Source of the DNA: Rubripirellula tenax
Lineage (GTDB): Bacteria; Planctomycetota; Planctomycetia; Pirellulales; Pirellulaceae
DNA length: 64,000 nucleotides
Direction of reading: 5' to 3'
Assembly (NCBI RefSeq): GCF_007860125.1
Contig: NZ_SJPW01000008.1
Coordinates: 347,553 to 411,552, forward strand
Numbering within the stretch: the first letter of the stretch is position 1; each line of letters starts with the position of its first letter. The translations under genes were made by a program, and so were the position numbers. Below are positions 1 to 64,000 of the stretch, piece after piece. The notes under the pieces were generated by a model. The model was not told where the DNA came from, ran no database searches, and worked only from the letters and a program-made list of their open reading frames with translations.

Positions 1-666
1 AGCAGGATTGCCAGTCGCCGGATTGGTCGCGGGACGAGTTCGCGAGGCGGGGCGTCGCTTGATCGGTGACAATGCGAGTTGACTTTGATAGGCGACGTCG
101 GCAATCAGCGAATCCACACGGTTACGACACACTGCGTAAACGGCAAGCGACGGAATCGCAACGACCAGACCGCCAACCGTCGTCACCAGCGCTTGATAGA
201 TGCCCTCTGCCAAGTCGCCGGCGCCGGCGCCACCGCGAGTCGTTGCGACTTGTTGGAAAGCAAAGATCATGCCCGTCACAGTGCCGAGCAGGCCGACCAT
301 CGGTGCGATATTGCCGATCACCGACAAGTACTCGATGCGCCGCATCAACCGCGATGCCTGACTGGCCAATGAATCTTCCACCGCTTTTTCGACCTCGTTC
401 CAACCGAATTCGTATTCCGATAAGCCTGATAGCAACACAACGCTCAAGACGCTCGGGGCACGACGACAAGCCGCATCGGCTTCTGCGATGCGTCCGGTCA
501 ACAAAGATTGCCGAACCGCGTCGCTAACACCTTCGGGCAGCACCTCGCTGCGTCGTAACGTCATCACTTGGTCAAACACCAAGTAGGCCGCTGCGACCGA
601 AAGTGCAAACAAGACCAGCAGAATGATGACACCGACAACGCCACCGCTGAGCAGAATTTCAACCAT
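1..666 (-). CDS. MotA/TolQ/ExbB-type proton channel subunit (partial, runs off the left edge)
   Basis: The 222 visible residues start at ATG 666 and show no stop before the window edge. The layout is that of ExbB/TolQ: one N-terminal membrane segment (about residues 5-31), a cytoplasmic loop, then two C-terminal segments (about 112-137 and 152-182). The second carries the GLLGTVTGM motif and the third the TTVGGLVVAIPS motif, both hallmarks of the proton-conducting core. The start overlaps the stop of the upstream GTPase gene as TAATG, so translation is probably coupled. In the family such subunits work with an ExbD/TolR partner, which would lie beyond the left edge. Identity is secure; the process it energises is unknown, but its partners here are a kinase and two GTPases. 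Confidence 0.9.
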   Translation of the reverse strand, partial: MVEILLSGGVVGVIILLVLFALSVAAAYLVFDQVMTLRRSEVLPEGVSDAVRQSLLTGRIAEADAACRRAPSVLSVVLLSGLSEYEFGWNEVEKAVEDSLASQASRLMRRIEYLSVIGNIAPMVGLLGTVTGMIFAFQQVATTRGGAGAGDLAEGIYQALVTTVGGLVVAIPSLAVYAVCRNRVDSLIADVAYQSQLALSPIKRRPASRTRPATNPATGNPA

Positions 667-2531
667 TAGGTCATCTCCGTTTCTGCGGCCCCAGCCGAAA
701 GCAAAAACTCGGCGTCCGAAAGCAACGGTTCGTCCCAACGCAAACGCAGAACGCCATCGTTTTGCAATTGTTCGATCGTCGAGTGGTGGCTTTCACGGAT
801 GCGAGCCTCCGCCGCGCGGACACGACCCCGGCTCTGCGAAACAGAAATCACGATCATTGCAAACAACGCCGTCGGCAGGACGGACAAAATCAAGCTGGTC
901 AACATCATGGCCAAGTCAGGCCGCGGGAACGCATCGATGTCACCGCCAAGATCACGCAGTGTGACCAGGCTGGCGTCGAAATAGCTGCGGTAAAGCGCGA
1001 CGACCGGTCCAGCCATCAAGAACCAAAAAATTGCAGTTCCGATCAATCCGCATAACATCGCCATGGTTGATGTGATGGAGACGCGATCGACTTCGGAATC
1101 AAAGATTTGTTGCGATCGTTCTTGTAACGTATCAATGCCCGATAGATACGCGACCTGGCCCCGCGATTCTGTATCGGTTAGCGAAGGTGTCGAGTGGCGT
1201 TTTCCGTCACGAAGTGCGGCAACTTCGTCACGAAATCGGACGGCCAGCGGCCCCAGTCGATCGGCGACGGCTGCATCGCTTCGCCTGCGAAGACCGTCGC
1301 GCAGGTCTGACTGGGCGTCACGATCAGACGTCAAATTCTTTGTCGTTGTCCACATGGCGCTTATTAGCGAGGGCAGCGACCCGGACAACGACATCAGCAC
1401 GCGATCCCAAGCGCCGTGCGTCAGATTTAGAATCGCAAGTTGAGTCCGATAGGGAAACCAGAACGCTGCGGTCTCGTTCAACAGCGACAGCCGCAGTCGC
1501 GACCGCACGGCCGCCTGCAGCGAACTGCCGCTGCCGACCAACGACTCGGCGACCTGCAACGGCAATTTGCGAGCTTCTTCGTTGAGCCGTCGGACTGCCG
1601 CGGTCAGATCTGGCAGGCGATCCCTCAGTATCGAATGCAATGCTGCTCGGAACCGCGAGTCCAACGCTGACAAACGGGTGCTGCGACGTCGATCGCCTTC
1701 CCACACTTCGCCGATTTCTGAATTCAATCGTTCCGCAATCGTTTCGGCAGCCGCGGCGCCGACATCGTTCTCGCTGCGATCGCCGACGTCAAAGTCTTCC
1801 ACGATCACGGGTGCGACCACGCGGCTGGTCGGTGCTGCTTTTCGCATTCGTGCGATGAACGCGTCGATGTCGGTATCAAGTGAATCGTCGCGGCGGACGG
1901 CGTTGACCACTGGGATCACGATCGTTCCCTCACTCGCCTCGGTCAGCAGCGCCACCGTTTCGCTGCGCAGTTGATCGCGGCGAACCACTAACAACAAAAC
2001 GGACGCCATCGACAGCGCGCGTTTGGCGACGGCCGCGATCGCCGGCCGTGCATCCGTCGCCCCCGGTGCATCGACCAACAGATAAGGCGTTCCAATGGTT
2101 TGCATGTTCGCCGCGGGACAGTGAATGAACTGTTCGCTACGCGAATCCAAGTCGGCCGGCGGCGAAGGGCCGATCCAAACCAGTTTCTCGGTGGCTTCAT
2201 CCAAGTTGTTGCCACTTCGCACCAAGCCGGCCGCAGACGAGCTGCGAATCAATTGGCGAATCAACCATGACTTGCCCTGCCCGGTGGCGCCGACGATCGC
2301 AATGACGGTATTGCCCTGGCTACGGTCCTCCAGAATCATCCGGCGAGCTTGGCTATGTTGCTCGCACAGCTCCAGCACTTCTCGGCCCGTGGGGCTGTCA
2401 CCCAGAACATGGGTCGTCGCCCTTCGAACACGACGCAGGAAATCTTCGCCGGGGCGGCCAAGATGATCTTCCAAAATGGCGTCTGAAGAACCGCCACCGA
2501 CGGATCGAGATTCTAAGGATGGGCTATTCAC
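666..2531 (-). CDS. Membrane-anchored P-loop GTPase-like protein (second of a pair)
   Basis: A 621-residue protein starting at GTG 2531, which overlaps the TGA of the preceding GTPase gene as GTGA. A Walker A/G1 motif GATGQGKS lies at residues 81-88, a G3-type DAPG at 154-157, and a possible G4 around N210 in a VVNAVRRDD context that departs from the canonical NKxD. A long helical region follows, then two hydrophobic segments (about 487-515 and 540-565) and a charged C-terminal tail. This is the plan of bacterial dynamin-like or membrane-tethered GTPases: an N-terminal G domain, helical middle and membrane hairpin. I cannot assign a named family. Nucleotide binding is likely; GTP specificity and membrane remodelling are inferences. 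Confidence 0.75.
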   Translation of the reverse strand: MNSPSLESRSVGGGSSDAILEDHLGRPGEDFLRRVRRATTHVLGDSPTGREVLELCEQHSQARRMILEDRSQGNTVIAIVGATGQGKSWLIRQLIRSSSAAGLVRSGNNLDEATEKLVWIGPSPPADLDSRSEQFIHCPAANMQTIGTPYLLVDAPGATDARPAIAAVAKRALSMASVLLLVVRRDQLRSETVALLTEASEGTIVIPVVNAVRRDDSLDTDIDAFIARMRKAAPTSRVVAPVIVEDFDVGDRSENDVGAAAAETIAERLNSEIGEVWEGDRRRSTRLSALDSRFRAALHSILRDRLPDLTAAVRRLNEEARKLPLQVAESLVGSGSSLQAAVRSRLRLSLLNETAAFWFPYRTQLAILNLTHGAWDRVLMSLSGSLPSLISAMWTTTKNLTSDRDAQSDLRDGLRRRSDAAVADRLGPLAVRFRDEVAALRDGKRHSTPSLTDTESRGQVAYLSGIDTLQERSQQIFDSEVDRVSITSTMAMLCGLIGTAIFWFLMAGPVVALYRSYFDASLVTLRDLGGDIDAFPRPDLAMMLTSLILSVLPTALFAMIVISVSQSRGRVRAAEARIRESHHSTIEQLQNDGVLRLRWDEPLLSDAEFLLSAGAAETEMT

Positions 2532-4642
2532 TTGGCCGATGTCCCGCCTCGAGGTAATACTTTTTTTAATTCTTGTCGAAATTCGTCACGAACGTGGTAC
2601 ATCGGCAAAGCGGGACCGATGGCTTCACGAACAATGATTTTCGAAGCGACCAACTTTTCGTTTGCGCCGCCAACGCGAATCGACGGTAACTTTTTCAGTC
2701 GCGCAACGCCAAAGGTATCGCAAAGAACTGCGTGGAAGTCCGATAGCTGTTGCCGAGCCGCTTGCCGACCGACGCTTCGCGTACTTTGTGCACCTGCCCA
2801 CATCGTTGCATAAGCCCCCAAGCCCAATGCCGCGAACAACTCGGGAATCGATGCCGATGCGATGACGGTGCTGCCGAAGTCAAGGGGAATCATCAACACG
2901 CCCGCAAACGCGGCAAGTGTCGCTGCCAAAGGCGTCAACCCGGCGGCCAGCTTCTTGTGCGTCGGAACTTCGCTCCACATTTGCGAGACGGCTTCATCCA
3001 AACGACGAGGATCGAGCGACGTGAAGTCGTCTCGTTCGAAACGCAAGATTGCCGCTTCCGCAGCTTCTTCCCAGTGCTTTCGGTCCGACTTGTCCGTCAT
3101 CGCCGGCCAATGCTTCAGTGAAGTTTCGCCGCCAAATCGATCGATCGCTTGCAGCAATCGTTCGGGCGTCATCAAGCCGCCGTATTCGCCGCGACGAAAC
3201 TTGTCTTTGATTTCGCCCGCCGCGCGTTCGGCAACGGCCGACGGTGTCAATTGACGAATGAAGTCACCGGCACCGCCGAATACACTTCGCATTTTTGCGT
3301 TCAAGCGAACGCCCCATCGCGCGTACCACGGTGCGGTGATGGCAAACGATTCCGAAAGCTGACGAATGATGCGTTCGCTTTGGTGCAGTCGTAATTCGGT
3401 CACTTCGCCACCAAGGGTTCGGTGTGCGAAGAATTCGAGCGACGCTTTCAGCAAACAGTCTTGCGCCTTCGCCGTGACCACAATCGAGTCGTCGGCATCG
3501 CGATCGATCATCGCAAAACCGTCTTCCCAAACGGCGGTCCTCAGTCCATTTTGCAGTGCCAAGCGAAATTTTTCGAAAAGGACGCCACGATCCAGCCGCA
3601 TCGGCAAGGCCGACAGCAAACGTTCGCCATCGATCGACGCGGGCGGATTATCGTCGGCGTCTTCACGAACTGAGAAAAAGACGGGGCTTAGGTCGGCATC
3701 GGGTTCGAACGCCGCAGCAACCGTAGGGTCAGTCGCGGGAATGTAGGGACGGCTCGCCGGAATTTCAAAATCGTACGCCGCGTAGATCGTTTCGATCCCG
3801 TGGGCGCGGGCGAGTGGTTTGAATGTGTCGTAAACCAGGTCGGGTGTTTGTTTCGGCCGAACTTTATTCACTGCCAATAACCGTGGCACGCCGGGCATCA
3901 AGTCGGCAGCGATTCGAAGCAAGTCACCCAATGTCGCATCACGGGATGATTCGGCACTGGTGACGACCAGAAAAGCCGAGCATAACGTTGCGGCCCTTCC
4001 GAGGAGTTCCCGACGTTGGGTCGGCGATCCGAGTTGCAGGTCGGCATCGGAAACGATATCAGGGCAATCCAACAGTCCGATTCCCGTTGCGTCGAGCGCC
4101 GGATCCGTTGCAACCAGGGGCACATTCAACGCCAAACCGTCTCCGTCGCGATTGTTGTACTGGCCGTGAGCGGTGGCGACGTCTTCGCTTAACATTTCTG
4201 GCGGGTTGCCGACCGCATCGCCGATCCGCCCCATCAGCAAACCCCACAACTCGGCGTCATCTCGCCAAGCTGACGGTAACCACAACACGAACCGGTGCGT
4301 GCCTTCGCGGTTGCTGCTGCCGCGAAGCGTTCGGGCTCGACCGGGTTCGCTTAAGAACGTCGCCACCAACGAAGTCTTGCCGCTGTTGAGCATGCCCGCG
4401 ACCGCGACGGTTGGCCACTGAGCCAATTTGGCGGCCGTTTGCAATTTGCGGCCCGCTGACAACACGTTGGCAAGTGTATCGCTGTCCAAACGGCGCAGTG
4501 CCGACAAGTAGCTGTCGCGACCTTCGCCCGGGTAAGCCCTTTCGACGGCCGCGCGCCGATCATCATCTTCCAGCAGCGCAAGCACACTGGTCCAATCGAT
4601 CGGTTCGTCGTCCTGGCCTCGAAAAGTTCCAAACATATTCAT
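2528..4642 (-). CDS. Dynamin-like P-loop GTPase (first of a pair)
   Basis: A 704-residue protein whose ATG directly abuts the TAG of the kinase gene (TAGATG). G1 is GMLNSGKT at residues 83-90, where the NSGK context is typical of dynamin-type GTPases. G3 is DCPD at 192-195 and G4 is NKVR at 259-262, which lacks the usual Asp. A long alpha-helical region follows, and a hydrophobic pair at about 566-588 and 592-616 suggests a membrane hairpin before a basic tail. It resembles its downstream neighbour in architecture but not in sequence, as in bacterial dynamin-like pairs. It is probably a membrane-associated GTPase; substrate and role are unknown. Confidence 0.75.
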   Translation of the reverse strand: MNMFGTFRGQDDEPIDWTSVLALLEDDDRRAAVERAYPGEGRDSYLSALRRLDSDTLANVLSAGRKLQTAAKLAQWPTVAVAGMLNSGKTSLVATFLSEPGRARTLRGSSNREGTHRFVLWLPSAWRDDAELWGLLMGRIGDAVGNPPEMLSEDVATAHGQYNNRDGDGLALNVPLVATDPALDATGIGLLDCPDIVSDADLQLGSPTQRRELLGRAATLCSAFLVVTSAESSRDATLGDLLRIAADLMPGVPRLLAVNKVRPKQTPDLVYDTFKPLARAHGIETIYAAYDFEIPASRPYIPATDPTVAAAFEPDADLSPVFFSVREDADDNPPASIDGERLLSALPMRLDRGVLFEKFRLALQNGLRTAVWEDGFAMIDRDADDSIVVTAKAQDCLLKASLEFFAHRTLGGEVTELRLHQSERIIRQLSESFAITAPWYARWGVRLNAKMRSVFGGAGDFIRQLTPSAVAERAAGEIKDKFRRGEYGGLMTPERLLQAIDRFGGETSLKHWPAMTDKSDRKHWEEAAEAAILRFERDDFTSLDPRRLDEAVSQMWSEVPTHKKLAAGLTPLAATLAAFAGVLMIPLDFGSTVIASASIPELFAALGLGAYATMWAGAQSTRSVGRQAARQQLSDFHAVLCDTFGVARLKKLPSIRVGGANEKLVASKIIVREAIGPALPMYHVRDEFRQELKKVLPRGGTSAK

Positions 4643-6952
4643 CTAGTGCGCCGTAACGCTTGCGTCTCCCTCGCTTGGCGAAGTGGCCCCGTCGTCGGTG
4701 GTGGCATCACCCCGGTTCGCCCTATCGTCGATGAACGCGCCATTAAGAACAAGGGACCACCAATTCTTGGCATCGACATCGTCCCACTTCCCCGCGTCAC
4801 AGCATTGATGCAAGCTCGTCGCTAAGTCTTCGATCGAACTTGGCCGAAACTTGGGATCTTTGCTCAAGCAACTCATCAAAACGTTTTGCAGATCGTCTGG
4901 CAACGGGACTCCGATGCGATCACTGGGCCGGATCGGATCTTCTCGCAATTGTTTCAAACAGATGTCAACCGATGCATCGCCTTCGAACATCGGTTTTCCG
5001 ACCAGCAGCGTGTAGCCGACGCCACCGACGGCATAGATGTCACTGCGATGGTTCGATGTGGTCGCGTCACGGACCGTTTCGGGCGCCATGTACATGGGCG
5101 TTCCGGTGATCCCATCAGCCGTTGTCAGCGAAAGATCGCCTCGGTTGGGATCGACGTCTTTGACCAATCCAAAGTCCAGCACTTTCAAGGTGTCCTGGCT
5201 GCCGATCTCGGTCGAGATCATCAGATTCGCAGGTTTGATGTCGCGATGGATGATGCCTTGCGCGTGCGCTTCCGAAAGTGAGCCGCAAATTTGCAGCAGC
5301 AAGTGGATCACGCGTGCCGGCGGTTGATGGCCAAACCGATTGACCAAACTCTGCAGCGTGATCCCCTCCACGTACTCCATCACATAAAAGTAGTCGCCCC
5401 GATCGGTTTGGCCGAAATCAAAGAGGCTGATCGTGTTGGGGTGTCGAAGTCCTGCCGTCATCTGTGCTTCGCGTTCGAATCGCGAGACCGCGACGCTGCT
5501 CTGCGATTCTTTGTCAAGAACTTTGATCGCGACGATACGCTTAAGGAGATCGTGTTCGGCCCGAAAAACGGCGCCCATGCCACCACGCCCCAGCGATTCG
5601 CCCAATCGATAGTGACCAATGCGTCGCTGCGCGTCATCGCCGGCGGCAATTCGACGGTACGCTCGACGCAGCACGATCGCTAACGTGACCAAGATCGCGC
5701 CCATCAACGTCGCCAACGCCAGCATCCCGATCACCAGGCGGCCCAACATTCTTATTGGCACATAGGCTTCGGCTGCATCCATCTCCGATGCAATCCCCAT
5801 TTCGTATTGGGGTAACCAAGTCCAAGCACCGACCACATCAACGCCTCGATAATCTGGGTAGCCGGTAACGTTATCACCGGTTCCTCCACGTGTCGCTTGA
5901 TCCGCCATCAAAGTCAACGCAGCATGCGGAATCGGTTTGGTCGATTGATCCGCAGCTGCTGGGGAGCCCGTCGCATCGCGAACCGTTTCAACGCCCGGGA
6001 CGCACACGGCGATTCGATTCGCACTGGTCACATTGGGTTCCGACGCCAACCGGCCCGCGGCTCGCAATTGATGCTCGAACCGACTGCGTGTCAGCATGGT
6101 TGCATTCCGATCGAACAAATAGGTCTCGCCGCTCGTTCCCAGTCGCGCGACCGCGAGAAGCTTGCTGACAGCGCCCGCCGGGTCGACCAAAACAGCCATC
6201 GTTCCGACCATCTTGCCGTCTGATTCCACTTTGCCGAGTGCCGCCATCATGGGCCAATCGGGAACCGACATCGGACCATCGCCGCGAATCCCAACCGAAC
6301 ACTGGAAAGGTAAACAGATCGTCGATCCGCCGGAAATGACTCTTTGCTTCGCTGATTCCGGAATGGGCAGTCGTCGTCCCACCAATGCCGTCGCTGAAGC
6401 CGCGATCACCTGGTCGTCGCGATCCAGCAAAGCCCAACCAACGGTATTGGACGAGTCGATCGAACGGTCGATTGAATCCAGAGCGCTGGTCGGCGGCAGA
6501 TCCGCGATCGTCCATTCGAATCGGCCCGAGGATGCAGAAATCAGTTCCGTCGCCGTTTCCGCGATCGCCGGATCATTGGCGATCCGATCAACCTCGCGAC
6601 GGCGTTCGGCAAAGTAACCATTCAGTGCAGCCACATTGGCGGACAGATTCGACCGCAGCGAATCGCGAACCAATTGCCGAGTGGATTCGCGCAGCACGTA
6701 TCCGACGAGTATCGCCGCGGCAACCAATCCGATCGCCATCAACATCACCACCCACGGCGCGATGCGGCGAATCAATCGTGCGGTCGGATGATCCGTCACC
6801 GTCAGGCTGCGAAGCATATCCGCCAGCGACGCCGGTCCCGTTGAAGACGCGGTTCCAGACGATGGAGTCACCATCGGCGCATGGTTTGCCGTCGGCGGCC
6901 CCGTCAAAAGGTTCACCAACGCCGTTTCGATTTTCTTGACCAGAAAGCGCAT
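4643..6952 (-). CDS. Transmembrane Ser/Thr protein kinase with extracytoplasmic dCache-type sensor
   Basis: I chose ATG 6952 (769 residues) because translation upstream of it is basic and non-conserved in character. A membrane segment at about 65-86, an extracytoplasmic region at 87-402 with a PDC/dCache look (including the GETYLFDRNATMLT stretch), and a second membrane segment at 403-428 precede a Hanks-type kinase domain from about 447. The kinase has the glycine loop GRGGMG (455-460), lysine in AIKVLD (477), HRD (569-571), DFG (593-595) and APE (623-625), so it should be catalytically active. It is the first gene of a four-gene operon and would report an external signal to the two GTPases and the ExbB-type channel. 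Ligand and phosphorylation targets are unknown. Confidence 0.9.
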   Translation of the reverse strand: MRFLVKKIETALVNLLTGPPTANHAPMVTPSSGTASSTGPASLADMLRSLTVTDHPTARLIRRIAPWVVMLMAIGLVAAAILVGYVLRESTRQLVRDSLRSNLSANVAALNGYFAERRREVDRIANDPAIAETATELISASSGRFEWTIADLPPTSALDSIDRSIDSSNTVGWALLDRDDQVIAASATALVGRRLPIPESAKQRVISGGSTICLPFQCSVGIRGDGPMSVPDWPMMAALGKVESDGKMVGTMAVLVDPAGAVSKLLAVARLGTSGETYLFDRNATMLTRSRFEHQLRAAGRLASEPNVTSANRIAVCVPGVETVRDATGSPAAADQSTKPIPHAALTLMADQATRGGTGDNVTGYPDYRGVDVVGAWTWLPQYEMGIASEMDAAEAYVPIRMLGRLVIGMLALATLMGAILVTLAIVLRRAYRRIAAGDDAQRRIGHYRLGESLGRGGMGAVFRAEHDLLKRIVAIKVLDKESQSSVAVSRFEREAQMTAGLRHPNTISLFDFGQTDRGDYFYVMEYVEGITLQSLVNRFGHQPPARVIHLLLQICGSLSEAHAQGIIHRDIKPANLMISTEIGSQDTLKVLDFGLVKDVDPNRGDLSLTTADGITGTPMYMAPETVRDATTSNHRSDIYAVGGVGYTLLVGKPMFEGDASVDICLKQLREDPIRPSDRIGVPLPDDLQNVLMSCLSKDPKFRPSSIEDLATSLHQCCDAGKWDDVDAKNWWSLVLNGAFIDDRANRGDATTDDGATSPSEGDASVTAH

Positions 6953-7399
6953 CAACCTACTATCGTCCAATCGCGTGCCGGCGGTAAGTCCTCGCAAGGT
7001 CCAGAAATCGTCAAACTTCCGACCGAAAAGGGGCCAATCGGAAGCAGCCAGAACCGAAAGGGAAAGTCCGTCCATCGCACGAAATTGTCGAGAGTTCCTG
7101 TTAGTATTCGAAGGGCTGAATCCGGTCTGTGCCGCGATTCGAGGGCAGCCCAAAATCCGTCTGGACCGGTAACTGACGGGCTTGGGCCAATTCGCCTTCC
7201 GCCATGCTCCCATCGTGACGGGTGCTCGCGCCGAAGTGTTATGCCCAAGCGACAATCGTGGCCGCGGCGGCGAAGTGTATCGATGAAGTCGTCACGCCGC
7301 CGTTGGAAATACGGTTCGGTCTCGATCACCAACGTTACGCTTTGGTAAACTTTGACTTCACTGACCGCGAATCACCACTGCGTTTTGGCTGCCGATTTC
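6953..7399. promoter_or_regulatory. Divergent intergenic region between kinase operon and epimerase operon
   Basis: A 447-bp stretch without a convincing gene between two divergently transcribed operons, so it should hold both promoters. I could not pick a persuasive -35/-10 pair on either strand. The open frames inside it are Arg/Pro-rich and look like non-coding read-through. No repeat or strong hairpin was seen. Confidence 0.4.
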
Positions 7400-8344
7400 A
7401 TGAATCGACTTTTTTCCTCGAGTGCCCAAGCCATCCGTCGACGCGAGTTCAACGCGATGGCTGCGGCTTCCTTGGCTGGATCCGTCTGTAAGGCGGACGG
7501 CATCGCGTCAAAAAACGACTTCCGCTTGAACTACTCGCTTGCCAGTTGCCTGTACGGCTATACGGACTTGTCCGTGATACTGCCGGAAGTCGCCAAAACG
7601 GGAGCGACCAGCATCGATATTTGGCCGATGGTTCACGGCAATCAGCGAGAGCAGATCGACAGAATGGGTGAAGATACGTTTGCCGGGCTGTTGCGAAAAC
7701 ACAACGTCACGTTGGGCTGTTTGACACAATACAGACTCGGGCCGTTTGGCTTGGGCAAAGAACTTTCCTTCGCCAAACGACTCGGATGCCCACTGGTCGT
7801 GACCGGAGGAAAGGGTCCCAAAGACTTGAGCGGCAACGAGCTGAAAAAGGCAGTTGCGAAGTTCGCCCAGCAGATGAAACCACACCTCGATCAAGCCGCC
7901 GAGTGCGACGTCACGATTGCGATCGAAAACCATGGAAACAACTTGATCGATAGCCCCGATTCGTTGAAATGGCTGGTCGAACTTTGCGACCATCCAAAAT
8001 TGGGCATCGCGTTGGCTCCGTACCATCTTACTCAAGAACCAACAGCGATCGCCGAACTGATTCGCGACCTCGGTCCGCGTTTGAGCGTCTTCTATGCATG
8101 GCAACACGGAATGGGATCGACCGAAAAACTTCCGAAAGAACAAGAACTGTTGCAAATGCCCGGACGAGGCGATTTTGATTTCACGCCCTTGGTGGATGCG
8201 CTTCGCACGATCCACTTCACCGGTCCCACCGAGATCTTCATGCACCCCGTTCCGCGCGGCGTCGCGATTTTGGAAACACCCGAAGCCGTGACAGCCGAAG
8301 TCAACCGAGCCCGTGCGTATTTGGAAGGTTGCTTGAATGCGTAG
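7400..8344 (+). CDS. Tat-exported sugar phosphate isomerase/epimerase-like TIM-barrel protein
   Basis: A 314-residue protein starting at ATG 7400; an in-frame start 48 bp upstream would bury the signal. The N-terminus has a twin-arginine motif (RRREF, about residues 13-17) followed by an Ala-rich stretch, typical of planctomycete exported enzymes. The body has the xylose-isomerase-like TIM-barrel pattern: a VTGGKG strand, AIENHG with a likely metal-binding Glu, and a late TEIFMHP strand. It heads a plus-strand run, and its stop overlaps the PhoD gene start by 8 nt. Members of this superfamily isomerise or epimerise sugars or inositols; the substrate cannot be read from sequence. Confidence 0.8.
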   Translation: MNRLFSSSAQAIRRREFNAMAAASLAGSVCKADGIASKNDFRLNYSLASCLYGYTDLSVILPEVAKTGATSIDIWPMVHGNQREQIDRMGEDTFAGLLRKHNVTLGCLTQYRLGPFGLGKELSFAKRLGCPLVVTGGKGPKDLSGNELKKAVAKFAQQMKPHLDQAAECDVTIAIENHGNNLIDSPDSLKWLVELCDHPKLGIALAPYHLTQEPTAIAELIRDLGPRLSVFYAWQHGMGSTEKLPKEQELLQMPGRGDFDFTPLVDALRTIHFTGPTEIFMHPVPRGVAILETPEAVTAEVNRARAYLEGCLNA

Positions 8345-10169
8345 AGTCATCCCGAAGGCAATGTTCGCTTTCGCACTCGCTTCCCTCCACGTATCCGTCG
8401 ACGCCCAAACGTCACGTTGGCCGGACCCGATTGCGAGCGACGTGTTGCCCTATGGGGCTAGCGGCCTAAGCCACGGTCCACTGCTGGGCAATCCGACTTC
8501 TCAATCGGTTCGAATTTGGGTCCGCACCCACGAACCCGGATCCTTTCGGGTGCGATACGGAAAATCGCTGCCGCCGGACGATCGCTGGAAAACGGTCCAA
8601 GGCCGAACCCGCGACGATCACGACCGAACCGGTGTCGTGCAAATCGAATCGTTAGATGCGAATACAGCTTACTTTTACTTGGTGGAAGTCAATGGGAAGG
8701 TCGCGGATCTGCGGAGCGATTTCGCTGATCCTTGGCCTTCGTTTCGGACGCTGCCCGACGCGTCGACCTGTGCCGATCCGGCAAACAACCCCCACGGGTT
8801 ATTCAACTTGACGTACGCGATCGGTCACTGCGCGTCTCAAGCTCCAAACAACAGCGGCGGCCAATACGAAAACACACCGGCTTACGATTCCATACGCCAT
8901 CGTCACGCCGACGAGGTGTCGTTCGGAATCGTCAATGGTGATGTCATCTATGAAGAGATGCGCGACGGAACGATTGGCGGTGTACGAGACAACTACAAAT
9001 TGTATTTTAGCCGCGGTCGTTCTTTTGCGAATCTGTTCCGACGTCTGCCGGCAATGTTCACGTTCGACGATCACGACGTCGGTTGGGACATCCATGGCTG
9101 CGGACAAGTCGGTCTAGGCGAAGGGCGACATTTGATTCGCGACATTGGCCTCAAGGCTTACGAAGACTACTTGGGCTGGGCGAATCCCAACGGACGACAG
9201 CGAGGAAACATCCGACTGGGACGCGGCGAAGTCAAACGTGGCGACAACGTTCTGCACGATGCCGACGCGAACTTCACGAGTCTGTCGCCGGCGCAGGTCA
9301 GCACAATTCACTTGGGCAACTATACCCGCGGCGAAAAGATCGTGCCGCGTCGTGACGACGCACCAAAGAATGCGGGCGTCTACGGATTGAAGCGAATCAT
9401 TGACGCGACGCATTTGGAATTCACGCCGCCGGCGAAAGCCAGCGAACAACTCGATTACAGTATCGGTACGCACCACTATTACGATTGGCGGGTTGGCAAC
9501 AGTCACTTTTTCGCGTTGGATACGCGCGGCGAGCGATCGGATCGAAACGCCAAGGATCGTAGTGATCCGAATCTATTCATCTTGGGCGATACCCAGAAAA
9601 AGTGGTTGCTCGATGGTATTGATAACACCGACGCGGACTTCGTGTTCCTGATTTCTCCCGACCCGTGGACGATCTATCACACTGCGGCGCACGTCGGTGG
9701 CGACGATACAGACGACAAAGGTGACGGGTTTCCGTCGTTCTTGCATCAGCGCCAAGAACTGTTGGACCGACTCGATGCAGTCGAACAAACTGTGATCATC
9801 TTCACCGGCGATGTCCACGCGTCGGCGTCGGTCAAGATTTCTGACAACGTTTGGGAAATGATGTGCGGCCCGCTCGGGTCCACGGGGCATCCGATCGGTA
9901 CGCTTGGCAATCCGCCCAACGGAGGAAATTGGCGCAGTATGGATCGCGAAGTCGAAATCCGATGGCTCTCAGAATTCCCCAACAATATGCCCTACCAAGA
10001 AATTCGCAACACTTATTATGGCATCGTGCAGATCAACAACATATTGCAAACCGGATCGCCCGGCGGTGGATATCAGTTCGTCGCCTACGACCGCCCTCAC
10101 GTCATCATTCGATGGCATGACGGATACACCGGTCGGCTCGTTTACAGTGAAACTATCCACGCCCGCTAA
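8337..10169 (+). CDS. PhoD-like alkaline phosphatase/phosphodiesterase (secreted)
   Basis: A 610-residue protein with a cleavable signal peptide (about residues 1-23, ending VSVDA). An N-terminal Fn3-like domain with RVRYG and DANTAYFYLVEV precedes the metallophosphatase domain. Metal-site motifs are visible in order: NGDVIYEE, FDDHDVG and TGDVH. PhoD-family enzymes hydrolyse phosphate mono- or diesters using Ca and Fe. An extra segment around residues 290-380 lies between the FDDHDVG motif and a DWRVGNSHFFALDTRG stretch, longer than I expect for the core fold. The start overlaps the epimerase stop, so the two are co-transcribed. Substrate is unknown. Confidence 0.85.
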   Translation: MRRVIPKAMFAFALASLHVSVDAQTSRWPDPIASDVLPYGASGLSHGPLLGNPTSQSVRIWVRTHEPGSFRVRYGKSLPPDDRWKTVQGRTRDDHDRTGVVQIESLDANTAYFYLVEVNGKVADLRSDFADPWPSFRTLPDASTCADPANNPHGLFNLTYAIGHCASQAPNNSGGQYENTPAYDSIRHRHADEVSFGIVNGDVIYEEMRDGTIGGVRDNYKLYFSRGRSFANLFRRLPAMFTFDDHDVGWDIHGCGQVGLGEGRHLIRDIGLKAYEDYLGWANPNGRQRGNIRLGRGEVKRGDNVLHDADANFTSLSPAQVSTIHLGNYTRGEKIVPRRDDAPKNAGVYGLKRIIDATHLEFTPPAKASEQLDYSIGTHHYYDWRVGNSHFFALDTRGERSDRNAKDRSDPNLFILGDTQKKWLLDGIDNTDADFVFLISPDPWTIYHTAAHVGGDDTDDKGDGFPSFLHQRQELLDRLDAVEQTVIIFTGDVHASASVKISDNVWEMMCGPLGSTGHPIGTLGNPPNGGNWRSMDREVEIRWLSEFPNNMPYQEIRNTYYGIVQINNILQTGSPGGGYQFVAYDRPHVIIRWHDGYTGRLVYSETIHAR

Positions 10170-10209
10170 CCCATGCGGCCAATCCCCTTTCTGATCAAGG
10201 AATCGACTG

Positions 10210-10788
10210 TTGGAAAAAGTACTGATTGTCATCGGCGACGCAACCGAACTGCTCGACACAATGTATCCCTATTATCGATTGCAAGAAGCCGGGTTCCAAC
10301 CCGTCGTGATTGCCCCCGAAAAGCGACGGTACCAACTGGTTTTGCACGAAATCAAACCGGGCTGGACGATCACCAAGGAATGGGAGGGCTACACGCTTGA
10401 CTGCGATGTGCCGTTTTCCGAAGTGAACGAATTGGACTACGCCGGTATCTTCTTTTCCGGCGGACGGGCACCGGAATACATCCGCTATGACGAAAATTTA
10501 GTTCGGATCACGAAACACTTTTTTGAAACGGGAAAACCGATCGCGAGCGTGTGTCACGGCGTGGAGATTCCAGCCTACGCGGGATGCGTCGACGGACGTC
10601 GCATGGCAACGGTTGCCAAGTGTCAGTTCGATCTGGAAGTCTGTGGCGGCATCTATGTTGACGAAGCTTGTGTGATCGATGGCAACTTGGTCAGCGGTCG
10701 GACGTATCGCGACAACGGCTACTACATTGGTCCATGGATCGACTTGCTGCTGAAGGCCGGGGCGGACAAGCAAGCGATCAACGCATGA
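10210..10788 (+). CDS. DJ-1/PfpI family protein
   Basis: A 192-residue protein beginning at TTG 10210; no in-frame ATG precedes the conserved first strand MEKVLIVIGD. It has the class I glutamine-amidotransferase-like fold of DJ-1/PfpI: FSGGRAPEY around residue 83 and the nucleophile elbow with Cys115 in SVCHGVEI (CHG triad context). Family members include proteases, glyoxalases, deglycases and chaperones. No signal peptide is visible, so it is probably cytoplasmic, unlike its exported neighbours. Its TGA overlaps the ATG of the cytochrome gene (ATGA). Confidence 0.85.
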   Translation: MEKVLIVIGDATELLDTMYPYYRLQEAGFQPVVIAPEKRRYQLVLHEIKPGWTITKEWEGYTLDCDVPFSEVNELDYAGIFFSGGRAPEYIRYDENLVRITKHFFETGKPIASVCHGVEIPAYAGCVDGRRMATVAKCQFDLEVCGGIYVDEACVIDGNLVSGRTYRDNGYYIGPWIDLLLKAGADKQAINA

Positions 10789-13262
10789 GTCGGATGGCTG
10801 ATCTCCGGTTTCGGGTTGGGTTCGCGATCGCCTTCGCAGTCGCTTTTGCGACGTCGGATAGTATGTGCATTTCCGACGAAGTTGCTTTCGTCCCGGCGCT
10901 TGAGCGATTTGCGCGTCACAACCAAGTCGACTCTTTCGACGTCGGACGTTTGCTGATCACCGAACTCGGTTGTACCCACTGCCACCTCAGCGATGCAGAG
11001 ATGCTGGCCCCCAAAGCCGCGCCTTCGTTGTCGGGCGTCGGGCTTCGGCTGAACGCGTCTTGGGTTCGCGATTACGTCGCCCGTCCTCATGACGTGCATC
11101 CCGGCACGACGATGCCCGACATGCTTGGCGAATTGAATGCGCAGCAGCGTGAGAACATCGCCAACGACATCGCCGCGTTTTTGGCGACACAGCGGCAAGA
11201 CTTTCCAGAAATCAAAGCATCGGGCACGACGCCGGTGGTGTTCGAGTTTTGGAAGCGAGGTCGGATCCCCGAGGGGCAATCGCTTTATCACACGGTCGGC
11301 TGCATTGCCTGTCACGAGCCAGACGCAAACTTCAGGGTCTCCGGATCGCCTCGTTCCTCGATCGATGAGATCATCGACCAGCTAGACGATGACGAACTAG
11401 AAGATCTGGGCTTGGCCGACGCCGCACGGCCTTACCCATCGGTGCCGCATTCGAACTTGGCCGCCAAATACACCTTGCAAGGGCTGACGTTTTTTCTGTT
11501 GGAACCCGATCGCTATCACCCGGGCAGTCGCATGCCCAATTTGAAATTGACGCCCGAGGAAGCAGCGGATTTGGCCAGCTATCTGATCGACAGCCACAAG
11601 GATCGTGAGAAGGGTGATGCTGAGAGTCGAAACAACTCTGTTTCCGCCGATGTCGCATCTGGGCGCCAGGCGATGCAGCAGTTTCGCTGCCTCGCGTGTC
11701 ATCGCGTCGGCGGTCTAAGATTGGAGCATGCTGCATCGGAACTGCCGCGACTCGACCAACTGCGTCACGACGAACCTGCGGGCTGTTTGCACGTTGGGAA
11801 TGCTGAGGGCGTTTCCTATTCGCTCGACGATTTTCAATGTGACGCGATCGTCTCGGCGATTGCTTCAACCGACACGAATCTAGACATGACGAGGGCCGAC
11901 CATTTGCAGCATCGTTTGATGCAACTGAACTGTTTCGCATGTCACGTTCGCGACGAGCTCGGCGGCATTGGTCGTGGTCGCAAAGACTTTTTCCATTCAG
12001 TTGGCGATATCGACTTGGGCGACGAGGGAAGACTACCGCCGCCATTAACGGGCGCGGGTCGGAAAATCAAACCGGGCTGGTTGACCAAAGTTCTGACCGG
12101 AAACAAGGCCGACATCCGACCTCACATGAGGATCCGAATGCCAAGGTTTCATTCGGATCTGGTCAGCGATCTGACGCAGTGGCTGGTCGAGGTCGATGGC
12201 CCTCGAGAGTTGCCGCTCACGGTTGCGGATGATTCCAAACCCGCAAAACGTGAAGTCATCGAAGCGGGCCGAGAACTGATGGACATCGGTTGCATCCAAT
12301 GCCACTCGTTCGACGGCTTTGCCATGCCTGGCGTGGTTGGCGTTGATTTGGTGGGTATCGCGGACCGCGTGAACCGAGATTGGTTTATGGCGTTCTTACG
12401 CGATCCGGCATCGTTAAAACAGCGAACGCGGATGCCCAACTTTTTTGCCGCCGGTAAAACTCAAAACTCTGAATTACTGGGTGGCAACCCCGATCGTCAG
12501 ATCGCTGCGATGTGGGCGTACTTGCAAGACGTCCCCAAGCATTCGTTGCCACAAAAGTTGCAAGAATCTCGATCGCAATCGTATGAGTTGGTCCCCGACG
12601 ATCGGCCGATCCTGCTGCGCACGTTCATGGACACCGCCGGCACTCATGCGATCGCGGTGGGAAATCCCCAAGGCATCCACTATGCCTTTGACGCCGAACA
12701 AGTACGTTTGTCGACGGCTTGGAGAGGCAAGTTTCTGGATGCTCAAGGCACATGGTTCGTTCGCTTCGCACCACCAGCGGTTCCGCTGGGATCGCAATTG
12801 ATCGACTTCCCTATCGGCAATGTCTTCGCCGCCATGGATGACGGTGTCGAAATTGGACACGATGTCTTCGCCGTATCAGCCCAACAACCTCGTTTCGACG
12901 GCTATCGGTTGGATGCCGACGGAATTCCGACGTTCTTGTACCGCGTCGGCGAAATTTCGGTCGAAGACCGAACCGTGGCTGCAAAGGACGACGCATCTTT
13001 GCAACGCACTTGGCGACTGTCGGTGCCCAAGCATACGTCTCGTCGCATCGCCTTTTCGCCGCTAGCTGGCGTGAACGTCGAAGACATCGGCGACGATCGG
13101 TTTGTCAACGAAGCTGGCCTGCAAGCGAAGATTCACGGCCTGTCCGCCGTCGACGCGACAATCACTTCAGGCCCGATTCCGGCGGCCGATGATCACCAGC
13201 GGGTTCACTTCCTGATTCAAGTCACGTCGCCCATGACGTTGCGGGTGGACTATTCATGGTGA
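10785..13262 (+). CDS. Secreted pentaheme c-type cytochrome
   Basis: ATG 10785 is chosen because it overlaps the preceding TGA as ATGA and gives a clear signal peptide (hydrophobic residues 9-24); the frame is open further upstream. The 825-residue product has five CXXCH haem sites: C63-H67, C173-H177, C302-H306, C383-H387 and C503-H507. Four Met-Pro motifs (TMP, RMP) sit after haem domains and are candidate axial ligands. The last 180 residues or so are haem-free and beta-rich. It belongs with planctomycete PSCyt-type multidomain cytochromes and is followed at 7 nt overlap by a beta-propeller, a common pairing suggesting an exported dehydrogenase and its electron acceptor. Confidence 0.88.
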   Translation: MSRMADLRFRVGFAIAFAVAFATSDSMCISDEVAFVPALERFARHNQVDSFDVGRLLITELGCTHCHLSDAEMLAPKAAPSLSGVGLRLNASWVRDYVARPHDVHPGTTMPDMLGELNAQQRENIANDIAAFLATQRQDFPEIKASGTTPVVFEFWKRGRIPEGQSLYHTVGCIACHEPDANFRVSGSPRSSIDEIIDQLDDDELEDLGLADAARPYPSVPHSNLAAKYTLQGLTFFLLEPDRYHPGSRMPNLKLTPEEAADLASYLIDSHKDREKGDAESRNNSVSADVASGRQAMQQFRCLACHRVGGLRLEHAASELPRLDQLRHDEPAGCLHVGNAEGVSYSLDDFQCDAIVSAIASTDTNLDMTRADHLQHRLMQLNCFACHVRDELGGIGRGRKDFFHSVGDIDLGDEGRLPPPLTGAGRKIKPGWLTKVLTGNKADIRPHMRIRMPRFHSDLVSDLTQWLVEVDGPRELPLTVADDSKPAKREVIEAGRELMDIGCIQCHSFDGFAMPGVVGVDLVGIADRVNRDWFMAFLRDPASLKQRTRMPNFFAAGKTQNSELLGGNPDRQIAAMWAYLQDVPKHSLPQKLQESRSQSYELVPDDRPILLRTFMDTAGTHAIAVGNPQGIHYAFDAEQVRLSTAWRGKFLDAQGTWFVRFAPPAVPLGSQLIDFPIGNVFAAMDDGVEIGHDVFAVSAQQPRFDGYRLDADGIPTFLYRVGEISVEDRTVAAKDDASLQRTWRLSVPKHTSRRIAFSPLAGVNVEDIGDDRFVNEAGLQAKIHGLSAVDATITSGPIPAADDHQRVHFLIQVTSPMTLRVDYSW

Positions 13263-14842
13263 AGACATTCATGCTGAAACGAACGCAACTTTTCGTGATG
13301 ACGTCAGTGCTGGCTACGATGATGGTGTCGGTCGTCGCGGCCGAGGAAGAACCGGATTACTACCGAATCGTTTCGGTAGCCACCAGCCAAACGAACTCGG
13401 ATTCACGAGCCGCGAACTGGCGTCCTGGTGACGACGGTCCTGCTTTAGAAATCAGTGGGATCGCGCCGTACGATGACGATCGTATCGCGGTGGCGATTCG
13501 CAAGGGCGAGGTCTGGATTCTGAGTGGCATTTATGACGATCCGCCCGCGCAAATGAAGTATCACCGCTTCGCTTCGGCGCTGCATGAACCGCTGGGCTTG
13601 CTTCGTCGCGATGGCGATCTATTGACGGTCCAGCGAAGCGAACTGACGCGACTGCGTGATACGAACGCAGACGACGTTGCCGACGAATACTTGACGGTCA
13701 CCAAAGGCTGGGGCGTGACGGGACACTATCACGAATACGCTTACGGACCAAAGGTCGATGGCGATGGCAATCTCTGGTTGACTCTGAATATTGGGATGGG
13801 TTTGAAAGGCAACTTGCTCAATCGAACGCGCAAATCGACGCTGGGCTATCAACAGGGTTTGTGGCGTGGTTGGGGGATGAAAGTTGGCAAGGCCGACGAA
13901 CTGATTCCCGTTTGCGCCGGCATGCGATCGCCCAGCGGCTTGGGGGCCAACGCAGACGGCGACATGTTCTACACCGATCAACAAGGCAACTGGGTCGCAA
14001 CCGGATCGCTGCATCACATGCGCGAGGGAGCATTTTTCCATCATCCCGAATCCCTCGCATCGATGGATGCAGTCGGTTCGACCATTCACGATGTCACGGA
14101 AATTCCTGATGCGATGCCGTTGCCCGAAGCGCTCGCACGGTTTCCCCAAATGAAGCCGCCCGCCGTGTGGTTTCCCTACAAAAAAATGGGCCAGTCGACG
14201 ACCGACATCATGCTGGACGCCAGCGACGGCAAGTTTGGTCCATTCGCCGGACAATTGTTCATTGGCGAATTCACGCAAGCCGGTATCAACCGCGTGTTTT
14301 TGGAAAAGGTGGATGGCGAGTACCAGGGCGCATGTTTTCCGTTCCGATCCGGATTGGCAAGCGCGGTGTTGCGATTGATGCAAGGCAAAGATGGCAGCGT
14401 TTTTGCGGGACTGACCAATCGCGGCTGGAGCAGTCTGGGGACCGCGTCATATGGCCTGCAACGATTGATATGGACGGGCAAGATGCCGTTCGAGATTCAA
14501 ACGATGCGAGTTCGGCCGAACGGATTCGATCTCACATTCACACGCCAGGTCGATACCCTGTCGGCATCCGATCCGACGTCGTACCAATTTCAACGATACA
14601 CGTATAACTATCATTCAACGTACGGAAGCGACGAAATACAACGGCGTGATTTGACCGTTCGATCGGCGACGGTCCAAGCCGACGGTGTCACTGTTCGATT
14701 GGTCGTCGACGGGCTGACGCCACACTTCGTCCACGAACTCAATGCTTCCGGGGTTCGCGATCAAGCGGGGAAATCGCTGCTTCATTCGCATGCCTACTAT
14801 ACGCTCAACCGACTTCCGACCCTGCAAACGGGAAAGAAGTAG
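13256..14842 (+). CDS. Secreted beta-propeller, PVC-type glucose/sorbosone dehydrogenase-like
   Basis: A 528-residue protein with a signal peptide (about residues 1-29, ending SVVAAEE). ATG 13256 overlaps the cytochrome stop; ATG 13271 is an alternative start. The repeats look like propeller blades (AVAIRKGEVWILSG, GPKVDGDGNLWLTLN, ANADGDMFYTDQQGNW), followed by a C-terminal beta-sandwich from about residue 415 (PFEIQTMRVRPNGFDL). In planctomycetes such propellers are annotated as membrane-bound or sorbosone-type dehydrogenases and are often fused or linked to haem c proteins. Catalytic activity and cofactor are not provable here. Confidence 0.75.
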   Translation: MVKTFMLKRTQLFVMTSVLATMMVSVVAAEEEPDYYRIVSVATSQTNSDSRAANWRPGDDGPALEISGIAPYDDDRIAVAIRKGEVWILSGIYDDPPAQMKYHRFASALHEPLGLLRRDGDLLTVQRSELTRLRDTNADDVADEYLTVTKGWGVTGHYHEYAYGPKVDGDGNLWLTLNIGMGLKGNLLNRTRKSTLGYQQGLWRGWGMKVGKADELIPVCAGMRSPSGLGANADGDMFYTDQQGNWVATGSLHHMREGAFFHHPESLASMDAVGSTIHDVTEIPDAMPLPEALARFPQMKPPAVWFPYKKMGQSTTDIMLDASDGKFGPFAGQLFIGEFTQAGINRVFLEKVDGEYQGACFPFRSGLASAVLRLMQGKDGSVFAGLTNRGWSSLGTASYGLQRLIWTGKMPFEIQTMRVRPNGFDLTFTRQVDTLSASDPTSYQFQRYTYNYHSTYGSDEIQRRDLTVRSATVQADGVTVRLVVDGLTPHFVHELNASGVRDQAGKSLLHSHAYYTLNRLPTLQTGKK

Positions 14843-15010
14843 TCCGTGCAGTGTCTGGCGAAATATCCATCCAGTGCGGCCATCGATGCACGGCCAGCCG
14901 ATCGATTCGCCTAAGACCGGGATCGCCTGCGACATGTTTGATCGCTGCAATTGCTGTAAACTTCGGGCTCGTGTGAACGACCGTTACCATTTCACCAGGA
15001 AGCCGACACC

Positions 15011-17191
15011 GTGATTCCACGCTCATATTCCTTATCGAACACGTTTGCTCTGCTGACGACGTTTGTGTTTGCTCCGATTGCTGTTGCGTCTTTTGTCCTT
15101 GCCCAAGAAGATAAACCGAAAGAGTTACCGACCATGGATGTTGAATCGCCGCTTTTGAAACCTTGGACGGGTCCCTACGGCGGCGTCCCTCCGTGGACGT
15201 TGGTTCGGACGGAAGAATTCGTCCCCGCATTTGACGTCGCAATCACCCGTGCCCAGCAAGAAATCGACGCGATTGCGGCGAATCCCGCGTCTGCCACGTT
15301 CGACAATACGATCCTGGCGATGCAGAACGCGGGCGACGATCTGCGACGCTTAGAAGCGATCTTCGGCGTCCACGCTTCCAACTTGAATGTGGGACCGATT
15401 CCTGATATCGAGAAAACCGTTGTTCCGAAACTGTCCCAGCACGGCGACAGCATCTATCAAAACAAGCCGCTGTTCGATCGTATCAGTAAGATCTACGACA
15501 GCCCCAGTATGAAAGACGGCACGTTCACGGTCGCCCAAACTCGCATCGTCGACGATTTGTACAAGACATTCATTCGCCAAGGCGCGCGACTGGATGAAAC
15601 CCAGAAAGCGAAACTGTCGCAAATCAACACGCGTTTGGCGCGACTGTTCACGGACTTTAGCCAAAACGTGCTCGAGGACGAAAAGGGCTATGTGACCTGG
15701 ATCGATGACGAAGCACGTTTGGCCGGATTGCCGCAAAGCGTCGTCGATGCGATGGCGTCAGCCGCAAAGGAACGTGCCAACTCAGGTGGCAAATGGGCAG
15801 TAACGAATACGCGTTCGTCGATGGACCCGGTGTTGACGTATGCCGACGATCGGGCGCTTCGCGAAGTCGTGTGGCGGAACTATTACAACCGTGGCGACAA
15901 TGGTGACAAGCATGACAACAACGCGATCATTTCAGAAATCTTGAAGCTACGAGCCGCGCGGGCCAAGTTGCTTGGCTATCCGACGCACGCCCACTGGCGG
16001 ATGGAACCCACCATGGCAAAGGAACCTCAAGCCGCGATGGATCTGATGATGAAAGTGTGGCCCAAAGCCGTCGCTCGCGTCATAGAAGAGGTCGCCGATA
16101 TGCAAGCGATCGCCGATGCCGAGAACGCAGATCTGAAGATTGAGCCTTGGGACTATCGATACTATGCCGAGAAAGTCCGTAAGGAAAAGTACGACCTGGA
16201 TTTGAACGAAGTTACGCCGTACATGCAGTTGGACAAACTGCGCGAAGCAATGATGTGGGCGGCGGGACGACTGTATGGGCTGACGTTCAAACAGATCAGC
16301 GGCATCCCGATTTTCCATCCCGACGTGACGGTTTGGGAAGTCAGCAAGGCCGACGGATCTTTCGCCGGCTTGTGGTACTTGGACCCGTTCGCCCGTGAAG
16401 GGAAACGCAGCGGCGCGTGGATGACCGATTACCGGGAACAGCAAAACGTAACGTCAGAGATTCGACCGATCGTTTCCAACAATTCAAACTTCGTCAAATC
16501 CGGCGACGGAGCCACGTTGATCTCATGGGATGACGCGGTGACTTTGTTCCACGAATTCGGCCACGCGCTGCACAGTTTGCTGTCGAACGTGAAGTATCGT
16601 TCGCAAGCGGGAACGAATGTTGCCCGCGACTACGTCGAGTTTCCTTCGCAGGTCAATGAACACTGGCTCGATACGCCCGAGGTGTTGAATCAATTTGCCG
16701 TTCATCATGAAACGGGCGAAGCATTGCCACAGTCGTTGCTGGACAAGATCAAGAAAGCGTCGACGTTCAACAAGGGTTTCGATACCGTCGAGTACCTGGC
16801 CAGTGCGTTGATCGACATGAAGTTGCACCTGGCCGGCGATGCCGATATCGATCCCGATACTTTCGAGCGAGAAACATTGGCTGCGATCGGAATGCCTGCG
16901 GAAATTCCGATGCGTCACCGGACTCCGCAATTTGCGCACATCTTCAGCAGCGATGCGTACTCGGCTGGCTATTACAGCTACCTCTGGTCCGATGCGTTGA
17001 CGGCCGATGCGGCTGAGCGGTTCGTCGAAGCGGGAAGCTTTTACGATCCAACGGTTGCCAAGAGTTTGTATGAAAACGTGATGAGCGTCGGTGACACGAT
17101 CGATCCGGCCGAAGGTTTTCGTCGCTTCCGCGGACGTGACGTCGATACCGGCGCGTTGCTGCGGAAACGAGGCTTCCCCGTCGACGAATAA
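15011..17191 (+). CDS. M3-family zinc metallopeptidase (oligopeptidase / peptidyl-dipeptidase type), exported
   Basis: A 726-residue protein from GTG 15011, with AGGAAG about 8 nt upstream and an N-terminal signal peptide ending near residue 31. The zinc site is H514-E515-F-G-H518 with the third ligand in the DYVEFPSQ stretch (Glu543). The length and the GFDTVEYLASALIDMKLH region match the M3 family (Dcp/OpdA). Such enzymes cleave short peptides; a periplasmic location would fit a Dcp-like role in peptide scavenging. It has its own 168-bp upstream gap and probably its own promoter. Confidence 0.92.
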   Translation: MIPRSYSLSNTFALLTTFVFAPIAVASFVLAQEDKPKELPTMDVESPLLKPWTGPYGGVPPWTLVRTEEFVPAFDVAITRAQQEIDAIAANPASATFDNTILAMQNAGDDLRRLEAIFGVHASNLNVGPIPDIEKTVVPKLSQHGDSIYQNKPLFDRISKIYDSPSMKDGTFTVAQTRIVDDLYKTFIRQGARLDETQKAKLSQINTRLARLFTDFSQNVLEDEKGYVTWIDDEARLAGLPQSVVDAMASAAKERANSGGKWAVTNTRSSMDPVLTYADDRALREVVWRNYYNRGDNGDKHDNNAIISEILKLRAARAKLLGYPTHAHWRMEPTMAKEPQAAMDLMMKVWPKAVARVIEEVADMQAIADAENADLKIEPWDYRYYAEKVRKEKYDLDLNEVTPYMQLDKLREAMMWAAGRLYGLTFKQISGIPIFHPDVTVWEVSKADGSFAGLWYLDPFAREGKRSGAWMTDYREQQNVTSEIRPIVSNNSNFVKSGDGATLISWDDAVTLFHEFGHALHSLLSNVKYRSQAGTNVARDYVEFPSQVNEHWLDTPEVLNQFAVHHETGEALPQSLLDKIKKASTFNKGFDTVEYLASALIDMKLHLAGDADIDPDTFERETLAAIGMPAEIPMRHRTPQFAHIFSSDAYSAGYYSYLWSDALTADAAERFVEAGSFYDPTVAKSLYENVMSVGDTIDPAEGFRRFRGRDVDTGALLRKRGFPVDE

Positions 17192-17273
17192 ACCGCGAAG
17201 TGCGGGCATTCGCAAGAATGCGATAGCGACGACTTGGGTTCCACTTCAAAACGTTCTTCTGGGAGATGCTTCG

Positions 17274-18173
17274 ATGTTTCGTATCGGTTTGTCGATAGCG
17301 ATGGTATTCGTTGGTTTGGCGTGCATGAATTTGCGATGCATGGCGGATCATCCCGATGCCTCGATTGCTTCAACGGAAAATCCCGTCGAAGTGGAACACG
17401 ACATTGTCTACGGGACCGGTGGTGGAATCGATTTGCAATTGGACCTTGCAAGGCCGATCGATCGATCGGTGCCGTCGCCGTGCATCGTCGTCATTCACGG
17501 CGGCGCATGGCGAATGGGTGACAAATCCAACCACCGTCCCGACATCACCGCCTTGGCCGAACAGGGATACGTTGCGGCCACCATCCAATATCGGTTCTGT
17601 CCCGAACATCAGTTTCCGGCACAGGTCGAAGATGTGAAATGTGCCGTTCGGTACTTGAGGGCTCACGCGGAAGAGTACGGCATCGACCCGACGCGGTTGG
17701 GCGCGGTCGGCTATTCCGCAGGTGCCCACTTGTCGATGATGCTGGGCACACTCGATCGCCAGTGGGAAGGCGATGGCGGATGGCCGGACCAATCCAGCGA
17801 AGTCCAGGCAGTGGTGTCGTACTTCGGTCCGACGTTCTTCGAAGAACAAGGGCTCAATGCACAAACCAAGCCGCTGATATCAGATTTTTTGGGTGGATCG
17901 GCGGCCGAGAAACCGGAAACCTATCTGCAGGCGTCGCCCTTGACCCATGTCAGCCCCGGCGACGCACCCATGCTGCTTTTCCAGGGGACCGATGACGCAT
18001 TGGTGCCCTACCAGCAAGCTATTCTGATGGTGGAAGCGATGACAAAGGCCGATATCGCCGGACGGGTTGAGTTTCTGATCGATGCAAAGCACGGCTGGGG
18101 CGGCGAAACTCGCGATCGGACGAACCGTGAAACACACGACTTCTTTGACCAACATCTCCGAACGGGTGGCTAG
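17274..18173 (+). CDS. Exported alpha/beta-hydrolase esterase (acetyl-esterase / BD-FAE type)
   Basis: A 299-residue protein. ATG 17274 is chosen because GGGAG at 17261-17265 is well placed and a signal peptide follows directly. Oxyanion-hole HGGAW lies at 75-79 and the nucleophile elbow GYSAG at 146-150 (Ser148). A late GTDDALVP supplies the Asp and KHGWGG the His. This is the hormone-sensitive-lipase-like/carbohydrate-esterase branch that deacetylates sugars or hydrolyses small esters. It lies 82 nt after the M3 peptidase gene. Confidence 0.85.
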   Translation: MFRIGLSIAMVFVGLACMNLRCMADHPDASIASTENPVEVEHDIVYGTGGGIDLQLDLARPIDRSVPSPCIVVIHGGAWRMGDKSNHRPDITALAEQGYVAATIQYRFCPEHQFPAQVEDVKCAVRYLRAHAEEYGIDPTRLGAVGYSAGAHLSMMLGTLDRQWEGDGGWPDQSSEVQAVVSYFGPTFFEEQGLNAQTKPLISDFLGGSAAEKPETYLQASPLTHVSPGDAPMLLFQGTDDALVPYQQAILMVEAMTKADIAGRVEFLIDAKHGWGGETRDRTNRETHDFFDQHLRTGG

Positions 18174-18301
18174 CGCGCCGCGAGTATCGGGATCTCGGAA
18201 TTCGGGGTTTACGACGAAGTAGAATACCAAGGTGGAAGTTGAAGTGATCCAGTCGAAGTCTGGATAGAGGTGACTGGGACGACAAAGAAGGACAATCGTA
18301 G

Positions 18302-19546
18302 ATGAAAACGAAGTACGACGTTGTGGTGATTGGTGGCGGACCTGCGGGCGGGTCGGCTGCATCGACGGTGGCCGCGGGGGGATTGGATACCCTTTTGGTC
18401 GAGCGCGATTCCATGCCTCGGTTTCATGTCGGTGAGTCGTTGATGCCGGAAACGTATTGGCCCCTGCAGCGTTTAGGTTTGACCGACCGTATCAAGGCGG
18501 CCGGTTGGCAGGTCAAGAAGAGCGTTCAGTTCGTCACGCACAACGGTCGTGAATCCGAGCCATTCTTTTTCCGCCAACACGACGACCGAGATTGCAGCAA
18601 CACGTGGCAGGTTGAACGCAGTGAGTTCGATAAGATGCTGTTCGATCGCGCCGCTGAACTGGGCGCCGATTGCGTCGACCAAACTCGATTGGTTGATGTC
18701 AAATTTGACGAAAACGGGAAGGCTACGGGAGTCGTTCTGAAAGACCGAAACGGCAATCTGCACGACGTTGAATGCCGTGTCGTGATTGACGGCACCGGAC
18801 AACAATCTTTCATTGCAAACAAACGGGGATTGAAAACGATCAACCCGGATCTGAAAAAGGCTGCGATTTGGACCTACTATCGTGACGCCATTCGTGGCGA
18901 AGGCGATAACGAAGGCGCGACAATCATCATGCAGACCGAAACGCGCGACGCATGGTTTTGGTTCATCCCGCTCTCACGCGGGATCACTAGCATCGGTTGC
19001 GTTGCCGACAACGACTATCTGTTGAAGGGACGCGGCAAACCAGAACAGGTCTACCAGGAAGAACTCGCAAGATGCCCCGGACTGCGACCGCGATTGGAAA
19101 ACGCGACCCAACTTGGTGACGTCCGCACCGCGAAGGAGTTTTCGTACATGACGTCGCAAAGCGCCGGCGACGGTTGGGTGCTCGTTGGTGATGCATTTGG
19201 CTTCATCGATCCCGTGTACTCATCGGGCGTGTACTTCGCCTTGGAGATGGGAATCCGAGCAGGCGATGCCATCATAGAAGGTTTCAAGAAGAATGATCTT
19301 AGCGGCGAACAACTTGGGCAATGGACAGAGTCGTTCCGTGAGGGCTCGAAATGGGTGCGGAAACTGGTTCATGCGTTCTATACGAAAGAATTCAGCATCG
19401 GCCGCTTCATGAAGGAGCATCCTGAACACCGCGGAAATGTGACGGACTTGTTGATCGGCCGCGTGTTCCACGAAAATGCGGGGAACATGTTCGACGATCT
19501 AGACGCATCCATCGCTCGTGCGAAAACGGAAGCGATGGCCGTTTAA
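18302..19546 (+). CDS. FAD-dependent oxidoreductase with flavin-dependent halogenase signatures
   Basis: A 414-residue protein; AAGGAC precedes ATG 18302 at good spacing. FAD-binding GGGPAG at residues 11-16, Glu34 ending the second strand, HVGES at 42-46 and GDAFG at 296-300 place it in the geranylgeranyl-reductase/halogenase group. It carries WFWFIP at 218-223 (matching WxWxIP) and FIDPVYSSG at 301-309 (matching FxxPxxSxG), the two signatures used for flavin-dependent halogenases. Lys72/Lys73 lie in the region where some halogenases keep the catalytic lysine. Halogenation is therefore possible; a hydroxylase or reductase of the same family remains equally open. Confidence 0.75.
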   Translation: MKTKYDVVVIGGGPAGGSAASTVAAGGLDTLLVERDSMPRFHVGESLMPETYWPLQRLGLTDRIKAAGWQVKKSVQFVTHNGRESEPFFFRQHDDRDCSNTWQVERSEFDKMLFDRAAELGADCVDQTRLVDVKFDENGKATGVVLKDRNGNLHDVECRVVIDGTGQQSFIANKRGLKTINPDLKKAAIWTYYRDAIRGEGDNEGATIIMQTETRDAWFWFIPLSRGITSIGCVADNDYLLKGRGKPEQVYQEELARCPGLRPRLENATQLGDVRTAKEFSYMTSQSAGDGWVLVGDAFGFIDPVYSSGVYFALEMGIRAGDAIIEGFKKNDLSGEQLGQWTESFREGSKWVRKLVHAFYTKEFSIGRFMKEHPEHRGNVTDLLIGRVFHENAGNMFDDLDASIARAKTEAMAV

Positions 19547-19615
19547 TCGCTGGAATGCTTGAGTTTGCTCTGGTCTGATTTGCTTTGCTTTGGGCCTTGA
19601 GTGCGAAAAAGCATT

Positions 19616-19643
19616 TTGACGAACTTCGGATGTCCGGTAAGAT
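19616..19643 (+). promoter_or_regulatory. Candidate sigma70-type promoter
   Basis: TTGACG at 19616-19621 and TAAGAT at 19638-19643 are separated by 16 bp, 43 bp upstream of the VWA gene start in a 139-bp intergenic gap. The match to consensus is good in the -35 and partial in the -10. Confidence 0.4.
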
Positions 19644-19685
19644 TCAGACCGTCCGAACGAAGCCGTTTTGCTTGCGGAAACCCTG

Positions 19686-20945
19686 ATGCGTCCGTTCCAT
19701 TTTCGAATCAATCACAGCTTTGCTGTTTCGCTGACTTGCTGGTTTGCGTTCGCTGGGGCAGTTGTGGCTGATGATACGGATCGCCAAACAAGGGTCTTGG
19801 TCCGTCAATTAACCGGGCGCAGCGAGAGTGTCCGTCAAAACGCAATCTCTCGTTTGGTGGCCCAACCGAAATTGGCGTATGAGTTTTTGCCCGCGCTGAC
19901 CAGCGCCGCAATAGAGCAAACGGGCCAGACCCAACCGGGGCAGCTGGTTCGTCCCAGCACGGTTCGCCTTCTCTACTTGATCGGATCCATCGATCATACC
20001 GATGCGGAAAGCGTTTTGGTCGATCTGCTTGACGATGATCACACCGGGATCGTCATGATCGCGGCGGATTCGCTAGGCAAGAACAAACACTATGGCTCGA
20101 TTGAGTTTCTGAAACGGCAAGTCGATCGACCCGAGTTTGATTCGCATTACGGATTTCGATTCAACCTGGTCCGTGCATTGGCTCAGATGGAGCATCCCGA
20201 TGCCGTCGAGTTTTTGGGTGACTTGGAATCGAAGCTCGACGGACAGCTTCATTTCGAAGTTGCAAAGTTGCTCACCGAAGTCAACGAGTCGCATTTTCTT
20301 GGCGACCAGGCTAGGTTTGAGCGGTGGCAGGCATCGAAACCACCGAAGATCGTTTTTCAAAAGGCAAGCTTTGATTCTCAATCCGGAAACGGTCGCATCC
20401 GTATGGGTGCATCGCAAAAATACTATGACATCGACATTCATGCGAAGCGGTTGATGTTTGTCATCGACCGATCGGGAAGCATGAAGGATTACGACGGCGG
20501 GATGACGCGACTGGAACGCGCCAAGTTCGAGCTGATCAAAGCGATCAAGGAATTGCCTGCGGATTCAGAATTTGGGATCACGTTCTTTGAAACGTCGGTC
20601 CGCCAGTGGCGAGAAAAATTGTTGATCGCGAGCGAAGAGAACAAGCGAGACGCAATTGTGTTCGTCGAGCGACTTGGATACGGCGACCGGACCAATACTT
20701 ACCAAGCGCTGCGCGAGACACTCGATTTCGATGAGCAACTTGAAGTCGTGTTTTTGATTTCTGATGGTAAACCGACTTTTGGGGAACTGACCAATCCATC
20801 ACTGATCGTCGCTGACATCATGCACCGAAATCGGTTTCGCAACGTCAACTTCAATACGATTGGGATCGCTGTGACCGGGCCAGCGGAATCGTTCTTGAAA
20901 ACACTGGCCGAGCAATCGGCGGGCGAGTATCGGTCGGCGAACTGA
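19686..20945 (+). CDS. Exported HEAT-like repeat and VWA-domain protein
   Basis: A 419-residue protein; ATG 19686 gives a proper signal peptide (residues 1-28). Residues of about 40-210 are helical and repeat-like (HEAT/armadillo style, for example GIVMIAADSLGKNKHYG). A von Willebrand A domain starts at about 255 with an intact MIDAS motif DRSGS at 261-265. VWA domains bind metal and mediate protein contacts. It has a likely promoter of its own, ends 9 bp from a convergent hydrolase gene, and no partner is adjacent. Confidence 0.8.
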   Translation: MRPFHFRINHSFAVSLTCWFAFAGAVVADDTDRQTRVLVRQLTGRSESVRQNAISRLVAQPKLAYEFLPALTSAAIEQTGQTQPGQLVRPSTVRLLYLIGSIDHTDAESVLVDLLDDDHTGIVMIAADSLGKNKHYGSIEFLKRQVDRPEFDSHYGFRFNLVRALAQMEHPDAVEFLGDLESKLDGQLHFEVAKLLTEVNESHFLGDQARFERWQASKPPKIVFQKASFDSQSGNGRIRMGASQKYYDIDIHAKRLMFVIDRSGSMKDYDGGMTRLERAKFELIKAIKELPADSEFGITFFETSVRQWREKLLIASEENKRDAIVFVERLGYGDRTNTYQALRETLDFDEQLEVVFLISDGKPTFGELTNPSLIVADIMHRNRFRNVNFNTIGIAVTGPAESFLKTLAEQSAGEYRSAN

Positions 20946-20954
20946 GTGGTGAGT

Positions 20955-21791
20955 TCAATTTTTGGCTGATACCGAATCGAGCCACCGAGTCAACTCTTCG
21001 ATCGCAGTGTCCCGTTCGACGTCGTGAAAAATCGCGTGCCGTGTGTGCGGCAGCCGAATCATGGTCGCGGGCTTGCCAATGCGAATCGCCAGATGGTCGC
21101 ATGCGTCGCGGTCAATCATGGAATCTTCCTTCCCGTACATCACCAAGGTCGGAATTCGAATATCACGCGCGTGATCAATGGCCCATCGCCCCTGCGACAC
21201 CAACTGGGTGGCGAGGTACATCGATATTTTGCCGTGCGTTTTTGGATCCCGTCGAATCTGGTCCGCTTCATCGGCGTCCTGTGTCAGTAAGTCCGGATCG
21301 ACTTTGCGATCGAATCGAAACCATGGGAACAGACGCCCAGTAAGCCAAGCCGCGAAGATGATCGGACGGGGCATCAATTGCGGCGGCATCAGCATCGGTG
21401 CGCATAGCGCCAGTCCAGCCAGCGGCGGTGAATCCGTGTCAATTGTCAGCATTCGCAGTGCATAGTTGGCTGCAAAGTTGCCGCCCATGCTGTGGCCAAG
21501 CAACACCTGTGGTAAGCCGGGACAATATTCCGCGACGGTCCGACGCACTTCGCAAATGTCTTCCAAAACGGAATCGAACGATTGAATCGTTCCTGGCTTC
21601 CCAGGCGAATCCCCGTGCCCCGGCAAGTCAAACGCGAACAGGGACCAACCAGCCTCGTTGACGGTTCTGGCCAGATGCTCGAATCGCCCCAAATGGTCAC
21701 CCAAGCCATGGACGACCAAAATCACGCCTCGCGGCGCCAATTTCGACATCCACAAGCGACCGCACAATCGACCTTCACGCCCTGTTTTCAA
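20955..21791 (-). CDS. Monoacylglycerol lipase / lysophospholipase-like alpha/beta hydrolase
   Basis: A 278-residue protein. The N-terminal GRLCGRLW stretch followed by VVHGLGDHLGRF fits the start of the monoglyceride-lipase family, which supports ATG 21791. The nucleophile elbow is GHSMGG (Ser101). YGKEDSMID and RHAIFHD near the end supply Asp and His. LPGHGDS is also conserved. No signal peptide is seen. It is monocistronic, convergent with the VWA gene and divergent from fxsA. Confidence 0.85.
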   Translation of the reverse strand: MKTGREGRLCGRLWMSKLAPRGVILVVHGLGDHLGRFEHLARTVNEAGWSLFAFDLPGHGDSPGKPGTIQSFDSVLEDICEVRRTVAEYCPGLPQVLLGHSMGGNFAANYALRMLTIDTDSPPLAGLALCAPMLMPPQLMPRPIIFAAWLTGRLFPWFRFDRKVDPDLLTQDADEADQIRRDPKTHGKISMYLATQLVSQGRWAIDHARDIRIPTLVMYGKEDSMIDRDACDHLAIRIGKPATMIRLPHTRHAIFHDVERDTAIEELTRWLDSVSAKN

Positions 21792-21934
21792 TGAACTGGC
21801 CCGTCAATGAAAAGCGGTGTCGCAGCTTGCATCGGCTGTAACCCATTGAAAAAACGTCGTGATACTTGGTGCCTCATCGCGCGAACCGGCAAATTAGAGG
21901 GGAATGACGCGTTTTACCATCCTCGAGCGGCCAT

Positions 21935-21948
21935 TTTGTGATCGCAAA
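21935..21948. promoter_or_regulatory. Imperfect 14-bp dyad in divergent promoter region
   Basis: TTTGTGATCGCAAA is symmetric except for one position in each arm. It lies in the 228-bp gap between the hydrolase gene (minus) and fxsA (plus), so it could be an operator. No regulator is identified. Confidence 0.25.
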
Positions 21949-22019
21949 TCGGGTTTCGGCATGGAAGGTGCGTTAGAGTCACTTTGTTGTCCTTGTCTGC
22001 CACGCTGACGGAGCCACTC

Positions 22020-22517
22020 ATGCTCATCCGACTTTTTGCCGCTTTTGTGATCGTTCCGCTGGTCGAATTGTACCTGTTGTTACAGTTGGCTGAAGCGACG
22101 TCATTGGCAACGACGCTAATGATTGTTGTGGTCACCGGCATCATGGGTTCGATGCTCGCTCGGCGCGAAGGTACCGTGGCTTGGCATCGTTTTAAATTGG
22201 CGATGGCCGAAGGACGCATGCCCAGCCGCGAGATCCAAGACGGGCTGATGATCGTGTTCGCAGCAGCCTTGTTGTTGACGCCAGGAATTCTGACGGACGC
22301 ATTGGGGTTCACGCTACTTTTGCCAGCCGGCCGAAGCGTGTTTCGTCGCCTGTTTTTGGCGAAGTATGCCGGTTCGTTCCAGGTTCACGTCAACGGTCAG
22401 CCCGTTTCCGGTTCGCCCGACGAAGCCGATGGTCCGGTGGCCCCAGGGCCAGAACCGTTGCATCGGCCATCGCGTGGTTACACGATCGACGCGACGGCCG
22501 TGAAGCATCGTACGTAG
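22020..22517 (+). CDS. fxsA: FxsA family membrane protein
   Basis: A 165-residue protein from ATG 22020. An N-terminal hydrophobic pair (LIRLFAAFVIVPLVELYLLL and the following TTLMIVVVTGIMGS region) and a later hydrophobic stretch with LLLTPGILTDALGF are the FxsA signature. In E. coli FxsA overproduction relieves exclusion of phage T7 by the F plasmid; its normal role is unclear. The tail from about residue 128 is hydrophilic. Monocistronic. Confidence 0.9.
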   Translation: MLIRLFAAFVIVPLVELYLLLQLAEATSLATTLMIVVVTGIMGSMLARREGTVAWHRFKLAMAEGRMPSREIQDGLMIVFAAALLLTPGILTDALGFTLLLPAGRSVFRRLFLAKYAGSFQVHVNGQPVSGSPDEADGPVAPGPEPLHRPSRGYTIDATAVKHRT

Positions 22518-22733
22518 TCCACCAAGACAGATTTCCTGACACGAATCAGAAATCGATCGAGGGTCCGATTCTTGGCCACCCTCCCGCCTTGGTGTTGACT
22601 GGCAACCGGGTTTCCCAACGCTTCCGGTTTTAGGGATTGTACGGCCGGGTTTGTCGACATCGATCGCGGGCGGCGGAAATCGCGTGCTAGCCACAAAAAT
22701 TTCCGGCCCTGCTTCGCATCGGGGCGTAGAGAT

Positions 22734-22748
22734 GTTTACGTTGTAAAC
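22734..22748. promoter_or_regulatory. Perfect dyad abutting the GGDEF-EAL start codon
   Basis: GTTTAC-GTT-GTAAAC is a perfect 6-bp inverted repeat with a 3-bp spacer, ending 2 bp before ATG 22751. It occupies the place where a Shine-Dalgarno sequence would be, and none is otherwise visible. A repressor bound there, or a small hairpin in the mRNA, would block expression of the GGDEF-EAL/BLUF pair. Confidence 0.4.
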
Positions 22749-22750
22749 CC

Positions 22751-24196
22751 ATGCCAATGTTCTCGGATATCGATTCAATGTCGAGTGTCGATTCCTTTGA
22801 ACCGCAGATCGAAGCGGTTGAAATCGATGCGCTGCAGCGACTTGATCGCGTCGTGGATCAACTTCGAATCGAGCAACAGAGGCTGGAAACAATCACTCGC
22901 GAGGACGCGTTAACGGGGCTGCTCAACCGAACCGCGATGATAAACGACTTGAACGCTGAAATCGCATCGCTTGCCGAGGGAGCCGAGATCGCGCTGCTGT
23001 ACTTTGATCTGGACAACTTTAAACCGGTCAACGACACGCTGGGCCATCCGGCGGGGGATCGAGTCTTGCAGACTGCGGCGCGACGTTTGATTGAATCGAT
23101 TCGCGACGGTGACCGCGTCGCCCGAATGGGCGGTGATGAGTTCGCGATTTTGCAAATCAACTGTCCTCAGCCGTCGAGTTCGCGTGCGCTTGCCAAGCGA
23201 GTGATTCAGCGGTTGAACGAAGCAATCGTCTTCGACGAACAGCACGTGCATATCGGCGTCAGCGTCGGTGTCGCGATAGGGCCGTTTGACGGCGATACGT
23301 CGAACGAATTGCTCAAGAACGCCGATCTTGCGATGTACCGTGCCAAGCAGGATGGTCGTGGCGTGCTGCGATATTTTGAAACTGAGATGGACGCGCGGAT
23401 GCAAGCTCGCCGTAAGCTCGAAAACGAACTTCGGCTTGCGATCAAGAATCAAGAATTTGAACTCCATTTTCAACCGGTACTCGATCTGACGTCTGAAAAG
23501 ATTGTGCTGTGTGAAGCCCTCGTTCGTTGGAACCATCCCCAGCTCGGCCGCGTCGCGCCGGACCAATTCATTCCATTGTCTGAAAAAACCGGATTGATCG
23601 GGCCGCTCGGCGCTTGGGTTCTTCGGCGGGCTTGCCAGGAAGCAGTTACCTGGGGCGACGACATCTGCGTTTCCGTAAACGTCTCGCCCATCCAATTGCG
23701 TGACCGAACGTTGGTGCAGACGGTTGATAACATCCTGGACGAAACCGGGTTGAAGGCCAACCGACTTGAGCTTGAGATTACCGAGCGGTCGCTGATGTCC
23801 AACACGGATCTGACGGTCGGATTGCTGCACCAATTGCGCAAGCTAGGTGTCCGAATATCGATGGACGACTTTGGGACGGGGTATTCATCGATCAGCTACT
23901 TGCGGAAGTTTCCGTTCGACAAAATCAAGATTGACCGCTCCTTCGTTACGGGCAGCGACACCTCGGACGACTCGGCGGCATTGGTGAAGATGATTGCTTC
24001 GCTGGGTGCAAGTCTGGGGGTCAAAACGACTGCCGAAGGCGTCGAGACGTGTGCGGAAATGAAATCAGTCCGCGATGCGGGCTGCACCGAAATCCAACGC
24101 TACCTGCTCAGCCGTCCGATCTCTTCAGACTCCATTCGGGAATTGCTACACGACCGGCAAACGAATGGCAACGCCGTGACCTGCGAGGCCAACTAG
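22751..24196 (+). CDS. Bifunctional GGDEF-EAL cyclic-di-GMP enzyme without its own sensor domain
   Basis: A 481-residue protein with a short coiled-coil-like N-terminus (about 25-50). The GGDEF domain has the intact GGDEF motif at 127-131 and an RDGD I-site at 118-121 with the usual five-residue spacing, so product inhibition is expected. The EAL domain (from about 225) has EAL at 255-257, Asn310, DDFG at 382-385, Lys403, AEG around Glu439 and Gln459, so phosphodiesterase activity is plausible too; QGYL is changed to QRYL. No membrane or sensory domain is present. A BLUF gene follows 3 nt after the stop, suggesting light input in trans. Confidence 0.93.
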   Translation: MPMFSDIDSMSSVDSFEPQIEAVEIDALQRLDRVVDQLRIEQQRLETITREDALTGLLNRTAMINDLNAEIASLAEGAEIALLYFDLDNFKPVNDTLGHPAGDRVLQTAARRLIESIRDGDRVARMGGDEFAILQINCPQPSSSRALAKRVIQRLNEAIVFDEQHVHIGVSVGVAIGPFDGDTSNELLKNADLAMYRAKQDGRGVLRYFETEMDARMQARRKLENELRLAIKNQEFELHFQPVLDLTSEKIVLCEALVRWNHPQLGRVAPDQFIPLSEKTGLIGPLGAWVLRRACQEAVTWGDDICVSVNVSPIQLRDRTLVQTVDNILDETGLKANRLELEITERSLMSNTDLTVGLLHQLRKLGVRISMDDFGTGYSSISYLRKFPFDKIKIDRSFVTGSDTSDDSAALVKMIASLGASLGVKTTAEGVETCAEMKSVRDAGCTEIQRYLLSRPISSDSIRELLHDRQTNGNAVTCEAN

Positions 24197-24199
24197 CGG

Positions 24200-24616
24200 A
24201 TGTTCAAGCGAATTCTCTACACCAGCCGCGCGGCCGAAGGCATCACGATGCGAGATGTCTACGATATCCTTCGTGTCGCACACAACCGCAACAGTGAAAG
24301 CGGCTTAACCGGCGGGCTGTTGTTGATCGACGGATACTTTCTGCAAGTGCTCGAAGGCGCGCCGTACTCGGTTGATGAACGCTACAAACGCATCGTCGCC
24401 GATCAGCGGCATCATGATGTGGTGCTACGGCTGGCCGAGTCAAATTCGGAATTGCTGTTCCCGTCCGAGTGGATGGCGCTGCAGGATGGCCACGATGTCG
24501 ATCCCGATCTACTGGCCGAGCATGCCTACCAAATCGGCATGCCAGAGAAAACATTCAGCGGGCAACAAGTGCTCGCTTTCCTGACTGATTGCTTCGCCCG
24601 ATCGACGGTCGAGTGA
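24200..24616 (+). CDS. Stand-alone BLUF-domain blue-light sensor
   Basis: A 138-residue protein, nearly all BLUF domain. The flavin hydrogen-bond residues are present: Tyr7 and Ser9 in ILYTS, Asn31 in HNRNSE, Gln49 in FLQVLEG, and Trp91-Met92. The spacing of Tyr, Asn, Gln and Met equals that of AppA, but the Trp sits next to the Met instead of two residues before it. About 35 residues follow as a C-terminal extension, as in short PixD-type proteins that signal by binding a partner. It starts 3 nt after the GGDEF-EAL stop, so that enzyme is the obvious partner. Confidence 0.9.
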   Translation: MFKRILYTSRAAEGITMRDVYDILRVAHNRNSESGLTGGLLLIDGYFLQVLEGAPYSVDERYKRIVADQRHHDVVLRLAESNSELLFPSEWMALQDGHDVDPDLLAEHAYQIGMPEKTFSGQQVLAFLTDCFARSTVE

Positions 24617-24681
24617 GCAAAACGTGAAATCTGCTCGAACGCAATTTCCATCATTGCCAATTCACGTTCGCGCCAAGGCAA

Positions 24682-25707
24682 CTACGCGACTTCGATGATG
24701 GCTTTGATCACCCCGGTTTCTGGTTTGGTGAATGACTCGAAATCGTCAAGGACGCCGTCGAAACTGGTGCGGTGCGTGATCCAGGGGTCGGTGTTGATGG
24801 TTCCGTCTTCGATCAAGCTGATGATTCGGGTGAAGTCGCCTGGCATAGCGTTACGGGATGCCTTGATCGTCGCTTCGGGGCGGTGCATGACGGGATGGCG
24901 GAACGTGAGTTCCTCGGTCGTGATCCCGACGTAAACCAACGAACCGGTTGGCGCCAAGTACTGGAACGCACCCGACATCGAATGCTTGTTGCCCGTGGCG
25001 TCCGTGATGACTTGGTACATGTCACCGCCGGTCAATTGTTTCATGCGATCGATTTCGCTGCCGTCGCCTTTGAACAGTACCGTGTTTTTGATGCCGTAAT
25101 TCTTTTCGACGAATTCCAAACGCGCTGGATTCATGTCCATGACACTGACTTCCGCATCCGTCAGCCGGGCAAACTCAAGCGTCGACAGTCCGATCGGTCC
25201 CATGCCGATGATCAGCGTGTGATCGCCGCCGGTGGGAGCGCCGCGATCGTTGGCGTGGCAGCCAATCGCCAAAGTTTCGACGAGTGCCAATTGATCAAAC
25301 GTCAACTTCGATGACGGGTGCAGTTTGTCGGCGCGGACCAAGAACGATTCGCACAGACCGCCGTCGCACATCACTCCGATGACTTTCAAGTTCTGGCAAC
25401 AATTGATCGCGCCGCGACGGCAGGGGTAGCATTCGCCGCAGTTCATATAGGGTTCGATACTGCAGGCGTCGCCGGCTTTCACATTCTTGACGCCGTCGCC
25501 AACCGACACCACCTCCACACCCAATTCGTGACCGGGGATTCGGGGAAAGTCGAAGAACGGGAATTTTCCCAAATAGCAACTGACATCGGTTCCGCAAACA
25601 CCCATGCGGTGTGTCTTGACCAACGCCATTCCGGGACCCGGTGCTGACGGGGGATCGATGTCGATGGCTTTAAGCGTTTTGACTTCTGAAATTTGAATGG
25701 CGCGCAT
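24682..25707 (-). CDS. Zinc-dependent medium-chain alcohol/sugar dehydrogenase
   Basis: A 341-residue MDR-family enzyme. Catalytic zinc residues are Cys38 (GVCGTD), His60 and Glu61 (PGHELG). The structural zinc lobe is C90-x2-C93-x2-C96 with C103/C104. A GMGPIG Rossmann motif followed by an Asp in MDMNPARLE suggests NAD preference. It resembles L-idonate/threonine/sugar dehydrogenases. It lies 48 bp downstream of a lactonase-type amidohydrolase gene on the same strand; a dehydrogenase plus lactonase would oxidise a sugar to its aldonate, as in non-phosphorylating fucose or rhamnose routes. Confidence 0.88.
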   Translation of the reverse strand: MRAIQISEVKTLKAIDIDPPSAPGPGMALVKTHRMGVCGTDVSCYLGKFPFFDFPRIPGHELGVEVVSVGDGVKNVKAGDACSIEPYMNCGECYPCRRGAINCCQNLKVIGVMCDGGLCESFLVRADKLHPSSKLTFDQLALVETLAIGCHANDRGAPTGGDHTLIIGMGPIGLSTLEFARLTDAEVSVMDMNPARLEFVEKNYGIKNTVLFKGDGSEIDRMKQLTGGDMYQVITDATGNKHSMSGAFQYLAPTGSLVYVGITTEELTFRHPVMHRPEATIKASRNAMPGDFTRIISLIEDGTINTDPWITHRTSFDGVLDDFESFTKPETGVIKAIIEVA

Positions 25708-25755
25708 GGAAATTCCGAACGAAGGAAGAAGCAGTTTGAAATGAGGTGTAAGGCA

Positions 25756-26589
25756 TCACGCCAGGCGATAAGCCCGAATGGCATTTCCGGCAAAGAACGC
25801 TTGTTGTTCGCTGGGGGATAGTTCGCTGGCGAGTTCTCGAACGACGTCGATCCATTGGTGATAACCAGTCTTGAGGAGGCAGACGGGCCAATCGCTGCCG
25901 AACATCAATCGAGCGGGCGTGAAGGCTTCGAGCGCGACGTCCCAGTGGCGACGGATGGTTTCAATGTTCCAAGTCGCGTCGCAGACTTCCGTTGCCACGC
26001 CCGAGAACTTGCACATCACGTTCTCGCGACGAGCCAACTCGCGTACATTGTTTTCCCAATTCTGGTCGAAAGCGCCTGATTGAATCGTCGGCTTGGCGAT
26101 GTGATCGAGAACCATGTTCAGCGTCGGATGTCGATCGACAAATTCGATACTTGCGGGCAATTGTTTGGCGAAGATCAGAATGTCGTAAATCAAATCACGA
26201 GTCGCCAGTTGGTTGACACCGCGGTTGAAATCGGCACCCAAAATGAAGCGGTCGTCGGCCTCGTCTTGAACGACATGGCGAACTCCCTTCAGCCGTGGGT
26301 TATCCGCGAATTCGTCCAAAACGTCGGCGACGTTCTGATCCGCCAACGGGACCCAGCCGACGACGCCACGGATCAGCGGTTCGGTTGTAGCTAGTTCGAG
26401 AAGCTCTTTCGTTTCAGCAACCGTTTGTCTCGCTTGCACCGTCACGAAACCGTCGACATGGTTGGCCGCGGCCAATTCACGCAGTTCTTTCGCTAAAAAG
26501 TCTTTGCGAATCACCGACATGGATTCGTCGATCCAGCCGTACTCGGCAGTTGAGTATTTCCATAGGTGGTGGTGTGAATCGATCAGCAT
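25756..26589 (-). CDS. Amidohydrolase-2 family protein, L-fuconolactonase/rhamnonolactonase-like
   Basis: A 277-residue TIM-barrel metalloenzyme with DSHHHLW at residues 4-10, a central KGVRHVVQDE stretch, DHIAKP and MFGSDWPV late in the chain. This order is characteristic of sugar lactonases of the amidohydrolase-2 (PF04909) family. It is cytoplasmic, with no signal peptide. It is the first gene of a two-gene unit with the zinc dehydrogenase. The exact lactone is not determinable. Confidence 0.85.
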   Translation of the reverse strand: MLIDSHHHLWKYSTAEYGWIDESMSVIRKDFLAKELRELAAANHVDGFVTVQARQTVAETKELLELATTEPLIRGVVGWVPLADQNVADVLDEFADNPRLKGVRHVVQDEADDRFILGADFNRGVNQLATRDLIYDILIFAKQLPASIEFVDRHPTLNMVLDHIAKPTIQSGAFDQNWENNVRELARRENVMCKFSGVATEVCDATWNIETIRRHWDVALEAFTPARLMFGSDWPVCLLKTGYHQWIDVVRELASELSPSEQQAFFAGNAIRAYRLA

Positions 26590-26707
26590 GGTGGGCTAAG
26601 AATCAATGAGAGGGGTGGCGGGCGGTCCAACAGGCGAATCCATAGGTTATCCGCGAGTCGGGCGTGTCACAATCAAACGAAGCCTAGGCACGGACCTTGG
26701 CATCCGG

Positions 26708-26723
26708 GCATCGGATCCGATGC
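26708..26723. repeat. Perfect 16-bp palindrome downstream of mgtE
   Basis: GCATCGGATCCGATGC is a perfect palindrome without spacer, ending 4 bp before the mgtE stop codon. A related CATCATCGGATGATC lies immediately to the right, across the stop. No T-run follows on the minus strand, so it is not a standard terminator. Confidence 0.35.
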
Positions 26724-26727
26724 GTCA

Positions 26728-28077
26728 TCATCGGATGATCAAACGGGCAATGTTGATGTAGATCACGATACCCAAAATGTCGACGATTCCCGCGACAAAC
26801 GGGTTGCTCATCATTGCGGGGTCAAGCCCGAGTCGTTTGAACAGAATCGGCAGGGTCGCACCGCACAGGCACCCGCAAACAATGACCGATAAAAGAGTGA
26901 ACGGGATGACAAGTGCGTCATTGGTGGACGGAGCGATGAATAGGGCGACGCTAAACCCGATCAACGACAAAAAACTGCCCAATCCCAGCGACACAATGAC
27001 TTCACGGCGCAGCACTAGCGGCCAATCTTTGAACCGAACTTCTCCGCTGGTCATAGCCGTGATGACCAGGGTTGCCGACTGGCTGCCCGAGTTACCGCCC
27101 GCACTGATGATCAATGGAATAAACCATACCAGCCACGCGAACCGTTCCAAGTCGGTTTCATAGTGACGCAGCGCGAACGCCGTCAGCAGGGCCGCGAAGA
27201 AAAGGATCGTTAGCCACAGCCCTCTTTTCCAGCAAAGCGTCCACAAGCCGACTCGCAAGAAGTTATCTTCCAGCGGTTCGACGGCCGCGATCCGCTGGGC
27301 GTCTTCGGCAAGTTCTTCGCGGACAACATCGATCACGTCATCGTGCGTGATGATGCCCAAAAGTTGCCGGCCGCTATCGACGACTGGTATCGCCAACAAA
27401 TTAAATCGCTCGACCTTCTCGGCAACCGATTCTTGATCCTCCGAAACCAAAACCGCGACGACATCCGATTCCATGATGTCGCCGAGCGTCAGGCTGGGGT
27501 GCTTGAGCGACGATACCAGTTGACGTGTTGAAACGATCCCGCGAAGCAGATTATTTTCATCGACGACGTACAGGTAGTAGATCGTTTCGAGTTCGCTGGA
27601 TTGGCGCCCGAGCTCATCAAGGGCGTCCTTGACCGTCATGTGCTCTTCCAGCATCGCAACTTCGCTGGTCATCAGCGCGCCCGCGGTTCCGTCGCTGTAC
27701 GATTGCAGGCGTTGGATGTCCCGGCGATCGGCGATCGGCAGCAGCGGCAGAATCTGCTGCGCCCGCTCGGCGGATAATTCCTGGATCAGGTCGACTCGGT
27801 CGTCGGCCGGCATTTCCTCGACCAACGCCGCGACTTCGCTCGCGTCGTGGGTTTCCACCATCGCGAGTTGCCGCTCGTGATCGAAATAGCTGAAGATCTC
27901 GGCGCGACGATTTGCCGGCGCGTACTGAAGCACTTCCCAGACTTCGTCATTGAAGAGCCCTTCCATAAACTCGGCGGTCCGCCCCGCGTTTAGCGTTTGG
28001 CAGAACTCTTCCAATTCAACGCGATTCGCAGCTGCCAACATCTCTCGAAGTTCGGGTAGGAAGAGAGTGTTGAACAT
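26728..28077 (-). CDS. mgtE: MgtE magnesium transporter
   Basis: A 449-residue protein with the three-part MgtE layout: an N-domain with repeated acidic helices (EMPADDRVDLIQEL at about 89-102), two CBS domains (about 135-255) and five membrane helices from about 285 to the C-terminus. The GGNSGSQSATLVITA and NPFVAGIVDILG segments line the Mg pore in characterised MgtE proteins. Cytosolic Mg binding to the N and CBS domains gates the channel. It lies downstream of efp on the same strand, separated by 132 bp that contain a cloverleaf element. Confidence 0.95.
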   Translation of the reverse strand: MFNTLFLPELREMLAAANRVELEEFCQTLNAGRTAEFMEGLFNDEVWEVLQYAPANRRAEIFSYFDHERQLAMVETHDASEVAALVEEMPADDRVDLIQELSAERAQQILPLLPIADRRDIQRLQSYSDGTAGALMTSEVAMLEEHMTVKDALDELGRQSSELETIYYLYVVDENNLLRGIVSTRQLVSSLKHPSLTLGDIMESDVVAVLVSEDQESVAEKVERFNLLAIPVVDSGRQLLGIITHDDVIDVVREELAEDAQRIAAVEPLEDNFLRVGLWTLCWKRGLWLTILFFAALLTAFALRHYETDLERFAWLVWFIPLIISAGGNSGSQSATLVITAMTSGEVRFKDWPLVLRREVIVSLGLGSFLSLIGFSVALFIAPSTNDALVIPFTLLSVIVCGCLCGATLPILFKRLGLDPAMMSNPFVAGIVDILGIVIYINIARLIIR

Positions 28078-28130
28078 CGGCGAAATTTCAGTACTGCGAT
28101 TTCGTGCTTAGGAATGAACGGAAAATAAGC

Positions 28131-28189
28131 GTCCGACCCTTTTTGTGCGAAGCACCCGAAGGGCCGGTTCCCGGCAAAAGGGGTCGGAC
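28131..28189. repeat. 59-bp cloverleaf palindromic element (REP/MITE-like) between efp and mgtE
   Basis: A 15-bp outer stem with one mismatch (GTCCGACCCTTTTTG at 28131-28145 against CAAAAGGGGTCGGAC at 28175-28189) encloses three back-to-back mini-hairpins: TGC-GAA-GCA (28146-28154), CCC-GAA-GGG (28155-28163) and CCGG-TTC-CCGG (28164-28174). Every base between the outer arms is accounted for. AC and six T follow on the plus strand. It would lie in the mgtE leader and efp trailer, so it could act as a terminator or leader structure, or be a dispersed repeat. Confidence 0.75.
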
Positions 28190-28209
28190 ACTTTTTTCTC
28201 GCATGGCCC

Positions 28210-28779
28210 TTAGTTGCTGACGCGTTCGACGTACTCGCCGGTGCGAGTGTCAACCTTGATGACGTTTCCTTCCTTGATGAATCCAGGTACCTGGAATTCG
28301 GCGCCGGTTTCGACTTTCGCCGGTTTGGTCACGTTGGTTGCCGTATCGCCCTTGGTGCCGGGCTGAGTCTCGGTGACTTTCAGTTCGATTTGGTTGGGTG
28401 GCTCGACCACGATCGCTTGACCATTGTAAAGCGTCATCGAACAGACCATGCCGTCAAGCAGATACTTCCAAATGTCGCCGGCAACGTCAGACGTAACTTC
28501 GTACTGTTCGAAACTCTCTTGGTTCATGAACACATAGTCTTCACCCTGACGATACAGAAACGAAACCGACGTCGTTTCAACGTCGGCCGATTCCAACGAG
28601 TCGCCGCCCTTGTAGGTTCGGTCCAGCGAGTTGCCGCGAACCAAGTTCTTCAAGCGGCATTTGTACATCGCGTTCCCCTTGCCCGGTTTGACGAAGGTCA
28701 TTTCCGTCATCAAGTACGGTTCGCCGTCAATTTGGACCTTCAGGCCCTTTCGAAAGTCACTTGTGTTATAAGTAGCCAT
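28210..28779 (-). CDS. efp: Translation elongation factor P
   Basis: A 189-residue protein from ATG 28779 (MATYNTSDF). It has the KOW-like N-domain and the loop KPGKGNA in which Lys34 is exactly where E. coli EF-P is beta-lysylated. The C-terminal OB part has EGNVIKVDTRTGEYVERV, the family signature. EF-P relieves ribosome stalling at polyproline. A relevant client may lie in this same window: the TadE protein with 16 consecutive prolines. Divergent from the epmB-like gene, 60 bp apart. Confidence 0.97.
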   Translation of the reverse strand: MATYNTSDFRKGLKVQIDGEPYLMTEMTFVKPGKGNAMYKCRLKNLVRGNSLDRTYKGGDSLESADVETTSVSFLYRQGEDYVFMNQESFEQYEVTSDVAGDIWKYLLDGMVCSMTLYNGQAIVVEPPNQIELKVTETQPGTKGDTATNVTKPAKVETGAEFQVPGFIKEGNVIKVDTRTGEYVERVSN

Positions 28780-28839
28780 GATATTTTGCTGGCTCCGACG
28801 GGCGGAGTCGAAGAGAGGAAAAGGGGTGGGGATAACCAA

Positions 28840-29871
28840 TTGGTCGAAATTCTAGCGGCAACATCGGATCTTGTCCCGATGGGTTCGACGGCAAGCTCAC
28901 CAGTGAGTTGGCAGACGGCGATGAAACGCGCCATTCGATCCTCGGTGACGTTGCGTCAGATGCTAGGCCTGGACGCCGAAACTGCGCCAGGGGCAGAGCG
29001 AGATTTCCCAACTTTCGTTCCGCTTGAGTATTTCAGCCGCATTCGGCCCCGTGATCCCGACGATCCGCTGCTGAAACAGGTGTTGCCCATCGCGGCGGAA
29101 GACAAAGTTCAAACGGACGGTTTTTCGTCCGATCCGGTCGGCGACATGGGTTCGCTGGTCGCCGGCGGTTTGCTGCACAAGTACCACGGCCGCGCCCTGG
29201 TGGTAACAACGGGTGCCTGTGGCGTGCATTGTCGCTACTGCTTTCGTCGCCAATTTCCGTACCACGACGTGGGTTCGCAAAGCGACGACTACCGCCCGGC
29301 GATCGACTATCTGCGGTCGGCCACGGAACTGGACGAAGTCATCCTCAGCGGCGGCGATCCATTGACCTTGGTCGACCAAAAAATTGACCGGTTGATGTCG
29401 GAACTCGAAGCGATCCCACATCTTCGGCGAGTGAGATTCCACACCCGGATGCCGATCGTCATTCCCCAGCGGATCACCGACCAACTGATCGACCGGCTTC
29501 GCCAAAGCCGGCTGACGACGTGGTTCGTGGTCCACGCCAACCATGCGGCGGAATTGGACGATGCGGTACTGAGCCGACTTGCCATGCTGATCGATGCCGG
29601 AATCCCTGTACTCAACCAAGCCGTCTTGCTGCGCGGCGTCAACGATGATGCTGAAATACTGGCGTCGCTTTGCACGCGTTTGGTCAATCACCGTGTCATG
29701 CCGTACTACCTGCATCAACTCGATCGAGTTACCGGGGCGGCTCACTTCGAAGTCGACGAAGCGGTCGGTCGCGCTTTGATTGCGGAGTTACAGAAACGGT
29801 TGCCGGGTTACGCGGTGCCGACTTACGTCGTTGAACAGGCGGGCGAAGCGTCGAAGACTCGGATACGCTAG
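28840..29871 (+). CDS. epmB: EF-P beta-lysylation enzyme EpmB / KamA-type radical SAM protein
   Basis: A radical SAM aminomutase with CGVHCRYCFRR (CxxxCxxC cluster), an ILSGGDPL motif and PLP-enzyme family features. The length (about 343 residues) and the N-terminal WQTAMKRAIRS stretch fit EpmB more than full lysine 2,3-aminomutase. Start: TTG 28840 has a purine-rich GGGGTGGGGAT upstream; ATG 28879 is the alternative and lacks a Shine-Dalgarno. EpmB converts alpha- to beta-lysine for attachment to EF-P Lys34. Its place opposite efp supports this. The partner ligase EpmA is not in the window. Confidence 0.88.
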   Translation: MVEILAATSDLVPMGSTASSPVSWQTAMKRAIRSSVTLRQMLGLDAETAPGAERDFPTFVPLEYFSRIRPRDPDDPLLKQVLPIAAEDKVQTDGFSSDPVGDMGSLVAGGLLHKYHGRALVVTTGACGVHCRYCFRRQFPYHDVGSQSDDYRPAIDYLRSATELDEVILSGGDPLTLVDQKIDRLMSELEAIPHLRRVRFHTRMPIVIPQRITDQLIDRLRQSRLTTWFVVHANHAAELDDAVLSRLAMLIDAGIPVLNQAVLLRGVNDDAEILASLCTRLVNHRVMPYYLHQLDRVTGAAHFEVDEAVGRALIAELQKRLPGYAVPTYVVEQAGEASKTRIR

Positions 29872-29938
29872 TGGACCATGGCGCGCCGAAGCAAAGGCGC
29901 CGCGACTTTCAGTACGACATGATTCGTTCGGAACCCTG

Positions 29939-31576
29939 ATGTACGTTTTCGAAAATCCCGTTCTTCAGCGAGAGTTGTTGGTCAATCTGCGGACCAATCG
30001 CGCGTTCCTGCTGTTGGCGTTCTATCAGTTGTTGCTGGCTGGCGTTGTTTTGTTGGCATGGCCCACCGACGAACGTCTGGATCTGACGACGAATCCGCCG
30101 AGCGCAAAGAAGCTGGTCAATATTTTCTTCCTCGGCCAGTACGTGATCGCATCTTTGATGGCGCCCAGTTTTGCGGCGGGCACGATCACGGGCGAAAAAG
30201 AACGCCGCACCTACGAGATGCTGCTGGCCAGTCCGCTCAGACCCGGGGCGATCGTTTTCGGAAAAATGGTCGCATCTTTGACCCACCTGGGAATGCTGAT
30301 TCTCGCATCGCTTCCGATCATCGTTTTGTGTTTGCCGCTCGGCGGCGTCAGCCTTTATGAGGTCTTGGCGGCGTACCTGGGGCTGATCGTTTCGGTAATC
30401 CTGTTCGGCGCGATTGGCGTCTTTTGCAGCAGCTATTTTTCGCGAACCAGCAGTTCGTTGGTGGTCAGCTATCTGTTGATTCTGCCGTTGGTGATGGGCG
30501 CGGTCCTGTTTTGGTGGTCGTTGGAGGGTGACGGTGAACTGCGATTGAAGTTGGCCGTGTTGGTGATCCCGGCGTTCGTGTTGTCAGCGGTGATCTTGAT
30601 GTGTTCGGCCGCGGCCGGCCGCATGCTGTATCCGCCGGATGTGGGTAGCGAAGGCAAAGACGTGATCGACTTAGAAAAAGAGTCGGAAGAAGCAGTCGGT
30701 TTGGTCATCCAGCCGGACCAATTCCCCGATCGCCTGTTCGCTCCGCCGAAGAAACAGGAGTTGATGGCGGACGGCACCAATCCGGTCTACGACAAGGAAA
30801 TGCACAGCGAGATTTTCAGCCAGGGCACGTTGATGCTGCGGTTGGTGATCCAGATCAGCATGCTGTTGGCGATTCCGTTGATGGGCGTGTTTCTGTTTTG
30901 GATGATGGACAAGTGTGCGTGGTTCAGCGTTTATGTGATCGTCTTCAACATGTTGGTCGGTCCCGTCTTTCTGGCCGGCAGCATGACCAGCGAGCGTGAA
31001 CGGGAAACGCTAGATCTGTTGTTAACGACGACGCTAACACCATGGCAAATTTTGTGGGGCAAGTTCGTCGTCGGTTTCCGGATCTCGGCCGTGTTGACGG
31101 GTTTCCTGTTGTGGCCGCTACTCTTAGGAACGGCAATGAACACCAGTTTCTGGACCAATTGGTTGGCGGTGGTCATGATGTTCGCGATCGTCTTGGTCGT
31201 GTGCTTGGTGAATGCCGTCGTTGCGTTGACTTCTTCGCTATTCAACAAGAAAACGTCGATCGCATTGCTAAGCACCTATATTGTGCTGCTCTTGCTTTAC
31301 GTCGCGCCGCCGACGGCCATATCCTTGATGCAGATCCTTGACTTCGCGCCCGGGTCCATCGCATCGGCCGAATGGGCAGGTGTGACGAGTCCATTTTCGG
31401 CACTATTTTCGATCCCCTTGGATGCAAACTTGAAACGCAATCCCGATGAAGACTTTGCGAATATCGGGAACTGGAGCATCGTGGCAGGTTATTTCGTTTT
31501 CAGCGCCGCGTTGATCGCGGTCACATCGGCCGCGATGATCGCCCGACTCAGGGCTCGGCGCGGATTGTCCGAGTGA
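29939..31576 (+). CDS. Fused double ABC-2 type transporter permease
   Basis: A 545-residue membrane protein from ATG 29939 with about 12 hydrophobic segments. It contains two copies of the ABC-2 coupling motif: TGEKERRTYEMLLASPL and, in the second half, SERERETLDLLLTTTL, each followed by a GK(M/F) pair. It is therefore an internal duplication carrying both halves of a transporter. The acidic middle loop (about residues 235-260) separates them. No ATP-binding subunit is adjacent; upstream is epmB. Substrate is unknown; similar permeases belong to gliding/exporter-type ABC systems. Confidence 0.85.
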   Translation: MYVFENPVLQRELLVNLRTNRAFLLLAFYQLLLAGVVLLAWPTDERLDLTTNPPSAKKLVNIFFLGQYVIASLMAPSFAAGTITGEKERRTYEMLLASPLRPGAIVFGKMVASLTHLGMLILASLPIIVLCLPLGGVSLYEVLAAYLGLIVSVILFGAIGVFCSSYFSRTSSSLVVSYLLILPLVMGAVLFWWSLEGDGELRLKLAVLVIPAFVLSAVILMCSAAAGRMLYPPDVGSEGKDVIDLEKESEEAVGLVIQPDQFPDRLFAPPKKQELMADGTNPVYDKEMHSEIFSQGTLMLRLVIQISMLLAIPLMGVFLFWMMDKCAWFSVYVIVFNMLVGPVFLAGSMTSERERETLDLLLTTTLTPWQILWGKFVVGFRISAVLTGFLLWPLLLGTAMNTSFWTNWLAVVMMFAIVLVVCLVNAVVALTSSLFNKKTSIALLSTYIVLLLLYVAPPTAISLMQILDFAPGSIASAEWAGVTSPFSALFSIPLDANLKRNPDEDFANIGNWSIVAGYFVFSAALIAVTSAAMIARLRARRGLSE

Positions 31577-31733
31577 TAGAACGAACGGGAAGCATTTGCA
31601 AAAGTACGTTCGGTTTTCCAGCCTGACATGCGGCGATTGTTTCCGATCGGTCACCCTTGGTCAGATACAATGCCATTTCGAGTCCGCCAAACGGTCCGCT
31701 CGTTCTCCGTTCAAAACGCAAGAAGCTTGTGCC

Positions 31734-32417
31734 ATGTCGATTCGTCGTATTCAGTGTCCCGGTTGCGATGCAACGTTGAACGTTGCTGCGACCATGACGA
31801 ACGTCAAGTGTCCGACCTGTGCGACGGTCTGGAATGTCGGCAACCCAAGTGCTGCTCAGATCAGCGTCACCGCGAAGCAAATGCGCCAGGCCGCTGAACC
31901 CGAACCGGTCAAGGACAAGGCCAGCACTCAGAACATGGCAATCGTGGCCGGACTTGTCGGTGGTGCGATGGTGCTGCTGGCGTTCATCGGCTTAACAGTC
32001 ATGATGTTGGGGCAGAGCCCTCCCCCGTCCGCGGCATCGACCGAACCCGAGGAAACGATCAAGCCTCGGCAACCCCAGCCCTACCGCGTGGTGAAGTTGC
32101 CCGAAGAACAACGGATGCGCATCTATGCCGACTATCGAACGGTCGCTCGGACGACGGTTGAAACGCCGCTGATCCTTCCACAAGGAACCAGGGCACGTAA
32201 GAGCTTGGAAGTCATGTTGGAGAAAACGTACGACCGTGAATTGGTGGCCTTTGCGGCGCTCCACGACATCGAAGTCGACGACGTGCAGGAGATCATCAAG
32301 GAAGGCGATGCCAAAGTTTGGGACGATCGACCGCGCAGTAACGCCGTTCGTGACGGCAAAAGGGTCTATAGCAAGGAAATGAGCGAAGGTTGGGAGAAAA
32401 ACCCCAACGTAAAGTAG
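31734..32417 (+). CDS. Zinc-ribbon membrane protein of unknown function
   Basis: A 227-residue protein from ATG 31734. Cys8/Cys11 and Cys26/Cys29 (CPGC and CPTC) form a zinc ribbon of the MJ0042/FmdB-like type. A linker leads to one membrane segment (about 67-92) and a soluble C-terminal domain of about 120 residues with KSLEVMLEKTYDRELVAFAA. The orientation would leave the ribbon in the cytoplasm. It lies between the ABC permease and the DUF58 gene on the same strand. Function not recognised. Confidence 0.7.
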   Translation: MSIRRIQCPGCDATLNVAATMTNVKCPTCATVWNVGNPSAAQISVTAKQMRQAAEPEPVKDKASTQNMAIVAGLVGGAMVLLAFIGLTVMMLGQSPPPSAASTEPEETIKPRQPQPYRVVKLPEEQRMRIYADYRTVARTTVETPLILPQGTRARKSLEVMLEKTYDRELVAFAALHDIEVDDVQEIIKEGDAKVWDDRPRSNAVRDGKRVYSKEMSEGWEKNPNVK

Positions 32418-32517
32418 GCACCGACGAGGGCGGAACTCGCTAGACCACTTCGGCTCAGATACAATGGTGCTGACGCCGCCCGCCTTCTGCCCCCCCTCGC
32501 TCGGACCCCCGCCTGCC

Positions 32518-33435
32518 ATGCGAATTCTTGACCTTGTCACGCCGAAAGAACTTTCGCGCGTTGCCAGGCTACAGTTGCTCGCCCGACAGGTCGTCGAAGG
32601 ATTCTGTTCCGGTCGTCACCGCTCGCCCCACAAGGGGTTCAGCGTCGAGTTCAAAGAGCATCGTCCGTACGTCCGCGGCGACGAGTTGCGAAACATTGAC
32701 TGGAAAGTTTTTGGCAAGAGCGACCGGCTCTACATCCGGGAGTACGAAGAAGAGACGAACCTTCGTTGCACGCTGTTGGTCGATCGCAGCGGATCGATGC
32801 GATACGGCGGCCAGCGGGCCGGCGGGAACAGCCCCGAAGTCAAAACAAAGTACGATTACGCCCAACAGTTGGCGGCAGCGCTTTCCTACTTGATGTTGGC
32901 TCAACAGGACGCGGTCGGACTGATCACATTTGATGATGAACCCCGCGACCAGATCCCGACGCGCAGCCGACCATCGCACCTGAAGGCCGTAATGAAGGCG
33001 CTCGCAGCGGATGCGACGCGTCGCGAAACCGACTTGGGTGGCGTCTTTCAAAGAATCGCGTCCAAGCTGGGCCGACGGGGTTTGGTGATTGTCATCTCGG
33101 ACGGAATGGGCGACGTGGCAAGTATTGCTCGATCGTTGACACAGTTTCGATCAAAGAACCACGAGGTGCTTTTTTTCCAGGTGCTCGACCCCGACGAAAT
33201 GGATTTTCCTTTTTCGGGTCGGATTCAATTTCGCGATCTTGAAAATGAATCGAACCAGCACGTTGTCGATTCGCAATCGATTCGAGAAGCGTATCTGCAA
33301 CGGTTAGCCGAACATCAAGCCGAATTGCAGAACGCGTGCCGACGCAATCGAGTCGACTTTTTTCCGATCACAACCGATCGACCGTTCGACGATGCGTTGC
33401 ACGAATACTTTGCGATGCGGAGACGGATTCGGTGA
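32518..33435 (+). CDS. DUF58 (VWA-type) protein
   Basis: A 305-residue protein from ATG 32518. The DUF58 signature is clear: YVRGDELRNIDWKVFG followed by LYIREYEEETN. A VWA fold follows with MIDAS DRSGS in LLVDRSGSMRYGG. DUF58 proteins usually partner a MoxR AAA+ ATPase as chaperone-like modules for assembly of membrane or metal-containing complexes. No moxR is adjacent here. The stop overlaps the next start as GTGA. Confidence 0.9.
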   Translation: MRILDLVTPKELSRVARLQLLARQVVEGFCSGRHRSPHKGFSVEFKEHRPYVRGDELRNIDWKVFGKSDRLYIREYEEETNLRCTLLVDRSGSMRYGGQRAGGNSPEVKTKYDYAQQLAAALSYLMLAQQDAVGLITFDDEPRDQIPTRSRPSHLKAVMKALAADATRRETDLGGVFQRIASKLGRRGLVIVISDGMGDVASIARSLTQFRSKNHEVLFFQVLDPDEMDFPFSGRIQFRDLENESNQHVVDSQSIREAYLQRLAEHQAELQNACRRNRVDFFPITTDRPFDDALHEYFAMRRRIR

Positions 33436-35732
33436 CGCTGCTAAACGGGCTACTCGCACTGGGCGCTCTCGCGTTCACGATCCCGCTTGCGATTCACTTG
33501 CTGTTTCGCAGCCGGTTTCGTACGGTCGATTGGGGCGCGATGCACCTACTGGGAAATGTGGTGCGAGTGAATCGTCGGCGGATGGAGCTGATGAATCTGT
33601 TGCTGCTGTTGCTGCGCTGCGCGATCCCCATCTTGCTTGCGTTTTGTTTAGCGAGGCCCGTGCTTACCGGATTCCAGTCGCTTCCGGGTGACGCGCCCCG
33701 CAGCGTCGTGATTGCGATCGATGACAGTCGCAGCATGTCCGCGCGGATGCCCGACGGACGGCGACGGATCACTCACGTCAGCGAACAACTCGAATCCATT
33801 TTCGAAACGCTATCCCGACGCGACGAAGTGATGTTGCTTCGATCCAGTACCGTCGACGCCGTCGTTGGTTCAATGGGCGCGTCCGACGCGATGTCGGCCT
33901 GTCGAAACCTATCCGCCGTGGGCGGACCCATTGATTTGGGACGACTTATACGACGGGCCGTCGAAGTAGCCGGCGAAGCAAATCATATCGAGCGCCAAAT
34001 CATTGTGGTTTCGGACTTCCAAAGCCATATGATCGACGATACCGCGATCGAATCACTGAAACGCCTCGCACGTTCGTTGGACGAAGCGGAATATCGACCG
34101 ACGATTTGCTTCATGAACGTCGGCGCGGATTCCAGCGAGCTTTCCAACGTGGTTGTTGAATCCATTGAGTCCGAATCGCCGGCCATCATTGCGGGTCGCT
34201 CGGCGAAGTTTGTGGCAAGAATACGCAACGGCAGCGACACGCCCATCAATGATCTACGATTTGCGTGGACGGTAGCGGGCAACGCCTTGCCGTCGCATAC
34301 GACCAGCATCGCCGCTCGCTCGTCGGCATCGGTCCGCTTGACTCACAAGTTCGACGAAGTGGGTGTTCAAGCCATTGCTGTTTCTGTTGAGCATTCCGAC
34401 GCATTGCCGGAGGACAATCAACGCCTGATCGGCGTCGATGTGATTCGCCAAGTCGATGTGATTTTGGTGGACGGACAGCCCAGCAAAAAGCCGCTCGGCG
34501 GCGAAGCCGATTTCCTTGCTGTCGCGCTGAGTCCCTTCGCCTTCGGTGGACAGGACCAACCCGATGCCGTGCGAACAATCGTCACGAGCGAAAACAAAAT
34601 GGTGCAAGAACTCGACCGTCAATCGCCCGCAATTGTCGTGCTTGCCAATGTGGGTCGCCTGAACGATGCCTCACGCGGGCGTCTGGCTCGGTTTGTCAAC
34701 GAGGGTGGCGCGTTGGTCGTTTTTGACGGTGATCAAGTCGATCCAGAAATCTACAATCAGACGTGGTCCGATGCTGATCACTCGATCTCGATGCCGGCAC
34801 GCATGGGCGAGGTTATTGGCCAACCCTATCGTGATGATGCCGAGGCAGTGAGATTTCCGATTGGACAATTGAACACCCAATACGCCGCATGGTCGTTGAT
34901 TGGTCCCAGTACAGGTGACGATCCGGCGTCCAGTGCGGTATGCGACGTGGATGTTACGTCGCATCGTGTGTTGACCATCGACGATGTGGCCCCGGATGCG
35001 GATACGTCGCCAACCGTGACGCTGTTGGCGTTCGAGTCAGGTAAGCCATTGGTGGTCCGACGCGCGGAAGGCAGAGGCCAAATCATGCAGTTCGCCATTG
35101 GTTGCGACGCCGATTGGTCGAACTTACCGATGCGGTTGGTTTTCTTGCCGATGATGCAGCAGATGGTTCTTGATCTAGCGGGCACACAGAAACAAACCAC
35201 CGTCGACGTCGGATCCACCATCATGGTCGCCACCGACGAACTGGAGTCGTTGTTCACCACCGACATCAAACGCGATTCTCGAAAGCCACCAACCTATTCA
35301 GTTCGGCAGCCGATCGGCGAAGAGTTGACATTGGAACCGTCGGGACAAACGCCATCGGTGTTGTCACTTGCCAACGCGGCTTCAGCCGGTGTTTATCAGT
35401 TTCGAGAAACCCAATGGACCGCGGATGGCAAACCCTTCTCGACACAAACGATCCGCGTTGCTGAAGTGCCCTCGATCGAGTCTCAATTGCGTGAAGCGGA
35501 TGCGAGTCGAATGTCGCGGGCCGCGGAATTGATCGAAGCGACGATTCACGTCGACGCACGCTCGATCGCCTCCGACGACCAAACACGACGATTCGGTAGG
35601 GAGATTTGGCGTTGGCTGCTGGTCGGACTCCTGATTGCTTTGATCGGCGAATTGTTTCTGCAGCAGCGTTCTCGGTCGTCTAAGAAACAGCCCATCGCCA
35701 AGGCGACTGGCGTGATGGGTGGTGCCTCATGA
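33432..35732 (+). CDS. BatA-like membrane protein with VWA domain
   Basis: A 766-residue protein from GTG 33432, which overlaps the DUF58 stop. The BatA N-terminal signature is present: membrane segment LLALGALAFTIPLAIHLLF, then FRTVDWGAMHLL, then a second segment at about 55-77. A VWA domain begins with AIDDSRS (MIDAS). A long periplasmic beta-rich region follows, with a late membrane anchor (about 728-748). The layout matches Bat/aerotolerance-type proteins. Its stop overlaps the next ATG by ATGA. Confidence 0.85.
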   Translation: MTLLNGLLALGALAFTIPLAIHLLFRSRFRTVDWGAMHLLGNVVRVNRRRMELMNLLLLLLRCAIPILLAFCLARPVLTGFQSLPGDAPRSVVIAIDDSRSMSARMPDGRRRITHVSEQLESIFETLSRRDEVMLLRSSTVDAVVGSMGASDAMSACRNLSAVGGPIDLGRLIRRAVEVAGEANHIERQIIVVSDFQSHMIDDTAIESLKRLARSLDEAEYRPTICFMNVGADSSELSNVVVESIESESPAIIAGRSAKFVARIRNGSDTPINDLRFAWTVAGNALPSHTTSIAARSSASVRLTHKFDEVGVQAIAVSVEHSDALPEDNQRLIGVDVIRQVDVILVDGQPSKKPLGGEADFLAVALSPFAFGGQDQPDAVRTIVTSENKMVQELDRQSPAIVVLANVGRLNDASRGRLARFVNEGGALVVFDGDQVDPEIYNQTWSDADHSISMPARMGEVIGQPYRDDAEAVRFPIGQLNTQYAAWSLIGPSTGDDPASSAVCDVDVTSHRVLTIDDVAPDADTSPTVTLLAFESGKPLVVRRAEGRGQIMQFAIGCDADWSNLPMRLVFLPMMQQMVLDLAGTQKQTTVDVGSTIMVATDELESLFTTDIKRDSRKPPTYSVRQPIGEELTLEPSGQTPSVLSLANAASAGVYQFRETQWTADGKPFSTQTIRVAEVPSIESQLREADASRMSRAAELIEATIHVDARSIASDDQTRRFGREIWRWLLVGLLIALIGELFLQQRSRSSKKQPIAKATGVMGGAS

Positions 35733-38059
35733 TTTGGGGAAGCCTTCGATTCGCCGGTGACTTATCCCCCTGGATCGTTTTCACGGTCGCGGTTGCCGCT
35801 GCCGTGCTGGTGGCGTTGTTGTACCTACGAGAGACGCGGCACATCGATTCGCCGCTGAACTTTGTCCTGCCCGCGCTTCGCGCGGCGACCGTGGCGATGA
35901 TCATCTTGATATTGGCGGGCCCGGTTTGGCACCGCCGAATCACCGTCGGTACGCTCGGACGAATCGTATTCGCCGTCGATGCCACGCAAAGCATGTCGGT
36001 CACCGATACGCAATCCGACGATGCGCAAACCAGTCGCGTCGCTCGGGCGATGCGAATGTTGGCTGGCGACAGTGAGAACGAAGGATGGATCGAGTCGCTT
36101 CGTGCAACGCACGACATTGACGTTGTTGCTTTCAGTGCGGGCGAGCCCGTTACCGTATGGACAAGTGGTGATGCCGGCGATCAAGAAACGGATCGCACCG
36201 ATTCACTTTTGATCCAACCGGATGGCAAGCGAACGGAACTCGCATCGGCCGTTACCGCACTCGCATTCCAAAGCGAAGATGACGCGGACGCGACGCCCGT
36301 CCAATCGGCACTGGTTGTCATATCGGATGGACGCGACAACGTCGGAGGCAGCGCGATCGATATGGCTGGCACCCTTCGTGCATCGGGTGCAATGGTTCAT
36401 ACGATCGGCATGGGGAGCGAAGACGAACCGGCCGACGTGTCCATTGCGGAAGTCAGTCGGCCCGACTCGGTTGCGGCCGACGCCGTGCTGGGTGGATCGA
36501 TCGCGATCAATCAGTTCGGATTCGATGGCCGCGACCTAAACGTGCGAATCGAATCGGCCGAGACTGGCAAAACGGTGTGGCAAACGTCCGTTGCCGCGAC
36601 CGGTACGTTCCAATCGGTCCCGTTCGAATTGGACGTCGAAACGGTGATCGACCAAACGGCTGCAACCGATCCTCGTGGCGTTCGCCGCAGCACGATCGTG
36701 ATGGACCTTCGAGCGGTCGTCGAACCGATCGATGGAGAATCGATTTCAACCAACAACACGATGGCTTTTCGTGTCGCCGCTTCGACACGCGATCGACGTC
36801 TGTTGATCATGGACGGTTCGAGTCGGTGGGAGACGCGATACGTCCGCAATCTATTCGAGCGCGATCCCGCATGGACGGTCGATACGATTCTGTTTGGGCC
36901 TGGGACCGATACGTTGCGGCTAGAACGAGGGGATGATGACGGTGAATTCCCCCGGTCGCGTGAATCGCTTGCAAAGTATGACGTGATCATCCTCGGGGAA
37001 GTCCCGCCCGATCAGTTCGAAATCACCGACGCGAATTTGATTCGCGAATTTGTAACGCGCGGCGGCGGGCTGGTCGTGGTCGACGGTCGCTATGATCGGA
37101 TTAAAAAGATCGCCCAAAGTTCGCTTAGAGACTTAATACCCGTCGAGTTTGGAAACGATCGGCTGTTGGCGGCCAGTTCGATGATTCCGACGCGATTGGG
37201 GATGGAGAACCCGATGCTGAATTTGGGTGGCGAAAAAACGGATCTCCAAAATTTCTGGTCGCAATTACCAGCACCTCAGTCTTTCGTTCGTGTCGACCGA
37301 CAGGAGGGCGCCGAAGCCTGGGTGGACGCCGTCGACGCCGATGGCGAACGGTCGCCTTGGTTGGTCACCCGATTGTTTGGTTCGGGGCGTGTTTTCTATT
37401 TGTCGTCAGATCAAACTTGGCGTTGGCGATATAAAGTTGCTGACCGATTTCACGCTCGGTTTTGGAATCAATTGCTGGCAGCCTCGATGCAACCACCCTA
37501 TTCGGCAAACGACGAATACGTCGCAATCGGTACCGACAAGATCGAATACCGCGACGGCGAAGCCGCCATCATTCGCGTTCGACTACAGGATACCGGTGGC
37601 AAGCCCGTTGGCGACGCAACGGTCGATGCCTTGGTGGTTTCGGAGAATCAGATCATTGCGTCGGTGCCGATGTCGGTCGATGACCCGGCAAGAGGAACAT
37701 ATACTGGGCTCTCGCCAAAATTGAATTCGGGAGCCTATGAAGTCCGAGTGCGGGCCAGTGGTTTCGATTCGACGGCGTTGCAAGCTTCGACGCCCATTTG
37801 GGTTGGTGATCGTCACTCCGTCGAAATGAACCGCGTCAGCCTCGATCGCGGGGCAATGGAGCAGTTGGCCGCGGCCGGTGGCGGCGTCTACGTTCATGAG
37901 TCCTCGGCCTCGAAGATCCTGGATTCGCTGCGTCCGCTTTCGTCGGGCACGATCGTCGAGTCGGACGTCGTTGTTTGGCAGTCGTTCTATTGGTTTTGGG
38001 CCGTGATCATTTTGTTGGCGGCCGAGTGGGTGTTGCGAAAACGAGCAGGATTGGTGTAG
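35729..38059 (+). CDS. Membrane VWA / glutamine-amidotransferase-like protein
   Basis: A 776-residue protein with two N-terminal membrane segments (about 15-35 and 43-66), a VWA domain whose MIDAS is DATQS (DxTxS, non-canonical but compatible with metal binding), a central Rossmann-like region with RGGGLVVVDGRYD like the class I amidotransferase-like domain of Bat-cluster proteins, and a C-terminal membrane segment WFWAVIILLAAEWVL. It resembles its upstream neighbour in layout, suggesting ancient duplication. It overlaps that gene by 4 nt and ends 5 nt before the next start. Confidence 0.8.
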   Translation: MIWGSLRFAGDLSPWIVFTVAVAAAVLVALLYLRETRHIDSPLNFVLPALRAATVAMIILILAGPVWHRRITVGTLGRIVFAVDATQSMSVTDTQSDDAQTSRVARAMRMLAGDSENEGWIESLRATHDIDVVAFSAGEPVTVWTSGDAGDQETDRTDSLLIQPDGKRTELASAVTALAFQSEDDADATPVQSALVVISDGRDNVGGSAIDMAGTLRASGAMVHTIGMGSEDEPADVSIAEVSRPDSVAADAVLGGSIAINQFGFDGRDLNVRIESAETGKTVWQTSVAATGTFQSVPFELDVETVIDQTAATDPRGVRRSTIVMDLRAVVEPIDGESISTNNTMAFRVAASTRDRRLLIMDGSSRWETRYVRNLFERDPAWTVDTILFGPGTDTLRLERGDDDGEFPRSRESLAKYDVIILGEVPPDQFEITDANLIREFVTRGGGLVVVDGRYDRIKKIAQSSLRDLIPVEFGNDRLLAASSMIPTRLGMENPMLNLGGEKTDLQNFWSQLPAPQSFVRVDRQEGAEAWVDAVDADGERSPWLVTRLFGSGRVFYLSSDQTWRWRYKVADRFHARFWNQLLAASMQPPYSANDEYVAIGTDKIEYRDGEAAIIRVRLQDTGGKPVGDATVDALVVSENQIIASVPMSVDDPARGTYTGLSPKLNSGAYEVRVRASGFDSTALQASTPIWVGDRHSVEMNRVSLDRGAMEQLAAAGGGVYVHESSASKILDSLRPLSSGTIVESDVVVWQSFYWFWAVIILLAAEWVLRKRAGLV

Positions 38060-38064
38060 CGATC

Positions 38065-41000
38065 ATGTCGACAGCAAGAACTTTCGCGGACGATCTGGGA
38101 CTGAACCCTGAAACGGTTTCGGCGCTACAACAATTCATGCAGCGGCGACGATTGCTTTTGTTGCTACGTGCCGTTGCGGCGGCGGTGGTCGTCGGACTGA
38201 TTTGCATGTTTGTGATCGCAATCATCGATTTCGTTTGGCTGGCGCCGGATGCAATTCGGTGGGGGCTTAGCATCCTCGCGTATGTCTGTTCGTTCGCTGC
38301 TGCGTGGTGGTTTGGATTTCGTCATTTCCGCCAATCGGATCCACGGATGGTCGCTCGTCAGTTGGAATCGGCCGACCCTCGCTTTCGCGAAGACCTGTTG
38401 TCGGCGGTCGAATTGGCGGATCCTCAGTCCGCCAACGGTTCCCTCTCGTTTCGCCGTCGTCTTCAACAGAGCATCGGGCGACGGACTGCGATGATCAATG
38501 TTTCGACATTGCTTCCCTATGCGATGATCAAGCGTTGGTTGATTGCGATGGCGGTTTTTGTCGCCATATGTGCGATCTTGATGCTGATTCCCCGTGCCCA
38601 ATTCGCTCGCCGGTTCGCGCGTGCGATGCTGCCCGGTCTTGCCATCGAGCGTGCTTCGTTGACGATCCTGTCCATCGAAGCTCCCGATCCTCCGACCAGG
38701 TTTGTCGCCGAAGGTGACGCCGTTGCGGTGATTGTTTCTATGGATGGGATCGCTGCGGACGAAGTGACACTGCAATGGCGGATGGCCGACGGGACCGGTG
38801 GCGAGTCGGCGATGACGCCACGCGTTGCGCGATCGCAAGATGATTCGCAGGAACCGCCGTCGATCCGAGTCAGTAACCTGTTCGCAGCGAACGTCTTGGT
38901 CGGAAACGATCCCGTCGACTATCGCGTCATCGCCGGCGACGCGATCACATTGTGGCATACGCTTACGCCGCTTCCCCGACCACGAGTGGTATCGTTCGAA
39001 AAACAGCTTCAGTTTCCCAGCTACGCGAAACTCGAGGATCGTGTCGAGTCCGCCGAGCACGGTGACCTGGAGGCGTTGGTCGGAACGCGAGCGAACGTGA
39101 CGATCCGGTTCGATGAACCGGTCGCTGATGCGACGGTTCGATTTGGACTGCGCGGACCCGTTTACCAGCTTGAACCTGTTGACGGATCCAGCGAAGTGTT
39201 TCAGACCATGATTCCCATCAAAACGCCGAACCAGTACCAGGTCGATGCGACCAGTCAACGGTCGGGTCTGAACAATCCGTTCAGCCCCCAGAACACCGTC
39301 ACGCCAATTCCGGATTTGCCGCCGACCGCTCGATGGTCCTCCAACCAACCAACGACAATGTTGGTATCGCCGTTGGAAGTGGTGGCGTGTGCCGGAATCA
39401 TGACCGACGACCTGCCAATGGATCGTGTTTTTCAAGAATTCCAGGTCAACAATCGACCCATCCAACAGCGCGATATACCGATGGTTGAATCATCGAAGGA
39501 AATTCGTGCGACGTGGGATTGGGATTTGTTGAAGGATCGAGCGGCGTCGGCAGAAACCTCCGTTAGCGAACCGACCAAGTTAGCCGGTGGTGATATTGTT
39601 CGCACACGGTTGGTCGCGATCGATCGACTTGGCCAACGCGGCGAATCGCCGTTTATCGAATTGCTGGTAGCCGATGATGGTTTTGATTCTGATCGTCATC
39701 GCCATCTTGGCGAGATGAACAAGATGGCGACGTTGGTTTTGGAATGGACGACACGTGCACAGTCCATCCTGGACGCCGTTCGCGAACCACTCGAGAAGTC
39801 AGATGCCAATGAGGTTAAGGCTCAAACGGAGGCTGCCGAGGAACTGACGGCCCTGACCGACGGTTTGATGAAGTTGATCCGGTACCAGAGCAGTGTTTCA
39901 CGCAGCCTGGCAGAATCCCGGACCATCGAATTGATCGGACGTTCGGTATTGAATGCCGATCTCGGTTTGCGGCGTTTGAGTCAGTCCGCCGAAGCCGCCT
40001 TACAAGAGAGTCCGCCAGCGTGGGACGGAATCCGTGATCGTGAAATGCGACAACTTGCGTCGCGATCTCGAAGTTTGGGGCAACAAGCATCGCGAATCGA
40101 TCAACTGATGCGAGCCGAATTCGGTCAGCAGTATTCGTTGGCAGTTGCAGCCGATGTCGTATCGGTTCAACGCAGCCTGCGACCGCTCGTTGGCGATGGG
40201 AAAGAGCATGCAGCCATTCCAATCGATCGGTTTGGACGATACTTGACGGTCGTTTCTGGACGAATGGAAGCGATCGACGAGTTTATCCTTTTGCACCAAG
40301 AAAATTTGCCCGAGTCAACGTTTCGACATTTTCAACAGCAATGGACCCAATGGTCCGATTCTTGGACGTCTCGCATCGACGATGCGATCGCCGGCGAATT
40401 GCCTGAAGAGCAACTACGAAATCTTGTTCGCCAGCTCGCAACGGAAACGGTGGGCAAATCAACGCACGCAATGAACGAAGGACGTTTGTCATCGACGATG
40501 CAAGCGATGACGCGTGACTTGCAAAAAGAGCTAGGTCCGCTCGGGGCAGCGTTCGAGGCGATGGAACGTGACGGACGAGACTCCGTCGTGTCCAAAGAAC
40601 AGCAGCAAAAGTCGAAGGAATCTACGAAAGTCGCTGAGTGGATTCGCGATGGGAATTGGCACGAACATGAATTTGCGGCCGCACGTGAACTGACGCTGCA
40701 ACGTATCGATGGCGAGGAAGGTTTGCATCGAACGATCGTGTCGGTCGATCTGCAATACGCAGCCGATCTGAATATGATCGGCCGAGCACTCGACAACGTG
40801 TCTGAAGATGGGTTTCTGCCTTATCGCGATCAACCGGCGTCCGACGTGATGAAGGAACTTGCGAAAGCGATCAAGTTGGTCGAAGGTGGGCATGAAGTCG
40901 CGATGAGCCTGCGGGAAATTCGGGCCCTATGGGAGGCTGAACGCCGCCTGGATCCGACGGTGATCGCAAAGCTAGATCACCCGATGTGGTTGGAACGCTT

Positions 41001-43698
41001 CGGCGCCTCGCTGGAGTGGCCGGTCCGGATGCTGCAGCAAGCCGGGGTGGATTGGAAGCTATTGGAACCGATCGATCGGACGCGTTACGACGCGGACTTC
41101 AACAAGGCTCGTGAACGCATCAGCAAACGCCGTTGGAGCGACGAAGAGTTTCTGAGCGGCGAATCGGCACTGAAATCGATCGAACAAAATTTGGCGACTG
41201 GCCTAAGCTCGATCGAACCGCAGATTCAGGAAGCGAGAGAAACGATCATGCGCTATGTGTTGTCGCTTCCCGAGCAGGCGGCAAAGGCGGCACAGGAAAT
41301 CGAAGCCGCAAAGGAGCAAGTAGAACAACGCAGTGACGACGAATCCCCCACGGCCGAAACGCTTGCCAAGTCCCAAGATGAAGCCCAGGACGAAGTGCGA
41401 GAAACGTTGGAAGCGCTGGTGGATTTTGCAAATACAAGCGAATTGAATTCCGACGAAAAACGCGAGTTGGCTCGCGACGCAGATGCCGCCGCGGCTCAGA
41501 TCCAAGATGCGATGAAGAAGGCAGAGGAGTCGATCGAATCGGCGACCGAGACGACGGACGAAGCGACGCGAAAAGAATCACTTGAACAGAACGAAGCGGC
41601 ACTGGAAAAACTTTCCGAAGCGCTGAAGCAGACGGCTGAGCATTTCGAGAAGGCTGCGGCGGGTGAGGATGTCTCGGAGTCGCGTGAAGCCATCCGCAAA
41701 GCCGAACAGGAATTACAAATCGACGACGAGATGCAAAAGCGTTTTGATCAGGCGAAAGCTCTGTCGAACGCCGCGGAGAGTTCGCCCAAGGAGTTGATGG
41801 AAAAGCTTGAACGCGAGCTTCAGCGAAACGAACCGATGCAGGAAGCATTGTCGGACATCGCCCAGCAAGCCGCAGAAGAAGCAAAGCAATCGCTGTTACA
41901 GTCGGCACGCGACGAAGCGACCATCGATCAAGCGTTGCAGCGTAGCGATTCTGATTTTCAAGAATCCAAGGCCCGAGCGGCTCGCCAGCTCGCTGACTTG
42001 GCCCGGCGTGCGGCAACCGTTGATCAAACGTTACTGAACGTCGGCGAGAGGGCAGCGTCGTCGTCCGAATCTCCAGCGGCTTTAGAGGACGTAAAAAAGG
42101 CTCGACAACAGTTGCAAGCAGCGGTCAACCAGTCCAATCAGATGGGCGGCGAACAGGCGCCCTTGTCCAATATCCGCGACACCGCCAAGCAAATGTCGGA
42201 TGCGATCGAGCAAGCGAAGACGACGCTCGAAAAGGTGGGTGCGGAGTCTGCCGAAGCTTCCGAAAAGGAAATTTTCGGCGACGATGTCAAACGTCGCGAA
42301 AACGAAGCGAGAACGCTGGAACGCGCCGAAAGCGATGTGCGCAATCAACGAACGCGGGCCGCACAGCAGCAGCGTCAACAGTGGTCCAGCGTCGAACGCG
42401 CTGCCGGACAACGACTGCAACAGGCCCAACGCGAACAACGCGATGCCAAACGGTTACGCGACCAAATCGAGTCCCAGAAGAAGAAAGACAAGAATGGTCG
42501 CAAAGATCTTCAACAGCGTCTCGATCAAATCGATGAAAAGCTTGAGCAAGCGAAACGCGCCGAAACTGCTGCCCGCGAGTCGGTTGATTTTGCGAAGGAC
42601 CAGGCCAAAAAGGCTCAAGACCGTGAAAAGGAACTCGGTCGCCAGCGGCTAGAGCAACTCGACCAACCGAATCCGGCTGCCCAGATGAGTGAACGAATGG
42701 CGGAAACGGCCGAGCAAGAGTTGTCGGAAATAGGCGAACTGCTGCGCGATGTTTCGCAACAAACGGATATCGCAGAACAGCTGCGAGCGAATTCGGAAAC
42801 GGCAAAGTCGTTAGCCCAACAGCAACAGAACGTTGTCGATGATGTCGCCGAGGTGGCAGAGCAACTGAAACGCGCCGCCCGTCACGAAGAGCGATTGGAA
42901 GACATGTCGCAAGCCAAGGCACTGCAGGAAGCAGCCGAATCGATCGAGCAGAACGCGGCGACGGAAGCTGCGAAGGCAACCCGTGCTTTGGAACAGGCTG
43001 CAAGTGAGGCAGAGCAATCCGCCAAAGCAAGTCAGAATTTGGAATCGGCGAAGGAAGCCATCGAGAAAGCCGCTGAAGCCTTGGGCCGTGGCTTGGCAAA
43101 TGATCCGAAGGAAGCGGACGCACCGGCCGATGCAGCATCCGATGCATCGGAAACCGAACAGTCGCGGGCCGAGCAGCTAGCCCAAACACTGGACGAACTG
43201 GATCAAGCGATGTCGGATGGCAACCAGCCTGGTGAGTCGCAACAAAGCCAACAAGCCGGATCACCGAAACCTCCAAACGACTCAGCCGAAAACCCGCAGG
43301 GTTCCGATGCCCCACCGGGCGGAAAGCCGACGACGGCTGGTGAAGCATCGCCGACACTGGCGAGTCTGATCGAATCGCAAGCCCAGGCAGCCGCGCGACA
43401 ACGGCAACAGCAGCTTGACCCGTCGTCGATGGGCGAGTCGCCGCCGTCGGAACCATCAACCGATCCGAACACAGATCCTTTCGGGGAACCCGGAGGCGGC
43501 GAAATGCCAGACGGTTCCGAAGTCGATACATCCGAGATCGATCGCATCGGCGCGGAATGGGGCGCGCTGCGTGAACGGCGAACGGACGACTCAACCGAGG
43601 GCCCCGCCGCCCGTGTTCCCGTTCAGTATCGACGTGAAATCGAGGCCTATTTTCGAGCGATCGCCCGCCAAGCGGCCCAGAAAGACGCAGCCAAGTGA
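38065..43698 (+). CDS. Giant membrane/coiled-coil protein, DUF4175-like
   Basis: An 1877-residue protein from ATG 38065. Two N-terminal membrane helices (about 31-58 and 65-84) and a third near 150-175 anchor it; the [28 protein letters not shown] stretch is DUF4175-like. Beta-rich Ig-like regions follow (about 200-530). A very long Glu/Ala/Gln-rich helical region (about 1050-1710) is predicted coiled coil, and a Pro/Ser/Gly-rich linker leads to a conserved-looking tail [16 protein letters not shown]. It is co-operonic with DUF58/BatA/VWA genes and could be a periplasm-spanning scaffold. Function unknown. Confidence 0.8.
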
Positions 43699-43702
43699 TC
43701 CA

Positions 43703-44818
43703 ATGAAAATGAACGCCAACAAAGTGAACCGTCGCCAATGCCTTGGAGGTATGGCCGCGTTATTTTCATCAGCATCGCTGCCTGTCAAAATTGCAAGCGG
43801 TCAAGACGTTTCGTCAACGCTGTATTTAAAGGACGACATCGACCGCGCCGTCGAATCCGGCGCAGAATACTTGATTCGAACCCAGCGACCCGACGGCGCG
43901 ATTGCCGACCGAGGCCATGAGGTCGCGATGTCTGCGTTGTCCGTGATGGCGATGGCGGCGATTGGCACACAGCCTTCGGTCGATACCGCGCGTGGACGGG
44001 CGATGCAGAGCGCCATCGATTTCGTTACTGATCCGTCGCATCAGTCGATGGAAGGCTACTTCGGCGGACGTGATGGATCACGAATGTATGGTCACGGGAT
44101 CGTGACGTTGATGTTGACGGAAATGCTTGGAATGGGGGCGACGTTGGACCAGAACGTTCGAATCCATGATTCGTTGGTGGATGCGATCAAAGTCATCTTG
44201 GCGGCTCAGAAGGTTTCGAAGCCCGAAAAATTGCGTGGTGGTTGGCGATACACGCCTGATAGTCGCGATTCGGATCTTTCGGTTTCGATCTGGCAATTGA
44301 TGTCGCTCAGATCGGCAAAGAACGATGGTTTGGACGTGCCCGGCGCAGCGATCGATCAAGCACTGGATTATCTACGTTTTTCCTACGCTTCGCCAATCGA
44401 TCGACAAGGCAAACCTCGCGACCCCGTCAGCGGATTCACCTACACACCGGGCACCTACCACCCGTCTTTCACGATGACAGCGGCGGGATTGTTGGCGATG
44501 CAAGTTTGTGGCCAGTACGATTCACCGCTGGTCAAAGGTGCTTCGGAATGGTTGCTACAGAATCCGCCAAAGCCGAACGAACGGTTTTTCTACTACGGCG
44601 TCTACTACTACGCGCAAGGCATGCACCAAGCGGGTGGAAAGTACGCCGAGAAAGCAGACAAGTTGGTGCCGGAACTGTTGCTCGATTCGCAGCGCGGTGA
44701 CGGGTCATGGATCGCGAAGAGCGGCGAAGAACGAAACATCGGATCCGTGTACGCGACGGCACTGACGATGTTAAGTTTGAGTGTCCGCTATCACTATTTG
44801 CCGATCTACCAACGCTGA
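43703..44818 (+). CDS. Tat-exported alpha-toroid protein (prenyltransferase/squalene-oxidase repeat)
   Basis: A 371-residue protein from ATG 43703, 4 nt after the giant gene. A twin-arginine signal [13 protein letters not shown] covers about residues 8-20. The body is built of repeats with the terpenoid-cyclase/A2M toroid pattern: [43 protein letters not shown] and GDGSWIAK (a QW-like motif). No DxDD or zinc triad typical of real cyclases or prenyltransferases is evident, so it is probably a binding protein. Last gene of the DUF58 cluster. Confidence 0.8.
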
Positions 44819-44869
44819 AAGTGGTTCGCCTTGAAACCATCGCTCCGATGCCTTGAAGTTGCGATTCGA

Positions 44870-46147
44870 TCAGGACCTTCGTCCGTAGCGATCTGGCGAA
44901 AGCAATTCTAATCCTTCAATCGACGCAGGTTTTCCGTCGACCATTTCGGCGACCAACTCGCCCGATACCATGGCCAAGCTGATCCCCATCATTGCATGGC
45001 CCGTCGATACGATGACGTTTTGCAAACGTCGTGGTCGACCGAGATAGGGCATTCCATCGGGTGAACAAGGCCGCAACCCGACCCAAGGCTTGCAGTCGCG
45101 GAAGTCACTTACCGCAAACTTCGGAAAGTAGTCAGGAATCGATTTCAGGATGCCGCGGACCCGCGACGTCGAAATAGATTCATCCAGTCCCGCGATTTCC
45201 ATCGTGCCGCCGAATCGAACGGCTTCACCCATCGGGGTCACCGCGACACGCGCCTCGGTCAGAATAGAACAAATCGACGGACGCTCGACGGGGTTTTGCA
45301 ACGTGACGCTGTAGCCCTTCCCAGCTTGCATCGGCAACTCGATGCCCAGACGTATTCCCATTGCAGACGACCAAACACCGCCGCACAGGATGATTTCGTC
45401 CGCGTCGAATTCACCTAAGTTTGTGAGTACGCGTTCGATCTGATTCGACACAGGCGACGCAGAGTAAGCAAAGTCAGTGACTTCGCAATCCCAACGGAAG
45501 TCGACGTTTTGTGCCGCCAGACGATTCTCCATCGCTGACATCAAACGATTCGGCGATAGATGGCAGTCTTTGGGGTAATAAACCGCACCCGATATATCCA
45601 TCGTGATCGACGGATCAAGTTCGGCAGCTTCTGGCGCGGATAGCACTTTGACCGGAACACCCAAACGTTCGGCAAACTTAGCGGTTTCACATTCTTCGTG
45701 AAAAGACTTGTTTTTTTTGCACAGCATCATCAGTCCCGTCGGACTGAAGTCGAATCCGTCGGGCAACTCGGATTGTAAGGCTTCGTACCCCGCTCGGCTC
45801 GCCAAATGAAGATCGCGCAAAAGCGGCGCCGAGCGATCCACGTGCTGTTGGGTGCAAGCGGTTTTGAACTTCCACAACCACGACGCCAACTCCATCGACA
45901 AACGCGGACGAATGTAAAATGGCGACTCGGGACTGGCCATCCATTTCAATCCCATTCGAATCATGCCGGGTGCGGCAAGCGGGATCATGTGGCTAGGCAC
46001 GATCATGCCCGCGTTGCCGAACGAGCAGCCGCCACGGTGCGACGGACCGCGGTCAATCACGGTCACTTGATGACCGGACGCGTGGCAGTGCCACGCAGTT
46101 GAAAGCCCTATGACGCCGCCGCCGATGATGACAATCCGCTTAGACAA
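44870..46147 (-). CDS. D-amino-acid dehydrogenase-type FAD oxidoreductase, probable D-hydroxyproline dehydrogenase
   Basis: A 425-residue DAO-family flavoprotein with N-terminal GGGVIGLSTAW (FAD-binding GxGxxG) and C-terminal DFRDCKPWVGLRPCSPDGMPYLG and STGHAMMGISLA, as in DadA. It ends the minus-strand operon with a proline-racemase-type epimerase (2 nt upstream) and a DapA-type lyase. In 4-hydroxyproline degradation a DadA-like enzyme oxidises cis-4-hydroxy-D-proline to pyrroline-4-hydroxy-2-carboxylate, which fits both neighbours. Substrate assignment is by context. Confidence 0.88.
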   Translation of the reverse strand: MSKRIVIIGGGVIGLSTAWHCHASGHQVTVIDRGPSHRGGCSFGNAGMIVPSHMIPLAAPGMIRMGLKWMASPESPFYIRPRLSMELASWLWKFKTACTQQHVDRSAPLLRDLHLASRAGYEALQSELPDGFDFSPTGLMMLCKKNKSFHEECETAKFAERLGVPVKVLSAPEAAELDPSITMDISGAVYYPKDCHLSPNRLMSAMENRLAAQNVDFRWDCEVTDFAYSASPVSNQIERVLTNLGEFDADEIILCGGVWSSAMGIRLGIELPMQAGKGYSVTLQNPVERPSICSILTEARVAVTPMGEAVRFGGTMEIAGLDESISTSRVRGILKSIPDYFPKFAVSDFRDCKPWVGLRPCSPDGMPYLGRPRRLQNVIVSTGHAMMGISLAMVSGELVAEMVDGKPASIEGLELLSPDRYGRRS

Positions 46148-46149
46148 CT

Positions 46150-47124
46150 CTAGGACTCCCGCGAAGCGGCATCGGGATCAATTCCCCACGCAAACGGATC
46201 TGCGGGATCGATGTGCAGACGCGATTGCGACGTGACGAAAGCACGTCCGGTGATGACCGGACGAATCCGCTGTTCATCAGTTGCCGTGTATTGAAAACGC
46301 CCCTCGAATGTGGTGCCAAGGATTCCAGCCTGAACCCAGTTCTGGTCGGGCGCAAGCGTGCCATCCGCAGCCAAGCACGCCAATTTCGCACTCGTGCCTG
46401 TTCCGCATGGCGATCGATCGTATGCCAACCCTGGACACAGCACGAAGTTCTGCGAGTCTGCACCGGTGCAAGGCGTCGTCGCAAACAACTCGACGTGATC
46501 GACTTCCGGGTAGCCCGATTCATTGATCGATTTCCGAATCAAGGTCGCTGATCGTTGCAACCAATCAACTTCGTGCAGCGATATTTCGAACTTGGGATAA
46601 GTCACCAAGAAAAACCAATTGCCACCCCACGCCACATCGCCGATGACTTCACCGATCGTGGGAACATCGATCGTGACGTCCTTGGCCAACCGATAGCTTT
46701 CGATGTTTTCAAACGAAACGGATCCATCGACGTTGTTGGTCGTCGTGACGATGCCGACCGGCGTTTCGACACGACATTTTTCACCGATACTCTGGCCCCT
46801 ATGTTTTAGTGTCGTGATCACACCAATCATCCCGTGGCCGCACATTCCCAGATAGCCGACATTGTTGAAAAAGATGACACCGATATCTGCCGATCCATCA
46901 AGGGGCTTGCACATGAGGGCACCGACCATGACATCGTTGCCGCGTGGTTCACGGACGATCGCACGCCGATAGTGATCAAATTGTTCCCGGAAAACGACCA
47001 ACTGGTCGGCAACGCTACCCACGCCCAGATCGGGAATCCCCGAAACCACAACACGCGTCGGTTCACCCTCGGTGTGGGAATCGATCACTTCGATGGAACT
47101 TGCCGGTTCATCACGTTCAAGCAT
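46150..47124 (-). CDS. 4-hydroxyproline 2-epimerase (proline racemase family)
   Basis: A 324-residue protein; ATG 47124 is chosen because it begins just before the conserved IEVIDSHTEGEPTRVV and overlaps the upstream gene by 8 nt. Both catalytic cysteines are present: Cys95 in MCGHG and Cys240 in SPCGTGTSA, which indicates an epimerase/racemase instead of the Thr-containing dehydratase subtype. The context (D-amino-acid dehydrogenase and DapA-type lyase) favours trans-4-hydroxy-L-proline to cis-4-hydroxy-D-proline over proline racemisation. Corresponds to lhpA/hypE of other bacteria. Confidence 0.88.
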   Translation of the reverse strand: MLERDEPASSIEVIDSHTEGEPTRVVVSGIPDLGVGSVADQLVVFREQFDHYRRAIVREPRGNDVMVGALMCKPLDGSADIGVIFFNNVGYLGMCGHGMIGVITTLKHRGQSIGEKCRVETPVGIVTTTNNVDGSVSFENIESYRLAKDVTIDVPTIGEVIGDVAWGGNWFFLVTYPKFEISLHEVDWLQRSATLIRKSINESGYPEVDHVELFATTPCTGADSQNFVLCPGLAYDRSPCGTGTSAKLACLAADGTLAPDQNWVQAGILGTTFEGRFQYTATDEQRIRPVITGRAFVTSQSRLHIDPADPFAWGIDPDAASRES

Positions 47125-48100
47125 GCTGGCCCGCCGGTGATTGGCACGTGATTCGGTCGGCTTCTTTGCGTCCGGTCCAATCTTGCCACCATGCCATGAA
47201 CAACTTGAATTGCGATTCAACAAATCCGCGTTGGCTCGCACTCAAAGCGTCATCGCTATTGAAGTGTTTCGCGTAACGCGCGTCACCCTGCAATTCCAAA
47301 AGATACTTGTAGTACAAGACCAAGTCGGGACCTTCATCGAAGGTCGATAGCACGGTCAGCGCTTCGTCCAATTCTTTCGCCAGTCGCCTTGCTGTAGCGT
47401 CGCCGTTCGCAGCAGCGCGACAGAGTGAAACCAGGATAAGCACTTGCTCGGGAAGGCAGTTGCCAATACCAGTAATTGCACCGGAAGCACCACAGTGTAC
47501 GAATCCGTGAAAGACCTGAGTGTCGACGCCGGCCATCAGAACGACGTTGTCATCGGCGCTCGTGATCTGTTCGCTGGCATAGCTGAGTGCGGCTGCACCG
47601 CCAAATTCCTTGAATCCAACCAGGCTTGGAAACTGGTTGCGCAAACTGAAAAACAGATCGGCCTTGGTTTCGAATCCATAGTAGGGGCTGTTGTAGATCA
47701 CCGCGGGCAGATCCGGCGCGGCGGCCAAGATGCGGGAAAAATGGTTTCGCTGGGCGGCAGGCGAAGTACCACGCGACAGGACGCGCGGGATCACCATCAA
47801 ACCGTCCGCGCCGATCGATTGAGCGTGGGCGGCATGATCCGCCGCCAGGGTTGTATTCTGGGCACCGGTTCCCACGATGACGCGTAAGTCCGCATCGACC
47901 AATGCGGCGACACCCTGTTGGCGTTGTCCATCCGTCAGCAGCGGCCAATCACCCATGGATCCGCAATAGACAACCGCATGCATGCCTGCGGCGACCAACT
48001 GAGTTGCCTTCTCAACCAAGGCGTGAAAATCGGGTTGACCGTCATCGCCGCAAGGCGTCATCAGGGCTGGGATACAGCCCTTGAAAATCGAAGCGTCCAT
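47117..48100 (-). CDS. DapA/N-acetylneuraminate lyase family enzyme, probable pyrroline-4-hydroxy-2-carboxylate deaminase
   Basis: A 327-residue TIM-barrel lyase from ATG 48100 (a TTG 27 bp upstream is the alternative). It has GSMGDWPLL at about 47-55, the Schiff-base region with Lys164 in VGFKEFG, and Tyr136 in VIYNSPYYG. Within the operon it would deaminate 1-pyrroline-4-hydroxy-2-carboxylate to alpha-ketoglutarate semialdehyde. First gene of the unit; the 116-bp upstream gap should carry its promoter. The next enzyme, the semialdehyde dehydrogenase, is not in this window. Confidence 0.85.
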   Translation of the reverse strand: MDASIFKGCIPALMTPCGDDGQPDFHALVEKATQLVAAGMHAVVYCGSMGDWPLLTDGQRQQGVAALVDADLRVIVGTGAQNTTLAADHAAHAQSIGADGLMVIPRVLSRGTSPAAQRNHFSRILAAAPDLPAVIYNSPYYGFETKADLFFSLRNQFPSLVGFKEFGGAAALSYASEQITSADDNVVLMAGVDTQVFHGFVHCGASGAITGIGNCLPEQVLILVSLCRAAANGDATARRLAKELDEALTVLSTFDEGPDLVLYYKYLLELQGDARYAKHFNSDDALSASQRGFVESQFKLFMAWWQDWTGRKEADRITCQSPAGQHA

Positions 48101-48216
48101 CTCGTAGCTCGTTCGTTGAATCGACAATACGTGAAAGTTGCCGACGCAAATGTCTAACCCGAGACTCTGTTGCAGCGCCGACCGTATCGCGATCTTGACT
48201 GCAACCGACGTTCATT

Positions 48217-49536
48217 TCAATCCGCCGATGGTTGAGTCAGATGTTCGGTGCTTGAAATGACGCTACTGTCGATGCCGAACGCGTAGATCCACGACGAATT
48301 CGATGCGACGAAATCGTTGTCACAGCAGACCCAAAGGGTTCGACGTCCGTCGGGCAGCGGCTTGCCCCAACACATGCCTTCGGGTTTCTCCGGCGCCGAT
48401 TCGCCTCGGATCCCGAAACGTTCGTCAAGCAAATCCACCAGCAAGTGCTTTTCGACGGCGCGGATCGATGCTGGTAAGTTCGCATCTTTTAAGAAAGGGT
48501 GGCTCTTCACGTCCGTTGCGTTGGAAAGATCGGCAATGTAGATGCGTTTGTTCTTTGCATCGGCCCCCGGCACGCTGTCGCGTTCGAGAACCAAGAATCG
48601 CGTTTCATCGATGGCCAAAATCTCGCTCAGTCCGGTGGTTTCATCATCCAACTGGTAGATCACTTCCGATTCCACATCGCCGGCGTCATCAAGCACAAGC
48701 CAGCGGCAATTTCGGCCCAACACGCGGCCGTTTTCGATGCGTCCGTCTTGCACAAGCGGGCTTTGAACCGTGGCTACGATTCGACTTCCCATTGGGGTGA
48801 TTGCGATACCTTCGAGACCGCGGTTGGGGACGCTACCCATCGAACCGTAGACGCCACCATCCGAATGCAGACCGAAATGGTTTGGCACAACCATCTTGCC
48901 GATTAGCGAACCTGTGGGCGAAAACTTGAGGATTCGCGGACCATATTCGTCCGAAACCAGCAAGTTCCCGTCCGCCATGCAACGAATGCCTTCGGGATCG
49001 AGAGCGGTAAAATGATCGAGGTCACCGCCGTGCGTATGAGTTGCCGCAAAGTCGATCCCGTGCGATTCAAGCGAACCCAAAAAGTTCTTTCCGTCTGCAG
49101 AGCGCAGCAGACGCGTTTCGATCAACTTCATCTGTATCGTTGCCGTTGCCGGGTGAAGGGTCAGATCGGTTTCATGGAAACGGCACGGAAAATTGACCAG
49201 TCCGTCGCCTGCGCCCCGGTCCGCCAACAAGATGAAACGGTCAGACCGACGGTCGTATTCGATACCCGACAAGCCGCCAAACTGGTTCAGCGGGCTACCA
49301 TCCTCTAGTTTTCCCTCGATCGGGCACTCGTCGGTCGCGTTTCCGGCGATTTCGATGACGCCAAGAAGTTCAACGGGTGACAAAGCCGCTTCATTTGGCT
49401 TTCGAAGCGACGAAAGCCGCGGTTCGGCGGCATCTGAGCTCATCGCTGCTACGAAGAAAGAAAAGCCGAACATCGCAATCGGCGCCGTGACCGAACGAAC
49501 TACATCCATCGCAATCGCTGACCGCCACTTCATCAT
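48217..49536 (-). CDS. Secreted esterase-like/phytase-like beta-propeller protein
   Basis: A 439-residue protein with a signal peptide (hydrophobic about 12-33, ending SSDAAE). The pattern FGGLSGIEYDRRSDRFILLADRG, RCMADGNLLVSDEYGPRILKF and NRGLEGIAITPMG is that of the esterase-like-activity-of-phytase family (PF13449). These are propellers, some with phosphodiesterase or esterase activity. ATG 49536 is followed by MKWRSAIAM. Monocistronic. Substrate unknown. Confidence 0.85.
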   Translation of the reverse strand: MMKWRSAIAMDVVRSVTAPIAMFGFSFFVAAMSSDAAEPRLSSLRKPNEAALSPVELLGVIEIAGNATDECPIEGKLEDGSPLNQFGGLSGIEYDRRSDRFILLADRGAGDGLVNFPCRFHETDLTLHPATATIQMKLIETRLLRSADGKNFLGSLESHGIDFAATHTHGGDLDHFTALDPEGIRCMADGNLLVSDEYGPRILKFSPTGSLIGKMVVPNHFGLHSDGGVYGSMGSVPNRGLEGIAITPMGSRIVATVQSPLVQDGRIENGRVLGRNCRWLVLDDAGDVESEVIYQLDDETTGLSEILAIDETRFLVLERDSVPGADAKNKRIYIADLSNATDVKSHPFLKDANLPASIRAVEKHLLVDLLDERFGIRGESAPEKPEGMCWGKPLPDGRRTLWVCCDNDFVASNSSWIYAFGIDSSVISSTEHLTQPSAD

Positions 49537-49699
49537 GAATCAATCCTAGGCTCGAACGGCCTGAAACGAGGTCCAATCGGGAACTCGAGAAATCGAGTAA
49601 CCGCACGCGAGCAGATTATGGAAAGTTGTCTCCTTTTTTCTGCGATCAAACGGCGAGGAAACTGTGAAGGTTTGATGAAGAATGGTGGCGTCCGAAACG

Positions 49700-50257
49700 C
49701 TACGAATTTTCGTTTGCAGAGTTAGCCTTTGCGAGCGACATCGCGAATTGCTTCACCACCGGTCGCTGGGTCAAACGCGGGTTGATGTGGGGCCGCGCCG
49801 CGAGCAGTGTTTTCTGGGCATCGTCCGCCGACACACCTCGGTATTTCATCAGCCAGCAGATCGCCACGGTCGCGCTGCGAGCGCGGCCAGCCTTGCAGTG
49901 GATGTAAACGGTTTTGCCCGCTTGGGCATGCTGTTGAACAAATTCGACCGCCCGTTCAACATCCTCCAACCGTGGATGCGTGAAGTCGGTGGTGGGAATG
50001 TGCAATTGCTGGATGTTAAGCCGCTGGTATTCGGCCTGAGGCCCATCGTATTCTTCACAAGTGTTCACGACGGCTCGGACACCGGCGTCATACATCGCCT
50101 GGACGTCGCGGGAAAATGGGTATGCACCCACGATCACGTTCGTATCGATTGCGTCCCACCAATTTCGTCGATTCAAGTACCGAGCCAAGGTATAGTTCCA
50201 GCACAACGTCGGGTAAAAAACCGAGCGGGCATAGAGTCGACGCAGCTTAGCATTCAT
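49700..50257 (-). CDS. PTPMT1-like dual-specificity phosphatase
   Basis: A 185-residue protein from ATG 50257. The active-site P-loop is HCKAGRARS (Cys121, Arg127) and the general acid is probably Asp91 in TDFTHP. The N-terminal FYPTLCWNY and the IDTNVIVGAYPF stretch resemble mitochondrial PTPMT1, which dephosphorylates phosphatidylglycerophosphate on the way to cardiolipin. That suggests a lipid substrate rather than phosphotyrosine, but it is inference. Divergent from the TPR gene with a 162-bp gap. Confidence 0.85.
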   Translation of the reverse strand: MNAKLRRLYARSVFYPTLCWNYTLARYLNRRNWWDAIDTNVIVGAYPFSRDVQAMYDAGVRAVVNTCEEYDGPQAEYQRLNIQQLHIPTTDFTHPRLEDVERAVEFVQQHAQAGKTVYIHCKAGRARSATVAICWLMKYRGVSADDAQKTLLAARPHINPRLTQRPVVKQFAMSLAKANSANENS

Positions 50258-50419
50258 AGACGTGGCAGCGATGAGTGTTCCGAACGGGGGGCCATGAGGG
50301 GCCAAACTTGGTGCAACAGAATTCCTAGGCCGTCAGATTAACCGATTCGTCGGTGAACGCACCCGGTGCCGCGAACAGCTAAACTGGGGCAATATGGTTC
50401 TCGTTCATTTGGATGTCGA

Positions 50420-52942
50420 ATGTTAAGACTCTTGGCCGTTTCGATCCTGGCTTTTATCACGTCGGTTGGGTCGACGGCGACTGCGGCTGACTTGACCGTC
50501 GCAAACGACCTCTTTTTAGCCGGGAAGTACGACGAGGCGAAAAAGATCGCTGCTGAGCAGGTGGACGGTGGAATTTGGAATGAGCGTTGGCCACGATTGC
50601 TGATCGAATGCCAGTTGGTGATGGGTGAGTATGTGTCCGCCGTTGATACCTACGAAACGGCGATGAAACGCTATCCGACCAGCCTGACGCTGCGGATGTT
50701 GGGATTGGATGCCTATCGGTTTGCCGGAGAGTCCGACGAGGTAATTGAGGCGAAGGCACAGATTCTTCGACTGTTGGAGAGTTCACCGTCGCGATACGCC
50801 AGCCGCGACAACTTGGTTGCGGCGGGTCGCTTTTTTGCCATGCGGGGCGAAGACGCGCGAAAGATATTGGAGCATTTCTACGATCGTGTCCGTGATGCCG
50901 ACCCCGAGTTCTTGGAAGCCTATGTCGCAACGGCGGAATTGGCGATTGAGAAAGGAGACTTTAAAGTCGCCGCCGACACGTTGTTGCGTGCCGAACTGAT
51001 CGCGCCGGAAGATCCACGAATCGCATTTTTGTCGTCGCAAGCATGGCGGAACTCCGATTCCGAAAAATCGTCCGCCTATTTGGAAGAGTCGCTTTCGCAA
51101 AACCCGCGGTACATCCCCGGCCTGATCGAGCGGGCGGAGTTGGCGATCGATGCCGAACAATATGAAGTGGCTCATGGCGCGATCTCGTCGGTTTTGCTTG
51201 TCAACGTTCACGAACCCGCGGCGTGGAGTCTGCTTGCCGTGTTGGCTCACATGGAAGGCCAATACGAAATTGAATCACTGATGCGGGCCGCGGCGCTCAG
51301 TACATGGAAAGACAATCCCGCGGTGGATCATATGATCGGAAGGATGCTATCGAAAAAGTATCGCTTCGCCGAAGGAGCCGCCTACCAGCGACGTGCTATC
51401 GAGTTTGCATCCGACTTTCGGCCCGCCGTATTCCAGCTTGCTCAGGATCTGCTGCGACTCGGTCATGAGGACACGGGGTGGATCTTGGCCGACGAAGTCG
51501 CGAAGGAAGACCCCTACAACGTCGTCGCCCACAACTTGTCGACGCTGAATGAACAAGTTCGCGGTTACACGCAAATCGTTTCGAATGGGATCGAGATTCG
51601 TATGGAGCCGAGGGAGGCTGCGATCTACGGCGATTCCGTGATGAACTTGCTTCGTGAAGCCAAGCTAGTTCTTTGCGAAAAGTACAACGTTCAGTTAGAA
51701 GACAATATCGTCGTCGAGATTTTTCCCGACCAAAAAGACTTTGCCATTCGCACGTTCGGATTGCCGGGCGGTGCAGGGTACTTGGGCGTTTGTTTCGGGC
51801 GAGTGATCACCGCTAACAGCCCCGCGTCGCAGGGCGCATCGCCGTCGAATTGGCAAAGCGTGCTCTGGCACGAATTTTGTCACGTGGTGACGCTCGAAAA
51901 GACACGCAATCGAATGCCGCGTTGGTTGAGCGAGGGCATTTCCGTTTACGAAGAACGGATGCGAGACCCGTCGTGGGGCGAGTCGATTTCGCCGACCTAT
52001 CGGACAATGATGCTGGGTGATGAATTGACGCCGGTTTCCCAATTGAGCAGCGCGTTTCTGAATCCGCCGACGCCCATGCATCTGCAATTCGCATATTACG
52101 AATCGTCATTGGTGATCGAGTTTCTGATTGCAACACATGGTCTGGAGGCACTGCGGAGAACCCTCGACGACCTTTCGTCGGGACTACCGATCAACGACGC
52201 ATTGACGCGAAACGTTGGCTCGATTGAGAAGCTGGACGCAACGTTTGCCGAATATGCAAAGCAGGTCGCCCTCGATTTTGGCGGTGACGCGGACTGGAGT
52301 CGCGAGGATCAACCCGAGAAATCCGATGCTGCGGCAATGGCGAAATGGATCGAATCGAATCCGCAGAACTACTGGGCATTGATCGCCAAATCCCAGCAGC
52401 AGATCGCTGCGGAACAGTTTGAGGATGCAAAGTCGACGCTGGAAACGATACGCGACCTGGGTGCAGTAACGGGTGGCCAAGGTGGGCCCCTCGAATTGTT
52501 GGCTTCTGTCTATCGCAAGACCGGCGAGGTCGAATCCGAGAAAGCGACGCTGAAACAGATCACCGCCAAGTCCAGCGATTCGCTGGATGCCATCGAGCGA
52601 TTGATCACGATCGCGCGGGAAGAGTCGGACTGGTCGACGGTGTTGGCATATGGCGATCGCTTTCTGGCCGTCCAACCATTGATCGAGACCGGACATCTGG
52701 CGATCGTCGACGCCGCCGAACAGATTGAGGAACCGCAACGAGTTGTCGAAGCCTTGTCGGCACTCGAAAATCTTGATCCGGTGGATCCAGCGGCGTTGGA
52801 TTATCGCAAGGCGAAAGCGTTGTACAAACTTCATCGCAATTTGGAAGCGAAGCAAAGCGTGTTGAAGGCGCTCGATGAAGCACCTCGGTATCGGGACGCC
52901 CATCGGCTGTTACTGGAAATCGAAGCGGGAAAACCGAAATGA
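50420..52942 (+). CDS. Exported TPR protein with a gluzincin-type peptidase domain
   Basis: An 840-residue protein from ATG 50420 with a signal peptide (about 1-22). TPR-like helical repeats fill about residues 25-390. A peptidase-MA-like domain follows with the zinc motif H484-E-F-C-H488 and PRWLSEGISVYEE, whose Glu is the likely third ligand. TPR repeats resume to the C-terminus. Catalysis is plausible because the motif is intact. It overlaps the DUF4159 gene by ATGA, a pairing seen in planctomycete DUF58/BatA clusters. Confidence 0.85.
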   Translation: MLRLLAVSILAFITSVGSTATAADLTVANDLFLAGKYDEAKKIAAEQVDGGIWNERWPRLLIECQLVMGEYVSAVDTYETAMKRYPTSLTLRMLGLDAYRFAGESDEVIEAKAQILRLLESSPSRYASRDNLVAAGRFFAMRGEDARKILEHFYDRVRDADPEFLEAYVATAELAIEKGDFKVAADTLLRAELIAPEDPRIAFLSSQAWRNSDSEKSSAYLEESLSQNPRYIPGLIERAELAIDAEQYEVAHGAISSVLLVNVHEPAAWSLLAVLAHMEGQYEIESLMRAAALSTWKDNPAVDHMIGRMLSKKYRFAEGAAYQRRAIEFASDFRPAVFQLAQDLLRLGHEDTGWILADEVAKEDPYNVVAHNLSTLNEQVRGYTQIVSNGIEIRMEPREAAIYGDSVMNLLREAKLVLCEKYNVQLEDNIVVEIFPDQKDFAIRTFGLPGGAGYLGVCFGRVITANSPASQGASPSNWQSVLWHEFCHVVTLEKTRNRMPRWLSEGISVYEERMRDPSWGESISPTYRTMMLGDELTPVSQLSSAFLNPPTPMHLQFAYYESSLVIEFLIATHGLEALRRTLDDLSSGLPINDALTRNVGSIEKLDATFAEYAKQVALDFGGDADWSREDQPEKSDAAAMAKWIESNPQNYWALIAKSQQQIAAEQFEDAKSTLETIRDLGAVTGGQGGPLELLASVYRKTGEVESEKATLKQITAKSSDSLDAIERLITIAREESDWSTVLAYGDRFLAVQPLIETGHLAIVDAAEQIEEPQRVVEALSALENLDPVDPAALDYRKAKALYKLHRNLEAKQSVLKALDEAPRYRDAHRLLLEIEAGKPK

Positions 52943-53793
52943 AATTGAACCGTTCATCCGTTGCTATCGCACTCTCGTTCGCCGTGATCGGTATCGGAAG
53001 CGTTGTGCTTGCCCAACGGGGCCGATGGAGACGCGATGATAGTATCGAAACCGATCGTCGCGGTGTGCCGACTTGGGAAGTCGATTCCAAGTTTCCAGCG
53101 GACATGTTCACGTTCGCGCGGGTCCGTTACGAATCCTATGGCGGTTACGGACGCGGCGGTGGCGGATGGCGAACCGACTATCCCGACAGCGACTTAAACT
53201 TTTCGCTGCGGTTGCAACAATTGACTTCTATGAAGGTCAATCCCGACCCAGTCGTGGTCGAGTTGACGGACGAGAAGTTGTTTGACTATCCGTTCTTGTA
53301 CCTGATCGAACCCGGTGCGTTGGTGTTCGACCAGGCAGAGGTCGAAGCGCTGCGACGGTATTGCTATAACGGCGGATTCTTGATGGTCGACGATTTCTGG
53401 GGCGACGCGCAATACGAAAACCTAGCGCGCGAACTGAAGCGAGTATTCCCTGATCGCGATCCAGCGGAAGTGCCGTTGTCGCACGAGATCTTTCATTGCG
53501 TCTACGACATGAAAGAAAAGCCGCAGGTTCCCGCCATCGGCCAAGCTTACCGGATGGCAAACGGACAGATCGGAACTTGGGAGCAGTCGTGGGACGGCAG
53601 TGACACGCGCACGCCTCACTACCGGGCTATCACCGACGACGAAGATCGCATCATGGTTTTCATCTGCCACAACACGGATCTGGGCGACGGATGGGAACGC
53701 GAAGGCGAAGACCAATGGTACTTCGACGAGTTCTCGGTCAAGAAGGCCTATCCGATGGGCATCAACATTGTGACGTACGCGATGACCCATTAA
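52939..53793 (+). CDS. DUF4159 exported protein
   Basis: A 284-residue protein with a signal peptide (about 1-25, ending VVLA). Recognisable DUF4159 features are FTFARVRYES, SDLNFSLRLQQLT, YPFLYLIEPG and GGFLMVDDFWG; a fold related to glutamine amidotransferase-like domains is inferred. A Gly-rich loop GGYGRGGGGW lies near residue 72. DUF4159 genes often flank moxR/DUF58/BatA genes; here only the TPR-peptidase gene is linked. The TAA lies in the A-run of the following terminator. Confidence 0.88.
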   Translation: MKLNRSSVAIALSFAVIGIGSVVLAQRGRWRRDDSIETDRRGVPTWEVDSKFPADMFTFARVRYESYGGYGRGGGGWRTDYPDSDLNFSLRLQQLTSMKVNPDPVVVELTDEKLFDYPFLYLIEPGALVFDQAEVEALRRYCYNGGFLMVDDFWGDAQYENLARELKRVFPDRDPAEVPLSHEIFHCVYDMKEKPQVPAIGQAYRMANGQIGTWEQSWDGSDTRTPHYRAITDDEDRIMVFICHNTDLGDGWEREGEDQWYFDEFSVKKAYPMGINIVTYAMTH

Positions 53794-53795
53794 AA

Positions 53796-53821
53796 AAAGC
53801 CAGCCTGGATAGGCTGGCTTT
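53796..53821. terminator. Bidirectional intrinsic terminator between convergent genes
   Basis: A perfect 11-bp stem AAAGCCAGCCT/AGGCTGGCTTT with a GGAT loop. Read on the minus strand it is followed by a run of seven T, so it mainly terminates the Gly/Met-rich gene; on the plus strand only three T follow, serving DUF4159 more weakly. Confidence 0.9.
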
Positions 53822-53840
53822 CGTGATTTTCCAATCTGTC

Positions 53841-53869
53841 GGGTAACTGGGTTTTGAAAACAGTTACCC
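53841..53869. repeat. Second hairpin in the convergent intergenic gap
   Basis: GGGTAACTG and CAGTTACCC form a perfect 9-bp stem with an 11-nt loop, 15 bp downstream of the Gly/Met-rich gene stop (minus sense). No T-run follows, so it may protect the mRNA end or help the terminator beyond it. Confidence 0.6.
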
Positions 53870-53884
53870 AGACACGCGTCCAGA

Positions 53885-54748
53885 TTAGCTCTCGTCGGTT
53901 GAAACCGGAACGTAATCCGATTCGGTGTATTCCGATTCCGTTGAGCGTTCTCTTGCGATTCGCGCGACTTCGGCGACGACGGCTTGTGCTGTTCGCAATT
54001 CGATAGGCGAGAACCAGCGGACGTTGCCGGTGTACTTGCTTTCAATGCGGTTCTTCGCGGCCAATTCGCCCCAGGTCATGTTGTCCATCATGTGCCAAGC
54101 AGCAGCTTGTGCAGTGTTTTGCGTCAGTTGCCCACGTCCGAGCGATTCACAAAGGACTCGAACGTTGGGGTCGCTGGTGAATTCTTCGATGGGAACCATC
54201 TTGTAGGCCATCCGTGGATTCGGGTCTTGCTTGCCATGTTCCAGGCAAACGGTTTGCACAGCAACTTTCATCATGCGTTCGGGCGCGACTCGCATGAATC
54301 CGCCACCACCACCGCCCATGCCGCCGCCACCCATGCCACCGCCGCCCATGCCACCGCCGCCGCCGCCCATGCCGCCACCGCCAGCTTGTCCACCGCCACC
54401 GCCGCCACCCATGCCGCCGCCGCCCATGCCGCCACCACCCATGCCGCCGCCGCCCATGCCCATGCCTTGGGCAAGGATTGGGACGCTAGCGAAAGCTTCG
54501 GGTAATTTCAGATCGAGCGGTTTGTCGGTCAGGTTACGAATCAGCACATTCGCCTTGGTCGCGTCTTGCGGGATGATTTTCACATCGACTTGCCCGGCTT
54601 CCATCGCGGCAAACAATTCAGCGGTAACTGCAGCGGGATCGTCTTTGACCTTGTCGGCACTGGCCGTCACGGAAGTGAAAAGCGAGACCGCAAGGGCGGC
54701 CAACGCGAGGGCCGACGCTTGACGAACCGGATGGGAGAGAGTGGTCAC
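53885..54748 (-). CDS. Exported glycine/methionine-rich repeat protein
   Basis: A 287-residue protein. GTG 54748 is chosen because AAGGAA lies 7 nt upstream and a signal peptide follows (about 1-30). After about 90 residues comes a low-complexity block of about 56 residues made of MGGGG-type units with one QA interruption. The C-terminal half (about 152-287) is globular-looking with one Cys in each of VQTVCLEHGK and NVRVLCESLG, and ends acidic. No known family recognised. Such blocks suggest a flexible, possibly metal- or surface-interacting linker. Confidence 0.75.
   Translation of the reverse strand: MTTLSHPVRQASALALAALAVSLFTSVTASADKVKDDPAAVTAELFAAMEAGQVDVKIIPQDATKANVLIRNLTDKPLDLKLPEAFASVPILAQGMGMGGGGMGGGGMGGGGMGGGGGGGQAGGGGMGGGGGGMGGGGMGGGGMGGGGGGFMRVAPERMMKVAVQTVCLEHGKQDPNPRMAYKMVPIEEFTSDPNVRVLCESLGRGQLTQNTAQAAAWHMMDNMTWGELAAKNRIESKYTGNVRWFSPIELRTAQAVVAEVARIARERSTESEYTESDYVPVSTDES
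54300..54468 (-). repeat. MGGGG-encoding repeat tract
   Basis: A coding tandem array of units that translate as GMGGGG/MGGGG on the minus strand, with ATG-to-ATG spacing of 15 or 21 nt. It is entirely in frame with its gene, so copy-number change would alter linker length without a frameshift. Confidence 0.85.
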
Positions 54749-54788
54749 GAACACGTTCCTTTGAGTTAATTTTGTCTGGTCAGCCACG

Positions 54789-54810
54789 ATCGAAAATGCA
54801 TCGAAAATGC
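54789..54810. promoter_or_regulatory. 11-bp tandem direct repeat upstream of the Gly/Met-rich gene
   Basis: ATCGAAAATGC occurs twice head to tail, about one helical turn apart, 41-62 bp upstream of GTG 54748. The position and spacing suit an activator site; no regulator is known. Confidence 0.35.
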
Positions 54811-54991
54811 GGAGGGTGGGTGACGCAATCAGACCGCCATCATAATCGCGCCGCTTGGCTGTACCAAGCAGAATCAGCGATCCACGACGATTCCATTTAC
54901 CTAATTTCCTGTCCAACTTGCCAAATCGATACCCACGGACCAATCCGAATGCTAGGTCAAACAGGATAATCCATAGGAAAACGAACGATCC

Positions 54992-55915
54992 TCAGAGATC
55001 TAATCCCCAAACGGCCCCTTCGTCCGTCGATTCGAAGCAAATTTTTCCGAGTTGCTGGGACAGCGTCTTCTTCTCACTATCGACGGTCGTTTGGACGGTT
55101 CGGATGTTTCGCGATTCCAAAGACTGCAGAGCCGCCGCGATCAAATAGCTTTCCGCCGATGATAATTCCCCGCGATTATGGGCATCGCCGAGGTCCAAAA
55201 TGGCTGTTGATGGACTCAACACTTCGGCTTCGGGGTCGCTAAACCAGAAATCGACGACCGCCAACACGGTGGAAGATCGGTCGATCAGCTGGTACCGTTC
55301 GATGTCAATGTGCGACAGTCCCGATGACCGGCGCCGATCGGGGGGGAGCAACCGGCAGGACTCGATTTTTGCGGAACGGCGAAGTTGCAAAGCCTCGCGG
55401 CTGACCGGCGGGCGATAAAACATCGTCCCCACTTCCATCCGATGTACCGCGAAACGTTCGACGAAGCCCGCTTCCCGGAGTGTCGCGACGAAGCGTTCAT
55501 CCTTTACCGACACGCCGATCCCGTGCCCAAGCGGCTCCAGCCCGGCGTATCCAAACCAGTCATCGCGGACGATCCCGGCGCCGATTTTGGTGAACCCATG
55601 GGCGCGGATCCGAATCAACATTTCGGTCAGGAGGTCGCGGGCAATATCGATACCCAAGTTGGGAAGCGAGCAGACGGCCATGATCGTGGCAGCACCGTCG
55701 TCGGCCGAAGCGGCAAAGTGACTCCAGCCCACGACCTCGCCGCCCTGTTCAGCGACCAGCAAACCGCCGGGATCAAAAAAAGTGCGAGCCACGGTGGCTT
55801 GTTCCAAGCGGGGCAGGTTCACTTGGGGCGGGGTGCCAATCGCCGACCAATGAGCCATCCAAACGTTTGTCAGCGAGGGAAGGTCGCCGTTTCGGAACGA
55901 ACGGATGATCGGCAC
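54992..55915 (-). CDS. Tandem GNAT-fold N-acetyltransferase
   Basis: A 307-residue protein. GTG 55915 is chosen because GGGGAG sits 7 nt upstream and the GNAT strand PIIRSFRNGDLPSLTNVW starts there; an ATG 33 bp upstream would place that Shine-Dalgarno inside the gene. The first GNAT unit has GLLVAEQGGEVVGWSHF and the helix with RDLLTEMLIRIRAHG; the second half (about 145-307) shows a decayed repeat, AVVDFWF and LIAAALQSLESRNIRTVQTTV. Acetyl acceptor unknown. Monocistronic. Confidence 0.75.
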   Translation of the reverse strand: MPIIRSFRNGDLPSLTNVWMAHWSAIGTPPQVNLPRLEQATVARTFFDPGGLLVAEQGGEVVGWSHFAASADDGAATIMAVCSLPNLGIDIARDLLTEMLIRIRAHGFTKIGAGIVRDDWFGYAGLEPLGHGIGVSVKDERFVATLREAGFVERFAVHRMEVGTMFYRPPVSREALQLRRSAKIESCRLLPPDRRRSSGLSHIDIERYQLIDRSSTVLAVVDFWFSDPEAEVLSPSTAILDLGDAHNRGELSSAESYLIAAALQSLESRNIRTVQTTVDSEKKTLSQQLGKICFESTDEGAVWGLDL

Positions 55916-56098
55916 GCTCGAGCTCCCCGGATTTGGAAAGAAGAACAACGTTGAATAAAAGAGAACTTATTGTTCGTAAATTTTTGTGTCCATCCAACCT
56001 ATCAAAATGGCGTCAATGATGGGCGAGGCACCGTGCGATTGGCACGGGCTTGGCCCAGATGGGTGTCGCCAGCGGCGAAAAAACTCCGAGCAAAAAAA

Positions 56099-56136
56099 AA
56101 ACGGTGAGGCAGCCTCGAAAGGTTGTCTCACCGTTT
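56099..56136 (-). terminator. Strong minus-strand intrinsic terminator
   Basis: A 17-bp stem (AAACGGTGAGGCAGCCT with AGGTTGTCTCACCGTTT, including two G-T pairs) and a CGAA loop. On the minus strand the stem runs into about eleven T. It lies 290 nt beyond the lipase stop codon. The plus-strand side has only a weak TTTAATT. Confidence 0.85.
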
Positions 56137-56229
56137 AATTCAAAAAAACCACGAGAGGAACTCGTAACTCTGTTGCCGCAATCCCACTCGACGTCAACTT
56201 TGCCACGAACCGCTCAACTTTTCGGGGCT

Positions 56230-56349
56230 TCATCGCAACGAACCCCCTAGCATCGGATCATCCACACTGATGATCCTCGCCGGTACGGGTATGGATCGAC
56301 CGATTTTGCCGCTGGCTCGGATCGTAAGCGTCGAAACGCCAAACCCCAT
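56230..56349 (-). CDS. Possible 39-residue small protein
   Basis: An ATG-initiated frame in the lipase 3' trailer, translating as MGFGVSTLTIRASGKIGR and ending DPMLGGSLR, with balanced composition. It lacks a Shine-Dalgarno sequence and has no recognisable family. It may be chance. Confidence 0.2.
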   Translation of the reverse strand: MGFGVSTLTIRASGKIGRSIPVPARIISVDDPMLGGSLR

Positions 56350-56425
56350 GGTGCCGCGTGACTCGTGGCGCGGTTAAGTAGACTTTGCGGGCGTGTCAAC
56401 TTTGGTTGAAGAAGCCGCCGCGTTG

Positions 56426-58534
56426 CTATCGTTCCATCACCAGCGGAAGCGATGGCGCGTTGGCATCGACGACTTCGACCGATTCGAGCTGGGCGACTCG
56501 GTCTTTCCCATCGATCTCTTGCAGATGTTCCAACAGAATCCGGCGGACTTCGAAGACGGCTTTGGGCGTCATATGGACAGACGTATGGGGTGCGTCCACG
56601 ATCAGTTCGCTTTCGGTGTCTTCCATGTGGGCGCTCGCATACTCAACGACTCCGTCGCCCTTTTCGGTTCGGCCGGTGATCAGCGTCGGATTTTCGAGGA
56701 CGCCGATGATGTTGTGATACTTCACGCCCGGCGCGTGCTTGGCTCGCATCATGACGGGAAAGATAGGCGATTCGGGAGCCAGCGAGTCGATCGCGTTGGC
56801 GACCGTTAACAGTTCGGTGTCTTTGAACACACTCGGATTCAGCTCGGCCAGGCGGCTGCCGGTTCGGATCGCCATTTTGGGCAGCTTGATGAATTTTCGA
56901 GCCAGCCAGCGAGTGTAGTCGTTAGCGAACTCGCTTCCCCGGTGCGGAGTCCCGATCGTGATCACGCGCTTGACGGAGGTATTGGGGCGGAAGAACAATG
57001 TGCTGACCAATTTGAAACGATCGTCGTCATCGCCCTTCAATTTGGCAATCGCTTCGTCTGCGCTACGTACCGGTTCGTTACTGACGATTTTCCAGAACTC
57101 GTCGCCGCTATCGATCGTCTGCATGCGGCTGACCAGTCCTCCCATGCTGTGTCCGACCAACACCATTTCATCGAGCGGTTGATCACGGCGGTTTTCATCG
57201 AAGACCTTGCGCATCGCGGTCAAGTCGGTGCGCAATTGGGTGGCGGACAACCAAAACGGCTGGCCGGACGGATAGAGGTAAAACCAAAACTGGTAACGTT
57301 CGCGAATCTCGGGAAAACTGCGCAGATCGTTGAACATATCCATCCACGTCATCGGACTGGACCACAACCCGTGAACCATCAGCACCGGAATCCGCTCGGG
57401 GTCGTAGGGTTCCAGCATGTATAGGCCGCGGCGGTTGGCCGACTCGTTGGGATTGAGTAGGCCTTCGGTGGCTTCATTCCGTTTGCGGAAGTCGGGGCTG
57501 TCCAAGAAGTAGGCCAACGGTGTCGTCAAGTCAGTTTCCAACGGCACCCACTGCTCGGCCAATTGGATTTGGTTGGCACGCAATGGATCAAAGAACTCGA
57601 GCACACAGACCCGCGATTCCCCCGCTCGTCCGCCGCCCCGAGGTTTGACGCATCGCATCAACGCGCTGACCGAATAACTCAATCCCTTGGGATAGTATTT
57701 TTCTCGGGGGTCGTTGTCTTCCGGCGGACGGCGTACCGCGATCAATGGAACGCCGAGCCCGTAAGTGGTGTGTTGGTTACGGAGAGTCTGGATGTCGTAG
57801 TCGCTGACGAATTCGTAGTGATCGAATTCATCCGTTTTCCATTGACCACGCATTTCGGTGCGAACGACAAACTCGCGATCTTCGGTCTTGATCGTGTAGG
57901 TTTGCCCGGGCTGGATTTGGTTTTCACTGCACAACAATCGCAGCGTGTCTTCGAGCGACTCGTTGTACAGGTCACATGCGCCACGGAACTGGGGGTCGTA
58001 GAAGTTGCGTGTGTTGCCTAGGTCATCGCTGAACAAATAGTCATAGCTATTGGTCAACGCAATGCCGTACTGGTTCAACGCATCGCTGACGCGGCCGGCC
58101 TTCTCTGCTTTTTTGCCTTCGACATACGCCAGTTCGCTCAGGGCGTAGATCAGTTCAGCTTCCGGATTCTCAGTCACCCGTTTGCGAATGTGTGCGAAGC
58201 AAACACTGCTGTTGCGCAGATACTGGTCTTCCAAGTCGAATCGGCGAAGCGTGTGCCAAGTTCGTTCGCTGACCTCGGGACCTTTCCGGCCGACCAGGTG
58301 CAAGGTTTGTGTCAGCGGATTGTCGCGAATCTTTCGACTGGCCAAGTAACTTGGCGTCGCACATCCGCTGTGAAACAGCATCACCATCGCGAACGCAAAA
58401 CCGAAACACGAACGAATGCTCCGACCTCGAAATCGTTCGGCAAAGGGCGATTCGGCAAGTGCGCAGGCGACCGAATCGACCTTTCGTCGACCGTTTTCGG
58501 TAAATCGCTGAGGACCAAAAGAGGACTGCATCAT
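56426..58534 (-). CDS. Lipoprotein alpha/beta-hydrolase (PGAP1/lipase-like)
   Basis: A 702-residue protein. After a basic N-terminus there is a hydrophobic segment and a lipobox-like FHSGC at about residue 58, so it is probably a lipoprotein. A helical N-terminal region of about 300 residues precedes the hydrolase core: VLMVHGLWSSPMTW, GHSMGGLVSRM (nucleophile Ser), ITIGTPHRGSEF and a C-terminal DAPHTSVHMTP with the likely His. PGAP1-like enzymes hydrolyse acyl chains on lipids or anchors. The exact start among the N-terminal Met residues is uncertain. Confidence 0.85.
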   Translation of the reverse strand: MMQSSFGPQRFTENGRRKVDSVACALAESPFAERFRGRSIRSCFGFAFAMVMLFHSGCATPSYLASRKIRDNPLTQTLHLVGRKGPEVSERTWHTLRRFDLEDQYLRNSSVCFAHIRKRVTENPEAELIYALSELAYVEGKKAEKAGRVSDALNQYGIALTNSYDYLFSDDLGNTRNFYDPQFRGACDLYNESLEDTLRLLCSENQIQPGQTYTIKTEDREFVVRTEMRGQWKTDEFDHYEFVSDYDIQTLRNQHTTYGLGVPLIAVRRPPEDNDPREKYYPKGLSYSVSALMRCVKPRGGGRAGESRVCVLEFFDPLRANQIQLAEQWVPLETDLTTPLAYFLDSPDFRKRNEATEGLLNPNESANRRGLYMLEPYDPERIPVLMVHGLWSSPMTWMDMFNDLRSFPEIRERYQFWFYLYPSGQPFWLSATQLRTDLTAMRKVFDENRRDQPLDEMVLVGHSMGGLVSRMQTIDSGDEFWKIVSNEPVRSADEAIAKLKGDDDDRFKLVSTLFFRPNTSVKRVITIGTPHRGSEFANDYTRWLARKFIKLPKMAIRTGSRLAELNPSVFKDTELLTVANAIDSLAPESPIFPVMMRAKHAPGVKYHNIIGVLENPTLITGRTEKGDGVVEYASAHMEDTESELIVDAPHTSVHMTPKAVFEVRRILLEHLQEIDGKDRVAQLESVEVVDANAPSLPLVMER

Positions 58535-58630
58535 GCGTCAACGACCGTTCCCCGAGACTGTTATCGATCCGATCGAAGAACAAGCGAGGGTCCGGCGGTT
58601 CGAGCTTCCTTGCCGAGCATCCGTAGCACG

Positions 58631-58654
58631 AGATCGACGACAACCTGTCGATCT
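58631..58654. repeat. 8-bp inverted repeat downstream of the TadE operon
   Basis: AGATCGAC and GTCGATCT flank an 8-nt loop in the 225-bp gap between the acidic TadE gene and the lipase gene. No T-run on the minus strand, so its role as a terminator is doubtful. Confidence 0.35.
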
Positions 58655-58759
58655 TCTTGAACGTTAGAAAGCAATCGACGTTGATGTCAACGCAGTTTCC
58701 AAGGACGGCCGTGAAACCGAGCCGATTTCGCCGTCTGGGCTATCCCGTAGCCGGCCAAA

Positions 58760-59383
58760 TTACAGCATCGGTGGGGGGGGCGGAGGCGGCGGTGGCGGCG
58801 GTGGCGGCGGTGGCGGGTCGTCATCGTCATCGTCGTCGTCGTCATCGTCATCGTCATCGTCGTCGTCGTCATCGTCATCGTCATCGTCGTCGTCGTCGTC
58901 GTCTTCCGGTTCCGGTTCCGGTTCCGGCTCGGGTTCCGGTGGAGGTGTTGGGATGGTGGTGGCCATTTGCATGGGCGATCGTTCTGTCATCAACCGTGAA
59001 CGGCCGGTCAAATTTCCGGATACATAGCTGGGAATCACAAACGAATTGGTCGAAAACGGTGCCGTCACGACCACTTCGACCAGCGACGTGGAGTCGTCGA
59101 TCGTGTCGGGTGAGACCGACACGACCGCGTCATTGATCCCGATGATCGCCAAGTGATCTTTGGCAACTTGCACGACATCGCCCGTGTTGGCGCCCGGAAC
59201 GATGGCGGCGCGAGCGGCCAGGTAAGCGGCGTGATCGACGGTGTGTCGCAGCATGCTGACGCGAGTCAATTCGATGCCGCCGAAAATCAATGCCACCAAA
59301 ACGGTCAGGGCCACCGCAAATTCGACGGCGGTTGCGGCTCTTCGTTGCGATCTTGCGTGAGTGGACGATTTGAAGTCGTACAT
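58760..59383 (-). CDS. TadE-like pseudopilin with poly-Asp/poly-Pro tail
   Basis: A 207-residue protein. The N-terminus is TadE-like: RRAATAVEFAVALTVLVALIFGG, a hydrophobic helix with the conserved Glu, then LAARAAIVPGAN. The C-terminus is extreme low complexity: five Glu-Pro pairs, 29 consecutive Asp (58817-58903) and 16 consecutive Pro (58769-58816) before ML and the stop. TadE proteins are minor pseudopilins of Flp/Tad machinery, and the tail would face outside. Third gene of a TadE-TadG-TadE set. Frame and composition of the body support a real gene. Confidence 0.85.
   Translation of the reverse strand: MYDFKSSTHARSQRRAATAVEFAVALTVLVALIFGGIELTRVSMLRHTVDHAAYLAARAAIVPGANTGDVVQVAKDHLAIIGINDAVVSVSPDTIDDSTSLVEVVVTAPFSTNSFVIPSYVSGNLTGRSRLMTERSPMQMATTIPTPPPEPEPEPEPEPEDDDDDDDDDDDDDDDDDDDDDDDDDDDDDPPPPPPPPPPPPPPPPML
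58769..58816 (-). repeat. Poly-proline codon tract (16 Pro)
   Basis: Sixteen consecutive CCN codons on the minus strand, ending two codons before the stop. It contains an 8-C homopolymer (58773-58780) that could slip and alter only the last few residues. It should need EF-P for translation. Confidence 0.9.
58817..58903 (-). repeat. Poly-aspartate trinucleotide microsatellite (29 Asp)
   Basis: Twenty-nine GAC/GAT codons. The codon pattern shows a perfect 27-bp tandem duplication (58832-58858 and 58859-58885), indicating expansion by replication slippage or unequal exchange. Changes in multiples of three keep the frame. Confidence 0.92.
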
Positions 59384-59422
59384 GAAATTCCAACAATGGT
59401 TTTCAAGGGAGCTGATTCAAAG

Positions 59423-60571
59423 CTATTGAGTCAGGAGTGTGGGGAGTCGACGCGCGATGTCTTGAAACGCGATTTTCAGTTGAGCAGCCGTGACGGCATG
59501 GAAGTGCTCGCCGCCGCCGATTTCCGCCACTTCTTGCATCGCAGCCTGGGCGGCTTCGTCGCTGAACGTGACGGTAAAGACGGTCACACCCTTGGTAGCT
59601 GCTTCCTTTGCGGCCCATTTCGGTGCGGTTCCGTAGTTCTGGACGCCATCTGTCAACACGATCATGACCTTCGACGCGTGCGGTCGTGCAAACGCCGCAT
59701 CGGTAACCGCCCACAAGCCTTCGTAGATCCCCCAGCCGATCGCGGTCCCGCCAGCCACGAAGTTGACGGACACCTCGTCAAGTTTTTCGATGACTTTCGT
59801 GTAGTCGGTGGTCAAACGCTGTGGAGTCGACTTGTTCGTGTTGTAAATCGAAAGCGCCAACTGCTCTTCCTGTGGCGAATCATTCAATTCGTCGTTGAAT
59901 GCCTTCACCGCAGCAATCAAGTCCAACCACCGTGCATTCGGAGGCACGGGATCGCCAAAGTCCCATCCGGGAGGCGCCGAGGAGGGTGCCGGCGGATAAG
60001 CGGCGACTTCCGACGAACTGTAAGCCATGGATCCACTTCGATCGACAACCAACACGCAGTCGATCACGCCCTGAGTGCTTGTCGCACTTCGTAGCGGACG
60101 AACATCGAAAAGACCCGCAAAGAACGGAAATACGGGTGGGACACCGGCGCCGCTTCCGCCGGCGAACGATGTGGTGGACAAGCGAATCGAATTGGTGACG
60201 CCACTGGTCGTGGGTGTGAACGTGTAAGGATCATTGGCGTACGTCCGCAGACTGGTTCCGAATTCTAAATCGGATGCGGCAATCGGAACGACGAAACTGC
60301 CGATCGGGTTTCTCGTCGCGGCCTCTTGCGCCGCCAAGAGCGTTTCCGCTTCGTCCCCGGTGAGCGCATATGTTCGTCCTGCAGCGCGAGCAGCCGAGTC
60401 GACAGCAATCTGGACTTCGGTATTGACCGATTCCATGTGCGCGACGTTGATCGCGAAAGCAGACAAAATGAACAGCACGGGAAGTAGAACGCAGATCAGA
60501 ACCATGGTGGCTCCGGTGCGTTGCCTTGTAACTTGTGCGCTGGCGAAGGACGGATTCTGAAGATGGATCAT
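59423..60571 (-). CDS. TadG-like protein with VWA domain
   Basis: A 382-residue protein from ATG 60571. The N-terminal prepilin-like segment RTGATMVLICVLLPVLFILSAF and VQIAVDSAARAAGR are TadG hallmarks. A VWA domain in the C-terminal half has MIDAS DRSGS in LVVDRSGSMAYS, and the ending VTAAQLKIAFQDIARRL is typical. TadG-like proteins act at the cell envelope with Tad pili. It lies between two TadE-like genes on the same strand. Confidence 0.88.
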   Translation of the reverse strand: MIHLQNPSFASAQVTRQRTGATMVLICVLLPVLFILSAFAINVAHMESVNTEVQIAVDSAARAAGRTYALTGDEAETLLAAQEAATRNPIGSFVVPIAASDLEFGTSLRTYANDPYTFTPTTSGVTNSIRLSTTSFAGGSGAGVPPVFPFFAGLFDVRPLRSATSTQGVIDCVLVVDRSGSMAYSSSEVAAYPPAPSSAPPGWDFGDPVPPNARWLDLIAAVKAFNDELNDSPQEEQLALSIYNTNKSTPQRLTTDYTKVIEKLDEVSVNFVAGGTAIGWGIYEGLWAVTDAAFARPHASKVMIVLTDGVQNYGTAPKWAAKEAATKGVTVFTVTFSDEAAQAAMQEVAEIGGGEHFHAVTAAQLKIAFQDIARRLPTLLTQ

Positions 60572-60638
60572 GATGATTGTCCAGCAATACGAGTCAAAGC
60601 GATAACTGAACCGACGAGAAGCGAAACTAGCATTGCAT

Positions 60639-61064
60639 TCACTCGGCACGAAGCGAGACGGATTTTTGCAGCGTCTTGTCGATATAGAGCCAGCCACCTG
60701 CCATCGTGTTGTCTGCGAACGCGGCTGTGACCGTGACGGTGAACCAATCGCCTTGTTTAAGCGTGGCTGGGTCGGCCGGATCCATTTCGACGGTGTACGA
60801 CTGGACGCTGTGATCATCGAGCAACGTTTCGCACTGGAATGCAACGTTGGTGGCCATTGCGCCGGGAACGATTCCGACGCGAGCGCCCTCGAAGGCCGTC
60901 GTCTTTAACGACTGTTGGACGAATAGCAGCGTGCAGGCTTCGATCGTCGCCAACGTCAAAATGACGAGTACGGGAAGACAAACAGCAAGCTCGACAACAG
61001 CAACGCCGAATCGCGGGCCAGATTTCGGGCCTGATCTTGGTTTCTGAATACGAATAACGGACAT
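60639..61064 (-). CDS. TadE-like pseudopilin
   Basis: A 141-residue protein from ATG 61064 (MSVIRIQKP). The TadE signature is VAVVELAVCLPVLVILTLATIEACTLLF, then AFEGARVGIVPGA. The C-terminal half is beta-rich and of normal complexity, unlike the related gene two downstream. First gene of the set; the 139-bp gap upstream should carry the promoter. Tad ATPase, secretin and Flp pilin genes are not in the window. Confidence 0.87.
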   Translation of the reverse strand: MSVIRIQKPRSGPKSGPRFGVAVVELAVCLPVLVILTLATIEACTLLFVQQSLKTTAFEGARVGIVPGAMATNVAFQCETLLDDHSVQSYTVEMDPADPATLKQGDWFTVTVTAAFADNTMAGGWLYIDKTLQKSVSLRAE

Positions 61065-61203
61065 GTCACATCGCGGGGCAATAGATTCAACAGACAAAGG
61101 TCTATTGGGAACCTATGTCACACAGGCGACTTGAACGCGTTACAAAGCGAAAAGATGTGGTGATCCATCCCCTCAAGCTGCATTCACAGTAGAGATAACG
61201 CGA

Positions 61204-62010
61204 TTACGCGGGTTGGGCGTATCGAATCAAGAATGCGGCCGTCGACTCAATGACAAAATCGATGTCGCGCGGTTCATTGACCAACAGATGATCACTTCCG
61301 TCGAGCGAGATTAGGCTGATTGGCGTGGGCTCGGCTGCGTGCGGCGACGATTGAATCAGCCCAAGAATCCGAATCGCGTGGTCGAATCCGACCGTGCGAT
61401 CGAGGGGAGAATGGAACAGTAATGTCGGGCACTGGATCCGCGAAATCAAAGCCGGAAGATCGTGGCTGCGAAAATCGTCAAGCATTTCGCGACGAATGGT
61501 CCAGGCCCGACCGCCGATCGAGACGGTTCCAACGCCATCGGACTCGATTGCCGGGTCCATATGCGAAAGCAATTTGGCTAGGTGAACGGTTTCGCTGGGC
61601 GCGGCAAGTGCAACGACGGTTCGCGGTTTCGTCTCCGTCGGCATTCCCGCCGTGGCGAGCGATGCGGCGCCGCCGAACGAATGGCCGATCAAGGCATCGA
61701 CGCGTCCAAACTCGCCCGTCGTGAACTCCATCGCCGAACGCAGGTCGCCAAGGTTGGTGGTGAAGTTGGTGTGCGAAAAATCTCCTTCGCTGCCGCCCAA
61801 ACCCGTCATGTCGTATCGCAGGCACGCGATGCCACGCGCGGCCAAACCACGAGACGTACGAACGATCGCTTTGAGATCCTTGTTGCAGGTGAAGCAATGG
61901 CTAAACACGGCAACGACCAAAGGATCGGCGTCGGTGGGTCGATCAACGATTCCGGCAAGCGATTCGCCACTGCCACCGACGAATTTGACACGATACGAAG
62001 TCGTTTGCAC
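61204..62010 (-). CDS. Cytoplasmic alpha/beta hydrolase (serine aminopeptidase/S33-like)
   Basis: A 268-residue hydrolase with SHCFTCNKD near residue 37, CLRYDMTGLGGSEG, the nucleophile elbow GHSFGGA (Ser about 110), FHSPLDRTVGF (Asp) and SLDGSDHLL (His). This matches the hydrolase half of planctomycete and proteobacterial hydrolase-OsmC fusions, here without OsmC. It begins 8 nt after the floA stop, so it is co-transcribed with floA. Substrate unknown. Confidence 0.82.
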   Translation of the reverse strand: MQTTSYRVKFVGGSGESLAGIVDRPTDADPLVVAVFSHCFTCNKDLKAIVRTSRGLAARGIACLRYDMTGLGGSEGDFSHTNFTTNLGDLRSAMEFTTGEFGRVDALIGHSFGGAASLATAGMPTETKPRTVVALAAPSETVHLAKLLSHMDPAIESDGVGTVSIGGRAWTIRREMLDDFRSHDLPALISRIQCPTLLFHSPLDRTVGFDHAIRILGLIQSSPHAAEPTPISLISLDGSDHLLVNEPRDIDFVIESTAAFLIRYAQPA

Positions 62011-62018
62011 GGCGGTGG

Positions 62019-63023
62019 CTAACCCTGACCGCCCGTAACCGACCCGATACGACCGGCTCGAAACGCATCCGCCATCGCCATCGGAACTTCGGCTTCCGCC
62101 AAAACCAACGCAGATCGGTTTTCGGTAACCTTCGCCTTCATCTGCTGCTCTTGTGCGATTGCTTCAGCGCGTCGGCTCTCGGCTTCGGCGCGGGCAACAC
62201 GCATATCGGCTTCGGCTTGATCGCTTTGCAGTCGAGCACCGATGTTTTCGCCGACGTCGATATCAGCGATGTCGATGGAAACGATTTGAAACGCAGTTTG
62301 AGCATCCAGGCCGCGAGACAAGACGACTTTCGAGATCATGTCGGGGTTTTCGAGCACATCGAAGTGCGAACTCGCCGATCCGATCGAGCTGATGATTGCT
62401 TCGCCGACCCGCGCTACAATCGTGTCCTCGGTCGCGCCGCCGATCAATTGGCTGATGTTGGTTCGTACAGTGACGCGAGTGCGGACGCGAAGCTCGATGC
62501 CATTTCGAGAAATCGCCGATAGTGTCGTCTTTCCACTTCGCGACGAATCGGGACAGTCGATCACCTTGGGGTAAACACTGGTTTGGACCGCATCAAGAAC
62601 GTCACGTCCGGCCAAGTCGATTGCCGAGGCTTGGTCAAAATCGAGCGGAATTTCGGCCCGGTGTGCTGCGATGATGGCGTGAATCACATTCATGACGTTT
62701 CCGCCGGCCAAATAGTGGGCCTCGAGTCGCCGCGTGCTGATTCCCGAATTGCGATCGATGCTCAAACCGGCCTGGGCGGACATCACTTTGGCTTGAACGA
62801 CGATGTTCGGATTCACTTTCGTGAAGTGCATCCGAATCAGGCTAACCAGGCTGATGTCGGCGACCGACATGTACGCCTGGAACCAGAGTTTGAAGTAGCG
62901 AAAGAAAAAGAACGCCAGCACCAAGCTCATCAGCGCCGCAAAGCCGCAAACGGCAAGAATGACGTAGCCGGTGATGGATTGTTGGGCCAAGGGTGCCGCA
63001 AGGGATTCGAATCGAATCAGCAT
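62019..63023 (-). CDS. floA: Flotillin-like membrane scaffold protein FloA
   Basis: A 334-residue protein of the UPF0365/FloA family: an N-terminal membrane segment (about 20-46), the FFRYFKLWFQAYMSVADISLVSLIRM stretch, a PHB domain (about 70-230) and a C-terminal Ala/Glu-rich coil with repeated EAE/AEA. FloA organises membrane microdomains and fluidity in Bacillus. It is followed at 8 nt by an alpha/beta hydrolase gene and preceded by a small conserved-looking gene 93 bp upstream. Confidence 0.95.
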   Translation of the reverse strand: MLIRFESLAAPLAQQSITGYVILAVCGFAALMSLVLAFFFFRYFKLWFQAYMSVADISLVSLIRMHFTKVNPNIVVQAKVMSAQAGLSIDRNSGISTRRLEAHYLAGGNVMNVIHAIIAAHRAEIPLDFDQASAIDLAGRDVLDAVQTSVYPKVIDCPDSSRSGKTTLSAISRNGIELRVRTRVTVRTNISQLIGGATEDTIVARVGEAIISSIGSASSHFDVLENPDMISKVVLSRGLDAQTAFQIVSIDIADIDVGENIGARLQSDQAEADMRVARAEAESRRAEAIAQEQQMKAKVTENRSALVLAEAEVPMAMADAFRAGRIGSVTGGQG

Positions 63024-63116
63024 CGGGGTAACGTCTCCGCGAGGAACCGAAAAAACATGGTTGCAGATCAGCCCAGATCATAGCGTATCGGAGTCAATCG
63101 CAGGGCCGGGAACCGA

Positions 63117-63371
63117 TCAAACGTATTTCTTCAGCGCTTCGAGCACTAACTCGGGACTGTCTTTTTCCTGCAGGTTGGCAATCTGATCAGCGGTCAAACC
63201 GACTTTTTCCAGGTGGCTTGCCAGTCGTTTCCAGACGGTCGCACGTTTTTTGCCCTCGCTGAGGTACAATTCCGTGACCGCTTCCTGGGCCTTTTGAAGG
63301 CCGATGGAGTCGCGATTTTGGTAGTAGTTTTTGATGATTTTTTCTTGATGGCGGGTGCGCGGTTCAGCCAT
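63117..63371 (-). CDS. Small helical protein of unknown function
   Basis: An 84-residue protein from ATG 63371 (MAEPRTRHQEKIIKNYYQNRD). Charged and helical, with KNYYQNRDSIGLQKAQEAVTELYLSEGKKRATVWKRL. I do not recognise a named family, but composition and a defined start suggest a real gene. It is on the same strand as floA. The leader has a 7-bp hairpin at 63431-63451. Confidence 0.7.
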   Translation of the reverse strand: MAEPRTRHQEKIIKNYYQNRDSIGLQKAQEAVTELYLSEGKKRATVWKRLASHLEKVGLTADQIANLQEKDSPELVLEALKKYV

Positions 63372-63430
63372 GGAATTGCTCAGCAAAGGGTGTTGGAGAA
63401 ATCGGTCGGTGCCGGTCGGTCGGCCCCTTA

Positions 63431-63451
63431 AGGATCGGACGAAACGATCCT
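63431..63451. promoter_or_regulatory. Hairpin in the leader of the small protein gene
   Basis: AGGATCG and CGATCCT form a perfect 7-bp stem with a 7-nt loop, 60-80 bp upstream of ATG 63371 on the minus strand. A candidate operator or leader structure. Confidence 0.3.
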
Positions 63452-63498
63452 ATTCTATGGGTGGTCCATCTTTGAAGGCGTCGACGCTTTCGATGAGG

Positions 63499-63560
63499 TT
63501 GCCCCAGTCGCTGTTTTGCCCCAGTTTTTTGCTCGGCACCCGTCTTGCACCAGTCTGGGG
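63499..63560 (+). promoter_or_regulatory. Possible alternative-hairpin leader of aroH
   Basis: TTGCCCCAGT occurs twice (63499-63508, 63516-63525) and either CCCCAG copy can pair with CTGGGG at 63555-63560. The two hairpins are mutually exclusive. Located 70 bp upstream of aroH; the functional link is speculative. Confidence 0.2.
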
Positions 63561-63629
63561 TTCAAAAACAAAGAAAAACGACCGACCGATACTTCTATTC
63601 TCTCGTTCTCTCACGAATAGTTTTTTGCA

Positions 63630-64000
63630 ATGACCGTTTGCCGAGGCGTCCGCGGGGCGACCACCGTTGAAACCGACGATCGCGACTTAATCCTGACGGC
63701 GACCCGACAAATGTTGGGGCTGATTATCCGTCGCAACGGCATCGAGTTGACGGACATCGCCAGCGCCCAGTTCACGGTCACGAACGATTTGAGCGCGGAG
63801 TTTCCGGCGCTGGCCGCACGGCAATTGGGGTGGTTGGAAGTTCCGCTATTGTGCGGTTACGAGATTTCCGTACCGGGTTCGCTGCCCCGGTGCATCCGCA
63901 TCCTGTTGCACTGGAACACGGACAAACCGCAATCGGAAATCCAACACGTCTATTTGCATGATGCGGTGAAATTGCGGCCTGATCTGTCGACCTTGCCCGC
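63630..64000 (+). CDS. aroH: Chorismate mutase, AroH class (partial at right edge)
   Basis: 123 residues are visible from ATG 63630. The start [12 protein letters not shown] with the catalytic Arg, [12 protein letters not shown] (second active-site Arg region) and [15 protein letters not shown] match the monofunctional AroH (Bacillus-type trimeric) chorismate mutase, which makes prephenate for Phe and Tyr. Only a few C-terminal residues are missing. No Shine-Dalgarno is obvious. The 258-bp gap upstream, shared with a divergent small gene, has repeated CCCCAG segments. Confidence 0.93.

Follow-up and report, generated by a model that had tools for sequence, protein, structure and literature searches.

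A dynamin-like protein pair encoded with a sensor kinase and an ExbB channel subunit in Rubripirellula tenax and its relatives

What brings the gene for a proton-channel subunit into one operon with a kinase and two P-loop proteins? The question is raised by four genes of Rubripirellula tenax that lie at the left edge of a 64,000-nucleotide stretch of DNA, the whole of which is called the window here. All are on the minus strand and encode a kinase, the P-loop proteins DLP1 (gene gtp1) and DLP2 (gtp2), and ExbB (Table 1). The first-pass annotation described a four-gene operon with TAGATG, GTGA, and TAATG junctions, and this arrangement is confirmed in the sequence. The full exbB gene (positions 7929-8666 of locus L003) encodes 245 aa, and its final 72 bases fall left of the window edge. 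A literature search found no description of a kinase, a DLP pair, and ExbB in combination, and the words dynamin, ExbB, ExbD, TolQ, TonB, and MotA are all absent from the main text of PMC10632474. The explanation that we consider best, and that we hold tentatively, is that the operon joins the expression of a pair of dynamin-like proteins (DLPs) to that of a sensor kinase and of the ExbB belonging to an older envelope-spanning ExbB-ExbD1-ExbD2 machine.

Table 1. Genes and gene junctions of the operon, in window positions
Feature	Positions	Strand	Description	Basis
kinase	4643..6952	-	769 aa, transmembrane Ser/Thr (Hanks) kinase	Pfam, hydropathy
gtp1 (DLP1)	2528..4642	-	704 aa, mitofusin/BDLP-like topology, C-terminal hydrophobic region ~567-617	AlphaFold, Foldseek, VIA
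gtp2 (DLP2)	666..2531	-	621 aa, TM hairpin ~484-565	AlphaFold, Foldseek
exbB	1..666	-	TolQ/ExbB proton-channel subunit	PF01618, alignments
kinase/DLP1 junction	4640..4645	-	TAG-ATG	
DLP1/DLP2 overlap	2528..2531	-	GTGA, 4 bases	
DLP2/exbB junction	664..668	-	TAATG	

Fold, motifs, and distribution of DLP1 and DLP2

Searches with sequence alone, against solved structures and Pfam, failed to expose a dynamin-like nature of DLP1 or DLP2. The best matches of the two P-loop proteins to solved structures have E values of 0.0068 and 0.15, the window gtp1 protein matches no Pfam family, and the MMR_HSR1 match of gtp2 sits precisely on the cut-off (21.9 bits). Pfam Dynamin_N is recognized in 4 of 62 DLP1 members and 2 of 45 DLP2 members, and a profile-profile comparison of DLP1 with DLP2 aligned the G domain alone (E 0.026, probability 1.9%). 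The AlphaFold models of DLP1 (pLDDT 84.9, pTM 0.79) and DLP2 (pLDDT 85.4, pTM 0.70) point to the dynamin superfamily, which entirely fills Foldseek ranks 1-26 for DLP1 and 1-38 for DLP2, headed in the latter case by BDLP (2j68, E 1e-8). These are matches at the domain level, with TM-scores of 0.18-0.28 (low) and 0.19-0.35 of the query, respectively. In VIA comparisons, DLP1 is matched best by Fzo1 (Z 19.0 over 308 residues at 5.7 A, the aligned positions lying within 5-704) and Mfn1 (Z 18.7), whereas for DLP2 Mfn1 (Z 16.4, 305 residues) ties with EF-Tu (Z 16.6, 178 residues of the G domain). Structure comparison thus finds a dynamin-type G domain and a helical neck in both proteins, and on the basis of fold they are very probably a pair of bacterial DLPs. 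From the VIA lists we draw on the matches present and make nothing of folds that do not appear there. The mitofusin/Fzo1 likeness comes with only ~12% identity, and those proteins act at the mitochondrial outer membrane whereas the window DLPs would act at a bacterial membrane.

The initial description of both proteins as GTPases does not hold up as well. A canonical G1 P-loop is present in every member (G83, G88, and K89 in 62 of 62 for DLP1; G81, G86, and K87 in 45 of 45 for DLP2), and DLP2 largely retains the G3 motif DxxG (D in 45 and G in 43 of the 45). In DLP1, D replaces the G of this motif in 62 of 62 members (DCPD). The G4 motif [NT]KxD is found in neither family: DLP1 has N followed by K or R, and the place of D is taken by R, P, or K; DLP2 starts with N, T, or S and has D in only 3 of 45. 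Because of these departures the GTPase label is withheld. A C-terminal membrane hairpin, also proposed for both proteins, is firm for gtp2, which has two clear hydrophobic stretches (~484-513 and ~546-564), and is likely for gtp1, in which one stretch is clear (569-587) and the second is seen only as predicted helices.

Known examples such as Campylobacter jejuni DLP1/DLP2, Nostoc BDLP, IniA, and DynA/DynB likewise involve two different adjoining DLPs, and bacterial DLPs likewise combine a G domain, a helical neck, and a membrane region near the C-terminus. The window proteins differ in showing nearly no sequence-level match to them, in the DCPD of DLP1, and in lacking NKxD. Bacterial DLPs are usually paired in operons (PMC6104087), and the available portion of that source makes no mention of a kinase and ExbB joined to known DLP operons, as they are here.

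DLP1 and DLP2 are an obligate pair. Both occur in the identical 49 of 346 genomes of the order, neither occurs alone, and in nearly all of the 49 there is a single match per genome. This count, made from three first-look candidates per genome for each DLP (seven for ExbB), leaves out weak matches to DLP1 (G048, G485, G562, and G635, ~1e-4) and to DLP2 (G052, 1.5e-5), and in three genomes (G574, G468, and G498) the DLP2 match is limited to the C-terminal half. The two genes are separated in 12 of the 49, on other contigs or ~10-13 kb apart; in G332, DLP2 lies at a contig end and may still adjoin DLP1. A phylum-wide search with an early DLP2 profile gave 6 matches in 392, three with E<1e-100 and three weak. 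One of the former, G402, belongs to another order and has DLP1 and DLP2 adjacent.

This distribution bears on the idea that the operon serves FtsZ-less budding or division, with the DLP pair constricting the inner membrane and a Tol-like motor drawing in the outer layer. How planctomycetes bud without FtsZ has been described as unknown (PMC4164004), and the solved chains nearest to the ExbB profile are those of TolQ and ExbB. However, because the DLP pair was not found in 297 of the 346 genomes, it is unlikely to be a general division machine, and we consider this explanation very improbable.

Gene order around the pair

Conservation of gene order was proposed at the outset as a check on the operon, and the DLP1-DLP2-exbB order is indeed kept in several genera. 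It is present in 16 of 20 fetched loci that carry gtp1 (the source genome and 19 relatives), and one of the four exceptions, L044, stops at a contig edge inside gtp2. The kinase lies immediately upstream in 11 of the 20. Among all 49 DLP genomes, DLP2 and exbB are at most 500 bases apart in 23, which represent eight genera of one family, and this neighborhood is absent in the other 26. In a survey of 79 named loci, which omits L127, exbB comes next in 28 of the 53 loci that have adjacent DLP1-DLP2 and the next gene in view.

DLP2 also lies beside exbB in four genomes in which it is apart from DLP1 (G034, G449, G450, and G454), and in the first three of these the kinase and DLP1 stay together. 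Kinase-DLP1 is a second unit, distinct from DLP2-exbB. Since G034 and G449 are closely related, not every one of these cases counts as an independent instance. The genes downstream of exbB are of at least six kinds among 27 loci, and the DLP2-exbB link therefore outlasts its surroundings. Perhaps this link arose once and was then inherited. An apparently independent instance in G741, a Pirellula-type genome with DLP2 2.8 kb from exbB, is probably a coincidence because the two larger intervening genes also accompany DLP2 at a distance from exbB, in L225 and in L223/L224 (the same contig represented twice). In L107, gtp1 has an exbB-like gene nearby that scores 93 bits; it is a paralogue and was rejected as an orthologue.

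ExbB and its probable partners elsewhere in the genome

The reading of the exbB product as a MotA/TolQ/ExbB channel is well founded, given its match to MotA_ExbB (PF01618; E 3.6e-27, 95.1 bits versus a cut-off of 22.9). Threonines T129, T162, and T163, at positions that we take to line the pore, are present in 22 of 22 aligned sequences, as in the ExbB/TolQ superfamily and its TonB-ExbB-ExbD and Tol-Pal systems. Against the NCBIfam models for TolQ and ExbB, the protein scores much less than the cut-offs demand (for tolQ, 82 of the required 221 bits). Within the tested set, ExbB orthologues score 320-448 bits and other family members at most 143. The linked exbB genes form a supported group in the ExbB tree (97/95), whereas those of G027, G463, G462, G464, and G465 join paralogues at an open fork, such that their orthology rests on scores.

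An ExbB orthologue is present in 38 of the 41 family genomes that lack the DLPs (E<=1e-90), and hence ExbB has no need of them. Across the order, 297 genomes lack the DLPs; ExbB matches occur in 221 of these at E<=1e-40, where paralogues are let in as well, and in ~127 at E<=1e-60 (a count of rows). Only one of the 49 DLP genomes, G666, is without ExbB at E<=1e-40.

Relatives reveal an older operon with the order VWA/TonB-like, TPR, exbB, exbD1, exbD2. The last three genes are contiguous in 8 of 10 hand-chosen DLP-less genomes, and also form one run in G027, G734, G625, and G574 (a set of 20 loci was likewise picked by hand, not at random). In the source genome the old operon is split among three places: VWA-TPR, exbD1-exbD2, and exbB behind DLP2. 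VWA-TPR are adjacent without exbB in five of six fetched loci. The VWA protein, for which Pfam gives VWA alone and mostly below the cut-off, has a hydrophobic segment near its N-terminus in which SxxxH is invariant (8 of 8), presumably the motif of TonB. ExbB is by descent a member of an independent exbB-exbD1-exbD2 operon and was relocated to the DLP operon in this clade. The first-pass annotation had named membership in an independent operon as grounds against its proposal, and by descent this is nearly the case, with the gene since moved.

That annotation also suggested a search to the left for exbD. No exbD occurs in the 8 kb left of the window, none of the nine matches in a whole-genome Pfam search is on the same contig (C8), and no tonB, tolA, tolB, or pal was recognized beside exbB. 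A candidate partner pair exists in trans: among the matches listed, each of the 14 linked genomes inspected has ExbD1 and ExbD2 in a tandem that lies more than 3 kb from any strong PF01618 gene, and 13 of these tandems were confirmed on fetched loci. The pairing table draws on rows of at least ~78 bits for PF01618 and ~60 bits for PF02472, and because of this score cut its Pirellula-type rows are incomplete. An apparent ExbB without ExbD on C8 of G460 is an artefact of the cut, as the ExbD there scores 59 bits. Branches in the ExbD tree are long, and ExbD1 is not clearly separated from the paired ExbDs, so the assignment of ExbD1 and ExbD2 relies on position and scores. ExbB probably works with this pair in trans, and the operons of relatives suggest that ExbD1-ExbD2 and the VWA and TPR proteins may act together.

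These findings leave partial support for a self-contained motor. If ExbB, without ExbD, directly energized a GTPase pair under the kinase, this would explain why the four genes share an operon and have coupled junctions. However, the normal ExbB pore motifs are intact, cognate-looking ExbD partners exist in trans, and DLP pairs without an adjacent exbB are common. With the independent history of ExbB added, such a four-protein machine seems most unlikely. In composition the older operon resembles AglRQS of Myxococcus xanthus, a motor whose partners are TPR proteins and a TonB-like transducer (PMC3169522). Both sets have one PF01618 and two PF02472 subunits, as seen in the 8 of 10 DLP-less loci, and the two ExbDs also set the older operon apart from TonB-ExbB-ExbD and Tol-Pal. 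The planctomycete set differs in its VWA protein and in the transfer of exbB to the DLP operon in this clade.

An alternative account is that one ancestral rearrangement brought exbB to the DLPs, where it was kept for adequate expression, such that ExbB serves ExbD1-ExbD2-VWA-TPR alone and has no functional tie to its neighbors. The independent operon, the orthologues in DLP-less genomes, the 26 DLP genomes without the link, and the scattering of the remainder of the old operon in this clade are all consistent with this account. Against it, the link persists in eight genera despite changing neighbors, many loci have overlapping or near-overlapping junctions, and DLP2 and exbB are joined even where DLP1 lies apart. 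We regard the account as possible while leaning away from it.

The sensor kinase and a possible coupling

The kinase was initially described as a dCache Ser/Thr kinase, of which the kinase part is secure (Pkinase E 3.5e-47; K477, D571, and D593 in 17 of 17 relatives). The dCache_1 match is below the cut-off in the window protein (17.6 bits versus 45) and reaches E<=0.01 in 13 of the 17 relatives (best 1.3e-12). The window protein has TM segments at ~60-90 and ~398-428, a periplasmic dCache-like region at ~90-298, and a kinase domain at 448-706. Its position next to DLP1 is a feature of part of the family (15 of the 79 named loci).

The kinase also matches PD-T4-6 models (up to E 4.7e-75) and mad6 in PADLOC, which we read as a probable reflection of the shared kinase domain. 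These matches, with weak ones to LeoBC (0.008), LeoA (0.06), and ZorA (0.016), might indicate an anti-phage or envelope-stress defense unit comparable to LeoABC or Zorya. ZorAB does share a MotA/ExbB-like channel, but no ZorB-like gene adjoins exbB. Moreover, the strict pairing, the single match in nearly all DLP genomes, and the ordinary chromosomal genes that neighbor the loci scanned all argue against a defense role, which is highly improbable.

Returning to the co-expression of the DLP pair with the kinase and the older machine, one can speculate on how the parts might cooperate. The DLP pair would tether, bend, or fuse the cytoplasmic membrane from inside, at sites where a proton-driven ExbB-ExbD1-ExbD2 motor, with the VWA/TonB-like protein and TPR-type periplasmic proteins, would pull periplasmic or outer layers. 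Placing exbB behind DLP2 would keep the pair and the motor in step, and the kinase, via its periplasmic sensor, might tune DLP1. It is possible, if somewhat doubtful, that the DLPs and ExbB are functionally coupled beyond mere co-expression, and we have about the same reservations regarding control of the DLPs by the kinase. Several findings count against this picture: the ExbB orthologues of DLP-less genomes, the 26 DLP genomes without the DLP2-exbB neighborhood, structure matches at the domain level, degenerate nucleotide motifs, the small share of loci with the kinase beside DLP1, and a DLP2 hairpin in which inspection by eye showed no conserved acidic residue able to substitute for ExbD. 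The DLPs and ExbB may also be physically coupled, but the full version is unlikely; in it, a mechanical link through the inner membrane would make one kinase-gated device of the pair, which bends the membrane by nucleotide-driven action, and the motor.

The planctomycete cytoplasmic membrane is unusually folded, and the DLPs, strictly paired and family-wide, offer a specific candidate for what bends it. An exbB that lacks an adjacent exbD can be paired with likely trans partners by way of relatives that have the whole operon. The tie of the DLP couple to a proton-driven envelope motor is a testable proposal, and the gene block hints that membrane remodeling and proton-driven force may be run jointly. 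If so, the capture of exbB by the DLP operon would be a genetic trace of the coupling between membrane bending and proton-driven pulling.

Fold, motifs and co-occurrence of DLP1 and DLP2

The left edge of the window falls within a minus-strand operon of four genes, encoding a kinase, the two P-loop proteins DLP1 and DLP2, and ExbB. Its gene junctions, as described in the first-pass annotation, proved correct when the sequence was checked. Database models clearly recognise the kinase and ExbB, barely recognise DLP2, and leave DLP1 unrecognised. AlphaFold models built from alignments of 62 (DLP1) and 45 (DLP2) sequences are good (pLDDT 84.9 and 85.4). Foldseek matches belong to the dynamin superfamily throughout ranks 1-26 for DLP1 (Drp1, dynamin, IniA, Fzo1, mitofusins, EHD4, the C. 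jejuni pair and SynDLP) and ranks 1-38 for DLP2, with BDLP on top. By VIA, DLP1 aligns with Fzo1 over 308 residues spanning model residues 5-704 (Z 19.0), and DLP2 matches EF-Tu (Z 16.6, covering the G domain only) level with mitofusin 1 (Z 16.4). Over whole chains, the TM-scores stay low (0.18-0.35 of the query), as expected of hinged proteins in other states, and thus the match is by domains. Both proteins have a hydrophobic region at roughly 80-90% of the chain, the same relative position as in BDLP and mitofusins.

The G4 motif [NT]KxD is absent from DLP1 among the 62 aligned sequences, and its D is present in only 3 of 45 DLP2 sequences. The final G of DxxG is replaced by D in 62/62 DLP1 sequences. 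Nearly every one has DCPD at this site, a switch-2 motif unusual for a dynamin-like protein. Because the nucleotide motifs are degenerate, the two proteins are best named dynamin-like rather than proven GTPases. The fold supports the earlier inference of a dynamin-like pair; as GTPases the two are putative.

DLP1 and DLP2 form an obligate pair. Among 346 genomes of the planctomycete order, the same 49 carry DLP1 (E<1e-60) and DLP2 (E<1e-30), and no other genome has either at those levels. The matches adjoin in 37 of the 49. They are on separate contigs or about 10-13 kb apart in the other 12 (G034, G332, G556, G666, G693, G741, G633, G672, G737, G027, G629 and G717), counting G332, where a contig end makes adjacency possible. 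Given that the two are always present together even when apart, linkage alone does not explain their matched occurrence. All 10 genomes selected for the lack of an adjacent DLP2 or exbB do contain DLP2. Bacterial DLPs are usually paired in operons (PMC6104087).

In this sample the pair occurs in 47 genomes of family f1 and two of family f10; G402, a genome of another order, also has it. Most named contigs carrying this module are from Rhodopirellula, Rubripirellula, Stieleria, Pirellula and other planctomycete records. Homologues also lie on two MAG contigs labelled Myxococcales and Verrucomicrobia (L117 and L127), which may reflect misbinning or transfer. At one locus (L233; G574 C2) the pair and its flanks occur twice with equal scores, about 6.9 kb apart, as either a recent duplication or an assembly artefact. 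In Pirellula-type loci L097, L101, L110 and L114, obg-like and coaX-like genes stand ahead of the pair, and some of these loci have an MnmE-like gene behind it (names by reading).

Two sub-units of the operon

The operon is made of two sub-units, kinase-DLP1 and DLP2-exbB, each held together where the block is broken. They lie at separate loci in G034, G449 (Rhodopirellula maiorica) and G450 (strain CA13), although G034 and G449 are close relatives and so not all of these cases are independent. In G454 the kinase is missing beside DLP1, and DLP2-exbB lie at another locus. DLP2 lies directly downstream of DLP1 in 57 of 79 named loci with DLP1, and DLP2 and exbB are linked in eight genera (g1, g12, g14, g42, g305, g313, g315 and g320), but the kinase is directly upstream of DLP1 in only 15 of the 79. 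Where DLP1 and DLP2 adjoin and the following gene is covered, that gene is exbB in 28 of 53 named loci.

Completed by the leftward genome stretch, exbB encodes 245 aa; 82 bases later comes the gene of a small protein (158 aa, three hydrophobic stretches, copD-like by reading), and then a convergent gene. The small protein has relatives near the module in L033, L034, L040 and L049, among 20 loci. The genes behind exbB are of at least six kinds among 27 loci, so the DLP2-exbB link outlasts its surroundings. Several genomes have clusters of MoxR-type ATPase, DUF58 and VWA (BatA-like) or transglutaminase genes near the module (names partly by reading); the MoxR proteins of the window's genome and L039 share only ~42% identity.

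Coordinates of genes near the module, the ExbD genes and exbB
Feature	Location	Context
158-aa protein	L003 7373-7846	Behind exbB
MoxR/DUF58/VWA or transglutaminase cluster	L003 1-4767	
Same	L039 435-7605	
Same	L165 6621-7772	
VWA and TPR-type proteins	~C3:801.7-803.6 kb	Window's genome
ExbD1-ExbD2 and repeat-like protein	near C3:931-935 kb	Window's genome
ExbD1-ExbD2 tandem	C3:934069-934895	Window's genome; without ExbB
Further ExbD without ExbB	C7:306039 (L176 8015-8680)	Window's genome
PP2C-type phosphatase	L185 6033-7349	Pirellula-type genome
PP2C-type phosphatase	L186 7792-9123	Pirellula-type genome
PP2C-type phosphatase	L187 2393-3751	Pirellula-type genome
Kinase-like protein with hydrophobic segment and long C-terminal region	L175 9894-11522	Window's genome, C3; upstream of trans ExbD1-ExbD2; also in L191, L192, L193 and L196

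Probable ExbD partners in trans and the older operon

A search for exbD or tolR to the left of the operon had been proposed. Neither follows exbB in the genome stretch there, and the candidate partners, ExbD1 and ExbD2, are instead on another contig, C3. By Pfam, the window's genome has seven PF01618 (MotA/TolQ/ExbB) and nine PF02472 (ExbD/TolR) genes. ExbD comes immediately downstream of four of the former, a fifth is followed by a MotB-like gene (by reading), and a sixth has two putative ExbD-like genes beside it; the operon's exbB has neither an ExbD nor a MotB-like neighbour in the neighbourhoods read. The further ExbD without ExbB groups in a tree with an ExbD-like gene of L180. The tandem also lacks ExbB within 3 kb in the 13 other linked genomes examined (of the 14 tandems, including that of the window's genome, 13 were inspected as loci and that of G458 by coordinates only).

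In relatives without DLPs, these genes form an older operon: exbB-exbD1-exbD2 stand in one run in 8 of 10 such genomes chosen by hand, with exbB and ExbD2 seen in G411 and exbB only in G047. In 6 of the 10, exbB comes after a VWA protein anchored at its N-terminus and a TPR-type protein of the periplasm; a large repeat-like protein often lies behind the operon. Within the N-terminal hydrophobic segment of the VWA protein, SxxxH is invariant, a motif that is a TonB hallmark. On C3 of the window's genome, a VWA protein and the TPR-type protein (311 and 143 bits) adjoin and no exbB follows, exbB itself belonging to the DLP operon on C8. In G027, as in the DLP-bearing genomes G734, G625 and G574, exbD1-exbD2 come next behind the orthologous exbB. 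In Pirellula-type G462, G464 and G465, exbB is apart from the ExbD tandem though not beside DLP2, and so the older operon has also been broken up without involvement of the DLPs. ExbB orthology is based on a score gap (320-448 bits versus at most 143 for others), with deeper members not separated by tree. Very probably, ExbB works with ExbD1-ExbD2 in trans. The composition of this set resembles that of AglRQS of Myxococcus, which also has one TolQ-like and two TolR-like subunits (PMC3169522).

Possible joint action and phosphorylation

The DLPs and the ExbB-ExbD1-ExbD2 motor may act together. The DLP2-exbB link persists in eight genera and holds where DLP2 is apart from DLP1, with the two genes <500 bases apart in 23 of the 49 DLP genomes. 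However, 26 of the 49 are without this link, and ExbB orthologues occur in 38 of 41 DLP-less genomes of the family (E<=1e-90) and, by count of rows, ~127 of 297 of the order (E<=1e-60; 221 at E<=1e-40, a cut that admits paralogues). Full-text search, with most subscription papers outside its reach, found no literature on dynamin-like proteins with ExbB in Planctomycetes or in a bacterial operon. Judged by title, papers on bacterial dynamin in planctomycetes include no such operon, and the only match for Rhodopirellula baltica, GTPase and ExbB concerns rooting the tree of life. In 2014, PMC4164004 called the mechanism of planctomycete budding without FtsZ unknown.

Genes for phosphorylation accompany the motor in several settings. 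Behind the exbB orthologue in G462, G464 and G465 is a PP2C-type Ser/Thr phosphatase gene rather than exbD (Pfam was run on the L185 protein, which those of L186 and L187 match at ~500 bits); it is not found there in G741, G556 or G648. Near ExbD1, several genomes in the window's clade have a second kinase-like gene. Together with the Ser/Thr kinase of the Rhodopirellula-type DLP operon, these genes indicate that phosphorylation recurs around the ExbB motor.
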